A stretch of DNA of 64,000 bases from Acinetobacter sp. ANC 3781 (lineage in GTDB: Bacteria; Pseudomonadota; Gammaproteobacteria; Pseudomonadales; Moraxellaceae): positions 124,001 to 188,000 of the forward strand of contig NZ_SJOH01000002.1 in NCBI RefSeq assembly GCF_004331285.1, in the 5' to 3' direction. Positions 1 to 64,000 of this stretch are shown here, in pieces. The notes under the pieces were generated by a model. The model was not told where the DNA came from. It made no database searches and was given only the letters and a program-made list of their open reading frames with translations. The translations under genes and the position numbers were made by a program. Position 1 is the first letter of the stretch. Each line of letters starts with the position of its first letter.

Positions 1-354
1 TTCAATCAATTGGTGTGGAAGATCTTCCATCAACAAACGGTCTTTGAAGGTACCCGGTTCCATTTCATCGGCATTACAGATCAGGTAACGTGGACCGCCA
101 TCATTTGGCGCCATCAATGACCATTTAATCCCTGCCGGGAAACCTGCACCACCACGACCTTTTACAGTTGCAGCTTTAACCACGTCAAGTACTTCAGCCG
201 GTTTCATGGCAATGGCTTTTTTAAAGCCTGCATAACCTTCAAGCGCTTCGTAATCATCAGCATTACGGACATTGGCTTGTTTGCTTAAACGCCAAGTAAG
301 TGGATGAGTTTCCGGGTTACCGTCACCGTAAATTGGTTTTGGTTCAGTATTCAT
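1..354 (-). CDS. nuoF: NADH-quinone oxidoreductase subunit F, N-terminal part (cut by window edge)
   Basis: NuoF carries the FMN and NADH sites of respiratory complex I and passes electrons to the iron-sulfur chain on the cytoplasmic arm. Only the first 118 codons lie in the window; the frame runs off base 1. The glycine-rich stretch [13 protein letters not shown] near residue 63 is the NADH/FMN-binding signature of the family. The ATG at 354 overlaps the nuoE stop in an ATGA arrangement, which supports translational coupling. The gene is the fifth in a minus-strand nuoA-B-CD-E-F run. The remaining domains cannot be judged from this window. Confidence 0.95.
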
Positions 355-860
355 AGATACTTCTCCAATAACTGTTTAACCGAAGTCACTTCAACCAATC
401 CGTGAGTGTCTTCATCAATCATTAAGGTTGGGCCTTTGTCACAGTTACCTAAGCAGCAAATCGGCAGCAAGGTAAAACGACCATCAGCGGTAGTTTGACC
501 AAACTGAATACCGAGTTCACGCTGGAACGCTTCAGCCAAAGTTTCTGCACCCATCAGGAAACAGGCAATCGAGTCACATAACAAAATTACGTGACGACCA
601 ACAGGTTGGCGATAGATACGGTTATAGAACGTTGCAACACCTTCTAAATCCGCAACACTCATAGAGAGCATTTGTGCAATCGCATTCATTTGCGCATCAT
701 CTACCCAGCCATTACGGCGTTGAACGCATTTCAATGCATCCAAACATGCAGCACGCGGGTACGGATAATGTTCAATGTGATGTTCGATATCGTGGATTTC
801 TTCCGAAGTTAAAATCCCTTCAATATTCACACGTGGCTTTTTATCAGTCAAAATCATCAT
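351..860 (-). CDS. nuoE: NADH-quinone oxidoreductase subunit E
   Basis: NuoE is the 24-kDa-type subunit of complex I that binds the N1a [2Fe-2S] cluster next to NuoF. The 169-residue product has the expected thioredoxin-like layout with cysteines at about 95 and 100 (CDSIAC) and at 136 and 140 (CLGNC), the four cluster ligands. The protein could start at either of two adjacent ATGs (MMILTD). It lies 14 bases downstream of nuoCD and overlaps nuoF by four bases, so it is an internal operon gene. Length and motifs are ordinary for the family. Confidence 0.95.
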
Positions 861-874
861 AATGCGTTTACCCC

Positions 875-2662
875 TTAGCGATCCACGTCAGCCATTACGA
901 CGTCAATTGTCGCTAAATAAATGATTAAGTCAGATACAAGACTGCCGTTAATCACGGAAGGCATTTGCTGTAAATGGGTGAAAGTTGGTGTACGAATACG
1001 GGTACGGTAACTCATGGTTGACTTGTCTGAAGTCAAGTAGTAGTTACTTGCACCTTTCACCACTTCTGCCATCACAGATGCTTCACCTGCAGGCATTACA
1101 GGCCCCCATGACACGCTCAAGAAGTGCGTAATCAAAGTTTCAATATCTTGTAATGTCTTGTCTTTTGGTGGTGGAACTGCCAGTGGATGGTCTGCTTTAT
1201 AGGCACCGGACGGCATGTTATCTAAACATTGCTTCACGATTTTCAGTGATTCTTCAATTTCACGGAAATGCACCATAACACGCGCGTAAGCATCGCCTTC
1301 GTACTCTAAAGGCACCTCGAAGTCATAGTTTTCGTAGCCGCTATACGGACGATATTTACGAACGTCAAAGTCAATACCTGTTGCACGAAGACCGGTACCG
1401 GTTACACCCCAAGCCAATGCAGATTTTGCATCGTACTGCGCAACATTACGAGTACGACCAACAAACACCGAGTTTTTCAGTGCTGCTGTGTAATACTCGT
1501 TCATACGCTTCGGCATCCAGTCCAGGATTTCGCGAATCAGGTGCTGCCAGTTGTTGGGAAGGTCGTGCGCAGTACCGCCAATACGGAACCAAGCTGGATG
1601 CATACGGTAACCCGTGATCGCTTCGATGGCGTCATAGATTTTCTGACGATCGGCGAACATATAGAATACTGGCGTCATACCGCCGGCATCCTGAATTGCA
1701 GTACCGATATACAACAAGTGGTTATTGATACGGAATAACTCAGACATCATGACACGGATACATTGCGCACGGTCAGGAACAGTGATTCCTGCCATTTGTT
1801 CCACACCCATCACATAAGGCATGTTTTGCGCACAACCACCCAAGTAGTCAACACGGTCGGTATACGGAATGAATGAATGCCAGGTTTGACGTTCAGCCAT
1901 CTTTTCCACACCACGGTGGTGATAACCGATATCAGGCACGCAGTCTTTCACTTCTTCGCCATCTAACTGCAAGATTACACGGAATGCACCATGCGCAGAG
2001 GGATGGTTCGGACCCAAGTTCAGGAACATGAAGTCTTCATCGGCATTACCGCGTTTTAGACCCCAGTCTTCAGGAACAAAGCGCAAGTGTTCTTGCTCAA
2101 AATCCTGTTTCGCCTGGTTCTGCATATACGGCGTATATTCAGTGGCACGTGCAGAATATTCTTTACGAAGTGGATGACCTTCCCAATAGGTTGGCAACAA
2201 AATACGACGGAGCATTGGATGCCCTTCGAAGTTAATGCCGAACATATCGTATGCTTCGCGTTCGTACCAGTTGGCATTTGGCCAAATGTTGGTTGCAGTG
2301 GGAAGATTTAAATCACTCTCATTCAACGCAACTTTGATACGAATATCACTGTTACGCTCAAGCGACAACAAGTGATAGAACACGGTAAAGTCTGATGCAG
2401 GCAAACCGTCGCGGTGGGTACGTAAACGCTCATCTACCGCCGACAAGTCGAACAACATCACGTATGGACGTGCGACTTTCCGCAAGAACATTAAAACGTC
2501 TTGTACACGTGCGCGCTCAACCCAGACCGTTGGAAAATCTTCAAAAGTCGCTTGCACGTAGAAGTTCTCACCAAATTTGGTTTTGAGCTCTTCTACAATT
2601 GCAAATGCTGGGCGTGAATCAACAGGCGTTGATTCTGGCATAGCAATGTCAGTTTCAGCCAT
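875..2662 (-). CDS. nuoC: NADH-quinone oxidoreductase fused subunit C/D
   Basis: This 595-residue protein joins NuoC (roughly residues 1-190, the 30-kDa domain) to NuoD (roughly 200-595, the 49-kDa domain), both in the peripheral arm of complex I near the quinone site. The NuoD part contains the typical [13 protein letters not shown] segment and the DRVDYLGG segment. The fusion, often called nuoCD, is known in enterobacteria, Pseudomonas and Acinetobacter. It sits 88 bases downstream of nuoB and 14 bases upstream of nuoE on the same strand. Nothing in the sequence suggests damage. Confidence 0.95.
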
Positions 2663-2750
2663 TGGCTTGGCTTCCTATTTAATACAAATTCAAGTCAACT
2701 TTAACGACAATTACACCCAGACCGGGTGCATCAATATTTCATCGTTAAAA

Positions 2751-3428
2751 TTATTTAATTTCATCCATAGAGCGTAAGTTTTTCACTGCAATACGTTCAG
2801 CATTCTTACGGTCACGTTCTGGCTGCATCTTTGGCTTATATACTGGCTGAAGATCATCACCAATCACCGCTGAAAGTGGACGGCGCTCTAATTGAATTTG
2901 GTCTTGTAACAGCATTAATGCTTGCAACAATGCTTCAGGGCGTGGTGGGCAGCCTGGGATGTACACATCGACAGGAATGATTTTATCTACACCCTGTACA
3001 ACTGAATAGATGTCATACATACCGCCAGAGTTTGCACAAGCACCCATTGAAATCACCCATTTAGGCTCTAACATTTGCTCGTATAAACGCTGAATTACAG
3101 GTGCCATCTTCACGAAGCAAGTCCCTGCAACAATCATTAAATCCGCCTGACGCGGTGAAGCACGAATAACTTCGGCACCGAAACGTGACATGTCATGCAC
3201 ACCGGTTAAAGTGGTTGCATATTCTACATAACAGCACGACGTACCAAAGTTAAAAGGCCATACAGAGTTCTTACGGCCCCAGTTTACAGCTGTATGCATC
3301 ACGTCCTCTAAACGAGTCATGAATACATTCTTATTCACTTCTTCTTCAAGCGGATCGGTTACGATCTGACGCTCCTGAAGTGGATATTGATCAGCATCCG
3401 GATTCGCACGGGTTAATGTATATTTCAT
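2751..3428 (-). CDS. nuoB: NADH-quinone oxidoreductase subunit B
   Basis: NuoB holds the terminal N2 [4Fe-4S] cluster that hands electrons to ubiquinone. In this 225-residue protein the ligands are visible as the adjacent pair Cys65-Cys66 (GTSCCYVEY), Cys131 and Cys160 ([10 protein letters not shown]), matching the pattern of the family. It follows nuoA by only seven bases on the minus strand and precedes nuoCD by 88 bases. The short spacing to nuoA suggests co-transcription. The start at MKYTLTR leaves a normal N-terminal length. Confidence 0.95.
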
Positions 3429-3434
3429 CCCGAG

Positions 3435-3983
3435 TTACTCCTTAATAGATGATGTAGCCGGTGTTTTTGCTTTCACACGACCAGAAGATTGAGCTGGAAT
3501 TTGACCTGTAGGGTCCATAACCAACTCTTCAATAGAGTTAAAGCGAGTAATGTCTGCAAGGTTCATATTTGCTGAACCGATTTTCGGTTGCATAGCTGCT
3601 GATTTGCGACGATCGGTTGGCGCCCAATTTAATGCGCCTACTTTCACTGCATAAATCAACGCAATCAATAAATCGACTACAAAAATCACCACAGTGGTAA
3701 AACCGAACCAACCTACCTCACGAACCGATGTAGCCCATGCGTAGAGATAAAGTGCTTCTAAGTCAAATACTACAAAGAAAATCGCAACCAAGTAGAATTT
3801 AGCAGACAAGCGGATGCGTGCTCCACCCGCACCTACCACACCTGACTCAAATTGCTCTTGCTTCGCACGGCCCCATGACTTACCCCCAAGGAGTAAAGGA
3901 ACTGTGAGCATAAAGACGCAAAGAAATGTAACGCCGATCACGAAGGCAATAATTGCCCAATCGTATGGAGTAATGGCACTCAT
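3435..3983 (-). CDS. nuoA: NADH-quinone oxidoreductase subunit A
   Basis: NuoA is a small membrane subunit at the junction of the two arms of complex I. The 182-residue protein shows three hydrophobic helices (about residues 8-30, 62-82 and 90-113) and the conserved FDLEALYLYAWA segment. A hydrophilic C-terminal tail of about 60 residues is longer than the roughly 147-residue E. coli protein. A purine-rich ribosome site (CAGGAGTTA) lies just upstream of the ATG. It is the first gene of the nuo operon, so the operon promoter should lie in 3984-4478. Confidence 0.92.
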   Translation of the reverse strand: MSAITPYDWAIIAFVIGVTFLCVFMLTVPLLLGGKSWGRAKQEQFESGVVGAGGARIRLSAKFYLVAIFFVVFDLEALYLYAWATSVREVGWFGFTTVVIFVVDLLIALIYAVKVGALNWAPTDRRKSAAMQPKIGSANMNLADITRFNSIEELVMDPTGQIPAQSSGRVKAKTPATSSIKE

Positions 3984-4478
3984 GCGGGGATAACTCCTGG
4001 CAGGCCTAATTTATTAACAAAGAATGTATGTATTGGCCTTCTAATACACCAAACACAAAATTAATCCCGCCAATTGTACCTGATTTATGATTTCACTTGC
4101 TAGCTTATAAGCCTTAGTCTTTTGGATGATATTTTAGTCAGTTTGCTGTTTTTTCAAAGCTTAAGCCCTATTGTTTGTCTAGCAATCGCTTTATTAAATC
4201 AAAAAAAGAAAATTGATTATTTTTTTCAAATTTATGTAATTCAGGCTTATATTTCCCATAAAAAACCCAAATCTTGATGCCATCTATTTATTCAAGCATA
4301 TTTCATTCGGCATAAAACGATCAAACTTTGGCAAAAATTTTCCAGCCCCCGCTCACCTCCAAATCATTACTGTTTTATCTCTTCCATGAAGATCAGTACG
4401 GTCAACAGGCTTATGAAGAATATGGGAAGGCTTTTTAGGGGAGTACTAAAGGCCTAACCTCTATATAAGACAACAAAC
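3984..4478. other. Intergenic region holding the nuo promoter; no gene seen
   Basis: This AT-rich stretch separates divergent nuoA and the small gene at 4479. I found no open frame with a ribosome site on either strand and no convincing inverted repeat. It must contain the nuo promoter on the minus strand and possibly one for the plus-strand genes, but no promoter element stands out well enough to place. A TATATAAGA stretch close to 4461 could be a -10 element for the small gene. Confidence 0.5.
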
Positions 4479-4589
4479 ATGACTTTGCAGTCCGTATTTG
4501 TGTGTTTTTTTGCAACTCTAATGCTTCTCATGATGACCTCATTTGCTATTTATGCTATTCCTATTTACATTCGTAGACACAAAGAATAA
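4479..4589 (+). CDS. Small single-pass membrane protein, 36 residues
   Basis: An ATG-to-TAA frame of 36 codons encodes a protein that is almost entirely one hydrophobic helix (about residues 5-30), ending in a positively charged tail (YIRRHKE), which predicts the C terminus in the cytoplasm. It ends 11 bases before the next gene, and its stop overlaps the AAGGAG ribosome site of that gene, so the two are probably one transcript. Its own ribosome site is weak. No family is recognised. The call rests on the hydrophobic pattern and the tight spacing, so it is tentative. Confidence 0.45.
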   Translation: MTLQSVFVCFFATLMLLMMTSFAIYAIPIYIRRHKE

Positions 4590-4600
4590 GGAGCAAACAC

Positions 4601-4957
4601 ATGGGTTTAGAATACAAACACGAATCAGAGTATTTTTTCTTTGCACAACTTTTAGTGCGTCATGTGGAAGGGTATGTTCAAAAACATCCGGATGCTCAGA
4701 ATGCAATTTTTGACCTTCGCGATATTTATGAACTTTTCCGCCAAGACTTTGCCTCTGCCACTACAAATCTGGATGCTATTTTAAATCTTGCAGATCAATA
4801 TAAAGTTGAAACATTAAATGGCGATCAAAAGCTGATTAGCCATTATGCGATCGACCCTAAGAATAATTCCTTATTACTCGACTTCAATGCGGATGCGCTA
4901 GAAAGCCTGAAACAAGGAAAACAGATTATTGAACCCGATGCTACTCTTCACGAGTAA
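4601..4957 (+). CDS. Conserved hypothetical protein, 118 residues
   Basis: A strong ribosome site (AAGGAG, 8 bases before the ATG) and a rho-independent terminator directly after the stop mark a real gene. The soluble, acidic product has predicted helices in the first 70 residues (LLVRHVEGYVQKHPD and a DLRDIYELFRQDF segment) and no signal peptide, membrane helix or cysteine. I do not recognise a domain. It is preceded by the 36-residue membrane protein and faces bfmS tail to tail. No function can be assigned from sequence or neighbours. Confidence 0.75.
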   Translation: MGLEYKHESEYFFFAQLLVRHVEGYVQKHPDAQNAIFDLRDIYELFRQDFASATTNLDAILNLADQYKVETLNGDQKLISHYAIDPKNNSLLLDFNADALESLKQGKQIIEPDATLHE

Positions 4958-4969
4958 TGAGTAAGCAAT

Positions 4970-4999
4970 AAAAAAGCACCAAATCTGGTGCTTTTTTTT
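4970..4999. terminator. Bidirectional rho-independent terminator
   Basis: The stem AAGCACCA/TGGTGCTT with a four-base loop is flanked by A and T runs on the two sides, so it can end both the plus-strand gene at 4601-4957 and bfmS on the minus strand. Confidence 0.9.
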
Positions 5000-5008
5000 A
5001 ATTCATTA

Positions 5009-6667
5009 CTAAGACTCTATGCCGTCTTTGGTCATGCCTAATTTCTTGGCTGATTTATTAAACCTTTGTGCAGGCCAGGTCATGGTAAAACGCGCACCAC
5101 CCAAAACCGGGCTTTTATCCACATGAATATTACCGCCAAACCAGTAAGCAATACGGCTTACAATAGACAAACCTAAACCATAACCACCAGAAGCACGGGT
5201 TCGGCTGTCATCGAGACGTGCAAAAGCTTCAAAGATCCGCTTCCGCTCTTCCTCGGGAATACCTGCGCCATCATCTTCAACTTGCACATAAGCCAGACCC
5301 TCCTCGTTAATGCCACCACTCACAATTATCTTGTCATCACAGTAGCGAATCGCATTGCCAACTAGGTTTTGTACTACACGGTGCAAGTAACGGCGCTCTG
5401 CATCCACCACAACGCCAGGTTGCGCTACACGTAACTCAATTTCTTTTTGTGTTTTTAGCGCTTCAGTTTCAACCACCACTTGATCCAAGACTTCAAATAA
5501 GGTGATTTTTTCAAAATCTAACGAAGGTGTGCCCTGTTCAAGTTTTGCATAGGTCATGATTTCGTCAATCAAGGTGTTTAGCGCTTCAATATCCTTATCA
5601 ATCTGTTCAACCTGCTGCAAACGGTATTCATAATCATCTTCTTCTGCCAGCATTTCCATACCAAAACGGATACGTGCTACAGGCGTACGTAATTCATGCG
5701 AAACCGCGCGCATCAATTCACGCTGTGCTTCAATCAAACGCTGAATATGATCTGACATACTATTGTAATTCGTCGCCAGACTTGCCATTTCATCGGTACC
5801 ATCGATCGGTAAACGCAAGGTCATATCACCCGACTTCATTCGATGCAAGGCATAATTGACTTCACGCAAACGACGTTGCATCGGCACAAGCAGACCATAT
5901 ACCCCTAAACTCAACACAAATAAGCTAAGCAAGGTAATCCCAGCTGCAAGCTGAAAAGGCATCCAGTTAAATAACGGTACCGGACCCAGTACCAGCACCT
6001 CAGAAGGTGAACTTGGCATAGGGGAAACAATTGAAATTGTGGTTCCACGCACCGAGGCATTATCACGATATAAAATAATACTGTGATCTAATCGAAGTCG
6101 ACCTATCTGTTCGGAATCAAGTGGCAGGTTTTGAACTTTTTCAATTTGAATGGGATAGGAAAAATTCGATTGAATTTTTGCCAAATATTCTTTTTCTTGT
6201 CCTGGGTAATACACCAGATAATCCAGAATAAAAATGGGCAACGCTTTCATTTGGCGTTCACCAATTTTGTCTACTTTTATATAAAGCAAATGTTTTGGAT
6301 CATCTTTCAAGCCAATAATCACGTAAGCAATCGAGTTCTGTGCATCATAACGAACCGCAGCTTTGCGATCACTAATTCGCTTTTGCTCGGCACGCGATAA
6401 ATCAACTTTATTTGAATCTACATAATAAATGGGCAACTCAAGTAAATCTGAAGCATCAGAAACCCAGTCTTTTTTCTGTTGCTCATTCGGCTGTCGCGCG
6501 ATGCCTTCACTAATAATATAAGACACCCCATCGGTTAAAGACTCACGATATTCCTGCGCGCGCTGATAATTAATAATCTGAACCAGCAGGTAGCCAAATA
6601 CCGCCACCAAAGCGACTAAAATCACTAACCCCGCATAAATACGCAAGAATATACTGTGTTTAAACAA
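5009..6667 (-). CDS. bfmS: Sensor histidine kinase BfmS
   Basis: BfmS is the inner-membrane kinase partner of BfmR, the two-component system that in Acinetobacter baumannii controls pili, biofilm, capsule and envelope stress. The 552-residue protein has a membrane helix at about 9-31, a periplasmic sensor region to about 235, a second helix at about 238-262, a HAMP linker, the phospho-acceptor His324 in AVSHELRTPVARI, and a C-terminal ATPase domain with the glycine-rich DDGAGIPEEER and GYGLGLSIV boxes. It lies 31 bases after bfmR on the same strand. All catalytic motifs are present. The assignment rests on recalled similarity to BfmS and on the pairing. Confidence 0.92.
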   Translation of the reverse strand: MFKHSIFLRIYAGLVILVALVAVFGYLLVQIINYQRAQEYRESLTDGVSYIISEGIARQPNEQQKKDWVSDASDLLELPIYYVDSNKVDLSRAEQKRISDRKAAVRYDAQNSIAYVIIGLKDDPKHLLYIKVDKIGERQMKALPIFILDYLVYYPGQEKEYLAKIQSNFSYPIQIEKVQNLPLDSEQIGRLRLDHSIILYRDNASVRGTTISIVSPMPSSPSEVLVLGPVPLFNWMPFQLAAGITLLSLFVLSLGVYGLLVPMQRRLREVNYALHRMKSGDMTLRLPIDGTDEMASLATNYNSMSDHIQRLIEAQRELMRAVSHELRTPVARIRFGMEMLAEEDDYEYRLQQVEQIDKDIEALNTLIDEIMTYAKLEQGTPSLDFEKITLFEVLDQVVVETEALKTQKEIELRVAQPGVVVDAERRYLHRVVQNLVGNAIRYCDDKIIVSGGINEEGLAYVQVEDDGAGIPEEERKRIFEAFARLDDSRTRASGGYGLGLSIVSRIAYWFGGNIHVDKSPVLGGARFTMTWPAQRFNKSAKKLGMTKDGIES

Positions 6668-6698
6668 GAGGATGTCCTATAAAAATTAGGTACAACTA

Positions 6699-7415
6699 TT
6701 AAAGACCGTTGGTTTCTTTAACGAACAAATAGCCTTTACTACGTACTGTTTTAATACGTTTCGGATTTTCAGGATCATCACCAATTTTTGGACGGATACG
6801 CGAAATACGCACATCGATTGAACGGTCTTGACCATCATATTCAATACCGCGCAGACGCTCAAAAATATCTTCACGAGATAGAATGCGACCGGCATTTGAA
6901 GCCAATAACCACAACAAGTCATATTCAGCACTGGTGAAATCAACCAACTCACCATTCAAAGTCACCGAACGACCACCGTTATCAATCACAAGGTCATCGA
7001 ATTCGATACGTTGTGCAACTTCATCTTCCGGTACTTTATCAGTACGACGTAGTAATGCACGGATACGCGCCAAGAGAACACGTGGCTGAACAGGTTTAGC
7101 GACATAATCGTCCGCCCCCATTTCCAGACCCAAAACTTGGTCCATATCTTCAGTACGTGCAGTCAACATCAGAATCGGTTGATGATAATGTGGACGAACT
7201 TCACGACAAATGGTTAAACCATCTGCACCTGGCAACATCACATCCAGTACTACCAGATCTGGTTGTTCAGCAATAATACGGCGGATTGCGCGATTACCGT
7301 CAGGCTCTACCCCAACTTCTAATCCATTACGAATCAGGTATTCTTGAGTCAAACGTGCAAGACGCTCATCGTCTTCAACAATTAAAATTTTAGGTAACTT
7401 TTCTTCTTGGCTCAT
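6699..7415 (-). CDS. bfmR: Response regulator BfmR (OmpR family)
   Basis: BfmR is the DNA-binding response regulator paired with BfmS. The 238-residue protein has a receiver domain (about 8-120) with acidic residues Glu14-Asp16, the phosphorylated Asp58 (LVVLDVMLPGADG) and a conserved Lys near 108 (YVAKPVQP), followed by an OmpR-type winged helix (about 140-236) ending in VRSKGYLFV. The Asp58 position matches the site reported for A. baumannii BfmR. A 15-base palindrome at 7495-7509, about 80 bases upstream, could be an autoregulatory site. Confidence 0.93.
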   Translation of the reverse strand: MSQEEKLPKILIVEDDERLARLTQEYLIRNGLEVGVEPDGNRAIRRIIAEQPDLVVLDVMLPGADGLTICREVRPHYHQPILMLTARTEDMDQVLGLEMGADDYVAKPVQPRVLLARIRALLRRTDKVPEDEVAQRIEFDDLVIDNGGRSVTLNGELVDFTSAEYDLLWLLASNAGRILSREDIFERLRGIEYDGQDRSIDVRISRIRPKIGDDPENPKRIKTVRSKGYLFVKETNGL

Positions 7416-7494
7416 AAAATGCCCCTGTTATATGGATTAAGGTATCCTTAAAAATCCGGTGGATACGCTTTAATATATTCAGCAATATACACAC

Positions 7495-7509
7495 GTTTAC
7501 ATTGTAAAC
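7495..7509. promoter_or_regulatory. Perfect palindrome upstream of bfmR, candidate operator
   Basis: GTTTAC-ATT-GTAAAC is a perfect inverted repeat lying about 80 bases before the bfmR start. A second, looser inverted pair (GTATCC at 7442, GGATAC at 7461) lies closer to the gene. BfmR is known to regulate itself, but I do not know whether this is its site; another regulator is possible. Confidence 0.35.
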
Positions 7510-7703
7510 AAGATGGCATTCACCAAACTGATACATCAAAGTAGTTTTTTGTTATATTTTTATTAACTATTGAATTAATTGATATTTTCCCATTTAATGC
7601 GGCTTGGAGCTATTTTTTTGACACATTATGTTACAAAATGAGGATTTTATATACATTTTGCCATTTTGTTCAGAATATGAGTAATTAATCGCACTCTTTT
7701 AAC

Positions 7704-7724
7704 TTATCCACAAGGTTATCTATA
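7704..7724 (+). promoter_or_regulatory. DnaA box and adjacent near-box upstream of nrdA
   Basis: TTATCCACA at 7704-7712 equals the consensus DnaA 9-mer. Three bases later TTATCTATA (7716-7724) differs from it at two positions in the same orientation. The pair lies about 280 bases before nrdA. In E. coli the nrdAB promoter is controlled by DnaA through two neighbouring boxes, so a similar role is plausible. Only the first box is an exact match. Confidence 0.6.
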
Positions 7725-7871
7725 AGCACTTAATTCGAGCTTTGGTATGCTAGACCCCTGTCTAATCAGGCTTATACAAGAAGCATAAAAATAGAGATTT
7801 TTTTGCAATGAGATATTGCGAAGAAATAGAAAAATTTTTACTAAAATGTCAATATTGATCTAAGCTCATTT

Positions 7872-7919
7872 TTCCCGTATCTTGTGTTCAATTCGATTTT
7901 AAACCACTAGTTCTTGTGT
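7872..7919 (+). promoter_or_regulatory. Tandem NrdR-like boxes upstream of nrdA
   Basis: Two 16-base elements, at 7872-7887 and 7904-7919, both end in TCTTGTGT and their starts are exactly 32 bases apart. Against the NrdR consensus (ACACWATATATWGTGT) the second matches about 12 and the first about 10 positions. NrdR boxes characteristically occur as pairs about three helical turns apart in front of nrd genes, which is why the weak individual matches are worth calling. Confidence 0.55.
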
Positions 7920-8004
7920 TTATTCCTCAAACACTGAGATGAGATTTCGTCCAGTTCAAATGGTCCACACACATAACAATAGATGACAATGGAGCTATGC
8001 CAAC

Positions 8005-10839
8005 ATGAGCGTAATCACTTCAATTCCTGGTCAACTTCAGGTGATTAAACGCACCGGTGATGTTGCTACTTTTGATGCAGAGAAAATCTCTGTCGCGATA
8101 GGTAAAGCTTTCTTGGCTGTAGAAGGTCAACAAAGCGCTGATTCAAGCCGTATTCATGATCGTATAGAACAACTTACCGAAATGGTGATGAATACTTTTA
8201 ACCGTCGTTTACCATCAGGTGGCACGATTCACATTGAAGAAATTCAAGACCAAGTTGAACTTGCGCTTATGCGTACAGGTGAACAAAAAGTTGCGCGTGC
8301 GTATGTCATCTACCGCGAACAACGCTCTGATGCACGTAAACAAACTGGCGCACACCATCATCCTACTTTGCAAATTACCGCTGCAAATGGTCAGCTTCAA
8401 CCGCTTGATTTAGGTGCACTAAAAGCACATGTAGAAAAAGCTGCTGAAGGCCTGGAAGGAATTGACGTTCAGGCGATCGTTGATGAAACCATCAAGAACT
8501 TGTATAACGGCGTAAAAGAGTCTGACATCTCAACTACTATGATGATGGCGACCCGTACCCGTATTGAACAAGAACCGAATTATACTTATGTAACTGCACG
8601 TTTACTTCGTGACAATCTGGTTGCTACAGGTTTAGAGTTCTTGGGTCTTTCTACAGACACCAACGAAGGTGATGCTTTAGAAACCTTCTTGAAGAAAGGG
8701 ATCGAGCTTGATCTTCTCTCTCCAGAACTGCTTAACTTTGACCTTGCTAAATTGGCCGCTGCGATTCAACCAGAACGCTCAAACCAGTTCACATACTTAG
8801 GTCTACAAACTTTATTTGACCGTTACTTCATCCATTCAAATGGCATCCGTTTTGAATTGCCGCAATTGTTCTTCATGCGCGTTTCGATGGGTCTGTCACT
8901 TAATGAAGAAAACCGTGAAGATCGTGCCATCGAGTTCTATAACTTGTTGTCTAGCTTCGACTATATGGCTTCAACACCTACCCTATTTAACTCGGGTACT
9001 TTACGTCCCCAGTTGTCTAGCTGTTACTTAACCACCATTGGTGATGACCTGTACAACATTTATGGCGCAATGCGTGATAACGCAATGTTGTCTAAATGGG
9101 CGGGCGGTTTAGGCAATGACTGGACGCCAGTTCGTGCCTTGAACTCATACATCAAAGGAACCAACGGTAAATCACAAGGTGTTGTTCCATTCCTTAAAGT
9201 TGCCAACGATACTGCTGTTGCGGTAAACCAAGGTGGTAAGCGTAAAGGTGCAGTGTGTGCATACCTTGAAACTTGGCACTTGGATATCGAAGAATTTCTG
9301 GAACTGCGTAAAAATACCGGTGATGACCGTCGCCGTACCCACGACATGAATACTGCAAACTGGGTTCCAGACTTGTTCATGCAACGTGTATTTGAAGATG
9401 GTGAATGGACCCTGTTCACGCCTTCTGAAACACCTGACCTTCATGATTTAATAGGTGCAGAATTCGCTGAGCGTTATGCTTACTATGAAGGCATTGCCAA
9501 AGAAACAAACATGTTGCACAAAGTTATTCGTGCAAAAGATTTGTGGCGCAAAATGCTGTCTATGCTGTTTGAAACTGGTCACCCGTGGATTACATTTAAA
9601 GACGTATGTAACTTGCGTTCACCACAACAACACGTGGGCGTAGTGCATTCATCTAACTTGTGTACAGAAATTACGTTAAACACCAATGAAGATGAAATCG
9701 CAGTATGTAACTTGGGTTCAATCAACCTTGTACAACATGTTCAAGGTGGTGTGTTAGATCGTGAAAAACTGGCGCGTACAGTAAAAACTGCTGTCCGTAT
9801 GCTTGATAACGTGATTGACATCAACTACTACGCAGTACCACAAGCACGTACTTCAAACATGAAGCATCGTCCAGTTGGTATGGGCATTATGGGCTTCCAG
9901 GATGCATTGTATGAAATGAACCTAGCCTATGGTTCTGATGCTGCAGTTGATTTTGCCGATGAATCGATGGAAGTGATCAGCTACTACGCTATTTCAACTT
10001 CAAGCGATTTGGCTGTTGAACGCGGTACGTATGAGACATTTAAAGGATCACTTTGGGATCAAGGTATCTTGCCAATCGACTCTTTAGATCTCGTTGCGAA
10101 ATCACGTCCAGAACGCATGTTCGAAGTGGATCGTACTACTCGTCTGGATTGGGATACTTTACGCAGCAAAGTTCAAAAAGACGGCATGCGTAACTCGAAC
10201 GTGATGGCGATTGCTCCAACTGCAACCATTTCAAACATTTGTGGTGTTTCTCAGTCTATCGAACCGACTTTCCAAAACCTGTATGTGAAATCTAACCTTT
10301 CTGGTGAATTCACAGTGATCAACCCGTACCTGGTACGTGCGTTAAAAGATCGCGGTCTTTGGGATTCAGTGATGGTGAACGACCTTAAACATTTTGAAGG
10401 TTCTGTTCAGAAGATTTCGCGTATTCCTGAAGAGCTTAAAGCCATCTTCGCGACTGCGTTTGAAGTTGAACCACGCTGGATTGTAGATGCTGCATCACGC
10501 CGTCAAAAATGGATTGATCAGGCACAGTCTCTTAACCTTTACATCTCTGGTGCAAATGGTAAGAAACTGGACATGACCTACAAAATGGCTTGGTTACGTG
10601 GTCTTAAAACCACGTATTACCTTCGTGCATTGGGTGCGACTTCTACAGAAAAATCGACCATTAACACCGGTGCATTGAACGCAGTAAAATCAAACATGGG
10701 GCCTGCTGTTGTCACTAGCGCACCTGTGGTTGAAGAAGTGAAAAAACCTGAAGCAGTAGCGGAAGATGATTTTGCTCAAGCAGCGCCAGTGCCATTGGCT
10801 TGTTCAATTGACAACCCTGATTGTGAAGCTTGTCAGTAA
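8005..10839 (+). CDS. nrdA: Ribonucleoside-diphosphate reductase class Ia, alpha subunit
   Basis: NrdA is the catalytic subunit that reduces ribonucleotides to deoxyribonucleotides using the radical made by NrdB. The 944-residue protein begins with an ATP-cone (about 10-105), apparently followed by a second cone-like segment (about 125-215), as in the long Pseudomonas type; this extra region explains why it exceeds the 761 residues of E. coli NrdA. Active-site segments NLCTEI and CNLGSINL are present, and the C terminus ends in the redox pair CEAC. A GGAG ribosome site lies 9 bases before the ATG. The leader carries DnaA and NrdR-like sites; a terminator follows, so nrdB is probably transcribed separately. 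Confidence 0.96.
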   Translation: MSVITSIPGQLQVIKRTGDVATFDAEKISVAIGKAFLAVEGQQSADSSRIHDRIEQLTEMVMNTFNRRLPSGGTIHIEEIQDQVELALMRTGEQKVARAYVIYREQRSDARKQTGAHHHPTLQITAANGQLQPLDLGALKAHVEKAAEGLEGIDVQAIVDETIKNLYNGVKESDISTTMMMATRTRIEQEPNYTYVTARLLRDNLVATGLEFLGLSTDTNEGDALETFLKKGIELDLLSPELLNFDLAKLAAAIQPERSNQFTYLGLQTLFDRYFIHSNGIRFELPQLFFMRVSMGLSLNEENREDRAIEFYNLLSSFDYMASTPTLFNSGTLRPQLSSCYLTTIGDDLYNIYGAMRDNAMLSKWAGGLGNDWTPVRALNSYIKGTNGKSQGVVPFLKVANDTAVAVNQGGKRKGAVCAYLETWHLDIEEFLELRKNTGDDRRRTHDMNTANWVPDLFMQRVFEDGEWTLFTPSETPDLHDLIGAEFAERYAYYEGIAKETNMLHKVIRAKDLWRKMLSMLFETGHPWITFKDVCNLRSPQQHVGVVHSSNLCTEITLNTNEDEIAVCNLGSINLVQHVQGGVLDREKLARTVKTAVRMLDNVIDINYYAVPQARTSNMKHRPVGMGIMGFQDALYEMNLAYGSDAAVDFADESMEVISYYAISTSSDLAVERGTYETFKGSLWDQGILPIDSLDLVAKSRPERMFEVDRTTRLDWDTLRSKVQKDGMRNSNVMAIAPTATISNICGVSQSIEPTFQNLYVKSNLSGEFTVINPYLVRALKDRGLWDSVMVNDLKHFEGSVQKISRIPEELKAIFATAFEVEPRWIVDAASRRQKWIDQAQSLNLYISGANGKKLDMTYKMAWLRGLKTTYYLRALGATSTEKSTINTGALNAVKSNMGPAVVTSAPVVEEVKKPEAVAEDDFAQAAPVPLACSIDNPDCEACQ

Positions 10840-10849
10840 GTTTCCATGA

Positions 10850-10938
10850 CCTCCCCTAACCCCTCCTAAAAGGAGGGGGATTCCTCGAAGCAAATGGCGG
10901 GATGCAAGTCCCCCTTTGCAAAATGGGGATTTAGGGGA
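10850..10938. repeat. G/C-rich nested palindromic intergenic repeat
   Basis: Runs of C and G alternate here: an inner hairpin CCCCTCCT/AGGAGGGG, then CCCCCTTT/AAATGGGG, enclosed by outer arms CCCCTAA and TTTAGGGG. The composition is unlike the surrounding AT-rich DNA. Short palindromes of this flavour are scattered between genes in Acinetobacter genomes; I recall the type but cannot count copies here. It lies just after nrdA and before its terminator. Confidence 0.55.
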
Positions 10939-10955
10939 TTCCAAAATTTAGGCAA

Positions 10956-11000
10956 TAAAAAAGCCCTATAGCGTCCGTCAAAACTAACTAAAGGGCTTTT
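10956..11000 (+). terminator. Terminator after nrdA
   Basis: Arms AAAAAGCCCT and AGGGCTTTT enclose a loop of about 22 bases, with a short T run on the right. It lies 117 bases after the nrdA stop and before the small gene at 11126. Confidence 0.65.
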
Positions 11001-11125
11001 CAATCTCGAAGTGATACCAAAATGGTCACGACGAGGCTGGCATTAGCAAATGCGAGATGAATTGTAGCACTGAATTCTTTCTCGAGCCAGTATGAGTCAT
11101 TTTGATTTGATATGGAGATAACTCT

Positions 11126-11251
11126 ATGGCTACTAAAAAAGTTTCCCGTGATGCTGGTACTGGTCGCTTTGTTACTGAAAAGTATGCACAAAAGCATCCT
11201 AAAACGACAGTGACTGAAACCGTTAAACCTACAAAATCATCTAAAAAATGA
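11126..11251 (+). CDS. Short basic protein with AGTGRFV motif, 41 residues
   Basis: An ATG with a TGGAGA ribosome site 8 bases upstream opens a 41-codon frame. The product is small, lysine- and threonine-rich, and begins ATKKVSRDAGTGRFV; the SRDAGTGRFV core is a recurrent motif of short uncharacterised bacterial proteins, sometimes carried by mobile elements. It has no membrane helix or cysteine. It sits between the nrdA terminator and another tiny gene, ahead of nrdB. Function unknown; the motif and ribosome site make a real gene likely. Confidence 0.7.
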   Translation: MATKKVSRDAGTGRFVTEKYAQKHPKTTVTETVKPTKSSKK

Positions 11252-11315
11252 TTTTGTGAATGTGAATCTTAGTCTCGGCTAGGATTTACATTTTAAATAA
11301 TTATAGGAAAACACC

Positions 11316-11444
11316 ATGCTCCATATGACTCACAACTACATGTTAGGACTTGTTGCACTGGTCGTTTCCTTTGTTCTGACTTTTTATGTCCCGATTGGCT
11401 ATTTCTGGCTCAAGGCACATAAAGCGAGCAAGCAAAATAAGTAG
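11316..11444 (+). CDS. Small single-pass membrane protein, 42 residues
   Basis: The frame starts at an ATG with AGGAAA five bases upstream and encodes 42 residues. Residues 8-32 form one hydrophobic helix containing a YVPIGYFW segment, followed by a basic tail (LKAHKASKQNK) that predicts the C terminus in the cytoplasm. It follows the AGTGRFV protein by 64 bases and precedes nrdB by 143 bases. Its general plan resembles the 36-residue protein at 4479, though I see no clear sequence identity. No family recognised. Confidence 0.6.
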   Translation: MLHMTHNYMLGLVALVVSFVLTFYVPIGYFWLKAHKASKQNK

Positions 11445-11526
11445 TGTGGGTATCTGCTCTATCGAACAAGTTTAGTGCTTTCATCGGCAAAACTTAATTT
11501 TGCTTACACAATTTAAGCGTATAGTA

Positions 11527-11552
11527 AGACATCTCAGCCAAGCTGAATGTCT
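11527..11552 (+). promoter_or_regulatory. Imperfect inverted repeat in the nrdB leader
   Basis: AGACAT...CAGC/GCTG...ATGTCT form nested arms within 26 bases, ending 35 bases before the nrdB start and just after a TATAGT that could be a -10 element. It may be an operator or an RNA hairpin in the leader; there is no T run, so it is not a terminator. Confidence 0.35.
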
Positions 11553-11587
11553 CATAAAAGATATAAAGCAACGTAGAGAGAATTAAT

Positions 11588-12871
11588 ATGTCTATCCTAA
11601 GTTGGGACGATTTCGAAGATGATTCGCAAAAACCGGCTGCACCTGAACACAAGTCTGCGCCCATCAACCCGCAAAAAGCGGCTGATACGCAGATGGTATC
11701 TGATGCACACAACACATCGTCGGATGTGGCAATTGCACAACCCATTGCAACCAGTAAAGGTCGAACAAAACATTCAGCCGATTCACTGGCAAGAGCATCT
11801 GCTGCCTTAGAAACACTTGATGTTGCTCCAGGCTTAGAAGAGCTTGAAATGGGTGCACAGCGCGTACAGGTTGATGATAAAGCCATGATCAACTGTCGTG
11901 CTGACTTAAACCAGCTTGTGCCGTTTAAATACGAATGGGCTTGGCAAAAATATCTAGACGGTTGTGCCAATCACTGGATGCCGCAAGAAGTCAACATGAA
12001 CCATGACATCGCACTTTGGAAGTCTGAAAACGGCTTAACCGAAGATGAGCGAACTATTGTGATGCGTTCACTTGGTTTCTTCTCGACTGCCGACTCATTG
12101 GTTGCAAATAATCTGGTATTGGCGATTTACCGTCATATTACCAACCCTGAATGCCGTCAGTACATTTTGCGTCAAGCATTTGAAGAAGCGATTCATACGC
12201 ATGCTTACCAATACTGTATCGAATCTTTGGGTATGGATGAAGGCGAAGTCTTCAACATGTACCGCGAAGTACCGTCAGTAGCACGTAAAGCGGCTTGGGG
12301 CTTAAAATACACTCAGTCTTTAAGTGATCCTACTTTCAAAACCGGTACACCTGAAAACGACCAAATCTTGCTTCGTAACTTGATCGCGTTCTACTGTGTA
12401 CTTGAAGGGATTTTCTTCTATTGTGGTTTCAGCCAGATCCTGTCTATGGGTCGTCGTAACAAGATGAATGGTGTTGCCGAGCAATTCCAGTACATCCTAC
12501 GTGATGAATCTATGCACTTGAACTTTGGTATCGACATGATTAACCAAATCAAGAATGAAAATCCAAGTCTTTGGACAGCTGAATTCCAAGAAGAAATCAT
12601 TCAAATGATTCTTGAAGGTACCATGCTTGAAATCGAATACGCACGTGACACTATGCCACGCGGTGTATTGGGCATGAATGCTGCAATGATGGAAGAATAC
12701 TTGAAGTTCATTGCAAACCGTCGTTTAGCACAACTTGGCTTGCCTGAACAATTTGCTGGTGTGAACAATCCATTCCAGTGGATGTCAGAAATGATGGACT
12801 TGCGTAAAGAGAAAAACTTCTTTGAAACGCGTGTTACGGACTACCAAACTGGTGGCGCGTTAAGCTGGTAA
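11588..12871 (+). CDS. nrdB: Ribonucleoside-diphosphate reductase class Ia, beta subunit
   Basis: NrdB houses the di-iron centre and tyrosyl radical needed by NrdA. The 427-residue protein contains the metal-binding helices [12 protein letters not shown] (about 197-208, with Glu, His and the candidate radical Tyr spaced as in E. coli Glu115-His118-Tyr122) and RDESMHLNF. The C terminus (YQTGGALSW) is the tail that docks on NrdA. About 90 N-terminal residues rich in Ala, Ser and charged residues precede the conserved fold and are absent from the 376-residue E. coli protein. It is separated from nrdA by a terminator and two small genes. Confidence 0.95.
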
Positions 12872-12881
12872 TTTAAAGATT

Positions 12882-12913
12882 AAAAAATCCCGCTTATATA
12901 GCGGGATTTTTTA
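12882..12913 (+). terminator. Terminator after nrdB
   Basis: ATCCCGC/GCGGGAT stem with a seven-base loop, then TTTTTTATT, 10 bases after the nrdB stop. Confidence 0.9.
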
Positions 12914-13044
12914 TTAAAAACAAAAAACCCTTGAATACATAAACTTAAAACTATTAAAAGATGAAATTTTAAACATTTCTGCTATGATGATATGCAATAA
13001 CAACACTAAATTTATAACGTATACCCATAAAAATAGAGGCAAAA

Positions 13045-13653
13045 ATGAAAGGACAGATTCTAGATTATTCAATCCAAACCAATTCAGGCATTATTAGTGG
13101 TGATGACCAAAACCGTTACAATTTTACCGGTGCAGAATGGCGAGGACAACGTCCACCTACTCGTGGCGATCGTGTGGATTTTGATATCGACAGTACCACA
13201 GGGAATGCAACTCAAATTTTTACAGCATTGGGTCATAGCAATCCCGTGCAAAATATTTCCAATCAGTTAGACAAACTTTCCGATCAGAATAAAGCTGAAG
13301 AACAATTCAACATGATTGACTGGTTCGTAAAATGTTTAAAAAATTATGTCACCTTTGATGGGCGTGCACGACGTAAGGAATTTTGGTTCTTTATGCTCGT
13401 TTGTTTCATTTTAGGCATTATTGTACAAGTGATTGATGCGATATTAGGTACACACCAAACTCTAAATAGTTTATTAAATCTGGCCCTACTCCTGCCTAGC
13501 TTGGCTGTAGGTGCTCGTCGTTTACATGACACAAATCGATCAGGTTGGTGGCAACTTATTGTCCTAACGGTTATTGGCGTTATTCCACTGATTATCTGGT
13601 GGGCATCAGATACAAAAAGGGAAAACAACCAATGGGGACAACCTGCTAAATAA
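13045..13653 (+). CDS. Membrane protein with N-terminal OB-like domain and DUF805
   Basis: The 202-residue protein has two parts. Residues 1-60 (MKGQILDYSIQTNSG, RYNFTGAEW, GDRVDFDID) resemble a cold-shock/OB-type beta barrel. From about residue 85 comes DUF805: a WFVKCLKNYVTFDGRARRKEF entry motif followed by four hydrophobic segments and RRLHDTNRSGWWQL. The N-terminal domain is nearly repeated in the convergent gene at 13698-14111, which carries a TM2 domain instead. The function of such OB-DUF805 proteins is not known; the domain might sense nucleic acid or ligand at the membrane face, which is only inference. Confidence 0.85.
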   Translation: MKGQILDYSIQTNSGIISGDDQNRYNFTGAEWRGQRPPTRGDRVDFDIDSTTGNATQIFTALGHSNPVQNISNQLDKLSDQNKAEEQFNMIDWFVKCLKNYVTFDGRARRKEFWFFMLVCFILGIIVQVIDAILGTHQTLNSLLNLALLLPSLAVGARRLHDTNRSGWWQLIVLTVIGVIPLIIWWASDTKRENNQWGQPAK

Positions 13654-13659
13654 AGCAGA

Positions 13660-13686
13660 TAAAAAAGGGCGATAACGCCCTTTTAC
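13660..13686. terminator. Bidirectional terminator between convergent genes
   Basis: AAAAGGGCGATAACGCCCTTTT forms a GGGCG/CGCCC hairpin with A and T flanks on both sides, seven bases after the DUF805 gene stop and 12 bases from the end of the TM2 gene. Confidence 0.85.
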
Positions 13687-13697
13687 TGAATCAAAAT

Positions 13698-14111
13698 TTA
13701 GCCGTATTTGCGGGCAAAGTCTTCATCTGAGGTACACAAGTAAATAATGAACTCGATGAAAGCCACGATTGCCGGAATAAAGGTCCAGCAAAAAATCAGA
13801 TAAACAATTCCCCAGCCAATTTGCCCCAAATAAAATTTATGAATACCGAAGCCGCCGAGGAAAAAAGCCAAGATTGCTGCAATAATCCTGTTTTTATCGC
13901 CCACTTGCGTAGGAAATACTGACGGTGAACTAAGGATGTAAATGTCATTGGCCTGACCGGTTCCATCCACGCTAAAATCAATTTTTTGACCTCGGACAGG
14001 TGGAATTTGCCCACGCCACTGCGCCCCAGAAAACTGATAGCGGTTTTGATCATCACCACTGATCACTCCCGAATTGGTCTGAATGGAAAAATCCAATATT
14101 TGCCCTTTCAT
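13698..14111 (-). CDS. TM2-domain membrane protein with N-terminal OB-like domain
   Basis: The 137-residue protein starts with the same 60-residue OB-like domain as the gene facing it (MKGQILDFSIQTNSG, RYQFSGAQWRGQIPP), then has a TM2 domain: KNRIIAAILAFFLGGFGIHKFYLGQ, a turn, and a second helix ending in an acidic segment (CTSDEDFARKYG). TM2 proteins are small two-helix membrane proteins of unsettled role. The two genes converge on a shared terminator, forming a DNA inverted repeat of their 5' ends. A duplication of the OB-like segment with exchange of the membrane part is the simplest reading. Confidence 0.85.
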   Translation of the reverse strand: MKGQILDFSIQTNSGVISGDDQNRYQFSGAQWRGQIPPVRGQKIDFSVDGTGQANDIYILSSPSVFPTQVGDKNRIIAAILAFFLGGFGIHKFYLGQIGWGIVYLIFCWTFIPAIVAFIEFIIYLCTSDEDFARKYG

Positions 14112-14292
14112 AAATACCCTTAGTTTTCTTTATATTATCTTTTTAAATTATAGGTTTAATTGTTCGAATTTAAAACAGGTATCGATAGAGACCTTATTCG
14201 GAAAATATTCCACTGTCAGTACATATAATTTTTGTTCTATCAGTTTATAAAATAGAGCAGTTTAATAACTTCATGCCAAAAGCACTTCAAAT

Positions 14293-14324
14293 AAAAAACC
14301 CGGACTTTTTAATCCGAGTTTTTA
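14293..14324 (-). terminator. Terminator of the rutA-G transcript
   Basis: Arms CCGGA and TCCGA with matching A and T flanks form a hairpin 31 bases after the stop of the last rut-operon gene; on the minus strand it is followed by a T run. Confidence 0.8.
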
Positions 14325-14354
14325 ATGAGTGATTTAAACTGACGAGTGATAGAT

Positions 14355-15227
14355 TTATCGTAACTCGATTTGATTCATTTTTTCCAAACCCTGTACAGCA
14401 GCGGAAAAATCTAATTTACTGGCCTCATCTTTTTCAAAGTGGGTAAACTGTTCCTGAATCAATTGCATACTTGGAAGCTGCAATGACTCTTGCTGAATCA
14501 AATCGACTGCAATGCCAATATCTTTTTGCAACAAATCTAGAGCAAAGGTTTTATCAAAACTTCGACTGAGTACCCGCTGCCCCATAATATTTTCAGACAT
14601 ACTGCTTTTACCACTGGAATGATTAATACAGTTCAAAGCTGCCGATAAATCAACTCCCTTAGATTTCAATACAGTGAGACCTTCTGCCAACGCCCATAAG
14701 TGGGTGGCCATCAAGGTATTATTAATTGCTTTCACCGCAAAACCAGAACCGCTTTCGCCGACATATTCAATGAGACCTGAAAATGCAGCAATAATCGGTT
14801 TGGCTTTTTCAAAGGCAGCTACATCGCCACCAATCATCACGGTTAAGGTGCCTTTTTCAGCGCCGATGGTTTGACCTGAAACCGGTGCATCCAGATATTC
14901 CACCCCTATTTTTTTTAAGGCTTGATTTAACTGTTGTGCAGATTTTGGAACACCACTGGTGCAATCAATCCAGATACTGCCTGACTTGGGTGGATGCTCA
15001 GCAATCAACTGCTCCACATCCGCACTGGTCGGTAAACAAGAGAAAATAAAATCAGCTTGTACCGCCTTTTCTATATCCACAGATTGGGTTTGAAAGCTGA
15101 TTGAATGATGATCCGCCTTGGACTGGGTTCTGTTCCAGACCCAGACTTCATGTCCAAGTTTAGGAAGATGGGAAGCCATATGCCATCCCATTGCCCCGAG
15201 TCCAATAAATGCAATTGTCTGATTCAA
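14355..15227 (-). CDS. 3-hydroxyisobutyrate dehydrogenase-family oxidoreductase in the rut operon
   Basis: The 290-residue enzyme has the N-terminal Rossmann motif GLGAMGWHMASHL, the substrate-binding DAPVSGQTIGAEKGTLT segment, and the catalytic-lysine region GFAVKAINNTLMATHLWALAEG. Family members oxidise or reduce short beta-hydroxyacids with NAD(P). It is the last gene of the rut cluster, nine bases after rutG, where no rutE is found. The pathway ends in malonic semialdehyde, which RutE (a nitroreductase-type enzyme) reduces to 3-hydroxypropionate in E. coli; this enzyme is a good candidate to perform that step. Specificity is inferred, not shown. Confidence 0.85.
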   Translation of the reverse strand: MNQTIAFIGLGAMGWHMASHLPKLGHEVWVWNRTQSKADHHSISFQTQSVDIEKAVQADFIFSCLPTSADVEQLIAEHPPKSGSIWIDCTSGVPKSAQQLNQALKKIGVEYLDAPVSGQTIGAEKGTLTVMIGGDVAAFEKAKPIIAAFSGLIEYVGESGSGFAVKAINNTLMATHLWALAEGLTVLKSKGVDLSAALNCINHSSGKSSMSENIMGQRVLSRSFDKTFALDLLQKDIGIAVDLIQQESLQLPSMQLIQEQFTHFEKDEASKLDFSAAVQGLEKMNQIELR

Positions 15228-15236
15228 AATGAACTC

Positions 15237-16586
15237 CTATGGATGTGTGACTGATTCGGTATCTACCCTGGCTGGAACTGGACTGGTTGCATCTTCACCA
15301 CGATTCAAAAATAGATTCAGTACAATCGCCGCTAAAGTTGCAGTTCCAATCCCGCCTAAATCGAAGATGCCAATTTTCAAGCTAAAGTTACCCGCTCCCA
15401 TAATCAGGCTCACCGCAGCAATAATTAAAGTGCTGTTTTTGCTGAAATCGATTTTGTTATCAATCCAGATTTTTGCGCCGGCCACAGTAATCAAGCCAAA
15501 TACCATAATGGATGCACCACCCAACAATGCCACAGGAATGGTACTAATCACGGCACCAAATTTAGGGGACAAGCCGAGTAAAATCGCAAACAGACCTGCC
15601 ACAACAAAGATCGTCGTTGAATAAACTTTAGTGACGGCCATTACGCCAATATTTTCAGCATACGTGGTCATACCTGTACCGCCGACCGATGCAGACATTG
15701 AAGTACATATACCATCTGCAAAGAATGCACGTCCCATGTATGGATCAAGATTTTTGCCGGTCATGCCCGAAACTGCTTTAAAGTGACCCAGGTTTTCAGC
15801 CACTAAAATTAGTGCCACAGGTGCAATCAATAAAATGGCATTGGCGTTAAAAACAGGACTATGCAAAGTCGGCAAACCAATCCAGGCCGCGTCTGAAATA
15901 ATGCTAAAATTAATCGGTGTACCGAACCCCATGACATTGGTCATCAGGAAATAAATAAAATATGCAGCTACAAGACCGAGTAGAAGCAATAAACGTCGCA
16001 CCATCCCTCGCGTAAATACCGCCACTACGCTGATACAGATAATGGTGACCACTGCCATCCAGGTATCGAATGAACTAGCAGATACACTTTTAATGGTCAC
16101 TGGCGCGAGATTCAAACCAATGATCATGACAATTGCGCCCGTCACAATCGGTGGCATCAATTTTTCAATCCAGCGGGTACCGGTTTTCATAACAATCAAA
16201 CCAATACCGGCATAAATTAAACCACAGACCATAGTTCCGCCAAGTGCCAAGGCAATATTAGGATTAGACCCTGCACCGGCATAACCGGTTGCCGCGGCAA
16301 CTGCACCAATAAAAGCAAAGCTCGACCCCAGATAACTCGGCATGCGGCCACCGGTAATCAGGAAAAATAAAATGGTTCCGATACCGGTAATTAAAATGGT
16401 CAAGTTCGGATCAAAACCCATCAACAAAGGTGCAAGCACCGTTGCACCAAACATGGCAAAAGCGTGTTGCAGTCCTAAAACAATACTTTTCCCTGCAGGT
16501 AAATATTCATCTATTTGCACGGGTGTTGTATCTAAATTGCCTTGGTAAGGCTTAAATTCCGGAAACCACGATTCTTTTTTTTGCAT
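15237..16586 (-). CDS. rutG: Uracil permease (NCS2 family)
   Basis: RutG imports uracil across the inner membrane. The 449-residue protein has about 14 hydrophobic segments of the nucleobase:cation symporter-2 fold, an N-terminal LGLQHAFAMFGATVLAPLL helix and the NCS2 signature GTGMTTYAENIGVMAVTKVYS. The motif and length (E. coli RutG 442) fit uracil transporters better than the xanthine ones. It lies 33 bases downstream of rutF and nine bases upstream of the dehydrogenase gene, so it is within the operon. Confidence 0.92.
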   Translation of the reverse strand: MQKKESWFPEFKPYQGNLDTTPVQIDEYLPAGKSIVLGLQHAFAMFGATVLAPLLMGFDPNLTILITGIGTILFFLITGGRMPSYLGSSFAFIGAVAAATGYAGAGSNPNIALALGGTMVCGLIYAGIGLIVMKTGTRWIEKLMPPIVTGAIVMIIGLNLAPVTIKSVSASSFDTWMAVVTIICISVVAVFTRGMVRRLLLLLGLVAAYFIYFLMTNVMGFGTPINFSIISDAAWIGLPTLHSPVFNANAILLIAPVALILVAENLGHFKAVSGMTGKNLDPYMGRAFFADGICTSMSASVGGTGMTTYAENIGVMAVTKVYSTTIFVVAGLFAILLGLSPKFGAVISTIPVALLGGASIMVFGLITVAGAKIWIDNKIDFSKNSTLIIAAVSLIMGAGNFSLKIGIFDLGGIGTATLAAIVLNLFLNRGEDATSPVPARVDTESVTHP

Positions 16587-16619
16587 GGGTTTCCCCTCCC
16601 CTAAATTAGGAATATTGGA

Positions 16620-17207
16620 TTAGTTCATGGGTTGTGGCTCGCAATACGCACGATTGAAATACATCAATGCATTCATACCTTGATTTTGTTTCATGGCTTT
16701 GACCTGACAAATCAGTACATCGTGGCTACCAACCGACATGCTTTGCACTACTTCACAGTCAAACGAAATCAGTGCATCCTCTAAAACGGGTGCCTGTGTG
16801 AGCAATGTCGACCATTTTCCACGCAAGAATCGTTCCGACATGGGTGTTTTTCCACCAAAGATATTCGATAATTCAGCATGATGTGCAGCGAGAGTATTTA
16901 CGCAAAGCACCCGATTACATTTAAAGGTCTCAAATACCGATGCCGAGCGGTTTAAGCACACCAGTAAAGTCGGCGGTGAGTCGGTGACGCTACATACCGC
17001 GGAAGCGGTAAAACCGGCCTGACCCGCTGCACCATCTGTGGTAATCACATTGACGGCGGCGCCTAAATTAGACATACCCTGCCTAAAAGTCGCCTGATCA
17101 ATTTCTTGATGCGTTTCATGAGTCATCATCTGAAAATTTTGCGCATGTTGTACTAAATCTTTTGTCGATTGAACCGACATGATTTTGCTGTTCATCATCA
17201 TCTCCAT
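16620..17207 (-). CDS. rutF: Flavin reductase RutF
   Basis: RutF reduces FMN with NADH for the monooxygenase RutA. The conserved part begins at about residue 35 ([26 protein letters not shown]) and includes [23 protein letters not shown] and [13 protein letters not shown], closely matching E. coli RutF. The frame has about 30 extra N-terminal residues containing several methionines; translation may start at one of the internal ones. It lies 92 bases after rutC, the largest internal gap of the operon. Confidence 0.92.
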
Positions 17208-17299
17208 TACTGGAATTCAACTGTTCATTATTCAATTTGAATTTCAGTTTTGTCCTTCATTGATATCAAAATTACATCTTTTTTGTGAAGTTTCTTCAT

Positions 17300-17680
17300 T
17301 TAAACATGCGCGATAGATGCAATTTCGACTAAAGCATCGGGTTTCACTAGGCCCGTTTGTACGCAGTAGCGTGCCGGTTTATCCCCTGGAAAATACTCCG
17401 CATATACAGTATTGATCGCAGTATAATCGGCCCAGTCTTTGACAAAGACATGATTAAAGGTCACGTCATCCATTGTCCCACCCGCAGTTTCAATGACTTT
17501 TTTGATGGTTTCTAAAATATGACGAGTTTGTGCAGCAGCATCGCCGATATGTACGACATTGTTATTTTCATCAAAGGCCAAAGTGCCCGAAACATAAACT
17601 ATATTGTCCGCTTTGGTGGCAGGAACATACGGTGCCAATGGTTTTCCTGTTCCTACGGGTAAAATAATTTCTTTTGGCAT
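17300..17680 (-). CDS. rutC: 3-aminoacrylate deaminase RutC (Rid/YjgF family)
   Basis: RutC hydrolyses 3-aminoacrylate to malonic semialdehyde and ammonia. The 126-residue protein shows the Rid-family pattern: [24 protein letters not shown] near the N terminus, the catalytic-site Arg in [14 protein letters not shown], and VEIASIAHV at the end. It is 20 bases downstream of rutB. Length equals the family norm (about 128). Confidence 0.93.
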
Positions 17681-17700
17681 GATATTTCCCTTATAAAGTT

Positions 17701-18462
17701 TCAGGCTGATTTTTCTAAGATATGCGATTTAGATTGAAAGGTTTCGACAAAATTTACTGTGTCCGACACCCAACCAAAGAAAGTTTTAATGTTATATAAA
17801 CTGGCTGCATGCGCTTCAATCGGTCCTGCCTGATAACAGGCATCGTCTAGTGCAATACCAAAATACTCAAGGAAAAAGCCGTCTCTTAAAGTCGACTCGA
17901 CACAAACATTGGTGGCAATCCCGACAAAAACCAGATTCCGAATGCCTTTGCTGCGGAGCATGCTGTCCAAAGCGGTATTAAAGAAACCGCTATAACGGGA
18001 TTTTTCAATCACGATGTCTTGGGCCAAAGGTTTAAGTTCATCAATCAGCTCAAAATCCCAGCCGCCTTTTGCGAGTAATTTCCCTTGTAATTCAGGCTGC
18101 TTACGCATGGTTTTTAAGGCGTTGGATTTATGAAAATTCGGGGAATTGATACCACCCGCTTCCACATACTGATCATCCCAGCCATTTTTGAAATAAATCA
18201 CCTGAATGTTTGACGCATGCGCGGCATCGACTGCTTTTTTGATGTTCTCCACTACAGGTTTGGTTTTTGAAACATCAAAACCTGCCAAATCCAAATAGCC
18301 GCCTTTTGAGGTATAGGCATTTTGCATATCAATCACGATTAATGCTGTGTGCTCGGGTGCAAGTTGAATGGCTTCCGGTTCTGCCTTTAACACTTTTCCA
18401 GTAGCTGTGGCTTGGGTAAAGCCTGTACAGACCACATTTTCTACAGATTTATTCATATTCAT
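17701..18462 (-). CDS. rutB: Peroxyureidoacrylate/ureidoacrylate amidohydrolase RutB
   Basis: RutB cleaves the ring-opened product of RutA, releasing carbamate and 3-aminoacrylate. It is an isochorismatase-type hydrolase: the catalytic Asp lies in [19 protein letters not shown], the Lys in [15 protein letters not shown], and the Cys in [17 protein letters not shown]. Its ATG overlaps the rutA stop by four bases (ATGA), implying coupling. The 253-residue length is close to the family norm. The protein ends in LEKSA, the same five residues that end RutA. Confidence 0.94.
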
Positions 18463-19574
18463 GCTGACTTCTCCAAGACTGAAACTTGAGTTGCTTCACC
18501 TTCAACCACAATATGCTCACGGCATTTCATCAAAGGCTGAATTTTTTGGCCAAAATTTTCTACGCCTTGAATAAAATCATCAAAGGTTAAAAGAATGCCT
18601 TCAGTTCCTTCGATTTCAGCAATTTCATCCAGCATTTTTGCGACATTTTCAAAAGAACCGACAATGGTACCCATGTTGATATTGACGGGTGAAACACTGG
18701 ATGCCATTTGACGAATATTAGTATCTGCACCGGATTTGGTATCTTTACCGCCTTGGTTCATCAGCCAGTTAATCGCCTCAACATCTGCCCCATCGTTATA
18801 GCTTTGCCATTTTGCAAAAGCTTCTTCATCGGTCTCTGCCGCAATCACCATAAAAAGCACATAAGTTTGCACATCACGGCCGGTTTTATCGGTATGTGCC
18901 TTTAAGCGATCATTAATATCTGCATAAGCCTTGGGTGTATTTAGGCCTTTACCAAAGACAAAGTTGTAGTCTGCATATTTAGCGGAGAACTCCAGTCCCG
19001 TATCGGACTGCCCTGCACAGATGATTTTCATATCTGCTTGCGGAACTGGACTTACGCGGCAATCATCCATTTGGAAATGCTCGCCTTTAAAGTCCGATTG
19101 TCCTGTCGCCCAAAGCTCACGTAAAATTTCGACATATTCAGACAAATAGTCATAACGTTTGGCAAAGTATTCATCACCTGGCCACATGCCCATTTGTTTA
19201 TATTCAGGCGCTTGCCAACCGGTCACCACATTTAAACCAAAACGCCCATTGGAAATAGAATCAATAGTCGATGCCATACGTGCCACAATTGCAGGCGGCA
19301 TCACCAAAGTTGCCGCTGTGGCATAAATTTTAATTTTGCTGGTCACCGCAGCAAGACCCGCCATTAAGGTAAATGTTTCGAGATTATGATCCCAAAATTC
19401 GGTTTTCCCGCCAAAGCCACGTAGCTTGATCATCGAGAGGGCAAAGTCAAAACCATAATGTTCTGCACGTTGCACAATTTGCTTGTTCATTTCAAAACTA
19501 GGTTTATATTGCGGTGCATTTTCAGACAGCAACCAGCCATTATTTCCGATTGGACAAAAGACGCCTATTTTCAT
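18459..19574 (-). CDS. rutA: Pyrimidine monooxygenase RutA
   Basis: RutA is the flavin-dependent, luciferase-fold monooxygenase that opens the uracil ring between N3 and C4. Visible landmarks include [22 protein letters not shown] at the N terminus, [20 protein letters not shown], and [22 protein letters not shown] chose the ATG at 19574 because a GAGGTG ribosome site lies eight bases before it; an in-frame GTG at 19583 overlaps that site and is less likely. It is the first gene after a sigma-54 promoter at 19652-19666 and overlaps rutB by four bases. Confidence 0.95.
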
Positions 19575-19651
19575 TATTAACACCTCATTTTTACCATTTG
19601 GTTATAAATTTGCTTCAAGCAAGCCACTTGAACTTTTATAGTTAATATTTA

Positions 19652-19666
19652 GCAAATGCTGTGCCA
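19652..19666 (-). promoter_or_regulatory. Sigma-54 (-24/-12) promoter of rutA
   Basis: Read on the minus strand this is TGGCAC-AGCAT-TTGC followed by T, an exact match to the RpoN consensus TGGCACN5TTGCW with the required GG-to-GC spacing. It predicts a start near 19640 and a leader of about 66 bases before the rutA ATG. Nitrogen control through NtrC is known for E. coli rut. Confidence 0.88.
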
Positions 19667-19743
19667 ATTATATTTAATATATATTTTTCAATAATTTATA
19701 AAAATATTATTTTAACAAATAGTAAAATAAGCAATAAACCAGA

Positions 19744-19782
19744 TGCACTGTTATAGTAATAATGGCTCTAAAAAAATGCACA
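19744..19782 (-). promoter_or_regulatory. Possible NtrC half-sites upstream of the rutA promoter
   Basis: TGCACT-N5-AGTAAT at 19744 keeps nine of the 12 symmetric positions of the NtrC site, and a second TGCACA half-site starts 33 bases further out. Together they lie roughly 100-140 bases before the predicted start, the usual enhancer range. Each match alone is weak. Confidence 0.3.
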
Positions 19783-19842
19783 ATCCTTAAAAATCAGAAA
19801 TTCTGCGCCGATTAATCCCGAATTTTTATGAAAGAGTAAATT

Positions 19843-19875
19843 AAAAAAAACCGCGATCTTAAAAATCGCGGTTTG
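19843..19875 (-). terminator. Terminator after rutD
   Basis: AACCGCGAT/ATCGCGGTT with a short loop and, on the minus strand, a run of eight T. It lies 39 bases after the rutD stop and upstream of the rutA promoter, so rutD and rutA-G are separate transcripts. Confidence 0.88.
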
Positions 19876-19913
19876 ATAAAAAATTTACCGGTTATTGCTA
19901 TAAATAAGCCTGC

Positions 19914-20744
19914 TTAATTCGAGAATAAAACTACTTTTAAAAAATGATGGTGAAAAAATTGCAGCATGGTTTTGTTTAATAACTCTGGCTGTGCAACTGT
20001 AGATGCATGTGCCCCTGTAACAAGCACACTGAGTTGCCCATGACCGAGTCGCTGTTGTAGATCACTCGACTTGTGTACAGGAACCAAAAAGTCATCCTGA
20101 TTGGCAATGAAATGCAGTTGGCTATGCTGCAACGCTTGTATATGCTGATCATTGATTTTAAATTGCCGGGCAGTTTGAATCCGCTTCATTACATTTGGAG
20201 CCGGTGGGAAATCGTCAAGCTGAATATTTTCCAGCGTATTTAAATGCTGATAATTTTTTGAAATCCATGCTGGTGGGTACAAAAATAATCCCTGTGCTCG
20301 GACATAAGCTTCTGCACCTGCAGATTTTAATAAATGAACCCTGGCTTCAAAGCATTTTTGGGTATGCGGATCGATTTCATCCCATGAATTAATACAGGTT
20401 AAACTTAATAGTTTTATTTCAGATGACACTATTAATATAGCCAGTTCTGCACCAATAAATGCGCCAATCGCATGTCCAATAAAATGAAAACACTGAATTT
20501 TTTCTAATTTTATAATTTCCAGTAACTGCAATGCCAGGTTAGTAATTGCATACTTATGTGGAAGAAGAGCTGAATCGGCATGACAACCTTCCTGGTCATA
20601 AGTTAGAACATGAAAATGTTCTGTTAAAGCCGCAATTTGAGGTTTCCAGAAACTGGCATGACCACCCAAACCTGAAGATAAAATTAAATACTCAGCTGCT
20701 GAATTTCCTGTACATCGATGAATTTGATAGCTCATTTTTACCAT
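19914..20744 (-). CDS. rutD: Putative aminoacrylate hydrolase RutD (alpha/beta hydrolase)
   Basis: RutD helps remove 3-aminoacrylate during uracil breakdown. The 276-residue protein follows the family closely: LILSSGLGGHASFWKPQI (oxyanion loop), the nucleophile region HFIGHAIGAFIGAEL where Ala replaces the usual Ser of GxSxG as in E. coli RutD (GHALGA), SWDEIDPHTQKCFEAR, and TGAHAS at the C terminus. It lies upstream of rutA but is set apart by its own terminator and its own sigma-54 promoter. The ATG at 20735 is an alternative start; neither has a clear ribosome site. Confidence 0.88.
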   Translation of the reverse strand: MVKMSYQIHRCTGNSAAEYLILSSGLGGHASFWKPQIAALTEHFHVLTYDQEGCHADSALLPHKYAITNLALQLLEIIKLEKIQCFHFIGHAIGAFIGAELAILIVSSEIKLLSLTCINSWDEIDPHTQKCFEARVHLLKSAGAEAYVRAQGLFLYPPAWISKNYQHLNTLENIQLDDFPPAPNVMKRIQTARQFKINDQHIQALQHSQLHFIANQDDFLVPVHKSSDLQQRLGHGQLSVLVTGAHASTVAQPELLNKTMLQFFHHHFLKVVLFSN

Positions 20745-20771
20745 TCATTAAAATAAATTTAATAAGAAACA

Positions 20772-20786
20772 GCAAGAATTGTGCCT
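20772..20786 (-). promoter_or_regulatory. Sigma-54 (-24/-12) promoter of rutD
   Basis: On the minus strand the sequence is AGGCAC-AATTC-TTGC followed by T. It keeps the invariant GG and GC with exact spacing and differs from consensus only at the first base. The predicted start is near 20760, about 16 bases before the rutD ATG. Confidence 0.8.
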
Positions 20787-21177
20787 AAATAATCAAATAA
20801 ACTCAGTCTATCTCATCAATATCAAATCCCCGTTGCAGTGAAATATAGAGAATAAAATTTTATAAAAATAAGAAAAAGTAAAAATTTGAATCTAAAAAAT
20901 CGCCTAACAAGATTTACTTTCATACTCAAATCTACAACAAAAATAGCTAAACCCAAGTCAAACCAAAAACTTAAAATAGATGAATACAACAAAGACGAAT
21001 AAAATAAAAAATGTAAGAAAATAAGATGCTAAAACAAGCGTCAAAAAATCGATATGCAAGTTAATTGGAGTCAAATTTATAACAACCCCAAACACTCACT
21101 GTCTCGTAATAGAACAGTCAGTGCGCTAGAAATGGCAATCTCTTCCTACCTATATTTTTCTTGAAAGGTGATGGTTC
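20787..21177. other. A-rich intergenic region with one inverted repeat
   Basis: About 390 bases between divergent rutD and the gene at 21178. The plus strand is strongly A-rich and T-poor from about 20850 to 21060 and has no open frame with a ribosome site. At 21093-21123 the arms CACTCACTGT and ACAGTCAGTG (nine of ten pairs) flank an 11-base loop, 54 bases before the next gene. The region could also contain activator sites for the rutD promoter, but none is recognisable. Confidence 0.5.
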
Positions 21178-21774
21178 ATGGACATAGCAACTGAAGATCC
21201 ACTATTTCAATGTCACTATCTGCCGCGTTATTTTATTGGGCTGATCTTCATCCCTGCCCTATTTATTGTTTTAGCGCAGCACTCTCTTAGTAGCTTCAAT
21301 ATGGTTCAAGATTTTAGTAGTCTGATTCAGTATTTATTACATCAACCCCCGTCAGGTTGGTTATTAGTGACACTGATCATTCTGCTGGCCTGTATTGCCA
21401 TGAACATAAAACTTGTAGTTACCCGCCAAACTATATCCATACAAAATATGGGAATAAAACTTAACATCATGGTGCAGCGTAGCACCTTGTTTAAAGCTCA
21501 GCTTTATTCCTCACATGCCTCAAAGTATCGTGTGCTTAAGCCACTTACAACCAGGGCATTAGACCAAGAAAAATGGAAAACGAGTAGTATCGGCTTTATT
21601 TTAAAGCCAGAGTTTCGCAAACAATTTAAAATGGCACATATTGATCTGAATATGTTTAATGAAGATAACCGCAGAACACTGGTTAAGACTCTGGTACAAC
21701 ACTATTATTTAGACCCTAAAAAATTTTTAGATAGAAAACAACTTGCCAGAAGAAAACTACAGCATAAATTTTAA
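21178..21774 (+). CDS. Hypothetical membrane protein, 198 residues
   Basis: A GAAAGGTGATGG ribosome region precedes the ATG and a terminator follows the stop. The protein has two hydrophobic helices (about 17-38 and 60-80) separated by a short, probably periplasmic loop, followed by a basic cytoplasmic region of about 115 residues with several Lys/Arg-rich stretches (FLDRKQLARRKLQHKF at the end). I do not recognise a family; the plan resembles small PH-like membrane proteins, but that is only an impression. No partner is suggested by the neighbours. Confidence 0.7.
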   Translation: MDIATEDPLFQCHYLPRYFIGLIFIPALFIVLAQHSLSSFNMVQDFSSLIQYLLHQPPSGWLLVTLIILLACIAMNIKLVVTRQTISIQNMGIKLNIMVQRSTLFKAQLYSSHASKYRVLKPLTTRALDQEKWKTSSIGFILKPEFRKQFKMAHIDLNMFNEDNRRTLVKTLVQHYYLDPKKFLDRKQLARRKLQHKF

Positions 21775-21775
21775 T

Positions 21776-21802
21776 AAAAAAGGCGCTCATAGCGCCTTTT
21801 TT
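21776..21802. terminator. Bidirectional terminator
   Basis: AAAAAAGGCGCTCATAGCGCC forms GGCGCT/AGCGCC, with A and T runs on the two sides; shared by the gene at 21178 and kbp. Confidence 0.9.
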
Positions 21803-21814
21803 ATTACTGTCTAC

Positions 21815-22297
21815 TTAAACCGGAATACGAAGTACTTGTCCTGGATAAATATCATCCGCATCTTTTAACAGTGGCCGGTTAGCTTCAAAAATTTTGTTAT
21901 ATTGATTGGTATCACCATAATATTCTTTTGAAATTTTAGACAGGGTATCGCCCGATTTAACTGTATAAAATTTACTTGCAGGTTCAGATGTCGCGACAGT
22001 CATCTGATCATCCACTTTTGCGACGTGATCAACATTCCCTACCGCCAGCACAATTTTCTCACGGTCTGCCTGGCTTTGTACTTGTCCCTTAATGGTCGCC
22101 AGATCAGAAGTGCTGTTATAACTCACAGATAAACCCGTTACAGGCAAGCCCAACGCTTTAATATGGCCAAGTAATTTATTTGCAATTTCTTGCGCAGATG
22201 GCTCTGCTGGAGTAGTTGAAGCTGCTGGAGTTGCCTGTGGTTCTGCTGGTGCAGTATTTTTTTTACCAATACCTTTTACAAAATCAAAAAGACCCAT
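21815..22297 (-). CDS. kbp: BON and LysM domain protein (Kbp/YgaU-like)
   Basis: The 160-residue protein matches E. coli Kbp (YgaU), a cytoplasmic potassium-binding protein. It starts MGLFDFVKGIGKK, has a proline/alanine-rich spacer (about 15-35), a BON domain (about 37-100, VAVGNVDHVAKVDDQM) and a C-terminal LysM domain (about 109-158, FYTVKSGDTLSKISKEYYG and YPGQVLRIPV). No signal peptide is present, in line with a cytoplasmic protein despite the LysM. It is a single gene ending at a shared terminator. Confidence 0.88.
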   Translation of the reverse strand: MGLFDFVKGIGKKNTAPAEPQATPAASTTPAEPSAQEIANKLLGHIKALGLPVTGLSVSYNSTSDLATIKGQVQSQADREKIVLAVGNVDHVAKVDDQMTVATSEPASKFYTVKSGDTLSKISKEYYGDTNQYNKIFEANRPLLKDADDIYPGQVLRIPV

Positions 22298-22442
22298 TTT
22301 AGTTCTCCATCTTGTTATTTATGCTATTAAAAATAGTGTTCTATTTTTATACCTAAAATTCCGCTTCAAAAAGATGCTCTTTGGTCATGTAAAGGTAACG
22401 GTATGTAATAAAAGGGATCCAACAAGCATTTTGATTTTCATT

Positions 22443-22473
22443 AAAAAAGCCACCTAAAAGGTGGCTTTCATTT
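22443..22473 (-). terminator. Terminator after acpP
   Basis: AAGCCACC/GGTGGCTT stem; on the minus strand it is followed by six T, about 20 bases past the acpP stop. Confidence 0.85.
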
Positions 22474-22494
22474 TCAGCAAAGCTGAAACAACAA

Positions 22495-22731
22495 TTAACC
22501 TAGTTTCTTAGAAACATAGTCAATAGCTGATTGAACAGTTGTGATTTCGTTAGAATCTTCATCAGGGATAGTGATGTCAAAATCATTTTCGAAAGACATA
22601 ACAAGCTCAACTAAGTCTAAAGAGTCAGCACCTAAGTCATCCATAAAAGATGCTTCGTTTTTAATCTCTTCAGCTTTAAGACCAAGTTGTTCTGCAACCG
22701 CTTGTTTGATACGTAGTTCGATATCGCTCAC
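22495..22731 (-). CDS. acpP: Acyl carrier protein, GTG start
   Basis: ACP carries growing acyl chains on a phosphopantetheine arm attached to Ser37 in [11 protein letters not shown], which is present. I place the start at the GTG at 22731, giving [11 protein letters not shown] after the initiator and a 78-residue protein of standard size. An ATG five codons upstream exists, but it overlaps the AGGAG ribosome site that serves the GTG, so it is not the start. The gene follows fabG by 86 bases and ends at a terminator. Confidence 0.95.
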
Positions 22732-22817
22732 AGGAATTCTCCTCATTGCTTGTGGCGTTTTTAATGCCGTTAGTTTAATTGAATATCTAATTTTTTGAAA
22801 GTTTATACATCAGCTAA

Positions 22818-23552
22818 TTAGCTCATGTATAGACCGCCATTCACATGTAAAACAGTACCAGTAATGTAATTCGCTTTCTCGCTAGCCAGAAAGCTCACTG
22901 CATTTGCGATATCTTGTGGATCCCCTAAACGGTTCAATGCCACTTGTTCACTCATTTTCTTACGAATTTCTTCACTTAACTGTTCTGTCATTTCTGTTGC
23001 AATAAAACCTGGTGCAACAGCGTTCACAGTAATTTGGCGACTACCCATTTCTTTTGCAAGGCTACGGCCAAACGCTTCTATACCTGCTTTTGCAGCAGAA
23101 TAGTTGGCTTGTCCCGGATTTGCAAAGTGGGCAACGACAGAACTGATATTAATAATGCGTCCAAAACGTGCTTTGGTCATACCTTTTAAAACACGCTTAG
23201 ATAGACGATATACGGCTTTCAGATGAATATTGAGAATGTCATCCCAGTCATCTTCAGACATACGTAGTAACAAATTATCTTTGGTAATTCCGGCATTATT
23301 GACGAGTGCCAAAATAGGACCATATTTTTGTTCAATATCTGTAACTAAGGCATCAATGGCAGCAGCATCTCGTACATCAAGCATTGCACCGGCCCCATTT
23401 TCAGCAAAACTTGCAGATAATTTTTCTGCGCCTGCTTCGGAAGTTGCCGTACCAACGACAAAATAACCGTCTTGAATGAGTTGCTGAGCGATGGCTGCTC
23501 CAATCCCTCTGCTCGCACCTGTTACCAAGGCGACTTTACGTTCTTGTGTCAT
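22818..23552 (-). CDS. fabG: 3-oxoacyl-ACP reductase
   Basis: FabG reduces 3-ketoacyl-ACP with NADPH in fatty-acid elongation. The 244-residue short-chain dehydrogenase shows the cofactor motif TGASRGIGAAIA near residue 11, NNAGITKDNLLLRM, and the catalytic Ser, Tyr and Lys in NISSVVAHF and NYSAAKAG (Tyr about 152). Its ATG overlaps the fabD stop by four bases, so translation is probably coupled. It precedes acpP. Confidence 0.96.
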   Translation of the reverse strand: MTQERKVALVTGASRGIGAAIAQQLIQDGYFVVGTATSEAGAEKLSASFAENGAGAMLDVRDAAAIDALVTDIEQKYGPILALVNNAGITKDNLLLRMSEDDWDDILNIHLKAVYRLSKRVLKGMTKARFGRIINISSVVAHFANPGQANYSAAKAGIEAFGRSLAKEMGSRQITVNAVAPGFIATEMTEQLSEEIRKKMSEQVALNRLGDPQDIANAVSFLASEKANYITGTVLHVNGGLYMS

Positions 23553-24535
23553 GCAATTTTCCCTTCAGCCACTAAAATGGCATTTAATGCATCTTCTAGA
23601 CGGCTATTACTGTCCAGTGGAAATGCTTTTTTAATATTTGGCAAACGCTTTGCAAGATTGGCAAGGACATTACCCGGACCACATTCAACCACATACTCTA
23701 CACCTTGATCTTGCAGGTACTGCATGGTCTTGGTCCATTGCACTGATTGATACAATTGTGCAGTCAATGCCTGACGCAAGCCTGCCACATCAGTTGCGAT
23801 TTCTGCGTTCACATTTTGTATTACAGGAAGGCCAGGTAGCTCAATGGCAGTTTGTTCCAAAGCTGCCGCAAACTTTTCCGCAGCAGGTTTCATCAGTGAA
23901 CAATGTGATGGAACAGAGACCGGTAATGCAATCGCCTTACCTGACTGTTCTTTTGCCGCAGCCATTACCGCTTCTACTGCTGCTTTATCACCAGCAATGA
24001 CCACTTGACCTTGTGCATTGTAATTTGCGGCTTCTACTGAACCGTTCGCCTGTGCATTGACTTGCTCACAAAGCTCAATCACCTTGGCATCTTCGAGGCC
24101 CAAAATAGCGGCCATCGCACCCTGTCCTTGTGGAACAGCTTCTTGCATAAGTTTACCGCGTAAATGTACCAGTTTAACGGCATCGCCTAAACTCATCGCT
24201 CCAGCTGCAACCAATGCGCTATATTCACCCAATGAGTGACCTGCAAGATATTTTGGTGCAACACCACCCAATTCCAACCACACACGCCACAAGGCAATAC
24301 TTGCAGTCAGCAATACAGGCTGTGTAAATTCTGTTTGGTTTAACCCTTCACCACTTTGGGCAATGTGCCATAAATCAAAACCAATCGCTTCTGAAGCTTC
24401 GGCAAAAGTGTCGGTCACACCACTAAACTGTTCTGCAAGTTCAGCTAACATGCCAACTTTCTGTGAACCTTGACCAGGAAAAACAAATGCAGTTTTTATC
24501 GCTTGAGCTGCTTGCTCGAGTCGTTTAGCAGACAT
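23549..24535 (-). CDS. fabD: Malonyl-CoA:ACP transacylase
   Basis: FabD loads malonyl groups onto ACP. The 328-residue protein has FVFPGQGSQKVGM near residue 18, the nucleophile Ser101 in GHSLGEYSA, and the catalytic His near 210 in VPSHCSLM. It is slightly longer than the roughly 309-residue E. coli enzyme because of about 12 extra N-terminal residues. It overlaps fabG by four bases and follows rpmF after a terminator-like hairpin. The plsX and fabH genes often placed here are absent. Confidence 0.95.
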   Translation of the reverse strand: MSAKRLEQAAQAIKTAFVFPGQGSQKVGMLAELAEQFSGVTDTFAEASEAIGFDLWHIAQSGEGLNQTEFTQPVLLTASIALWRVWLELGGVAPKYLAGHSLGEYSALVAAGAMSLGDAVKLVHLRGKLMQEAVPQGQGAMAAILGLEDAKVIELCEQVNAQANGSVEAANYNAQGQVVIAGDKAAVEAVMAAAKEQSGKAIALPVSVPSHCSLMKPAAEKFAAALEQTAIELPGLPVIQNVNAEIATDVAGLRQALTAQLYQSVQWTKTMQYLQDQGVEYVVECGPGNVLANLAKRLPNIKKAFPLDSNSRLEDALNAILVAEGKIA

Positions 24536-24631
24536 ATCAAAATCCTTTCATGAGTCTAAGCTCTTTTACGAAGCGAAATTTAACACTTAATTTTTGTTTT
24601 GGTAATTGCCAAATACAACAAAAAACGGCAA

Positions 24632-24663
24632 CAAAAAAAGGGAGCTTTCGCTCCCATTTTTTC
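24632..24663 (-). terminator. Terminator after rpmF
   Basis: GGGAGC/GCTCCC with a four-base loop and T run on the minus strand, 29 bases after the rpmF stop; fabD begins about 100 bases further on. Confidence 0.85.
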
Positions 24664-24691
24664 TACTAAGCTTGACGCTTAATATCACCAA

Positions 24692-24877
24692 TTACTCAGC
24701 AGCAGCTGCTTTAGCGAATAATTGACGACCACGGTAGATGCCATCTTTAGTCACGTGGTGACGACGGTGAATTTCACCAGATGTTTGGTCTACAGTTAAT
24801 GCATTCTCGGTTAAAGCGTCATGTGAACGGCGCATGTCACGGCGAGAGCGACTTTTACGGTTTTGCTGAACGGCCAT
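24692..24877 (-). CDS. rpmF: 50S ribosomal protein L32
   Basis: L32 is a small basic protein of the large ribosomal subunit. The 61-residue product begins [21 protein letters not shown], the conserved N terminus of L32, and continues with [15 protein letters not shown]. The zinc-binding cysteines of some L32 proteins are missing, as in other zinc-free versions. It follows yceD by 76 bases, the usual pairing. Confidence 0.95.
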
Positions 24878-24953
24878 GATGGCTCCTTACAAAGATCGAA
24901 AAATGGATCAGAACAAATTCAGTTGTCTTATACTTTACAGTATAACACAAAAA

Positions 24954-25511
24954 TTAGTTAAGTTTGCCCTTCAAACCTGCCAAAACACCAAACGGATTAT
25001 CCCGTTTTTCTTCGGCAATGTCATCAGCAGCAGGTTGATGCTTATGCTCACAAACGTCATGTCTAGGAGACAAAGGCATCAACAATAACAATTCATCTTC
25101 TATCAGTGCGAGTAAATCAGCAGTCGCAGGTGCATCAAAGCTACCTTTGGTCGTTGCTTCACTCTCACCTAGGACGATGAAATCAGCATCCTCATCCAAG
25201 CGCTCTATCAGTGATTCATCATCCACAAGCGCTAAATGAAAGTCTGAAACGAGAGCAATTTCAACGGTATTCAGACAACGCTGACATTCCATTGGAACTT
25301 TCGTTTCAACATGACCATCTAACCATACGATACGATGATACGCATCCATTGATAGCTTACAGTCTATGTTAATCAATTGATGATCAATTGATCCAACAGC
25401 TTCACGGGAAATACGAACAAAGCGAGACAATGGCAGGGTACCTGACCATGTAAAGCCTTGTTCAGCCCATTTAAACGGCTCAATCTGTGCCGGAAAGGTA
25501 TTTGCTGACAT
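24954..25511 (-). CDS. yceD: YceD family protein (DUF177)
   Basis: YceD proteins are linked to 23S rRNA accumulation and nearly always lie before rpmF, as here. The 185-residue protein has the characteristic PMECQRCLNTVEIALVSDF segment with a CxxC pair near 98, an acidic middle and RHDVCEHKHQP in the C-terminal part. It starts 97 bases from the divergent epmC gene. The molecular role is not settled in the family. Confidence 0.88.
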   Translation of the reverse strand: MSANTFPAQIEPFKWAEQGFTWSGTLPLSRFVRISREAVGSIDHQLINIDCKLSMDAYHRIVWLDGHVETKVPMECQRCLNTVEIALVSDFHLALVDDESLIERLDEDADFIVLGESEATTKGSFDAPATADLLALIEDELLLLMPLSPRHDVCEHKHQPAADDIAEEKRDNPFGVLAGLKGKLN

Positions 25512-25608
25512 AATTAAGGCGGCAATTCTACAAATTCATGGGTACTCTGTCAAAGATTAAGATACAATTTTGTACTTATTTAGACAGATCATTTGGGTAA
25601 TACAAGTC

Positions 25609-26271
25609 ATGCATCAGTTGCAGCCGCAACCTGAAGTCACTACTTCATTACGGTTCACCACTCATTCAACCTCAGATTCTGCGGTTTTTTTAGACCATGT
25701 GCAACTCTCACCGTGGGCTAATTTGCAAACAGAAGTTCAACAAGTAGATTGGCTTATACTACACTTTAATCACTGGTTTTCCCACCTAAATGTGACGCTT
25801 GTTCGTGGTGATTTTGAACCTGAATATTTTCCAGCGAATAAAGACCTCCCTGCCCGCATTCAGTTTGCCCATGGTTTCTTTAATAGTGCGTTACACGAGA
25901 TCAGCCACTGGAGCATTGCGGGCGACCAAAGACGCTTAATGGCAGATTTGGGCTATTGGTATGCCCCGGATGGCCGAAGTGCTGAGCAACAAGCGTTATT
26001 TGAGCAGGTCGAAATTAAACCGCAAGCCATTGAATGGTTATTCTCTCAAGCTTTCGGTCGAAAATTCCGCGTATCTTTAGATAATTTAACTGGTGATGGC
26101 GGTAATGGCACAACTTTTAAAGACAATGTTTATGCCCAAGTTCATCAATATTTTAACGGTGAAGCCAAACTTCCCCGCGATGCAGCACGCTTTATTCAGT
26201 GTATCTGTGCCTGTACGCGAAGTGGCAAAACATTACAAAGTGATGAGTTTCAACGCGAAACTCTGGACTGA
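25609..26271 (+). CDS. epmC: Elongation factor P hydroxylase
   Basis: EpmC (YfcM) hydroxylates the modified lysine of elongation factor P. The product matches the family: AHGFFNSALHEISHWSIAGDQRR with the HExxH metal ligands, DLGYWYAPDGRSAEQQ, and VEIKPQAIEWLF. I use the ATG at 25609 (MHQLQPQPEV); an upstream in-frame start at 25570 adds 13 residues with no clear ribosome site. The N-terminal 55 residues are less conserved. It is divergent from yceD. Confidence 0.9.
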   Translation: MHQLQPQPEVTTSLRFTTHSTSDSAVFLDHVQLSPWANLQTEVQQVDWLILHFNHWFSHLNVTLVRGDFEPEYFPANKDLPARIQFAHGFFNSALHEISHWSIAGDQRRLMADLGYWYAPDGRSAEQQALFEQVEIKPQAIEWLFSQAFGRKFRVSLDNLTGDGGNGTTFKDNVYAQVHQYFNGEAKLPRDAARFIQCICACTRSGKTLQSDEFQRETLD

Positions 26272-26355
26272 ATTACATAAACTCATCAAAGCATGATTGC
26301 AAGACTTTGTAAAATCAACAGATAATGTCTAAAAATAAATCGGGAGAGAATAAAT

Positions 26356-26973
26356 ATGCTTCATTTAAGAGTACATCCTGATAATCCTCAACCCCGTTTA
26401 ATCACGCAGGCGGTAGAACGTATTCGTGCGGGCGATGTGGTGGTCTACCCGACCGATGCCGCATATGCAATTGGCTGTCAAATCGGTAATAAAAATGCCA
26501 TGGAGCGTATTGCACAAATACGTGGCTTAGGGCCAAAGCATCAATATGCCATTCTATGTTGTGATTTATCCGATATTGCCACCTATGCCAAGGTGGACAA
26601 TGCCATGTATCGGTTGCTGAAAAATAATACCCCTGCTGTAACCACCTTTATCTTACCTGCAACCAGTGAAGTCCCTAAACGACTAATGCATCCAAAAAAG
26701 AAAACCATTGGACTGCGTATTCCGAGTAATCCGATTTGTCGAATGTTATTGAAAGAGCTGGATGAACCCCTGTTAACCAGTACGCTAATTCTTCCCAATC
26801 ATACAGAGCCTTTAGATGATCCATATGATATTGAAATGGAACTGGGCAAACGGATTGATGTGTTTGTGGATGGGGGTCTAGGAATCTTAAATACCACCAG
26901 CATTGTTGATTTATCCGGCGAGCATCCGGAAGTGATCCGTCATGGGGTCGGAGATGTAAGCGCTTTCGAGTAA
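26356..26973 (+). CDS. yciO: YciO family protein (Sua5/YciO/YrdC)
   Basis: The 205-residue protein has the YrdC fold: VVYPTDAAYAIGCQIG near residue 30, LKNNTPAVTTFIL, KKKTIGLRIPSNP, and a DVFVDGG-STTSIVDL type C-terminal part. It resembles E. coli YciO more than TsaC (same IHPDNPQ-like opening and PKRLMHP segment), so its role in threonylcarbamoyl-adenosine synthesis is uncertain; YciO itself is poorly characterised. A GGGAGAG ribosome site precedes the ATG, and a long hairpin follows the stop. Confidence 0.9.
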   Translation: MLHLRVHPDNPQPRLITQAVERIRAGDVVVYPTDAAYAIGCQIGNKNAMERIAQIRGLGPKHQYAILCCDLSDIATYAKVDNAMYRLLKNNTPAVTTFILPATSEVPKRLMHPKKKTIGLRIPSNPICRMLLKELDEPLLTSTLILPNHTEPLDDPYDIEMELGKRIDVFVDGGLGILNTTSIVDLSGEHPEVIRHGVGDVSAFE

Positions 26974-27012
26974 GCGCTTTATTCTGCATCCTTGAATACA
27001 GAATAAATCAAG
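26965..27012 (+). terminator. Long hairpin after yciO, probable terminator
   Basis: GCGCTT...TATTCTG pairs with CAGAATA...AAGCGC around a 12-base loop, beginning inside the stop region of yciO. A T-rich stretch (ATTTTTTATT) follows 15 bases later. Confidence 0.6.
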
Positions 27013-27099
27013 CGCCACTCTTCCATTTTTTATTGTATGTCAACGTTTTCTCAGAGACGGGCGATATTCTGATGTCTCTGTAAATGTGATTGCATTGGT

Positions 27100-27558
27100 T
27101 TATACAGCTTGATTAAAATTTGGACATTCAGTAAGGGTTTGCTTGGTCTGATAAATTTCTTGTCTAAATTTATTCTGAATAATATAAGTCGCCGTCACGT
27201 TATCGTCTTTATAGACCGTTAAATAAGCATCTACCATATCCGGTTTCTGTCCTTTTAACTTCTCCAGAATTGAACAGCCTAGCTGATTGACACTGTTTTT
27301 TATAGGATCCGGAACTTGTTTACCATTAAATTCTGTCAAATACATATAAGTAATAATATTGGGATAGTGATTTAAGATATCCCCATCATCGATCGGTAAT
27401 CCTGTACTCTTCATTTGCTGGCGCATCGTATCATCCATACGGATATTTTTTAATGTCTCACGCACTTGCTGCTGAAACTTATGCTTCCAATACAGTTCAA
27501 TCCCTCCAAATAACACTGCAATGATAAATGTGCCTGTAATCACAAATTTAATATTCAT
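27100..27558 (-). CDS. Hypothetical membrane-anchored protein
   Basis: The likely start is the ATG at 27558 (MNIKFVITGTF), since the eight upstream residues of the longer frame lie before the hydrophobic segment. The protein has one N-terminal helix (about 4-22) and a periplasmic part of about 130 residues with two cysteines (LGCSILEKL and LTECPNF) that could form a disulfide. I recognise no family. It is flanked by the yciO hairpin and a decayed acetyltransferase gene. A real gene is likely from its length and composition. Confidence 0.65.
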   Translation of the reverse strand: MNIKFVITGTFIIAVLFGGIELYWKHKFQQQVRETLKNIRMDDTMRQQMKSTGLPIDDGDILNHYPNIITYMYLTEFNGKQVPDPIKNSVNQLGCSILEKLKGQKPDMVDAYLTVYKDDNVTATYIIQNKFRQEIYQTKQTLTECPNFNQAV

Positions 27559-27674
27559 CCTCAGCCTGCTTATAATTATCAAAAAATTATTATTATGCCA
27601 ACCGTATCACTCTTTTTTATTTTCCTTAATGACAAAACCTATTGTTATGTTATTTTTCTTATTCAGTTTGTAAG

Positions 27675-28343
27675 TTAGTTAAACACTTTTTTCTGCTCTT
27701 CCTCTGCATCAAGATTATCTGGCTCGAAATCATTCTGATAAGCTTTTTGAAGATTGATCCATTCTTCATCTAATATTGAAAACCAGGCAGAATTGCGGTT
27801 TTGGCGTTTGGCTATAAAGTGTTAACGAAAGGTTGCTTTATACTGAAATCCAAACCTTACAGCCACATATTTTGACGATTGATTCAATACATCACATTTT
27901 CACTCAACCTAGCAAACTCTTGCTCAAAATATGCTTTCAATCATAAATAGATCGCTTCAGTCGAGGCATTGGACTGTTTTATTGGTGGCGAAAAAAATAT
28001 TAGCCAGATCTATAACCTAATCCGCAGGATATTGATTAATTAACCTCACCCATACCGCCACCGTATCATTCACTTTAATTAAATAATGAATGCTTCTTTT
28101 AAAACCAAAATAATTAGCTAAAGCGATTGGTAATTCATCTTCAACTTTAAGGTCTGAGTAAGATAAATCGTTCCAATAACTGCGCTCCACTTTTATATTT
28201 ATACATTGCAACATTTGCTGAAAATACGCTTCATTGAGTGTAGTCACAGACAAATCATGTAATGTGACACTGTTTCCATATAGATTTTTTGCTGAAAACT
28301 GCCCTGCTGAAGGATTGGATACAGCTATACCAATAATTTGACT
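27675..28343 (-). pseudogene. Decayed GNAT acetyltransferase (RimJ/RimL type)
   Basis: Fragments in order on the minus strand rebuild one acetyltransferase. 28343-28017 stays open and reads QIIGIAVSN, NSVTLHDLS, YFGFKRSIHYLIK. It has no ATG at its head (only a TTG at 28253) and ends in TAG. Then IFFSPPIKQSNASTEAIYL, a stop, LKAYFEQEF, a frame change, KCDVLNQSSKYVAVRFGFQYKATFR, a TAA where Gln is expected, and HFIAKRQNR-WFSILDEEW to the end at 27675. The motifs and their order fit acetyltransferases of about 220 residues. At least four stops and a frameshift make it non-functional. Family recognised from memory. Confidence 0.78.
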
Positions 28344-28673
28344 CTATTCATTTTCTTGTACTTTCTGATAATTTTTCCTAGATGATCCCATAGTCTGTAT
28401 TAGTGTTCTAGTGCGCAAAGATTTGTTTTATACCAGTAAAAAAATCATATTTAACAATGATATCAAAGGCATTATTTCTATTTCAATAAAAAATCCCTAT
28501 TTATTTTAGGTTTTTTTGTCATTTGTTAGATTTTGTAATTTATTTGAAGGCCATTTTCCTTTAGACTACGCAGATTAATTATGTGCTTTTTCTCTTCACA
28601 CAGCACCTATCCTGAAAGCTGATCTGAAATAGCATCTTCATGCCTTTGAAAATTCGCGTGGCCTATAACTGTA
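28344..28673. other. AT-rich region between the pseudogene and scpA
   Basis: No open frame with a ribosome site is present. The 5' end of the decayed acetyltransferase may extend a few codons into it. It must hold the scpA promoter; no element is clear. Confidence 0.5.
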
Positions 28674-29468
28674 ATGAATCAACCGATCCATAATCCTATG
28701 GAGCAAGCTTCACCCATCCGTATTTTGGATGAGTGGCAAGAATCTATTCCAGAGGATTTGTATATTCCTCCTGCAGCATTTGAAATTCTTTTAGAGCATT
28801 TCGAAGGACCACTCGACTTCCTGATTTATCTGATTCAAAAAAGCGGTTTTGACTTATTACAACTAGATATTGCGCCGATTGCAGCCCAGTATTTGTCGTA
28901 TATGGATGCAATGAAGTCACTCAATATTGAATTAACAGCTGACTATATGGTGATGGCGGCTTTATTGGCCGATCTTAAATCACGCTTACTGCTACCCAAA
29001 GCAAATACATCCATTGTGATTGAAAAAGATCCAAAACAACAACTGATTGATCGTCTGGAAAATTATTTACGGGTAAAACAGGCGGCCGAACGTTTGGGGC
29101 AAATGCCCGTTTTAGACCGTGACACCTTCCCCACCAATGTCAGTTTAGGTCAAATTGCACAGAATAATGAAGGCTATGATATTGGTCTTTTACGTGATGC
29201 TTTATTTTGCGTGTTTAATCGCCCCGAACCGATGACCCATCAAATTTTACAAGAACCAGTATTGCTTGAAGAACGGATTGCCTTTATTGAAAATCGTTTA
29301 AGGTCCGGTGAAATCCTACATTTTCAAGCCTTATTGAAACCGAGTCAGGGACGTATGGGGATGGTGGTCACCTTTATGGCCATTTTAGAACTGACCCGCC
29401 AACAAAAAGTGAATATTATTGCAACCGGTATTGAAGCGCCACTTGCGATTCAAGGAGTACTCGCATGA
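28674..29468 (+). CDS. scpA: Segregation and condensation protein A
   Basis: ScpA is the kleisin that bridges the heads of Smc in the bacterial condensin complex. The 264-residue protein shows the family core FEGPLDFLIYLIQKSGFDLLQLDI at about residue 41, MAALLADLKSRLLLP, and a C-terminal winged-helix part (TFMAILELTRQQKVNI). About 35 residues precede the conserved core. Its end overlaps the scpB start by four bases. Smc itself is encoded at 42368-45820. Confidence 0.94.
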   Translation: MNQPIHNPMEQASPIRILDEWQESIPEDLYIPPAAFEILLEHFEGPLDFLIYLIQKSGFDLLQLDIAPIAAQYLSYMDAMKSLNIELTADYMVMAALLADLKSRLLLPKANTSIVIEKDPKQQLIDRLENYLRVKQAAERLGQMPVLDRDTFPTNVSLGQIAQNNEGYDIGLLRDALFCVFNRPEPMTHQILQEPVLLEERIAFIENRLRSGEILHFQALLKPSQGRMGMVVTFMAILELTRQQKVNIIATGIEAPLAIQGVLA

Positions 29469-30055
29469 TTGATCATCAAGCCTCTCCTTTATCTGTTGCT
29501 GATAACCAACATGAAGTTTTGATGCAACTGGAAGCAATTATTTTTGCAAGTGAAGCAGCTGTTTCACTTGCACGTTTAAAAGAAGCGTTCCAGAATCTAT
29601 ATTCTAAACAAGAATTGCGTCAATTCTTGCAACAACTTGCTATGCTACAACATGGCAGATCGATCGAACTGGTGGAAACAGCACAAGGTTTCCGTTTTCA
29701 GGTTCGTGCTAAATATCGCAATATCATTACCCAAGTTTGGCCAGAGCGACCAACTCGCTTATCGCCAACCATGCTCGAAACCCTTGCTGTGATTGCTTAC
29801 CATCAACCAGTAACCCGAGCAGATATTGAACAAATTCGTGGAGTTTCAAATAATAGTCAGATACTGAGATCGTTGTTTGACTGGAACTGGATTAAAGAGT
29901 CTGGTTTTAGAGAGCTACCGGGAAAACCCGCGTTGTTAGTTACAACGCCACAATTTTTAAATGCTTTTGGCCTGGCGTCTTTAGGTCAATTGCCTCCCCT
30001 ACAGGATGCCAAGGAAGCTTTTATGGCCCTCGATGCTCACGCACCGAAGTCATAG
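29465..30055 (+). CDS. scpB: Segregation and condensation protein B
   Basis: ScpB is the winged-helix partner of ScpA in Smc-ScpAB. The 196-residue protein has two winged-helix domains: the first from LEAIIFASEAAVSLARLKEAF (about 22), the second with LSPTMLETLAVIAYHQPVTRADIEQIRGV (about 97). It overlaps scpA (ATGA) and lies 41 bases before rluB, so the three form one transcript. Confidence 0.95.
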   Translation: MIDHQASPLSVADNQHEVLMQLEAIIFASEAAVSLARLKEAFQNLYSKQELRQFLQQLAMLQHGRSIELVETAQGFRFQVRAKYRNIITQVWPERPTRLSPTMLETLAVIAYHQPVTRADIEQIRGVSNNSQILRSLFDWNWIKESGFRELPGKPALLVTTPQFLNAFGLASLGQLPPLQDAKEAFMALDAHAPKS

Positions 30056-30096
30056 ATAGGTGAACTGTTGATGATAATTTCTAAGGTTATGCTGTC

Positions 30097-31206
30097 ATGA
30101 GTGAAAAATTACAAAAGGTGCTTGCACGCGTTGGTTTGGGTTCTCGCCGTTATATGGAAGAAGTCATTGCCGCTGGTCGTGTAAGTATCAACGGACGTGT
30201 TGCCCAAGTGGGTGAACGCATTGAACCAGGTGATGAGCTTCGCATCGATGGTCGTAAAGTCCAATTTCAGATTGAAGACGAAATTCGTCGTCGTGTTCTG
30301 ATTTACTACAAACCAGAAGGTGAAATTTGTTCACGCAATGACCCTGAATCACGTCCGACCGTATTCGAACAGCTTCCAGCAATTCCAGGTGACCGCTGGG
30401 TGATGGTCGGCCGTCTGGATATTAACTCGACTGGTCTTTTATTGTTCACGAATGATGGTGAGTTGGCGAATCGCCTAATGCACCCTTCAAACGAAATTGA
30501 ACGTGAATATGCCGTGCGTGTGATGGGTGAAGTAACACCACAACTTAAAAACAATATGACCAATGGCGTTGTTCTGGATGATGGTCCGGCAAAATTTGAA
30601 TCATTCTCTGAAATTGGTGGTGAAGGGATTAACCGCTGGTATCAAGTAGTGGTAAAAGAAGGTCGTAACCGCGAAGTTCGTCGTATTTTCGAATCTCAAG
30701 GTCTTAAAGTTAGCCGCTTGCTGCGTACCCGTTATGGGACTGTCATTTTACCTCGCGAACTTCGTACAGGCCGCTGGATGGAGCTTGATAAAGGCGACAT
30801 CGACAACTTAACCAAATCGGTTGAGTTAAAGCCACGTCAAGGTACGGGCTTGTTTGGTATGGCAAAACGTCGTAACGAACGTATGCAGGAAAAACCAATG
30901 GCTGCACGTCGTGGTGGTTATTTACGTCAGCAACGTCGTGATAACGAAGAAGACGTTCAAAAGCCAGCTTTCAACCGCGAACGTCGTGAAAACCCAAATG
31001 GCTCTGGTCAACGTCGTCAAGACAATAGTCAAGGTACATATGTGCAGCGTGAAACTCGCCAAGACACTAATACCAATACATCTACACAGCGCGAACGTCG
31101 CCCGGAAAATTTTGGTAACCAAGTGACTTATGGCCAACGTGAACGCCGTGATGAAAATGCACCACGCAAACCATTCGGCATCAATAAAGGCTTTAAGAAG
31201 TTTTAA
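30097..31206 (+). CDS. rluB: 23S rRNA pseudouridine2605 synthase with long basic tail
   Basis: RluB makes pseudouridine in 23S rRNA. The 369-residue protein has an S4 domain (1-60, LQKVLARVGLGSRRYMEE), the catalytic Asp108 in GRLDINSTGLLLFTNDG, and the RsuA-family segment GRNREVRRIFES. From about residue 245 to the end runs a low-complexity tail rich in Arg, Gln, Asn and Glu with recurring QRERR-like units, probably an RNA-binding, disordered region. It is third in the scpAB-rluB operon and ends at a terminator. Confidence 0.94.
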   Translation: MSEKLQKVLARVGLGSRRYMEEVIAAGRVSINGRVAQVGERIEPGDELRIDGRKVQFQIEDEIRRRVLIYYKPEGEICSRNDPESRPTVFEQLPAIPGDRWVMVGRLDINSTGLLLFTNDGELANRLMHPSNEIEREYAVRVMGEVTPQLKNNMTNGVVLDDGPAKFESFSEIGGEGINRWYQVVVKEGRNREVRRIFESQGLKVSRLLRTRYGTVILPRELRTGRWMELDKGDIDNLTKSVELKPRQGTGLFGMAKRRNERMQEKPMAARRGGYLRQQRRDNEEDVQKPAFNRERRENPNGSGQRRQDNSQGTYVQRETRQDTNTNTSTQRERRPENFGNQVTYGQRERRDENAPRKPFGINKGFKKF

Positions 31207-31216
31207 TTTCTAAAGT

Positions 31217-31246
31217 AAAAAAACCACTCATTCGAGTGGTTTTTTA
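31217..31246. terminator. Bidirectional terminator between rluB and bioD
   Basis: AAACCACTC/GAGTGGTTT with A and T runs on both sides, 11 bases after rluB. Confidence 0.9.
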
Positions 31247-31288
31247 TGACTTCCATTATTTCCTATTTCCGCTTTGCATGAAAAAGGA

Positions 31289-31939
31289 TTAAAAGGACGG
31301 TAAAACGGGTATGTCGATCCATTGTGCATGTGGAAAATTTTCCGCCAAATATGCTTTTAAATATTCTGAGGTATCTTTAGAAATAAGCTCATCTTGTGAT
31401 TCGTCATTTAGGTTATAGGCCAAAGCGTAAAGTTCCAAGCCACGGCTTTTCAAAGCCTCCAAGCTCAGTAAAGTATGGTTAATACTGCCCAAACGCCCCG
31501 AACTGACTAAAATTACAGGAAATTTCTTTCTTGCTACATAATCAATCGTCAGTAATTCTGTGGTTAAAGGCACCATCAAGCCACCTGCACCTTCCAGCAA
31601 AACCACTTCATATTTATTCGCCAGTTGCTGAGTGGCATCTTCAATTTTCTGAAAATCAATTTCACGACCATCAATTTTAGTCGCCAAATGTGGTGATGCG
31701 GGATAAGTAAAAATTTCTGGCATGGTGAGTTTACTTTCATCTTCCGGAAACCAGCCCATCTGCATAATTTCACGGTGCCGTTCGATATCTTCAGAAATAT
31801 CGGTATTGCCGGTTTGGATCAGCTTTTGGGTAATGGTTTTTTTGCCCTGCTCATTCCATAACTTTGCCAGATAACCCGTGGTATAGGTCTTGCCAATACC
31901 GGTATCAATACCACTAATAAAATAAACCGCTGCGGTCAT
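31289..31939 (-). CDS. bioD: Dethiobiotin synthetase
   Basis: BioD closes the ureido ring of dethiobiotin using ATP and CO2. The P-loop [18 protein letters not shown] is near residue 10 and [11 protein letters not shown] lies near 107. The start is the ATG at 31939 ([11 protein letters not shown]): it overlaps the bioC stop as ATGA, whereas the longer frame starting 21 bases upstream lies inside bioC. The resulting 216 residues fit the family. It is the last gene of the biotin operon. Confidence 0.93.
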
Positions 31940-32706
31940 GGCTTGCTCCGTGCAATGCAATAAATAGGATGATAACTCAGCTGATAATGGCGTTGGCCAC
32001 GCTGATCAAGCTCTGAAAATTGCAGATAATCTTGATAAAACTGCTGCAATGACTGTTTAGTCCAGCGATGCCGCGATGCGGTTGCAGTAACGCCTGTGGC
32101 TTTTAAGTGTTGCAGTACTTCTTTAGGATGTGAAAAAGTTAATGTTTCCATACCTTCTGAAAGATGCAAAATTTCAAAATCCTGCTGCAGCAACTTTTGC
32201 TGAATAGATTCAATACCTAGATAACCCAAACCCTGTCCAGTCAATGCCTTAATCTCTTTTAAATTCTGCTGACCAAAAGTCGAAAAACACAAATAGCCTT
32301 GCTGCGTTAAAGCTTCAGAACATTTTTTAAAAACGGCATCCAGATCAGCAATCCATTGCAAAGCTGAACTGGAAGTAATCAGATCAAATGTTTGTGGAAA
32401 ATTCAGTTGTTCTACATCACCAATCAGCCATTGCAAATTTTCTTTAGCTTGAAAATGCTGCTGAACTTCAGGATACAGGTCATTTAAAAACAGTTGTTTG
32501 ATTGCAAAATGCTGCATCAGCAAATGACTTAAATTTCCCGAACCACAGCCAATTTCAAAAACACAATCTAAACTGTTTTTAGATAAATGTTCTTGCATCA
32601 ATCGAATTAAATCTTGGCATATCTGTTTTTGCACTACCGCATGTTGAGTATAGCTTTGCGCTGCTTTTTCAAAGCGCTGCGCGACTTGTAATTTATCAAT
32701 ATTCAC
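31936..32706 (-). CDS. bioC: Malonyl-ACP O-methyltransferase
   Basis: BioC methylates malonyl-ACP so that it enters fatty-acid synthesis as a pimelate primer. The 256-residue protein has the SAM-binding motif [15 protein letters not shown] near residue 49 and the family opening [19 protein letters not shown]. It lies nine bases after bioF and overlaps bioD by four. Length fits E. coli BioC (251). Confidence 0.93.
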
Positions 32707-32715
32707 CTTGCAAAC

Positions 32716-33873
32716 TCACAACAACGTCACAAGCTGATCAAGGTCAGTTTGGCTAATTTGTGTAGTCAGTGAAATACGTAATCTTGAGCCATGCTTAGGT
32801 ACAGTCGGTGGACGAACAGGCATGATGTAAAAACCGGCCTGCTGTAACTGCATTGCTTTCTCTACGGTTTTTTGCGACTCTCCGATAATCACCGGCACAA
32901 TATGTGAGGTTGAAGGACAAGCAAAACCTTTGTTTAAAACCGCTTGCTGTAGGGATTGACTGATATTGTTTAAATGCTGGCGCTCATTTTTTAAAGTTAA
33001 AACTTTTTGAAAAATAAAATCAGTCCAAGCCATACAGATCGGTGGCTGCGCAGTACTGAAAATCAGCGGTCGCATACTATTAATCAAATATTCACGGATG
33101 ATGGGATGACAAATCAGATAGCCTCCAACGGATGCAAGCGCTTTACCAAATGTCCCCACCAGCAAATCAATATCATCAATGACGCCATATTGTTCAGCAC
33201 ACCCTAAGCCTTGCTCTCCTCGTACCCCAATGGCATGTGCTTCATCGACATACAGCATGACTTTAGCAAATTGCTTTTTAATCCGAATCAGTTCAGCTAA
33301 ATCTGTTTCATCACCATCCATACTAAAAATAGATTCAGTCACTACAATAATGCGATCAAAAGCTTCATCTGCATGGTAAGTTTGCAAAAGCTGGGTTAGA
33401 TGATGCAGGTCATTATGACGATAACGCACATATTTGGCCGTAGATAAACGAATACCATCAATCATGCTGGCATGTACCAGTTTATCAGCCAAGATAAGGG
33501 TTTTACTGTCACTCAGTGCAGGTAAAATCCCGATATTCATGTGATAGCCACTGTTAAACAACAGTGCAGCGCGACCATGAAAAGCCTGACTTAAGCTAGC
33601 CTCTAACTGCTCATATTCAGGAAAATTACCGGTCAGCAAACGTGAAGATGATGAACTCATGATCCGCAGCTCATTTGGCGTTTCATCAAAAAATTGTTCA
33701 CGTAAACTCAAGTCAGAGGCCAAACCCAAATAATCATTGGATGAAAGATTGAGCATCTTCTGATTCTTAATTTCGATCATACGACCATGCTGAACATTGG
33801 AAGTAAATTGGCGCAGATTGCCCTGTTGCTTTAATTCATCCAGCTTTGCTGCATAGTCATTCAACAGGTTCAT
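32716..33873 (-). CDS. bioF: 8-amino-7-oxononanoate synthase
   Basis: BioF condenses pimeloyl-ACP with alanine in a PLP-dependent reaction. In the 385-residue protein the motif [14 protein letters not shown] is near residue 41, [17 protein letters not shown] holds the PLP-contacting Asp, and the Schiff-base Lys is in [15 protein letters not shown]. Its ATG overlaps the bioA stop by four bases. All family landmarks are intact. Confidence 0.95.
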
Positions 33874-35195
33874 GCTGAAACCTCTTGCATCTGCTCAACC
33901 ACATCAACCAATTGCTCTAGCAAAGTATTCAGCTCTTGCTCACTAATTACGTACGGTGGCATCACATATACCAGTTTACCAAATGGACGTATCCAGATAC
34001 CGCGCTTAACAAACTGTTGTTGCAAGGTTTTCATATCGATATTAAAGCTCAGTTCAACCACGCCAATGGCACCCAATATCCGCACATCCTGTACATAGTC
34101 AAGTTGTGACAGAGGCTGTAAATGCTGATCTAATTGTTTTTCAATACGCTGAATATTCGCTTGCCAATCTTGTGCCAATAAAACTTCGGTACTTTTCAAC
34201 GCGACAGCACATGCCAGTGGATTGGCCATAAAGGTTGGACCATGCATAAACACACCCGCCTCACCTTGACTAATGGTTTCCGCAACCTGCTTTGTCGTTA
34301 AGGTTGCCGAGAGCGTCATATAACCGCCAGTTAAACCTTTGCCAATGCACATAATATCCGGTTCAACTTGTGCATGTTCCCATGCAAATAGCTTGCCGGT
34401 ACGCCCAAAACCCGTGGCAATTTCATCAAAAATTAACAGCACCTGGTACTTTTCACAGAGCAATTTGGCTTGACGTAAATATTCAGGATGATAAAACCGC
34501 ATCCCGCCTGCACCCTGCACAATCGGTTCAAGGATTAAACCGGCAATGGTTTGATGATGTTCAGCTAAAGTTTTTTCCAGTTCAGCAATATCGTCCTGAT
34601 TCCATTCATCATAAAAACCGACTTGCGGTGCCGAAACAAAGAAACGATTTGGCAGACTGGAACCAAAAATCTGATGCATGCCAGTAACTGGATCACAGAC
34701 CGACATCGCATTCCAGGTATCGCCGTGATAGCCAGAACGCGGGGTCACGAAATTGGTCTTTTGAGTCTGACCTTGTGCAGAGCCATTTTTTGAAGCTCCA
34801 TCTTTTGCAGACCAGTATTGCACAGCCATTTTCAGCGCCACTTCAACAGCGACCGACCCTGAATCGGCATAAAAAATTTTATCCAGACTTGGCGGGGTGA
34901 TTTTTAAGAGTAATTTTCCCAATTTAATTGCGGGATCATGGGTAAATCCACCAAACATGATATGCGACATCTTTTGCAATTGATCCGTTACTGCCTGATT
35001 CAGCTCAGGATGGTTATAACCATGAATGGCACACCACCAAGACGACATCCCATCAATCAGTTGTCGTCCATCTTCCAGTTCAATGATTGCACCATAAGCC
35101 TGTTTCACTTTAAATGTCGGCAATGGTTGTGTCATGGAGGTATAAGGATGCCAAATATGTTCAAGATCAAATTCCAGATCAGTTAACTGGGTCAT
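33870..35195 (-). CDS. bioA: Adenosylmethionine-8-amino-7-oxononanoate aminotransferase
   Basis: BioA transfers an amino group from SAM to make 7,8-diaminopelargonate. The protein starts best at 35195 ([21 protein letters not shown]); the frame extends five residues further upstream. Landmarks are [17 protein letters not shown] near 49, [20 protein letters not shown] with the PLP Asp, and the Lys in [16 protein letters not shown]. It overlaps bioF by four bases and follows bioH by about 86 bases. Confidence 0.95.
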
Positions 35196-35281
35196 CCTTA
35201 CCTCTAACAATGCATAAAAATTCTAATTTTCAGATCTTAAACTGACACCGAATAAAAAGAAATTGCGATATAAGCCATTTC

Positions 35282-36010
35282 TTAAGTTGTTTGTTTTATT
35301 TTCTTTAAATACTGGCAGATTTTGTCAGTTGTTTCTTCTACATTAAATATAGGGAAGCCATGCGAACCAGCCATCAGATCCGCTTCTAAAAATTTTGCAT
35401 TGAAATTTTGAAGGTTTTCCGTAACTTTGCAGCTAACCAAAGCATCCTGCTGTGCGAGCAAATGATATTGATTCCCTGGATATTTTTTTAATATATCTGC
35501 AACATTTAATTTCTCCAATAAATTTAAACCTTGCTTTAATAGCTGAATTTGCTGCGGCTGAATTAAACTTTGCAAAGTGATGAAATCTGCCTTGGTACTT
35601 TTCACCCCCTGACAGACCATATAGCCAAATTTCTTTAATGTCGCAATGGCATCCTGTTCAAAGGACTGTTGAAACTGCTGAAAGGTGAGTTGATCCATTG
35701 CAGTTTGCCATGAGTCGTGGGCCACAAAACGAGGATTAGAAGCGAGGGTAATAAGGACTTTTTGTTGTGTATATTGTTGTTCAATTTGATCCACCAGCAA
35801 AGCGGCCAATTGTCCACCTAAAGACCAACCTACTATCACATCAAACTGTTTAGCCAGTTCAACCTGTTGTTGCACTATCTGCTCATCCAAGGCATTAAAG
35901 ATATTGATCAACTCAACTTGATGGCCTTGTTGTTGTAATGCCTGTTCCAAAGGATTAAGCAATTTGGTGCCACCCCCCCAGCCTGTGATGAGTAAAATAC
36001 GTTGCTGCAA
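35282..36010 (-). CDS. bioH: Pimeloyl-ACP methyl ester esterase (BioH-like)
   Basis: BioH cuts the methyl ester from pimeloyl-ACP once the chain is complete. The 242-residue alpha/beta hydrolase has the nucleophile Ser63 in VGWSLGGQLAALL, the segment LITLASNPRFVAHDSW that mirrors the E. coli BioH line VTVASSPCFSARDEW, a candidate Asp in LAQQDALVS and the His in AGSHGFPIF. Its place ahead of bioA-F-C-D supports the call. It is more distant from E. coli BioH than the other bio genes are, so the gene symbol is an inference from motifs and context. Confidence 0.82.
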   Translation of the reverse strand: MQQRILLITGWGGGTKLLNPLEQALQQQGHQVELINIFNALDEQIVQQQVELAKQFDVIVGWSLGGQLAALLVDQIEQQYTQQKVLITLASNPRFVAHDSWQTAMDQLTFQQFQQSFEQDAIATLKKFGYMVCQGVKSTKADFITLQSLIQPQQIQLLKQGLNLLEKLNVADILKKYPGNQYHLLAQQDALVSCKVTENLQNFNAKFLEADLMAGSHGFPIFNVEETTDKICQYLKKIKQTT

Positions 36011-36155
36011 TGTTAATCCTTAAATCCGTGCTCTGACTGACTACAGTATATAAAATTTCATTGTTTTTAAACTGCACAAAATCCATCAAAAATCATGTAC
36101 CTCATATCAATATAATTTTGTTAGTATTTAGAGATATCACAACAAAAAGAATGTT

Positions 36156-36725
36156 ATGAACCTTTCTAAAATATGCATAATCACTCTGCTCTGTATAAGT
36201 GGAAGCTTAAGTTTTTCTCAGCTTGCATCTGCTGAAAGTTCCATTTTTTCAAAGTCTGAAACATCTCAAAAACAATGGGTTGGAAAATCAGCTCCCGCTT
36301 TTAAATTACAGGATCAAAACAGCAAATGGCATTCACTAAGCCAATATAAAGGCAAATGGATCGTTCTATATTTCTATCCTAAAGATAATTCACCCGGTTG
36401 TACCCAAGAAGCCAATCAATTCAAGGCACTGTATCCGCAATTTTTAAAAAGCAATGCTGTGGTATTAGGCGTCAGTCTGGATGATGTGAAGTCTCATCAA
36501 AAATTTTCAGAGAAATTGGGTTTACCTTTTCCCATTTTGGCAGACAATAATCATCAATTGGCAGATCAATTCGGGATTGTCCGAAATCTGGGCATTACTA
36601 AAATAGCCAAGCGGGAAAGCTTTTTGATTGATCCCAAAGGAACCATTGTTTATCACTATAATAGCGTAGATACACAATCGCATGCTGCTCAAGTCTTGGC
36701 AGATATTCAAAAGTTTTCTAAATAG
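36156..36725 (+). CDS. Exported peroxiredoxin (BCP/PrxQ family)
   Basis: The 189-residue protein begins with a signal peptide (hydrophobic 5-22, cleavage after ASA at about 26). The mature part is an AhpC/TSA fold with the peroxidatic Cys82 in YPKDNSPGCTQEANQFKAL and GVSLDD, FPILADNNHQLADQFG. The cysteine five residues later that many PrxQ enzymes use for resolution is replaced (CTQEA), and there is no other cysteine in the mature chain, so it should be a one-Cys enzyme. It probably detoxifies peroxides in the periplasm. Single gene. Confidence 0.85.
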   Translation: MNLSKICIITLLCISGSLSFSQLASAESSIFSKSETSQKQWVGKSAPAFKLQDQNSKWHSLSQYKGKWIVLYFYPKDNSPGCTQEANQFKALYPQFLKSNAVVLGVSLDDVKSHQKFSEKLGLPFPILADNNHQLADQFGIVRNLGITKIAKRESFLIDPKGTIVYHYNSVDTQSHAAQVLADIQKFSK

Positions 36726-37143
36726 ATCTTCGATTATTCAAATATTAAAAATCTAGACAATATACTTCTTTCGTAAATCATTTTTCAATTACTATAAGTC
36801 GTTCTTAAAACCAAAATTAAAAATAAATTTTAGTAGGCATTACAGTCATGAATGTGGCATGGATGCCACACGTTCCCTATCCCTTGCGCTGCATTTTAAA
36901 GCCGTGCTTAAAACTGACTCAGGATGTCGTGCATGGGGACAAAAGGTTTTCCTTGCGAACTCAAAATATATTTTGATGTTCTCATTTTAATCTTTCAAAA
37001 ATAGAGATAATGCCTACGCAAAAGCATAAAAATTGAATCAATCAAAGGAGGCAGTGCCGATTTTCAAAATCCAGTATTGAACATTTTTGACTTATACAAG
37101 TTGTCTAATATGATGCGGCACAAATAATAAAAATTTAAGATAG
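36726..37143. other. Intergenic region with a short higher-GC island
   Basis: About 420 bases between the peroxiredoxin and the bfr terminator. The part near 36840-36960 is richer in G and C than its surroundings and starts with the perfect hairpin GTGGCAT-GG-ATGCCAC. Two frames are open for about 40 codons, but neither has a ribosome site or a recognisable motif. It may be a worn copy of a dispersed element. Confidence 0.4.
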
Positions 37144-37172
37144 AAAAAAGCCCGACTCTTGTCAGGCTTTCT
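37144..37172 (-). terminator. Terminator after bfr
   Basis: AAAGCCCGAC/GTCAGGCTTT hairpin followed on the minus strand by six T, 19 bases past the bfr stop. Confidence 0.85.
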
Positions 37173-37190
37173 ATATCTATCTCTGCAATC

Positions 37191-37655
37191 TTACATTTGT
37201 GATTGAATATAGTTTTGTAAACCAATCAGCTCAATCAGACGAATTTGCTTCTCCAACCAGTAGGTATGATCTTCTTCAGTATCAGACATTTGCTGACGAA
37301 GCATCTCACGGCTCACATAATCGCCTTTTTCTTCGCAAAGTTTCACACCTTGCGCCAATTTTTCACGCACATGATATTCGAGTTTTAAATCTGCTTTTAA
37401 ACACGTGACCACATCTTCTCCTGTTTCGATGTCATCACGGTTCATATTCGGTGTACCTTCTAAAAACAATACACGGCGAATAAGCGCATCGGCATGCGAT
37501 GCTTCTTCTTGCATTTCATGATCGATACGTTCAAAAATCTTCGTTAAACCCCAATCTTCATACATACGAGAATGAATAAGATATTGATCACGAGCCGCCA
37601 GTTCACCACCGATCAACATATTTAGATAGTCTACGACTTCTGGATTGCCACGCAT
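37191..37655 (-). CDS. bfr: Bacterioferritin lacking the haem-ligand methionine
   Basis: Bacterioferritin stores iron in a 24-subunit shell. The start is the ATG at 37655 ([19 protein letters not shown]), giving 154 residues; a longer frame adds 19 residues unlike the family. The ferroxidase ligands Glu18, Glu51, His54, Glu94, Glu127 and His130 are all present. Residue 52, the methionine that binds haem in E. coli Bfr, is alanine (EEASHAD). Neisseria and Pseudomonas have such haem-less subunits that pair with a second Bfr. Single gene with its own terminator. Confidence 0.92.
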
Positions 37656-37798
37656 TTCAATTACTCCATACCCTTTTTCTAACATTATGGACAAAACCAA
37701 CCTTGAATGCAAAATAAAAATTATGTAAGTTTATGATTTTTATAAAATTAAAATGAGAAACATACGCATTTGCAGTAATTTAACAAAACTTTCCATAT

Positions 37799-37846
37799 AA
37801 AAAATAAGCCTTTGCGCCATTGAAGCAATTTCCCCAAGGCTTATTT
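37799..37846 (-). terminator. Terminator-like hairpin with no known upstream gene
   Basis: AAAATAAGCCTT and AAGGCTTATTT pair around a 23-base loop; on the minus strand it is followed by six T. It lies between bfr and the gene at 38119, both of which transcribe away from it, so it must end another minus-strand RNA, perhaps the small frame at 37903-38025. Confidence 0.6.
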
Positions 37847-37902
37847 AAACTGTAAAAGTATATTTTTAAGATTTGTAACGAGTACAAATGGTTCTTATTT
37901 CA

Positions 37903-38025
37903 TCAGCCAATAAAAGACATGAACTTCGCGATACCTGTATTACGAGACTGTCGTTCAGCAGCATATCCTGCTCGTTTAAATGAATTAAATCCATGTGCAG
38001 TATTTATTAATAATAAAAGGCGCAT
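37903..38025 (-). CDS. Possible small protein, 40 residues
   Basis: A minus-strand ATG-to-TGA frame of 40 codons (MRLLLLINTAHGFNSFKRAG at the start) lies 57 bases before a terminator-like hairpin on the same strand. The composition is protein-like and basic. No ribosome site is seen at the ATG and no family is recognised, so it may be a remnant of a longer gene or a non-coding RNA. The region otherwise has no explanation for the hairpin. Confidence 0.35.
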   Translation of the reverse strand: MRLLLLINTAHGFNSFKRAGYAAERQSRNTGIAKFMSFIG

Positions 38026-38118
38026 GGCTACGTACAAAGTTTAGCTAAAGTAAGCATCAATCAGTCAAAGACAAGCTCGTGATTTACCACTAAGATATAT
38101 GTAAATTTAAAAACAACA

Positions 38119-39195
38119 ATGGTTTACCTCATGACGAATCCACAACACAGCGCTCCCATTCTTGTGACAGGTGCTACAGGCTACATCGCCAGTTGGGTGA
38201 TTAAAAATTTACTGGAACAAGGTCATACCGTGCATGCTACTGTCCGCGACCTGAATAAAAAACCAAGCTTTGCACATTTGGATAAAATTGCCGCTGAAAC
38301 CAAGGGCACACTTAAACTTTTCAAAGCCAATCTACTTGAAGCAAATTCATTTGATGAAGCCATGCAGGGCTGTGAAATCGTGTTACATATGGCATCGCCT
38401 TTTGTAGTGAACAACTTTAAAGATGCGGTAAAAGATATTATTGAACCTGCTATTTTAGGCACTGAAAATGTATTGAATAGTGTTAATAAAACCGATTCAG
38501 TGAAGCGTGTGATCGTGACCTCAAGTATTGCTGCGGCTTATGGCGATGCCATAGATATTCAACACACCGCAAAGAATGAGTTTGATGAGTCGCATTGGAA
38601 TACCACCAGTTCTAAAACACATCAGCCCTATTCTTATTCTAAAGTCATGGCAGAACGTAAAGCCTGGGAGATGCAAAAAGCACAACAACGTTGGGATCTG
38701 GTGTGTATTAACCCGGCGCTGGTTCTCGGTCCCTCATTAACCGCAAATACCCAGTCAGGCAGTGTAGAAGTTCTACAGCAGTTTGCCAACGGCATGACTT
38801 TACTTGGCGTACCGCCTATGTGGAATGGTATTGTCGATGTCCGGGATGTTGCAGAGGCACACGTTCAAGCTGCATTTAACCCTGATGCTAAAGGGCGCTA
38901 TATTATTAGTGGCGGCACTTTAAGCTTATTGGAAATGGGGAAAATTTTACGTCAGAACTTTGGTCCTAAGTTCCCTTTCCCGCGTAACCAGCTCCCGAAA
39001 GCGGCTTTCAAACTGTTTGGTCCTTTGGCTGGGTTTTCCAAATCTTTTGTTGAACTAAATATGGGTTATCCGATCTATTTTAATGCCCATAAAAGCCAGC
39101 AACAACTCGGCATGCAATACCGTAACATTGAAACCAGTTTGATTGAGCATTTCCAGCAGTTACTCGATGATGGGGTGGTGAAGAAATACCTTTAA
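38119..39195 (+). CDS. NAD-dependent epimerase/dehydratase family reductase
   Basis: This 358-residue extended short-chain dehydrogenase has the cofactor motif ILVTGATGYIASWVIKNLLEQGH near residue 13, VLHMASPF, and the catalytic Tyr and Lys in QPYSYSKVMAERKAW near 170. It resembles the dihydroflavonol-4-reductase-like aldehyde reductases (EGTENVL-like and NPALVLGPSL segments). The substrate is unknown. A second in-frame ATG four codons later (MTNPQHSAP) could be the true start. It ends at a perfect terminator shared with ligA. Confidence 0.82.
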   Translation: MVYLMTNPQHSAPILVTGATGYIASWVIKNLLEQGHTVHATVRDLNKKPSFAHLDKIAAETKGTLKLFKANLLEANSFDEAMQGCEIVLHMASPFVVNNFKDAVKDIIEPAILGTENVLNSVNKTDSVKRVIVTSSIAAAYGDAIDIQHTAKNEFDESHWNTTSSKTHQPYSYSKVMAERKAWEMQKAQQRWDLVCINPALVLGPSLTANTQSGSVEVLQQFANGMTLLGVPPMWNGIVDVRDVAEAHVQAAFNPDAKGRYIISGGTLSLLEMGKILRQNFGPKFPFPRNQLPKAAFKLFGPLAGFSKSFVELNMGYPIYFNAHKSQQQLGMQYRNIETSLIEHFQQLLDDGVVKKYL

Positions 39196-39210
39196 ATATT
39201 GAATCTCACC

Positions 39211-39245
39211 AACTAAAAAGCCACCTTTGCGGTGGCTTTTTAGTT
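39211..39245. terminator. Bidirectional terminator between convergent genes
   Basis: AACTAAAAAGCCACC pairs perfectly over 15 bases with GGTGGCTTTTTAGTT around a five-base loop; it serves the reductase gene and ligA. Confidence 0.92.
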
Positions 39246-39250
39246 GAACT

Positions 39251-41328
<2,078 letters not shown>

Positions 41329-41373
41329 TTTTATATACTCGCCATTATAGAAATCGCATTGTCCAGTTTCAAA

Positions 41374-42366
41374 CTAAACTTCTGCATTTTGTTTTGAACG
41401 ATAGTCAATTGCCTGATGGCGCCATTGCTCACGCAACTGTGGCGTAAATTCCTGATTGTTCTGATCATAAACGGTGCCATCAATTTCACGTGCAATCAGA
41501 CGTGAAAGACTGTCCATTGTATCAAAGGCATTTTGCACATCACTATGTGGCAAGGCCAAGAAGAATGCTAAACCTTTCACCTGTTCAGTCGATAAGGTTT
41601 CAAGGTCAAAGCCAGCTGCGCCTTCATCGGTAATTTGTAAAACTGAAAAGAGTAATTTGCTATCGTCTTGACTGTAGCGATGAAAACACGCCATTTCACC
41701 AAAACGCAAACCATACTTCAGCAATACTTTTAAGGTTTTTTCACCTGACAGAATGCGGCGTTCTGGGTAAACATTTAATGCAATAAAATCAACCGCTGTT
41801 GATAAAGCACTTTCTTCATCAACACGTTGCTGCTCATGTAAATGTTCATCCAGAATACTGCTTTCATCCTCAAACTCTGAAATTTCAGCTTTTTCAATTG
41901 TTCCGTTCAGGCTGAGTTCTTCTGAATCTTTGGCTGCAGTTTTGTCAGCTTGACTCGCCTTATCTTTTGTAAGGTCTAATGCAGCATCATCCATTTTGAC
42001 GACTGAATCTGCTGTTAATTCGACCTGATCCGTGTTTTCTGTCGCAGCAGCGACTGGTGTCTGAACTTCAGCCTTCTCAGTTTTTCCTTCTGTCTTATTT
42101 GCTTCTGTCTTATGTGAACCTTGAGCAAGCTCAACAGCGGGTTCTGCCAAAGTCGGTTCAACACGTTCTATACTTGATGGCTCATTGGTACTTTGTAATT
42201 GATCACGGACATGGCGAGGAATCACCGGTTTCTGGCTATCTGTGTCGACATGAAGTTCTGAATCTAATGATGGTGCTGCATCAGCAGGTTTTTTTAGCAG
42301 TATTCTTAAACCGAATAACATAATGATAACGGCGATAACTATACCAACGACGGTGGTGATTTCCAT
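41374..42366 (-). CDS. zipA: Cell division protein ZipA
   Basis: ZipA anchors the FtsZ ring to the inner membrane. The 330-residue protein has an N-terminal membrane helix (about 4-23, VVGIVIAVIIMLFGLRILL), a long charged linker rich in Glu, Lys, Thr and Ala (about 30-185), and a C-terminal FtsZ-binding domain from about 195 (AVDFIALNVYPERRILSGEKTL). It starts one base after the smc stop, so the two are co-transcribed. Linker composition is typical. Confidence 0.9.
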   Translation of the reverse strand: MEITTVVGIVIAVIIMLFGLRILLKKPADAAPSLDSELHVDTDSQKPVIPRHVRDQLQSTNEPSSIERVEPTLAEPAVELAQGSHKTEANKTEGKTEKAEVQTPVAAATENTDQVELTADSVVKMDDAALDLTKDKASQADKTAAKDSEELSLNGTIEKAEISEFEDESSILDEHLHEQQRVDEESALSTAVDFIALNVYPERRILSGEKTLKVLLKYGLRFGEMACFHRYSQDDSKLLFSVLQITDEGAAGFDLETLSTEQVKGLAFFLALPHSDVQNAFDTMDSLSRLIAREIDGTVYDQNNQEFTPQLREQWRHQAIDYRSKQNAEV

Positions 42367-42367
42367 A

Positions 42368-45300
42368 TTATGACTCCGCGACTAAACCGTATTCTTTTGC
42401 CTGTTCCAAATCGACAGTGACTAATTTTGATGTACCGGCTTCTGGCATGGTAACACCTAACAAATCGGTTGCCATCGTCATTGCAACTTTATTATGGGTA
42501 ATGTAAATGAATTGGACTTGTTCAGAAAGTTCTTTTACCAAATTACAAAACCGACCCACGTTTGCATCATCCAAAGGAGCATCCACCTCATCCAGAACAC
42601 AAAACGGCGCCGGATTTAAACGGAAGATGGCAAATACCAATGCCAATGCTGTTAATGCTTTTTCACCACCCGATAACAGTGCTAAAGAGCTATTACGTTT
42701 ACCCGGTGGTCGAGCCATTAGTTTTACACCCGATTGCCAGTCATCTTCAAGGCTTAAACTCGCTTCTCCGCCATTAAATACTTTCGGGAACAAGTTTTGC
42801 AGCTCAAGATTGACCTGATCGAAGGTGGTCATAAATAGCTTTCGGGTTTCCTGATCAATACTTTTCATCGCCCCTTGTAATTGATCAACCGTTTTTTTCA
42901 GGTCCTCAATTTGATGACTCAGCTCTTCAAAGCGCTTGGATACTTCCTCATATTCTTCGGAAGCGGCTAAATTGACCGCACCCAATTTTTCAAAGCGTTG
43001 CTGGGCTATTTCCAGCTGTTGTTGATGTGAAACGATATCAATATTTAAACCGCTAATCACTTGACTATTCAAAGCATGGAGTTGTTCTGAATAATGTTGA
43101 AAATCGGATTTAGCGACTTGCCAAGCCAGACGTTTTTGTTCCAATTGACCACGTAATTTTTCATCCTGCTGTTGATGCTGATGGCGCTGCTCAGTCAGGC
43201 TTTGCTGTTTTTCCTGAATGTTATTCAGTTCAACTTGCCACTCATTCCAGGTTTTCTGCAACTTTTCGGTGACTTGAGATTGTTGATTAAATTGCGACTC
43301 TAATGCCGGCAGTTCCAGCTGTACCGGATCGACAAATCTTTTCGCTTGCTCCATTTGCGCAATAATCTGCTGATATTGCGCTTTTAAGAATGATGCATCT
43401 TTTTCCAGTAATTCAGCTTGCTGTCCGGTTTGAGTCGTTTGACGACGCAGCAACTCCAACTCTTGTTGAGCCTGTTGCCAGGTGTGTTGAGTGTTTTCAA
43501 GCTGCTCGGTCAGTGCCTCAACTTGAAATTGCAGGGTTTTATAATTTGGTAAGGCCTGCTCAAGTTTCAAATTCAACGCATGCAAATCAATTTCCAGATC
43601 ATCTTTTTGCATAGCATCTTCTTCCAGCTGCTCATCCAGTTGTTGTAACTGATTTTGCAATTGCTGCTTTTGGACTGAAAATGCCTGAGCCGTGCTTTGT
43701 ACTTTGGCAATATTGACATCCATTTGCTGCAACGCCTTTTGCTGTTGCTTTAACTGGCCTTGCTGGTCCTGAATTTTTTTTTGCAGGTTTTGAATCTGTT
43801 GTAACACAGCTGGCAATTGCTGTTCCGCAGTTTCAAGCTGAGGTAGCTGCTGTGCCAGTGCAGTTTCAATTTCATCTAAACGGATACGATGGCTGAGTGC
43901 CCCTTGTCCGGCTTGGCTTGCTTCATCATAAAACAGGCCAATTACCCAATCCGCACCCACATGATAGCCATCCAAACTTAAAATGGACTGCCCCATGCCT
44001 AATTGGCTTTGCAAAGACAAGGCTTGATTTAGATTGTCTGCAACTGCCACTTGCTGCCAAATGGAATGCTGTGGCGATTCAATCCAGTCAGCCAAGCAAG
44101 ACAAACCAGCGATCTGAATCTGATCTTGCGAACTATTGCTTTTCAACTGACGGGCAATACTCTCACCAAAACCAGCCTCGGTATCAATGAGGTGTGCAGA
44201 GAGCCATTTCGCCAAAAATTTTTCAATTAAATTGGCATGTGCTTTGGCCAGATCTTTTAATTTTAAGACCTGCATCAACTGCACAGCATCATTCTGAAAT
44301 TTCGGACTGTTCTTAATCAGCAATTGATTCAGGTTTTTCTGTTCCGATTGCAACACCTGAATGGCAGATTTCAAATTCGAAACATCATTTTTCTGCTGCG
44401 CATACTCCGCTTGCACTGACTCTAATGATTTTTTCTGCATTTGAATGGCTTGTTCTAACTGTTCAATTTGCTGGCTAAGTTGAACTTTTTCACTTTCAAG
44501 TTGTGCAATATCATCTTGCTGATCTTGGTGTTGAAGCTGTGCTGTTTGCTGTTGCAGAGTCTGCTTTTGCTGTTCGATTCGGGCAATATTTTTAGCTAAT
44601 TGCTCACTTTGCGCCAGCATCTGCATTTTTTGCTGTTGCTGTTTCTCAACCTGGGCTTTAACCAGTTCAAACTGTTGCTGCACCTGTTGTTGCTGCGCCT
44701 TTAAATCACCCAGATTTTGGTTCTGGTCTTGTCCCTGGCTTTCTTTTAGCTGTAATTGTTCAGTCTGCTGTTCCTGTTGAGACTGCAAAGTTTCAATTTG
44801 CAATTCAATCAGTTGTAGCCGCTCTTTGGTCTGTAGTTTTTGCTGTTCCAGCTGACTTAAAGTGGTCGTATTTTGCTGGAATAAGGACTGTTTCTGTTCC
44901 AGTGTCATTTTCAATTCAGAGCATTTTTTCTCGGCCTGTTGCCATTCGTTTTGCAATGGGGTGGACTGCTGAATCAGTCGTTGAAACAGTTCACTGGTCG
45001 CCGTTAAATCATGTTCCAAAGTAGTCAGTTCTGAACGAACCAATTTAAATGTTTCGCCCAATTCATTCATCTGAAGAGTATATTCTTGCTGTAATCGGCT
45101 GCTTTGTTCGCATTGAAAAGACAACACTTCAACTTTAATGGTACGAATCTGGGTTTCGAGTTCTTTATATTGAACTGCGGATTCCGATTGACGTTTCAGG
45201 GTTTTCAGCTGTGACTTGAGTTCCGATGCAATATCTTCAAGGCGCGATAAATTCTGCGTGGTGTGATCTAGATGCAATAATGTTTCGCGACGACGCGCCT

Positions 45301-45820
45301 GATAACGTGAAACGCCGGCAGCTTCTTCAATAAACACCCGCATTTCTTCAGGTTTGGCATCAATTAAACGATTAATCATGCCCTGTTCGATCACCGCATA
45401 AGAACGTGGACCGAGTCCTGTCCCTAAGAAAATATCGGTAATATCACGACGACGGCATTTGGTGCCATTTAAAAAATATTCAGACTTGCCATCGCGGTTG
45501 ACCTGACGACGTACCGCCAATTCATTATAGGCATTGTATGCACCACCGAGCTTGCCATAGGTATTATCAAAGCGCAGTTCTACACTTGCTACCCCAACTG
45601 GTTTACGTTTGGCAGTACCGGTAAAAATGACGTCCTGCATGCTGCCACCCCGAAGCTGGCGTGCATTGGATTCTCCCATCACCCAGCGAATGGCATCAAT
45701 TACATTGGATTTACCACAACCGTTTGGCCCAACCACAGCGGTACGATTCGCCTTGAAATGTAAAGTGGTACTATCGGCAAAAGATTTAAAGCCGGAAAGT
45801 TTTAAGCTGCTTAAACGCAT
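42368..45820 (-). CDS. smc: Chromosome segregation protein SMC
   Basis: Smc is the ATPase arm of bacterial condensin. The start at 45820 (MRLSSLKLSGFKSFADS) is the canonical one and lies 10 bases after the gntR stop. The 1150-residue protein has Walker A GPNGCGKSN near residue 31, very glutamine-rich coiled coils either side of a hinge (about 500-650), the signature LLSGGEKALTALALVFA and Walker B CVLDEVDAPLDD near the C terminus. Its partners ScpA and ScpB are encoded at 28674-30055. It is followed directly by zipA. Confidence 0.95.
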   Translation of the reverse strand: MRLSSLKLSGFKSFADSTTLHFKANRTAVVGPNGCGKSNVIDAIRWVMGESNARQLRGGSMQDVIFTGTAKRKPVGVASVELRFDNTYGKLGGAYNAYNELAVRRQVNRDGKSEYFLNGTKCRRRDITDIFLGTGLGPRSYAVIEQGMINRLIDAKPEEMRVFIEEAAGVSRYQARRRETLLHLDHTTQNLSRLEDIASELKSQLKTLKRQSESAVQYKELETQIRTIKVEVLSFQCEQSSRLQQEYTLQMNELGETFKLVRSELTTLEHDLTATSELFQRLIQQSTPLQNEWQQAEKKCSELKMTLEQKQSLFQQNTTTLSQLEQQKLQTKERLQLIELQIETLQSQQEQQTEQLQLKESQGQDQNQNLGDLKAQQQQVQQQFELVKAQVEKQQQQKMQMLAQSEQLAKNIARIEQQKQTLQQQTAQLQHQDQQDDIAQLESEKVQLSQQIEQLEQAIQMQKKSLESVQAEYAQQKNDVSNLKSAIQVLQSEQKNLNQLLIKNSPKFQNDAVQLMQVLKLKDLAKAHANLIEKFLAKWLSAHLIDTEAGFGESIARQLKSNSSQDQIQIAGLSCLADWIESPQHSIWQQVAVADNLNQALSLQSQLGMGQSILSLDGYHVGADWVIGLFYDEASQAGQGALSHRIRLDEIETALAQQLPQLETAEQQLPAVLQQIQNLQKKIQDQQGQLKQQQKALQQMDVNIAKVQSTAQAFSVQKQQLQNQLQQLDEQLEEDAMQKDDLEIDLHALNLKLEQALPNYKTLQFQVEALTEQLENTQHTWQQAQQELELLRRQTTQTGQQAELLEKDASFLKAQYQQIIAQMEQAKRFVDPVQLELPALESQFNQQSQVTEKLQKTWNEWQVELNNIQEKQQSLTEQRHQHQQQDEKLRGQLEQKRLAWQVAKSDFQHYSEQLHALNSQVISGLNIDIVSHQQQLEIAQQRFEKLGAVNLAASEEYEEVSKRFEELSHQIEDLKKTVDQLQGAMKSIDQETRKLFMTTFDQVNLELQNLFPKVFNGGEASLSLEDDWQSGVKLMARPPGKRNSSLALLSGGEKALTALALVFAIFRLNPAPFCVLDEVDAPLDDANVGRFCNLVKELSEQVQFIYITHNKVAMTMATDLLGVTMPEAGTSKLVTVDLEQAKEYGLVAES

Positions 45821-45830
45821 AATGTCCTGA

Positions 45831-46526
45831 TCAACGTCGTGAACGTCTTGCCCATGCAAGTTCGATTTGTTTCATCCGTGTCAGAGATTCCAACACAAGG
45901 TTGCGCAAGTGTCGACAAAAATCATCCATAAATAAAGTAGCTTGTTGTGATTTTCGGATCAAAACTGCATCAGTCACTAACTTAAACAGTTCAAATGATT
46001 CCTCTAGCTCACGACGAGAAATATTTAAGGTTAAAAAATAACTGCGACGCATTGATGGCAACAACTCTTTATAGAACTTCATCAAATAAGGATTACCGAC
46101 CATTTCGTGCTGGCGCGCCATGCCTTGAAAGATTAAATCGTAGAATTTTTCAGTATTCCCCTGACGTGTCTCTTGATGCAATTGATCCAATAAGGCCTGA
46201 ATTCTTTCGGCTTCATGAGTGCGCCAAGTTTCCGCCACCCGATGAATAATTTGTCCCAATAGCAAAGCGCTCATATCAAATAAAGCACGAACTTGTTGTG
46301 CAGACATTTCTGACACAATTGCACCACGGCGTGGGTAAATTTCAATTAGGTGGGTGCGTTGCAACAACAATAATGCTTCACGCACGGAGCCACGGCTGAC
46401 ATCGAGTTCAGCCGAGATTCGCAACTCTTGAATGCGTTCACCTTCAACCAATTCGCCACGAATAATTTGCTCACTAATATGCTTTGCAATTTGTTCGGAC
46501 AAACTGTCCTTTTCCTGTTCTTGCAT
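45831..46526 (-). CDS. GntR-family regulator (FadR/FCD subfamily)
   Basis: The 231-residue protein has an N-terminal winged helix (about 8-75: ISEQIIRGELVEGERIQELRI and VSRGSVREALLLLQRTHLIEIYPRRGAIV) and a C-terminal all-helical FCD domain. FCD regulators bind small acids, often with metal. It lies 10 bases before smc and on the same strand, so the two probably share a message. A perfect palindrome, ATTGTC-A-GACAAT, about 100 bases upstream is a good candidate for its own operator. The ligand and targets are unknown. Confidence 0.88.
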   Translation of the reverse strand: MQEQEKDSLSEQIAKHISEQIIRGELVEGERIQELRISAELDVSRGSVREALLLLQRTHLIEIYPRRGAIVSEMSAQQVRALFDMSALLLGQIIHRVAETWRTHEAERIQALLDQLHQETRQGNTEKFYDLIFQGMARQHEMVGNPYLMKFYKELLPSMRRSYFLTLNISRRELEESFELFKLVTDAVLIRKSQQATLFMDDFCRHLRNLVLESLTRMKQIELAWARRSRR

Positions 46527-46626
46527 ACTCGTCCTATGTTGTTTTTATAAGATGCAATCGAAAAAATTTCACACGTTTATATTGACCTTGTTATTTTTAC
46601 TTCATTTTATGAATTTAACAAATGAC

Positions 46627-46639
46627 ATTGTCAGACAAT
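46627..46639. promoter_or_regulatory. GntR-type palindrome upstream of the gntR-smc operon
   Basis: ATTGTC-A-GACAAT is a perfect 13-base palindrome, and the TNGTCNGACNA core is the pattern that FCD-type GntR regulators often bind. It lies 101 bases before the gntR start, in the only available promoter region. Confidence 0.6.
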
Positions 46640-46662
46640 TTATCCGTCTTTAAAGCCAATCT

Positions 46663-46699
46663 AAAAAGGTGTGAACATTTGAACTGTAGCACACCTTTT
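46663..46699 (-). terminator. Terminator after the TauE gene
   Basis: AAAAGGTGTG pairs with CACACCTTTT around a 16-base loop; on the minus strand a T run follows, 26 bases past the TauE gene stop. Confidence 0.8.
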
Positions 46700-46724
46700 C
46701 ATTCTATTTTTCTCTTATTTAAAA

Positions 46725-47534
46725 TTAAAAATAGGTCAAAAATCCTTGATATATAAAATATAAACCAACCACAGTTAAAAGGCAGGCAAAACATCTTTTC
46801 AGCATGGCGGGTGATAACTTATGTGCCACTTTTGCCCCAAGTTTTGCAGTAATAAAGCTCATTACACTAATGCCAATGAAGGCATAAATATGCACATAAC
46901 CAATACTATGCGGTACTTCAACCGAGGTATTCGAGCCAAACCACATAAAGCCTAATGCCCCGGCAATTGCAATAGGCAAGCCTCCTGCTGCTGAAGTTGC
47001 TACAGCTTTTTGAATGACCACACCATGACGGATTAAATACGGTACCGTAAGACTGCCACCACCGATACCAAAAATAGCCGATGCAATCCCGATGCCTCCA
47101 CCTGCAAGCAGTTGCAATGCTTTAGAAGGCAAATGATGCGAAGGATCAACAGGCCGACTTGCACCGGTAAACATACCGTATGCGACCCAAACTGCAAAGA
47201 ATCCAATCAGCAACTGCAAGCCCTGACCTGACATATAGTCAGCGATACCGGCACCTAAAAATGACCCTAAAGCCAGCCCCGGTGCTAAATTGCGAAATAC
47301 ATCCCACATCACTGCACCGCGTTTATGATGCGCTGAGACAGAGCTAATTGAGGTCACAATAATGGTTGCCAATGATGTACCAATGGCCAAATGCATAATC
47401 ACCGAAGGATCATAATGCAGCTGCGTGAACACAATATACAAAATTGGCACAATAATCAGGCCGCCACCGACACCAAATAGTCCAGCGGCAAAACCAGCCA
47501 TTGCACCAATCAATAAATATATGATTAACTCCAT
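46725..47534 (-). CDS. Sulfite exporter TauE/SafE family membrane protein
   Basis: The 269-residue protein has about eight hydrophobic helices in two repeats. Each repeat opens with a glycine-rich turn: GFAAGLFGVGGGLIIVPIL near residue 15 and IGIASAIFGIGGGSLTVPYL near 150, the hallmark of TauE/SafE. Members move sulfonates, sulfite or other organic anions; the substrate here cannot be told. It is divergent from birA by 31 bases and ends at a terminator. Confidence 0.88.
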   Translation of the reverse strand: MELIIYLLIGAMAGFAAGLFGVGGGLIIVPILYIVFTQLHYDPSVIMHLAIGTSLATIIVTSISSVSAHHKRGAVMWDVFRNLAPGLALGSFLGAGIADYMSGQGLQLLIGFFAVWVAYGMFTGASRPVDPSHHLPSKALQLLAGGGIGIASAIFGIGGGSLTVPYLIRHGVVIQKAVATSAAGGLPIAIAGALGFMWFGSNTSVEVPHSIGYVHIYAFIGISVMSFITAKLGAKVAHKLSPAMLKRCFACLLTVVGLYFIYQGFLTYF

Positions 47535-47565
47535 TCTTCACATTCCAACTATTTCTTAGATTTAA

Positions 47566-48324
47566 ATGGATTTAGAGACTCGACAACTGCAAAAAATCCT
47601 CGACGAAGCTCATCAGCTCCCTGAAGTTTTAATACTGAAACCAGTCACGACTTCAACCAATGATGATGTACGTGAAATTGCACTCAAAGGCGTTCACAGC
47701 GTTTTAGTCTGTAGTTTGAGACAAACTCAAGGTCGTGGACAACGCCAACGACAATGGGTCTCCCCTGAAGGGAACATCTATTTAAGCACATTGCTAAATA
47801 CACGAACACCCATTGATGGCCGGCTTGCCCTTGAAATTGCATTAAATATTTTACAAATGCCAAGTCTTAAGAACTTGGAGCTGCAAGTGAAATGGCCGAA
47901 TGATCTATTTAGCAAGCAAGGTAAATGGGGCGGTATTCTGGTTGAACCCATTTCTCCGCATCAGGTAATTGTCGGGGTCGGTATTAATCTTGCGCCTATT
48001 CCGAAAGAACAGATTGACCAGCATGCCACCTCACTGCGCGAGTTAGGCTTAATAGTAATTCAGCGTACTGAATTGATCGCAGAATTATATATGGCCATTC
48101 AGCAAGCCAGTGAATGGTTTGATCATCATTGTTATAACCTGGCTGCGCGTTTTAATCACTATGCTGCTTTTAAAAATCAGGCCGTAGAATTTGAGCATCA
48201 TTCAGGGCTATGCTCAGGTATCTTCTTAGGCATTCAGGATGATGGTGCGGTCAATATTGAAACCCGTGAAGGCTTAAAACAATTTTATCAAGGACGTTTA
48301 CGTCGCCTAGAAACCTCTCTTTAG
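47566..48324 (+). CDS. birA: Biotin-protein ligase without a DNA-binding domain
   Basis: BirA joins biotin to acetyl-CoA carboxylase. The 252-residue protein has the biotinyl-AMP loop in RQTQGRGQRQRQWVSPEGN near 53, VKWPNDLF with the catalytic Lys region near 106, and GKWGGILVEP. Residues before the catalytic core number only about 20, so the roughly 60-residue winged helix with which E. coli BirA represses bio genes is missing. It precedes coaX by nine bases, a common pairing. Confidence 0.92.
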   Translation: MDLETRQLQKILDEAHQLPEVLILKPVTTSTNDDVREIALKGVHSVLVCSLRQTQGRGQRQRQWVSPEGNIYLSTLLNTRTPIDGRLALEIALNILQMPSLKNLELQVKWPNDLFSKQGKWGGILVEPISPHQVIVGVGINLAPIPKEQIDQHATSLRELGLIVIQRTELIAELYMAIQQASEWFDHHCYNLAARFNHYAAFKNQAVEFEHHSGLCSGIFLGIQDDGAVNIETREGLKQFYQGRLRRLETSL

Positions 48325-48333
48325 AGAAATGCA

Positions 48334-49071
48334 ATGAAGAATTTATGGCTAGATATTGGGAATACTCGTCTAAAATATTGGATTACCGAGAATCATCAGA
48401 TTATTGAACAGGCTGCAGAATTGCATTTGCAATCCCCTGCGGAACTGCTGTTGGGTTTAATTCAGCATTTTAAAAGTCTAGATCTGCACCAGGTTGGCGT
48501 ATCTTCAGTTCAGGACAAGAAAAATAATGAACGTATCCAGAAAATTCTCAAGTTTTTAGATGTGCCAGTGACCTTTGCCAAAGTGCAGGCGAAATATGCA
48601 GGGTTACGCTGTGCTTATGAAGATACCAGCAAGTTCGGTGTAGACCGTTGGTTACAAATGCTGGCCGTGGTCCATGATCCAAAGCAACAATATTGTGTCA
48701 TTAGTTGCGGAACTGCTTTAACCATTGATCTAACTGATGGCATGCAACACTTGGGAGGTTATATCCTGCCGAATCTGTATTTACAGCGGGATTCTTTAAT
48801 TCAAAATACCAAAGGCATTAAAATTCCCGATGCCACATTTGATGAACTTAGCCCAGGTCGAAATACTATTGATGCGGTGCATCACGGTATTTTGTTAAGC
48901 TTGGTGAGTACCATTGAAAAGGTACTGGATAAATACCCAAGTCAATTGATTCTGACTGGCGGTGATGCACCATTATTTGCAAAATATCTTGTACAGTATC
49001 AACCCATAATTGAGCCGGACCTGTTACTCAAAGGTCTGCAGAATTATATTTATTCCTTGGCTGAAGCCTGA
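48334..49071 (+). CDS. coaX: Type III pantothenate kinase
   Basis: CoaX phosphorylates pantothenate, the first step of coenzyme A synthesis. The 245-residue protein has the ASKHA-fold motifs: [11 protein letters not shown] near residue 6, [27 protein letters not shown] and [13 protein letters not shown] near the end. It is nine bases downstream of birA. Its 3' end overlaps the convergent hydrolase gene by 22 bases. Confidence 0.93.
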
Positions 49072-49637
49072 TCTAGTCGAATTAAATAGGGTTGTATAAC
49101 CTGCCAAACTTCAGGCAGTTCCGTACAACCTTCAGAATCAATAAAGTGTCCCTGCCATTGGGCAGAAATCAGCTCTGTATCTAGACTTTTGGCCTGCTCA
49201 ATACTGAATTTTGGCGGAACATGCTCATCTCCTTCCGAATAAATCACCACACGATGTTCAATCTGGCGTCTAAGCAATTCAAAATCAATCTGGGCTGCAT
49301 CAATAAAAGGATAGACTTCTTCTAAGCGCCCTAAACGACCATTAAAACCGGCAACTAAAACCAACTGTTTAATACGCTGATGGGTTAAATTTTTGGATAA
49401 ATAATGTAATGCCACGACAGTTCCTAAACTATGCGCAATCACAATACTATTTTCATCCAGACTTCCTATTTGCTCATTTATTTGTGATTCCCACACCGAC
49501 AGCTCCGGTCGCGGTGAAGGATCCAAACGCAATACTTTTAAACTGTAGTACTGCTGATCTGCTGTCTGCTGAATCCAGGGATACCAGTTTTCTTCTGGGC
49601 TGGCGGTATAACCATGTATCACATTCACTTGAGCCAT
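49050..49637 (-). CDS. RBBP9/YdeN-family serine hydrolase
   Basis: The 195-residue alpha/beta hydrolase has the short N terminus [19 protein letters not shown], the nucleophile Ser in [15 protein letters not shown], and [19 protein letters not shown] holding the His, all typical of the RBBP9 family (YdeN in E. coli). The substrate is not known. It converges on coaX with a 22-base overlap. A decayed relative lies immediately upstream at 49701-50298 on the same strand, so this locus was a tandem pair. Confidence 0.88.
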
Positions 49638-49700
49638 TATTCTTGTTCCATCTGCTTAAGCTGTTTTGGTGTGCAATAAGCTTAGTCTGAATTGAGTGAT

Positions 49701-50298
49701 TTAATTGTTGGTCTTTTTATAAAAATGTCCACGCAGAAAGTACTTCTTCCCCTGTAACTCAATCCTCCCTTTAAGGTTTAAAATAAATCCCAACTCTATC
49801 AATGCCGTAGAAAAAAATTTCGTTACACTGCAAACTTGTCTAAATTCATCAAAATCCTCACTTGGCATAAATTGTTCAGCATGATTCAGCTCTTGCATTT
49901 AGGCATTAATAAAATGCCCGAGCAGGACTACTTTAGGCGGTGACACATAAAGATTATTGCAGGAAAATAGTAAAAACGGATCGCAATCTGTTTTTTTTTG
50001 CAAAATGGCCATGTCTAATTTTGCCTGTCGGATAAAACCATCTAATTCAGGCAATGCGGTTAATTTATCTTTAAAACCAGTAACCCAAATCAATCCTTCT
50101 ATTTGGGGTTGGGCTAAGCCTATAAGTTAAAAAATGCAAGCTCTCGAGACGGCCTAAACTGTGCGCGACAATAATAATACTTTCTGGATCTAATTCCGGC
50201 ATTTGCCTCTGTAACGCTTGCTGCCATATTTGAAAATCAGGTGCGTTAGCTAAGGCGCGATCACCCTACATCAGATAAACTATTTTTAGTGAGAGCAT
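49701..50298 (-). pseudogene. Decayed RBBP9/YdeN-like hydrolase
   Basis: The minus strand rebuilds a broken copy of the neighbouring hydrolase: MLSLKIVYLM, a stop, then FQIWQQALQRQMPELD, SIIIVAHSLGRLESLHFLTYR (with the nucleophile Ser), a frameshift, LAQPQIEGLIWVTGFKDKL, and after a TAA at 49899 ELNHAEQFM where the live gene has the His segment. About 30 N-terminal residues are missing. Sequence order follows the functional gene throughout, which supports a duplicate that has decayed. Confidence 0.8.
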
Positions 50299-50436
50299 GT
50301 TTTCTTCTTACATTTTTGACTTGGTTAATTGAGCCTTATGCCTAGCGTTTAATTAGCGCTTTTGTTATTCCGTTTAGGATTAAATATGCAGAGTTATTCG
50401 CATAGGGTATTTTCTGTATTGCATAATTTTAGCTAT

Positions 50437-50463
50437 AAAAAAGGCGCTATATGCGCCTTTTTA
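50437..50463 (-). terminator. Terminator after ffh
   Basis: AAAAAAGGCGCTATATGCGCC forms GGCGC/GCGCC with A and T runs on both sides, 18 bases past the ffh stop. Confidence 0.88.
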
Positions 50464-50480
50464 CGATGAGAAGTACAATC

Positions 50481-51887
50481 TTACTTCTTGTCATTTCCAC
50501 CAAACAATGGTCCCATACCACCGCCACCGCCTAATTTATTTTGCATACCGCTCAATGATTTCATCATTTTTGCCATACCTGACGGATTAGCAAATTTCTT
50601 CATCATTTTCGCCATTTGCGCATGTTGTTTAATCAGTTTATTGACTTCAACCACTTCCATACCACAACCTGCTGCAATACGTTTTTTACGGCTCGGGTTC
50701 ATCAGGTCTGGGTTACGGCGCTCTTTAATGGTCATCGACTGAATAATCGCTTCCATTTTTTTCACTTGCTTTTCAGGATTTGCCTGCGCAATTGCATCTT
50801 GGATACCTGCATTGCTCATGCCAGGCAACTTGTCCAAGAAGCCCATCATGCCACCCATTTTATTCATTTGTTCAAATTGCATCAGCATATCTTCAAAGTT
50901 GAAGCTACCGCCTTTTTGCAACTTTTTCGCCATTTTTTCGGCTTTTTCTTTGTCGACTTTACGTTCAAGTTCTTCGACCAAAGAAAGTACGTCACCCATA
51001 CCCAAAATACGCTGTGCCACACGCTCAGGATGGAATGGCTCCAAGGCATCAAGCTTTTCACCCATACCCAAGAATTTGATTGGCTTACCGGTAATTGCAC
51101 GTACAGAAAGCGCGGCACCGCCGCGTGCATCACCATCGGTTTTGGTCAGGATCACACCGGTTAAAGGTAGAGCATCGTTAAAGGCTTTTGCAGTATTTGC
51201 CGCATCTTGACCCGTCATAGCATCGACTACAAACAAGGTTTCAGTAGGTTTAATAGCTGCATGAAGCGCTTTAATTTCGTCCATCATGTCATCATCGACA
51301 TGTAAACGACCTGCGGTATCGACAATCAGAACATCAGCAAACTGAATTTTTGCTTGCTCAATTGCTCGATTGGCAATGGTAATTGGGTTTTCATCAGCGC
51401 TCGATTCCAGAAAAATCGCGCCTACTTCGCCTGCAACTGTTTGTAGCTGTTTGATTGCTGCTGGACGATAAATGTCGGCAGAAACCATGGCTACTTTTTT
51501 CTTTTGGCGTTCCTGTAAGAAACGGGCAAGTTTTGCAGCTGTGGTGGTTTTACCCGCACCTTGCAAACCTGCAAGCAGTATCACCACAGGTGGTTTTGCT
51601 GCCAGGTCGAGGCTTTCATTGGCCTCACCCATCATTTTTGTCAGTTCGTCATGGACGATTTTTACGAATGCCTGGCCTGGTGATAACTGAGTCATCACTT
51701 CCTGACCCAATGCTTCTTCCTTAACTTTCGCGATGAATTCACGAGTTACAGGTAACGCAACATCGGCTTCAAGAAGTGCCATACGTACTTCACGTAACGT
51801 ATCTTTAATATTGTCTTCGGTTAGCTGCCCTGAGCCAGTAACATTTCTTAAACTCTGCGTGAGTCGTTCTGTTAAGGTATCAAACAT
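50481..51887 (-). CDS. ffh: Signal recognition particle protein
   Basis: Ffh binds 4.5S RNA and signal peptides and targets membrane proteins. The 468-residue protein has the N domain, the GTPase P-loop GLQGAGKTTTAAKLA near 107, DTAGRLHVDDDMM and TKTDGDARGGAALS, and a methionine-rich M domain (about 330-460, RRNPDLMNPSRKKRIAAGCG). The C terminus is glycine-rich (GGGGGMGPLFGG). It is transcribed alone, divergent from the CcsA-like gene. Confidence 0.96.
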   Translation of the reverse strand: MFDTLTERLTQSLRNVTGSGQLTEDNIKDTLREVRMALLEADVALPVTREFIAKVKEEALGQEVMTQLSPGQAFVKIVHDELTKMMGEANESLDLAAKPPVVILLAGLQGAGKTTTAAKLARFLQERQKKKVAMVSADIYRPAAIKQLQTVAGEVGAIFLESSADENPITIANRAIEQAKIQFADVLIVDTAGRLHVDDDMMDEIKALHAAIKPTETLFVVDAMTGQDAANTAKAFNDALPLTGVILTKTDGDARGGAALSVRAITGKPIKFLGMGEKLDALEPFHPERVAQRILGMGDVLSLVEELERKVDKEKAEKMAKKLQKGGSFNFEDMLMQFEQMNKMGGMMGFLDKLPGMSNAGIQDAIAQANPEKQVKKMEAIIQSMTIKERRNPDLMNPSRKKRIAAGCGMEVVEVNKLIKQHAQMAKMMKKFANPSGMAKMMKSLSGMQNKLGGGGGMGPLFGGNDKK

Positions 51888-52025
51888 TGCAAAATCCGCT
51901 TAAAATTGCCAGTTGCAAAAAAATCTTTCTTAAAATAGAAAATTTATGCATAAGATGCTATAGGATACTGTAGTTCACGTAGAATTTATATAAATGAATA
52001 TTCAACATCCTGAAAAAGGTTTGAC

Positions 52026-52832
52026 ATGATCAGTCTCCCCTTGGTTTACACGATCTTAGCATTAATCGCTTATACCACATCTTTCTGGTATTTGTTTATT
52101 CACTTAATGTCAAAGCGTGATCCGAACCATTGGTTTGTAGGTCTTGTACTCGGTTTAGGTTTACTGCTACACACGGGGGTTCTGTATAACGATATGCTGA
52201 CACCGCTAGGTGTAAATTATGATGTATTCCTGTTACTGTCATTCACATCTGGTCTGATGTTATTGCTGAGTTTAATCTTTAGTACTTACCGCCCCATTTT
52301 GGCCCTTAATTTATTGGGCATTCCTGTTGCTGCGACCGGCTTGATTTTAGGTTTTGCCTTAAGCAAGCAAAATCAGGTGATTGAACAACACTCCCTAGGT
52401 TTAGACATTCATATTATTTTGTCTTTATCGGCCTATGCGGTTCTACTGATGGCAACCATACAAGCGGTGATTTTATGGTTCCAAAATCGCGAATTAAAAA
52501 ACAAGCAGAAAAGAATCTGGGTCAATTTATTGCCTTCATTTCAGGCCATGGAATCTTTGCTGTTTGATTTAATCATTACCGGTTTTATCTTACTGACCTT
52601 AGCTTTAGGTTTTGGCTTCTTCACCATTGAAGATTTCTTTGCCCAGCATTTAGCCCATAAAACGGCCTTCAGTATTATTTCATGGTTTGTCTATGGGTCG
52701 CTGCTGATTGGTCATTACCAATTTGGCTGGCGGGGCCAAAAAGCGATTCGCTTTACCCTGAGTGGTTTTATGCTGCTGGCAATTGGTTTTATTGGTTCCA
52801 AGTTTGTATTAGAAATGATTTTAGGGAAATAA
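52026..52832 (+). CDS. ypjD: CcsA-like inner-membrane protein (YpjD)
   Basis: The 268-residue protein has about eight hydrophobic helices and a cytochrome-c-assembly (CcsA/CcmC-type) domain with LDIHIILSLSAYAVLLMATIQA near 125 and a C-terminal VYGSLLIGHYQFGWRGQKAIRFTL region where a conserved Trp-rich stretch is expected. In E. coli ypjD also lies divergent from ffh, which supports the name. Its role is not firmly known. A terminator-like hairpin at 52917-52950 follows. Confidence 0.85.
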   Translation: MISLPLVYTILALIAYTTSFWYLFIHLMSKRDPNHWFVGLVLGLGLLLHTGVLYNDMLTPLGVNYDVFLLLSFTSGLMLLLSLIFSTYRPILALNLLGIPVAATGLILGFALSKQNQVIEQHSLGLDIHIILSLSAYAVLLMATIQAVILWFQNRELKNKQKRIWVNLLPSFQAMESLLFDLIITGFILLTLALGFGFFTIEDFFAQHLAHKTAFSIISWFVYGSLLIGHYQFGWRGQKAIRFTLSGFMLLAIGFIGSKFVLEMILGK

Positions 52833-52916
52833 ATACAATTTCCCCTTTCAACTTCTTTTTTAGTAAAAATGCAGAACAATAACTAAATATTTATCGTGAA
52901 ATTGGATAAATTAATG

Positions 52917-52950
52917 AAAAAGCCTGATCTTTATAGATCAGGCTTTTTTA
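52917..52950. terminator. Bidirectional terminator
   Basis: AAAAAGCCTGATCT pairs with AGATCAGGCTTTTT around a four-base loop; it lies between ypjD and the end of arsH. Confidence 0.92.
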
Positions 52951-53027
52951 ATAACAATTAAGCTAATAATTTTAAATAAATAATAAAATAATTTCAGGAA
53001 ATCTGTATGATCTTCATTTTAGGGAAA

Positions 53028-53732
53028 CTAAATATTCTTTTGATTCACACGCTTTGACAATTGCTCAGCACTTTCGACCCGTTCAGAATAACGGTCAGTC
53101 AAATAAGCTGATTGTCCTCTTGTCAGAAGGGTGAATTTATACAGCTCCTCCATCACATCCACAATTCGATTGTGATAAGGAGACGGTTTCATATGACCAT
53201 CTTCTTCAAATTCCAGAAACGCTTTCGGTACAGAGGATTGATTTGGAATCGTGATCATCCGCATCCAGCGCCCTAAAACACGCAATTGATTCACCGCATT
53301 AAACGATTGCGAACCTCCACATACCTGCATCACAGCCAGCGTCTTGCCCTGAGTGGCACGAATTGCACCTGCTGCCAGAGGAATCCAGTCAATTTGGGCT
53401 TTCAAAATTGAACTCATCGAACCATGACGTTCAGGCGAACACCAGACCATGCCTTCTGCCCAGGCTAAAAGCGCATGCAGCTCTGTAACTTTAGGATGAG
53501 TCGTGTCTGCATCTTCAGGTAAGGGCAGTCCTTTAGGATGAAAGATTTTGACCTCGGCACCAAAATATTCCAGTACTCGGCCTGCTTCCTGAACAGCGAG
53601 CCGGCTATAGGACCTGTCACGGTTTGAACCATACAGCAGCAAAATACGCGGTGGATGTTGCAGTTCTTTGGCCTGAACTTTGTCCAAAGTGGGTCGTTCA
53701 AGCAGATCCAAATCTACATTCGGGAGATTCAT
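53028..53732 (-). CDS. arsH: Organoarsenical oxidase/FMN reductase ArsH
   Basis: ArsH is an NADPH-dependent flavoprotein that oxidises trivalent organoarsenicals. The 234-residue protein has the phosphate-binding loop [19 protein letters not shown] near 32, [23 protein letters not shown] and [24 protein letters not shown], all typical of ArsH. It lies four bases after acr3 and is the last gene of the ars operon. The conserved N-terminal LPNVD opening is also present. Confidence 0.94.
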
Positions 53733-53736
53733 CAGG

Positions 53737-54777
53737 TTATGCCTCTTTATAAACTTTTTTTCTTAGCCACAGTGAAACGCTGACCAAGGCAATCAAGACT
53801 GGAACTTCAACCAGAGGGCCAATAATGGTGGTAAAAGCAACCGGTGAAGCCAGACCAAAAGTGGCAATGGCAACAGCGAGTGCCAGTTCAAAATTATTGC
53901 CTGCTGCGGTAAAAGAGATGGCCGCAGTTTTTGGATAATCATTTCCCATCCACTTGCTCATAAAGAAGCTGATAAAGAACATCAGCACGAAGTAAATGGT
54001 TAAAGGTATTGCAATTCTGAGCACATCGAGTGGCAAACTGACCACTTCGCCACCTTTCAGGCTAAACATGGCAACAATAGTAAATAACAACGCAAGCAGA
54101 CTGAGCGGACTAATCTTGCGAATAAATTGAGTTTGATACCATTCTAGACCTTTCTGTTTGACCAAGGTCAATCGGGTAAGAAAGCCCATTAAAAATGGAA
54201 TACCTAAATAAACCAGTACCGCATGGGTAATTGTCCAGAAGCTGACATCAATTACTTGTGCTTCAACACCAAAATAAGGTGGCAAGAAGGTCAAAAACAG
54301 CCAGGCATAAGTACTAAAGAACAGGATCTGAAAAATACTGTTAAATGCCACCAATCCGGCAACATATTGATTATCGCCACAGGCCAGGCCATTCCAGACC
54401 AAGACCATCGCAATACAACGTGCCAAACCAATCAGAATCACACCAGTCATATATTCAGGATAGGATTGCAGGAAAATCAGCGCCAATGCAAACATCAGGC
54501 ACGGCGCAATCAGCCAGTTTTGAACCAGAGATAAAGTAAGCGTGCGCTTGTCTTTAAATACCTGCGGCAAGGTCGCATAGTCCACTTTGGCAAGTGGAGG
54601 ATACATCATGATAATCAGACCGATTGCTATCGGGATATTCACCGAATTAACACTCATCTGGTCTAATGCAACCGATGCTTGCGGAAAGAAAACCCCGATC
54701 GCAATACCCAGCAACATGGCGATAAAAATCCAGATGGTCAGATTTTTATCTAAAAATGACATTTTTGAGGCAGCCAT
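53737..54777 (-). CDS. acr3: Arsenite efflux permease, ACR3 family
   Basis: ACR3 exports arsenite across the inner membrane. The protein has ten hydrophobic helices and the key Cys in [21 protein letters not shown] near 115. I place the start at 54777 ([12 protein letters not shown]), four bases after the arsC stop; a longer frame extends 13 residues into arsC. It lies between arsC and arsH. Confidence 0.93.
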
Positions 54778-54781
54778 GGTA

Positions 54782-55255
54782 TTACTCAATATTTGAAATT
54801 TTATTGATTTCTGCAATCAGCTTAGGACGAGAAAGCTGCTTGGTATCCAATGCAAATAAAGCATCCAGACGTTTATTAATATGATCAACCGTAATAAAAA
54901 AAGCGTTGAGCTTTTCTTGTTCAGGTAGCTCTAGATGAGAGGGATCAGACAGGCCCCAATGCGCCTTAATCGCACCGCCCAGGTAAAGTGGACATGCTTC
55001 TTGTGCTGCCGAATCACACACAGTGATCACCACATCAGGCTGATACTGTTCACAGGCAGCAATGCTCTTACTGGATAAGCCATCGGTAGATAAGCCTAAG
55101 TTTTGCAAAGTCTTCATGGTTAATGGATGAACCTGACTAGAAGGTTTACTACCGGCACTATAAGCTTTCCAGCCTTCAGGTGCACGGCTATTGAATAACA
55201 CTTCTGAAAGAATGCTACGGCAACTGTTTCCAGTACATAGGAATAAGAATTTCAT
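54782..55255 (-). CDS. arsC: Arsenate reductase, low-molecular-weight phosphatase type
   Basis: This enzyme reduces arsenate to arsenite through a thiol relay. The catalytic P-loop CTGNSCRS (Cys7 to Arg13) opens the protein and [11 protein letters not shown] holds the Asp expected in the phosphatase fold. The start is set at 55255 (MKFLFLCTG); the arsR stop lies five bases upstream. It is second in arsR-arsC-acr3-arsH. A second, unrelated arsenate reductase lies across the divergent promoter at 55670. Confidence 0.92.
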
Positions 55256-55260
55256 TGATA

Positions 55261-55584
55261 TTACTCGCAATGGATTGAAATTGAAGCATTAACATGAGGA
55301 TTTTCCAGCATGTCATCATTTTGTTTGGAGATAATGTCTAAAACCTTACTTGCCCATTCAGGAAGATTCGGATTCAGACGGTAATACACCCATTGCCCCT
55401 GTCTTTGATCAAGTAAAATCGAAAGGTTCCTAAGCAAAGCCAAATGGCGAGAAATTTTAGGTTGGCTGAGTTGCAACTGTTCCGTCAGTTCACATACACA
55501 AACATTTTGTTTGACCATGACTAACTTCAAAATGTCCAAACGGGTAGTGTCAGAAAGACACTTAAAAAAATCTGTTTGATTCAT
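55261..55584 (-). CDS. arsR: Arsenic-responsive repressor ArsR
   Basis: ArsR is a winged-helix repressor released by arsenite. The start at 55584 (MNQTDFFKCLSDTTRLDIL) gives a 107-residue protein of normal size; the longer frame runs through the promoter. The cysteine pair in NVCVCELTEQLQLSQPKISRHLALL is the arsenite-sensing site next to the DNA-reading helix. It heads the minus-strand ars genes and faces the divergent reductase gene. Confidence 0.93.
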   Translation of the reverse strand: MNQTDFFKCLSDTTRLDILKLVMVKQNVCVCELTEQLQLSQPKISRHLALLRNLSILLDQRQGQWVYYRLNPNLPEWASKVLDIISKQNDDMLENPHVNASISIHCE

Positions 55585-55603
55585 TTTATGATTACTCAAT
55601 ATA

Positions 55604-55628
55604 TTTGCTATTGCGAATATACGTATAT
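55604..55628. promoter_or_regulatory. Candidate ArsR operators between divergent ars genes
   Basis: The 85-base gap between arsR and the plus-strand reductase holds two symmetric elements: ATTTGC-TATT-GCGAAT and, right after it, the perfect 12-base palindrome ATATACGTATAT (55617-55628). Either could be the ArsR site controlling both directions. Confidence 0.5.
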
Positions 55629-55669
55629 CCATATATAAATGCAATATTGTTTTTGCATTGAGAAAATTC

Positions 55670-56098
55670 ATGTCACAAAAGATTAAGATTTATCACAACC
55701 CTGCCTGTGGAACGTCGAGAAATACACTTGAACTCATTCGAAATACAGGACAAGAACCTGAAGTCATTGAATATTTAAAAACACCACCAAGTAAAGAAGA
55801 GCTAATGACTTTAATTGAAAAATCAGGGCTTTCTGTACGCGGCGCCATTCGTAAAAATGTTGAACCTTATGAGCGTTTTAAATTAGATCAACCGCATTGG
55901 ACTGATGATCAGTTGATGAGTTTGATGCTTGAACATCCAATTTTAATCAATCGCCCATTTGTGGTGACAGAGCTGGGTATTAAATTATGCAGACCCTCTG
56001 AGTTGGTACTGGATCTATTATCTGCTCCTCAACTTAAGGCGTTTAGCAAAGAAGATGGTGAAGTGATCATTGATCAAGAGGGCAACAAAATGAAGTAA
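55670..56098 (+). CDS. arsC: Arsenate reductase, glutaredoxin-dependent ArsC type
   Basis: The protein belongs to the thioredoxin-fold ArsC/Spx family: KIKIYHNPACGTSRNTLELI carries the catalytic Cys near residue 12, and KNVEPYERF and NRPFVVTELGIKLCRPSE hold the Arg residues that bind arsenate. I take the ATG at 55670; an in-frame TTG at 55658 would add four residues. It is divergent from arsR and controlled by the shared gap. It is unrelated in fold to the arsC at 54782. About 142 residues, standard. Confidence 0.93.
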   Translation: MSQKIKIYHNPACGTSRNTLELIRNTGQEPEVIEYLKTPPSKEELMTLIEKSGLSVRGAIRKNVEPYERFKLDQPHWTDDQLMSLMLEHPILINRPFVVTELGIKLCRPSELVLDLLSAPQLKAFSKEDGEVIIDQEGNKMK

Positions 56099-56207
56099 AG
56101 TTCATATATTTACTTTATCTATTTAATATAATTGTGCTTATACGAAATTCAATTTAAATAATATATTAATATCAATAAGTTAATATAAATTAAAAGATCA
56201 GCAGAAT

Positions 56208-56237
56208 CCCGGCTTGAAAATCAAGTCGGCTTTTTTC
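56208..56237 (+). terminator. Terminator after the plus-strand arsC
   Basis: CCGGCTTGA pairs with TCAAGTCGG (one mismatch) around a four-base loop, then CTTTTTT. Confidence 0.8.
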
Positions 56238-56308
56238 AATCCATTTCGATATTTTTTACCTACAAAATCGCTTAATAAGCGATCACATCAATACATCATT
56301 ACCAGTGA

Positions 56309-56536
56309 TCAATCATTCCAGACCCGAAACAATCCCCAAGTTTCAAGGAGAAAATAGGGATAGTTTTTAGCCAGCTTTGTACGCATTTGCTCACAACAAT
56401 TCCGGCTCTTTGCGGCTATACGATCTTGCTGCAATTTCCTATGATAGGGACATAGAGAACAGGAAGTTCCACAGAATAAAAACAATAACAAACAACATAA
56501 GGAATGTGCGGTACGACAGGAGTTATACCTAAGCAT
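56309..56536 (-). CDS. Doubtful cysteine-rich small protein, 75 residues
   Basis: The minus-strand frame starts at an ATG at 56536 and has a hydrophobic stretch (about 12-25) with several cysteines, then a charged half ending LLETWGLFRVWND. It has no visible ribosome site, and a strong hairpin stands directly before the ATG, leaving little room for a promoter. No family is recognised. It may be a chance frame or a remnant; I list it because nothing else fills 56240-56540. Confidence 0.25.
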   Translation of the reverse strand: MLRYNSCRTAHSLCCLLLFLFCGTSCSLCPYHRKLQQDRIAAKSRNCCEQMRTKLAKNYPYFLLETWGLFRVWND

Positions 56537-56544
56537 CAAATACG

Positions 56545-56577
56545 AAAAACCCCGACAGGATGTCGGGGTTTTTTTAT
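56545..56577 (-). terminator. Strong hairpin terminator
   Basis: AAAAACCCCGACA pairs with TGTCGGGGTTTTT around a four-base loop with T and A flanks on both sides. It may end the sorbosone-dehydrogenase-like gene, whose stop is about 180 bases away on the same strand. Confidence 0.8.
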
Positions 56578-56758
56578 TAGCTGTTTAAAGGTAAATAAAA
56601 CTTCGATAAACCTTTAACATATGGATTAAAGTCCTGACTCACTTTTTTTGTTTCATCCTCGTTCAACTACCCTACTAACCTGTAAGCAGCAAGAGCCTGT
56701 TTGAAGGTTAGATGAAAGATTGAGCTTCTCAAAATCAATTATTTACTGTTTTAACCAG

Positions 56759-58189
56759 TTATTGCTTGCTTACTTTTTCTACAACAGGTTGTGAACTATC
56801 CGATTGATGGCTTGCAGAAGCAGTGGTTAGAGCTTTATTTATTGAACGATTATCAATGGTTGTAGTCGCTGGTGATACACGCCAGATCATATTACCCACG
56901 TCATCGGCGACCAAAATAGCCCCAGAATGATCCACGGCTACTCCAACCGGCCGCCCCAAAGCATCCCCTTGATCACTTAAAAAGCCTCTCAATACATCTT
57001 GCGGTTGACCAGAAGGCTGACCATTTTTAAACGGTACAAAAATGACTTTATAACCGCTATGAGGTTTGCGATTCCATGAACCATGCTGCCCAATCAGCGC
57101 ACCGCCGCGGTATTGTGGCATTAATTCTGCCTTATAAAATGTCAGCCCTAATGACGCTGTATGATTACCCAATGCATAATCAGGTGGAATCGCGCGAGCG
57201 ACCAGCTCAGGTTGTTGCGGTTTTACCCGTATGTCCACATGTTGACCATAATAACTATACGGCCAGCCATAAAAAGCTCCGGCTTTGACTGAGGTTAGAT
57301 AATCAGGCACTAAATCATTACCAATTTCATCACGCTCATTTACCACCGTCCATAGCGCGCCACTTTGTGGTTGCCAGTCCATCCCATTTGGATTACGAAG
57401 TCCGGTCGCAAATGGACGTGCTTTGCCACTGGCAATATCAAACTCCATAATCAGGGCGCGACCAGCTTCTTTATCTAAGCCATTTTCAGCGACGTTACTG
57501 TTTGAACCCACCGTAATATAAAGTTTAGTGCCTGCAGAATTGGCAATTACATTTTTAGTCCAATGGTGGTTTAGGGGGCCACCCGGCAAATCCAGTACTT
57601 TAGTGCCACTTGCTGTAATTTGAGTAGCACCCGCTTGGTAAGGAAAACGCATGAGGGAATCCGTGTTGGCCACGTACAGCATATTGCCGACCAGTGTCAT
57701 ACCAAATGGAGAATTGAGATTTTGTAGAAATACGGTTTTTTGGTCAGCCACACCATCACCATTGCTATCCCGGAGCAAGCTAATGCGGTTGGCACTCGGA
57801 TGTGATGAACCTGCACGCTTCATCACCAGTTTCATAATTTTGCCTTTAATGCCCTTGCTGTCGTCCGGCTTAGGCGGAGCATCGGTTTCAGCCACCAATA
57901 CATCTCCATTAGGCAATACATATAGCCAGCGCGGATGTTGAAGTTCTTTTGCAAATGCCTGTACTTTTAAACCTCTGGCAGGAGTCGGCATCATACCCGC
58001 AGGCCAGCCTTTGGCAGGAGCAATATTCACTGTAGGCAGTAAACTTGATTTGGGTGCAGGCAGATGGGGTTGCGGACCATAGCTGTCTGTAATCGGGGAC
58101 GTAGAGGATGATGCACATCCTGCTAATGCCAATACAATGGTAGAGCCCGCTATGGGGAGTAAAATGGGCAGTAAAAATCGAGCAGACAT
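56759..58189 (-). CDS. Sorbosone dehydrogenase-like lipoprotein (PQQ-type beta propeller)
   Basis: The 476-residue protein starts with a lipoprotein signal (hydrophobic 5-24 and lipobox LALAGC, acylated Cys near 25), so it is anchored to a membrane. The rest is a beta-propeller of the L-sorbosone/glucose dehydrogenase family: [62 protein letters not shown] and [10 protein letters not shown]. Family members oxidise sugars with PQQ; the substrate here is unknown. Single gene. Confidence 0.85.
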
Positions 58190-58669
58190 TTTTTTCTCCT
58201 TATTTTTGTCGCAATAGTCTTATCTTACTGTCACCTATAAATCTAAAACTTGCTTTAGTCTTTTAGTAAAGAATAAGAACCCGAGAAAATGCAGGCTTCT
58301 GGCAGAATATCAAGAATTATTATTTGCTGAACACTTAAATTGATTTTAATGAATAAATAGGTATGCACTATATCTGATGATGTTTTAAGGATAAAAGCCA
58401 CATAAAAAACTGTTAAAACGACTTCAAAATATCACTACGATTTATGGAAATTTATTTATTGGGGATTACGGCAACTCAACAATCGGGCTTTTAATATCAT
58501 CATGATGATAGTTTTAACTTTTATTCATATTCCTATTTAATACAAAATTTGTTATACCGAAGATAATTACTTAAATCACCAGTATAGATTTTTGTAATTC
58601 AAGCCCTAAGCTAGACAACCTTCTTAAAAAAACGTATAACCCTGTTTTTCTTTGTACAGGTCTGACACT
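58190..58669. other. Intergenic region with a 16-base perfect palindrome
   Basis: 480 AT-rich bases between divergent genes, with no credible open frame. At 58495-58510 lies TATCATCATGATGATA, a perfect 16-base palindrome about 160 bases before dusC. It looks like an operator for an unknown regulator of dusC or of the divergent lipoprotein gene. No promoter is clear. Confidence 0.5.
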
Positions 58670-59605
58670 TTGAAACTTGTTCTTGCGCCCATGGAAGGCT
58701 TAACCGATCCTATTATGCGTGATGTATTAACGCATGTCGGCAGCTTTGACTGGTGTGTAACCGAGTTCATTCGTGTGACGGACTCTGTCCTGCCTGACCA
58801 TGTTTATCATAATTACTGTCCTGAATTACTAACCGATGGTAAAACTGCCGCTGGAACACCAGTTCATGTCCAGTTTTTAGGCAATAACCCTGAAATGCTG
58901 GCCGCTAATGCCATTCGTGCGGTAGAGCTGGGTGCCCCTGCCATTGATATGAATTTCGGATGTCCTGCAAAAACGGTAAACCGTCATCGTGGCGGTTCAG
59001 TTCTGTTAGATGAACCTGAAGTGGTACACATGCTGGTCAAAGCCGTTCGAGATGCCGTACCTGAGCATATCCCGGTTTCAGCCAAAATGCGTTTGGGTTA
59101 TATGGACAGAAACTTCACTTTAGAGAATGCCCATGCCATTGAAGATGCCGGTGCAGCCTGGCTAACAGTACATGCTCGAACCAAAGCAGAGGGCTATACG
59201 CCACCTGCATTTTGGGATCAGCTGCAACCGATTCGTAAAGCATTGAAAATCAATGTCATCGCCAATGGTGAAATTTGGACCAATGCAGATGCTAAAAAAT
59301 GTCGTGTAGAATCCGGTTGTGAAGATTTAATGATAGGCCGGGCTGCGGTGACCACACCGGACATTACTCAATGTATTCGTAAAAATACAGATGAGGCTTT
59401 GATTAGCTGGAATGAGCTTTTAGCCTTACAAATACGCTTTTTGAGCGGTCCCTATAAAAAAGAAATCAATATGGTGGGACGCTATAAGCAATGGATTGGC
59501 ATGATGTCTAAACATTATCCGGAAGCAAAAGAACTTTGGGATGAAGTGAAACGCATTAAGCAACTCAGTGAAATTGTTGAAAAACTTCATACCACTACAA
59601 ATTAA
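58670..59605 (+). CDS. dusC: tRNA-dihydrouridine16 synthase DusC
   Basis: DusC reduces uridine in tRNA with FMN and NADPH. I use the TTG at 58670 (LKLVLAPMEGLTDPIMR) because an AGG ribosome site lies eight bases before it and E. coli DusC starts at the same place; another TTG at 58652 is possible. Landmarks are CVTEFIRVTDSVLP (the DusC-specific form), IDMNFGCPAKTVNRHRGGSVLL with the catalytic Cys, VHARTKAEGY and VIANGEIW. About 311 residues, normal. Confidence 0.92.
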   Translation: MKLVLAPMEGLTDPIMRDVLTHVGSFDWCVTEFIRVTDSVLPDHVYHNYCPELLTDGKTAAGTPVHVQFLGNNPEMLAANAIRAVELGAPAIDMNFGCPAKTVNRHRGGSVLLDEPEVVHMLVKAVRDAVPEHIPVSAKMRLGYMDRNFTLENAHAIEDAGAAWLTVHARTKAEGYTPPAFWDQLQPIRKALKINVIANGEIWTNADAKKCRVESGCEDLMIGRAAVTTPDITQCIRKNTDEALISWNELLALQIRFLSGPYKKEINMVGRYKQWIGMMSKHYPEAKELWDEVKRIKQLSEIVEKLHTTTN

Positions 59606-59621
59606 TCTCATTGATACACCC

Positions 59622-59665
59622 TCATTTAAGCCTATTGGCGGATGGCTCAGCTAAGGCTTAAATGA
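59622..59665. repeat. Perfect 12-base inverted repeat after dusC
   Basis: TCATTTAAGCCT and AGGCTTAAATGA match perfectly around a 20-base loop, 17 bases after the dusC stop. No T run follows, so a classic terminator is doubtful; it may still fold in RNA and protect the end of the dusC or NERD message. Confidence 0.6.
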
Positions 59666-59731
59666 ATGAGTTGACGGTCAGCTATTATCTTTGCGTTGTT
59701 GCAAGTTTGCGACATGCAAGCGATCTGTTAG

Positions 59732-60328
59732 CTAAGATTTTTCCAATATCTCTTTCTCAATCCGCAATTGAATCCGTTTAAGTTTCATCGGCGAAATAAC
59801 CACATCTTTAAAACCTTTGACATAGGTAGTCCAAGTCTTGCCTCTAAATACATTTAGGGGCATTTCTGTTTTAAATTCACAGTCAGGCATAAACACAATC
59901 ACGGAATGTAAGTATTCAGCGCTTATAATGTCTACCAGAATCTGCTCTAAAACCTTTTGGTGTTTATAATTTTGATGCAGCGGATTTTGAAATTTATAGC
60001 TTTGTTTAAATATTTTCTGGGTTCACATTTTTTGGCGTTCACCCCCAAAAATCCAGCCTTTATAGTTTTTGGTTTCAATAATAAACACGCCATACGGACT
60101 TAATAAAATATGATCAATTTGTGTAGTTCCATTTTGTTCATCCGGCAAAGTACAGTTATTTAACAGAATATATTCTTTAGTTAAATATTTTTTTGCGTGA
60201 ATACCAACAGCGAACTCTCCAAATTTTCCTTTTAAAAAAGGCTTAAAAATTTTGAATAATGCCGCAACAATAAAAAATAAAGGCAACCACCAGAGCATAG
60301 ATATGAACTGTGAAAAAATTTGACCCAA
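59732..60328 (-). pseudogene. NERD-domain membrane protein broken by one stop codon
   Basis: The reading frame has one internal TGA at 60023-60025 and otherwise runs open for 198 codons. The first part has a membrane helix (about 10-27) and the NERD core GKFGEFAVGIHAKKYL, IDHILLSPYGVFIIETKNYKGWIFGG. After the stop the same frame continues TQKIFKQSYKFQNPLHQNYKH, the normal NERD continuation, to a TAG at 59732. The stop sits where the family has Trp (KMWTQ), so TGG to TGA is the likely change. A sequencing error or readthrough cannot be excluded. Confidence 0.82.
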
Positions 60329-60387
60329 AATATTCCCCGCTACTCTTTAAATCGTTTAATTTATAAATTTTTATGATTGTTTTAGAT

Positions 60388-60870
60388 TTATTGAGCCTGC
60401 TCAATTTTTAACAAGATATCTTTATTTCCTAGTCCTCCGGCAAAGCCGACCAGTTTTCCGTTCATCCCTATTACGCGATGGCACGGCGCGATAATCGAAA
60501 TCGGATTTTTCCCATTGGCGGCCCCCACTGCGCGAACTGCTTTCACATTGCCAATTTGTTCTGCAATATCACGGTAACTTCGGGTTTCCCCAAATGGAAT
60601 GCTGAGTAAAGCTTGCCAGACTTTCTTCTGAAATTCTGTTCCTTCAAAATCCAAAGGCATATCAAATTGCTGTCTTTTTCCTGCAAAATATTCAGTTAAC
60701 TGTTTTTGGGTTTCTAGCAAAATAGGATGATCAATTTGCTCTATTAATTCTGCTGAGCGTACACGTTTAGGGTTTTCATTTTCCCAAAGCACGGCGACTA
60801 AAGCCGTTTCATTGGCGACCAGTTTTAAGGTTCCCACAGGAGAAGCCATTTCTAAAAATGCCAGTTTCAT
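60388..60870 (-). CDS. ogt: Methylated-DNA-protein-cysteine methyltransferase
   Basis: The enzyme removes alkyl groups from O6-guanine in DNA, transferring them to its own Cys130 in IIAPCHRVIGMNG, which is intact. The helix-turn-helix FGETRSYRDIAEQIG and the Arg finger region AVRAVGAANGKNP are present. The 160-residue size and N-terminal sequence (MASPVGTLKLVAN) fit Ogt rather than Ada. It lies 36 bases downstream of sugE on the same strand. Confidence 0.93.
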   Translation of the reverse strand: MKLAFLEMASPVGTLKLVANETALVAVLWENENPKRVRSAELIEQIDHPILLETQKQLTEYFAGKRQQFDMPLDFEGTEFQKKVWQALLSIPFGETRSYRDIAEQIGNVKAVRAVGAANGKNPISIIAPCHRVIGMNGKLVGFAGGLGNKDILLKIEQAQ

Positions 60871-60906
60871 TTGTCTTCTCCTGCAGTGAAATAAATGATC
60901 CAGAGT

Positions 60907-61224
60907 TTATGATGATGACAGTTTCATCAATACTAATCCAGAAATAATCAGGACTGCCGCCAACATACGCATTGCTGATGCTGGCTCGCCTAAAATAAAG
61001 ATTCCAACCAAGAACGAACCGACTGCGCCAATGCCTGTCCAAATGGTATAGGCTGTACCGAGCGGCAAGGTTCGCATGGCATAAGCCAGCAAACCAAAAC
61101 TCAAAATCATGAACACCAAGGTAATAATACTGGGCGTTAAACGTGTGAAACCTTCTGAAAGTTTCATTCCATAAGCCCATACAATTTCAAAAAGACCCGC
61201 TAAAATTAGAACCACCCAAGCCAT
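60907..61224 (-). CDS. sugE: Guanidinium exporter (SMR family, Gdx/SugE)
   Basis: The 105-residue protein has four helices of the small multidrug resistance family: AWVVLILAGLFEIVWAYGMKLSEGF with the essential Glu13, YTIWTGIGAVGSFLVGI (the helix-3 motif with WTGIG of the SugE/Gdx type) and a C-terminal MLAAVLIISGLVLMKLSSS. The Gdx subtype exports guanidinium. The start is the ATG at 61224, with GGAG nine bases upstream. A guanidine-II riboswitch lies directly before it, which fixes the substrate. ogt follows by 36 bases. Confidence 0.93.
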   Translation of the reverse strand: MAWVVLILAGLFEIVWAYGMKLSEGFTRLTPSIITLVFMILSFGLLAYAMRTLPLGTAYTIWTGIGAVGSFLVGIFILGEPASAMRMLAAVLIISGLVLMKLSSS

Positions 61225-61250
61225 GACGACTATGCTCCATTTGATGAGAA

Positions 61251-61319
61251 TCAGGTCGTCCTGACGAATTTTCTTGGTGCAGAGATTAATCAAATTGTAC
61301 CAAGGGAGGTCGTTCCTCC
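61251..61319 (-). promoter_or_regulatory. Guanidine-II (mini-ykkC) riboswitch upstream of sugE
   Basis: On the minus strand two hairpins with ACGA loops are seen: P1 GGAGG-AACGA-CCTCC (61319-61305, with one extra A in the loop) and P2 TCAGG-ACGA-CCTGA (61264-61251). P2 ends 12 bases before the GGAG ribosome site of sugE. The ACGR loops are the diagnostic feature of the class. Between them a third stem, CTTGGT/ACCAAG (61304-61273), directly abuts P1. The class is known to switch on guanidine exporters. Confidence 0.85.
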
Positions 61320-61410
61320 TTTTATTTAAGATAATTATATAAATAATTAATTTAAATGGGTGCAGTATTTACATTTTTTGACCCATTGATCACCTAAACA
61401 ATGTCCAAAT

Positions 61411-61443
61411 AAAAAATCCGATAGACATCAGTCCATCGGATTT
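61411..61443 (-). terminator. Terminator after copB
   Basis: ATCCGAT/ATCGGAT arms close a hairpin with a loop of about 14 bases; on the minus strand it is followed by six T, 37 bases past the copB stop. Confidence 0.82.
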
Positions 61444-61479
61444 GCTGATTTTAAATAACTTTAAATAGTTTTAAAAACT

Positions 61480-62388
61480 TTAAAATTTAAACCGAATGCC
61501 TGCACCATATAACCATTCATTTCCGGAATCCGATTGTTGTTGCCAAGCCGTCTGCTGATTCCCTTTAGTATAACCGTATGCGATATCTACGAAAGGCATG
61601 ACCTTTTTATTGATTTCATATCGGGTTTCCAGCCCCAGTTGGGCACGACTTAAACCTGACTTTTTGGCATAGTTTGAATCGTCGCTCAATACGATATTCA
61701 CATCTAAGTAAGGTTTCAGAATCAGTTTTTGAGTCAGCAATAAATCCCGCTCGGTTTCCAAGCTCAAAGACCCTTGCTTGTCCTTTCCCAGATATAAGTA
61801 GACATCGGTTTCAAAAAAATACGGTGCCAAGCCATGAATACCTAAAACGGCTCCTAGCTGCTCCGAATCCACTTCACGATTCTGGTTATTCAAGTAATGC
61901 AGACCGGTCTGCACATCCCAAAAATCATTCAGCATACGGCTATATAACACTTTGGCCTCATATTCAGTTTGCTTTGATTCAGCTTGATCGGCATGGACTT
62001 TGATAAAAATCTTGTTTTCATCCGTGCCAATTCGGGTTTCAAGTTGCGACTTTAAAACACCTTCGCCATCATCATTGCGCAGCCATTTACTTTCAACCGT
62101 GGTGTGTTGATAAACCTGCCCACCATGCTCTTTGATATGTGCAGCATGATCTGCCTGATCTGAACTGGATTGCTCTTGTTGTAGGGGTTGCGGTTTTTTC
62201 TCAGTCGCAGTCTTGGGTAGCACTGACTCTGTTTGATGCGGTGAATGATTTACAGGAATGTCAGCTGACTGTTGGTTCTGAGTCGTAGGCATTGGCATTG
62301 TGTGATGGCCATTCGCAAAACTCTGCCCACTCAGCAGCAAGGAAGCACTTAAGGTACTCATGGCAAATAAATTAATGATGCGCATGTG
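61480..62388 (-). CDS. copB: Outer-membrane copper resistance protein CopB
   Basis: CopB is a beta-barrel protein of the copper-resistance system. I set the start at 62388 (MRIINLFAMSTLSASLLLSGQSFA), which yields a signal peptide; the longer frame lies inside copA. After the signal comes a His, Met, Gln and Pro-rich copper-binding region (about 24-90), then the CopB barrel (VQTGLHYLNNQNREVDSEQL, GLAPYFFETDVYLYLG, LETRYEINKKVMPFVDIAYG) ending in Phe (GAGIRFKF), the usual barrel terminus. It overlaps copA by 17 bases. Confidence 0.93.
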   Translation of the reverse strand, partial: HMRIINLFAMSTLSASLLLSGQSFANGHHTMPMPTTQNQQSADIPVNHSPHQTESVLPKTATEKKPQPLQQEQSSSDQADHAAHIKEHGGQVYQHTTVESKWLRNDDGEGVLKSQLETRIGTDENKIFIKVHADQAESKQTEYEAKVLYSRMLNDFWDVQTGLHYLNNQNREVDSEQLGAVLGIHGLAPYFFETDVYLYLGKDKQGSLSLETERDLLLTQKLILKPYLDVNIVLSDDSNYAKKSGLSRAQLGLETRYEINKKVMPFVDIAYGYTKGNQQTAWQQQSDSGNEWLYGAGIRFKF

Positions 62389-64000
62389 AGTCTCCTTGTC
62401 CTTGCTGAGCTGAATTTGGTTTAGATGCCCTGGTGGTTGGATGATTTGCACCAACATTCGCGACAATTAACTTGCTCATCATGCCGGCTGACATGTGATA
62501 CAGCAGATGGCAATGAATGGCCCATTCACCCAACTCATCCGCAGTCAACAATGCAGTCACGGTTTTGCCCGGTGGCACAACCAAGGTATGTTTATTGGGC
62601 ATATCCTGCATACTTTGACCATTTTCAAGCTGCATAAACATACCATGCAAATGCATCGGATGCGCCATCATGCTTTCATTGATAAACTTCAATCGAACAC
62701 GTTCACCATATTTGACCTGTAAGGGTTCTACTTCAGTAAATTTCTTGCCATTAATGGTCCAGATATAACGCTCCATCGTACCGCCTAAACGCACTTCCAA
62801 TTCACGTTCTGCCGGACGGGTATCGGGCTGTGGCGTTAAAGATTTCAAATCGCTATATTGCAGTGCTTTATGACCTGCTGGAGTTGACGCATTAGCCCAG
62901 CCATAAACAGGCTGCTCCTGATCATCCACTGTTGGTTTCGCTGCTGCGTGTGCTGAATGATCCATATGCTGCTGTGGTTTAGAATCAGACTTGGCTGGGG
63001 GTTGTGAATGATTAGCACCTTCGGCATGGTTCATTTGCGAATGATCCATTGGCGCAGGCTCATGTTTCATCATGGAATCATCCATCTTAGAATCATCCAT
63101 AGCCCGATGATTAAGGTGATTCGAGCTTTGTGAATGCGCACTTTCTTGACTGGCGTTCATCTGAGCATGATTCATGTTTGCATGCTCACCCGATGAAGAA
63201 CCGTGTCCCATATCTTCCATCGTGAGCAAGGCACGTGGACGTGCTTTTGGCATATGAATCGCGTGCGCCACTGGTGAATTTTCATTATGCAATGTGCCAA
63301 TCGCAAAACCGCTGCGATCAATCGATTCTGCTTCAATTTGGTAATGATCGGCTTTCGGCTCAACCATCACATCATAAGTTTCTGCAGTGCCGATTCGAAA
63401 CTCATCGACTGGCACAGGTTGAACTGGCTGCCCATCTGCACTCACTACCGTCATTTTCAAGTTGGGAATACTGACATCATAAAAAGACATGGCGGAAGCA
63501 TTAATAAAGCGTAAGCGGACTTTTTCATTCTGCTTAAATACGCCCGTCCAGTTTTGCTCTGGCGTTTTTCCATTGATCAGAAAAGTATAACCGGTAACAT
63601 CGGACAAATCGGTTTTCAGCATCCGCATTTGATTCCACATGCCACGGTCTTGCCAAGTATTTTTCAAACCGTCACGCTGCACTTGTTTAAATACATCCGC
63701 TAAAGTTTCACGCTGATTCTGATAGTACTCTGCTGACTTTTTCAGATTTTTCATGATCTGGTCACTGCTGGACTGATGAAAATCAGACAACATCACTACA
63801 TAATCCCGATCAGTTTGTTCATGCGCTGCGACTGGCTTTTTATCTTTCGGATAAATCACCAAAGCACCATATAAACCGTCCTGCTCTTGACCTTTGGAAT
63901 GCGCGTGATACCAATAGGTGCCATTTTGACGCACCTTAAAACGATAGACAAAATCACTTTTCGGTTTAATCCCTTTGAACTGATTAAAACCCGGCACACC
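62372..64000 (-). CDS. copA: Multicopper oxidase CopA, N terminus beyond the window
   Basis: CopA is a periplasmic multicopper oxidase that protects against copper. The window holds the C-terminal part of about 540 residues; the frame is open to base 64000, so the signal peptide and first cupredoxin domain are outside. Copper sites seen are WYHAHSKGQEQDGLYG, HPMHLHGMFMQ and WAIHCHLLYHMSAGMM. A long Met/His-rich insert (about 265-350, with repeated MDHSQM and MDDSMM units) probably binds extra copper. It is upstream of copB with a 17-base overlap. Confidence 0.94.
   Translation of the reverse strand, partial: GVPGFNQFKGIKPKSDFVYRFKVRQNGTYWYHAHSKGQEQDGLYGALVIYPKDKKPVAAHEQTDRDYVVMLSDFHQSSSDQIMKNLKKSAEYYQNQRETLADVFKQVQRDGLKNTWQDRGMWNQMRMLKTDLSDVTGYTFLINGKTPEQNWTGVFKQNEKVRLRFINASAMSFYDVSIPNLKMTVVSADGQPVQPVPVDEFRIGTAETYDVMVEPKADHYQIEAESIDRSGFAIGTLHNENSPVAHAIHMPKARPRALLTMEDMGHGSSSGEHANMNHAQMNASQESAHSQSSNHLNHRAMDDSKMDDSMMKHEPAPMDHSQMNHAEGANHSQPPAKSDSKPQQHMDHSAHAAAKPTVDDQEQPVYGWANASTPAGHKALQYSDLKSLTPQPDTRPAERELEVRLGGTMERYIWTINGKKFTEVEPLQVKYGERVRLKFINESMMAHPMHLHGMFMQLENGQSMQDMPNKHTLVVPPGKTVTALLTADELGEWAIHCHLLYHMSAGMMSKLIVANVGANHPTTRASKPNSAQQGQGDSHAHH

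Follow-up and report, generated by a model that had tools for sequence, protein, structure and literature searches.

The rutD gene of Acinetobacter sp. ANC 3781 looks like a real, separately started unit with its own sigma-54 promoter element, as judged from the window (the whole stretch of 64,000 nucleotides analysed here) and from the rut loci of the genus. The reading considered most probable, at about three chances in four, is that this element is a functional sigma-54 promoter giving a transcript of rutD alone, that it is the remnant of a rutD-rutE unit, and that it is switched jointly with rutA by control of the NtrC/RutR type. The short rutD-only transcript would end at the terminator located before rutA, and its promoter would be what survives of the front of an older rutD-rutE unit, from which rutE later left the locus in the clade of the window. 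Under nitrogen limitation an enhancer-binding protein, most likely NtrC, would switch on the sigma-54 polymerase waiting at both rutD and rutA, and a RutR-like TetR repressor would probably keep both units repressed as long as pyrimidines are absent. Most likely the two would be switched together; their strength may differ, the -24 half of the rutD element being the poorer match.

The rut genes lie on the minus strand in the order rutD, terminator, rutA, rutB, rutC, rutF, rutG and finally a gene resembling 3-hydroxyisobutyrate dehydrogenase. The products of rutA, B, C, D, F and G each scored above the curated cut-off of their family; for the rutD product the profile search gave 287.2 bits with TIGR03611, against a cut-off of 238.5. 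The features of the locus are as follows.

20772-20786, minus strand: -24/-12 sigma-54 promoter element of rutD, AGGCACAATTCTTGC (pattern match)
19914-20744, minus strand: rutD, with its ATG at 20735 or 20744 (TIGR03611)
19848-19874, minus strand: intrinsic terminator after rutD (12 pairs, then a T-run, in the scan)
19652-19666, minus strand: -24/-12 sigma-54 promoter element of rutA, TGGCACAGCATTTGC (exact pattern match)
18459-19583, minus strand: rutA (TIGR03612)
17701-18462, minus strand: rutB (TIGR03614)
17300-17680, minus strand: rutC (TIGR03610)
16620-17207, minus strand: rutF (TIGR03615)
15237-16586, minus strand: rutG (TIGR03616)
14355-15227, minus strand: oxidoreductase resembling 3-hydroxyisobutyrate dehydrogenase, last gene of the rut operon (scoring below all listed family cut-offs)

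The initial annotation had proposed a second sigma-54 promoter in front of rutD, which would form a unit of its own closed by a terminator at 19843-19875. Both proposals held: the element with its GG-N10-GC core lies at 20772-20786, and the terminator was found at 19874-19848. Terminator-like sites occur somewhere between the rutD stop and the rutA start in 61 of 71 loci, which is a raw count without a chance control. The step of RutE may have passed to the oxidoreductase encoded after rutG; some genomes have both. Beyond the operon, at 13045-13653 (plus strand) and 13698-14111 (minus strand), two convergent genes code for products whose first approximately 60 residues are closely similar; both begin with MKGQILD and share SIQTNSG and ISGDDQNRY, as after a partial duplication.

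The rutD element differs from TGGCAC-N5-TTGC by one mismatch, A for T at -26, and retains the canonical -24/-12 spacing of GG-N10-GC. A T at -26 is common in sigma-54 promoters and is not known to be required. The distance from the element to the ATG at 20735 is 36 nt, and to the alternative in-frame ATG at 20744 it is 27 nt. If the last base of AGGCACAATTCTTGC is taken as -12, the transcript is predicted to start at about 20760, 25 nt 5' of the ATG at 20735. The sigma-54 motif TGGCACnnTTnTTGC, as given in an excerpt of PMC8743547, has the full TGGCA at -24, which the window element with its A at -26 does not reach. The genome itself encodes a single copy of RpoN (PF04552, 221.1 bits) and one NtrC above the cut-off. 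In the alignment, six of eight close relatives also conserve a separate stretch at 20905-20949, approximately 145-190 nt 5' of where rutD transcription is predicted to start.

Taken alone, the match of the rutD element in a single genome is weak. With up to two mismatches the pattern has 83 sites in the window against a shuffle mean of 74.8, i.e. no enrichment, and 18 of a nominal 100 shuffles reached at least 83 sites; in the whole genome, 327 sites with at most one mismatch compare with 139 for the reversed pattern. The comparison was extended to 175 Acinetobacter genomes, of which 73 have RutD (E ≤1e-40) and 72 have RutA (E ≤1e-100). According to the compared lists, all genomes with RutA also have RutD, and RutD without RutA is found only in G080. 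The rutD starts (n = 74, in 75 loci) comprise 73 genes and a decayed rutD remnant in G040, one of the two rutD copies of G159 being used. These two copies, each with rutA, lie near the contig ends (contig C1, 18317 and 3166867) and are probably an assembly overlap.

A GG-N10-GC element with no more than three mismatches overall was located 33-41 nt 5' of the rutD ATG in all 74 loci. By the same criteria, 37 of 7400 shuffles of the 150 nt upstream of rutD were positive, as was one of 384 other gene starts in the same loci, counted after rows with less than 40% identity or with less than 70 nt upstream in the locus had been dropped. The constancy of GG and GC is built into the search, which requires them; T at -15 and -14, which is not required, is present in 74/74 elements, A at -22 in 72/74 and C at -23 in 66/74. 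The defined positions average 1.69 bits, a value anchored on the element and inflated by the demand for GG and GC, while the 45 upstream columns average 0.28 bits and the 22 downstream columns 0.47 bits. In unanchored alignments of close relatives, too, the element stands out as a conserved block amid diverged flanks. The rows are phylogenetically related, and counts such as 74/74 are not independent trials, though in these rows the sequence on either side of the element has diverged. The element also persists without rutA-G (G080) and with rutDE on a separate contig (G014). In G040 (locus L115, about 5944-6078) rutD is decayed by stops and the genome has no RutA match, yet a -24/-12 element is still present. 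The question raised by the initial annotation, whether the element is conserved where the gene is kept, is thereby answered in the affirmative.

Two explanations would deprive the element of its role as the rutD promoter. Single matches of such quality are common in the genome and in the window, and a chance resemblance could be suspected from them; because the element is conserved across the genus at a nearly fixed distance from rutD, with the contrast to shuffles and control gene starts given above, a chance match is excluded for practical purposes. Alternatively, rutD might owe most of its transcription to a sigma-70 promoter or to read-through out of an upstream gene, the sigma-54 element being a relic. 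The nearest upstream ORF of at least 80 codons (mechanically defined ORFs) is co-directional in 37/74 loci, and in one clade it ends approximately 80 nt before rutD. Against this, the nearest upstream ORF is divergent in 25/74 loci, including the window, and was not found in 12, whereas the element is present in all 74. The scan for sigma-70-like sites gave none on the minus strand of 19500-21250, so that the window offers no such site before rutD on that strand, and three on the plus strand, below the 8.3 expected. Transcription of rutD chiefly by these routes therefore seems very improbable, if still less so than chance.

Alignments revealed a 16-bp palindrome near TTTACCANNTGGTAAA at both the rutD and the rutA promoter, and the corresponding RutR-like sites, together with a degenerate NtrC-box-like site and the RutR-like gene, are listed below.

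20737-20752, minus strand: RutR-like half operator, located after the predicted transcription start and before the rutD ATG (3 mismatches to TTTACCANNTGGTAAA, one half perfect)
19711-19726, minus strand: RutR-like box preceding the rutA promoter (2 mismatches)
19590-19605, minus strand: RutR-like box between the rutA promoter and the rutA start (2 mismatches)
19763-19779, minus strand: degenerate site resembling an NtrC box, near -139 of rutA (2 to 3 mismatches)
1486-2100 of locus L160: RutR-like TetR gene

By itself, the half operator at rutD in the window is a weak candidate; as a group, the RutR-like boxes are enriched near rutD and rutA. Between -60 and +30 of the rutD start site a box with at most two mismatches occurs in 16/74 loci (0.0 expected from shuffles) and with at most three in 49/74 (0.6 expected from shuffles); between -110 and +60 at rutA, a box with at most two mismatches occurs in 40/72 (0.25 expected), all three counts being based on a motif derived from these same rut loci. 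A second query, the RutR motif of E. coli, which is independent of the Acinetobacter loci, gave matches with at most three mismatches in 35/74 loci at rutD (0.25 expected) and 37/72 at rutA (0.2 expected). The position of the rutD box varies by clade, as it lies behind the start site, over it or at -44 to -56. Genome-wide, the RutR-like pattern is not enriched (40 sites versus 46 in the control). Since a RutR-like box is located near both promoters, joint control is favoured over independent control. The initial annotation had spoken of two independent promoters, from which it concluded that rutD dosage is set separately from rutA-G. The second element and the separate unit stand, but neither the independence nor the separate dosage, although the latter is possible, is supported in the form in which it was stated.

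The identity of the putative repressor can be indicated only as a RutR homologue. In the genome under study no protein exceeded the cut-off of the RutR family TIGR03613, the best match reaching 223.1 bits versus 368. The RutR-like gene is present in 168 of the 175 genomes, 95 of which are without RutD; its product must therefore have other targets, and the gene was rejected as a dedicated rut regulator. By analogy with E. coli, this homologue may nevertheless act as the repressor of both units. In one clade (L101 to L106, L135 and L152), this genus-wide RutR-like TetR gene, not the one of the deep branches, lies between rutD and rutA. In five of these eight loci the nucleosidase gene that neighbours the RutR-like gene in the window genome precedes rutD.

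NtrC boxes are less evenly distributed between the two promoters. An NtrC box (TGCAC-N7-GTGCA) with at most one mismatch was found at -130 to -150 of rutA in 19/72 loci, where 0.3 would be expected for the region -220 to -60. At rutD, boxes of this quality were found in 0/74 loci from -220 to -60, in 0/74 from -1200 to -40 as far as the locus reaches (2.9 expected), in 0/74 inside the rutD gene and nowhere in the 6.7 kb locus that carries the relocated rutDE in G014, and an NtrC enhancer of this quality at rutD was rejected for these regions. Relaxing the query to two mismatches gave 2/74 against 3.15 expected, the sites with two mismatches in a first scan being scattered over five rutD loci without a common place, and a looser motif gave 6/74 against 4.55 expected, no better than chance. 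A blind dyad search in 36 representatives from -260 to -28, i.e. ending before boxes that lie behind the start site, recovered TTAC-N6-GTAA and GCAC-N7-GTGC at rutA and nothing comparable upstream of rutD. The rutD promoter would be activated either through degenerate sites, or from the enhancer of rutA, or by another activator.

The last of these possibilities, a true sigma-54 promoter served by an enhancer-binding protein other than NtrC, would give rutD a signal different from that of rutA-G, and the notion that rutD is set separately would then be literally right. It is suggested by the uneven distribution of NtrC boxes just described and by a second NtrC-like protein in the genome (395 bits, below the cut-off). 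It is nevertheless unlikely, as no other strongly conserved dyad was present upstream of rutD in the 36 representatives, a RutR-like box accompanies both units, and among the named query genes in the compared layouts no regulator gene except the RutR-like one is linked to rutD. Similarly doubtful is the idea that both promoters share one enhancer, the rutD promoter lacking one of its own and being activated by NtrC bound before rutA, at a distance of approximately 0.9 to 2.3 kb downstream from the start of rutD (the two start sites are 1033 to 2462 nt apart in 71 loci). If this were the case, rutD and rutA would be switched by one piece of DNA despite their separate transcripts. The G014 locus, with rutDE separated from rutA and not a single box in 6.7 kb, speaks mildly against it, although the move may be recent. 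A further possibility, compatible with the preferred reading and deserving more weight than either of these, while still falling short of an even chance, is that both units obey the same signals and a weaker promoter keeps rutD below the level of rutA-G. The sigma-54 element of rutA was found in all 72 RutA genomes, and T occupies -26 in 72/72 of these elements versus 9/74 at rutD; C at -21 is present in 46/72 versus 16/74. In the 71 genomes compared pairwise, the rutD element has more mismatches than that of rutA in 51, as many in 18 and fewer in two, which hints at a different promoter strength. The -12 half, on the other hand, is better at rutD, with T at -15 in 74/74 versus 40/72 at rutA. 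These differences indicate a weaker -24 half and a better -12 half at rutD, and because of the latter a strength ranking of the two promoters cannot be read from the sequence.

A comparison of the rutD position across Acinetobacter, as the initial annotation had advised, showed that the whole genus has the split: among the 72 RutA genomes, 71 carry rutD upstream of rutA and in the same orientation. The exception is G014 (L108), in which a different contig from that of rutR-rutA holds rutD-rutE, followed immediately by a transposase-like ORF; its -24/-12 element is identical to that of the sister genome G137 (L140). At the rut locus, where its presence and loss were assessed, rutE follows rutD in 16/75 loci, on deep branches, and in none of the 52-row clade that holds the window, according to a midpoint-rooted RutA tree in which many forks are weak and for which the program warned of long branches meeting. 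The rutE labels of this tree follow an 80-bit line, below which the fragmentary rutE of L079 scored, and the deep-branch loci L110, L112, L114 and L134 are also without rutE. A RutR-type TetR gene stands before rutA in opposite orientation in 19 loci. The locus L159 (G181), which is below the RutD cut-off and has no rut genes found beside it, was excluded from the layout comparison. G080 (L065, 3095-5401) has lost rutA-G together with the oxidoreductase gene, and transposase-like ORFs, recognised by eye, occupy their place; still present are rutD with its element and the segment containing the rutA promoter. The pairwise divergence of this rutD from seven relatives is no different in range from that among the seven. 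Because transposase-like ORFs replace rutA-G, a recent deletion is the simpler explanation, and G080 was not accepted as proof of an independent role of RutD.

The lone rutD of the window is probably what remained of a rutD-rutE unit after rutE had left the locus. Loci L154 to L157 come from other families of the order; in them rutABCDE-F form one run on a single strand in which rutD is followed by rutE, as on the deep branches of Acinetobacter, but there rutD lies between rutC and rutE, unlike the Acinetobacter rutD outside the operon. Within 150 nt before rutD, three of these four loci have no element with at most three mismatches, and L154 has one match with three mismatches 100 nt from rutD. 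In L158, from another genus of the same family, a rutD-rutE pair stands outside rutABCFG, like that of the deep-branch Acinetobacter; it lies downstream of rutG, behind two ORFs judged by eye to be a semialdehyde dehydrogenase and a ribB-like gene, and no element with at most three mismatches occurs within 150 nt of rutD. The simplest history would be that rutDE left the operon early in the family, that it has a sigma-54 promoter in Acinetobacter and that rutE was lost from the locus later in the clade of the window. The rut operon of E. coli is an RpoN target (PMC8743547) and is described as NtrC-dependent and RutR-repressed (PMC10891134). The E. coli rutABCDEFG comprises the same pathway genes with a sigma-54 promoter before rutA, as in Acinetobacter, where NtrC-box-like and RutR-like sites near rutA and, on deep branches, a divergent rutR-like gene before rutA are further likenesses. 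Unlike in E. coli, rutD (or rutDE) of Acinetobacter is located upstream of and outside the operon and has a sigma-54 element to itself, to which a separate terminator is added in the window.

The initial annotation knew of no description of the split layout, and no account of it was found in the open-licence literature searched, though an earlier one in the primary pathway papers is possible. In an excerpt, PMC6563999 reports rut genes in one A. baumannii strain and makes no mention of the split; the term Acinetobacter is absent from PMC12316311, and the term rut from PMC12829801, which deals with NtrC in A. baumannii. According to PMC8113886, E. coli can do without RutD in the conditions that were tested, and the protein presumably accelerates a reaction that also proceeds spontaneously. 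That a separate sigma-54 element has been kept, even as the neighbours changed and rutE departed from the locus, suggests an importance of RutD in nature. The missing rutD enhancer would make this locus a handy case for the reach and direction of a sigma-54 enhancer serving a second promoter, and the separate unit of Acinetobacter would allow the role of RutD to be tested without polar effects on the other rut genes.
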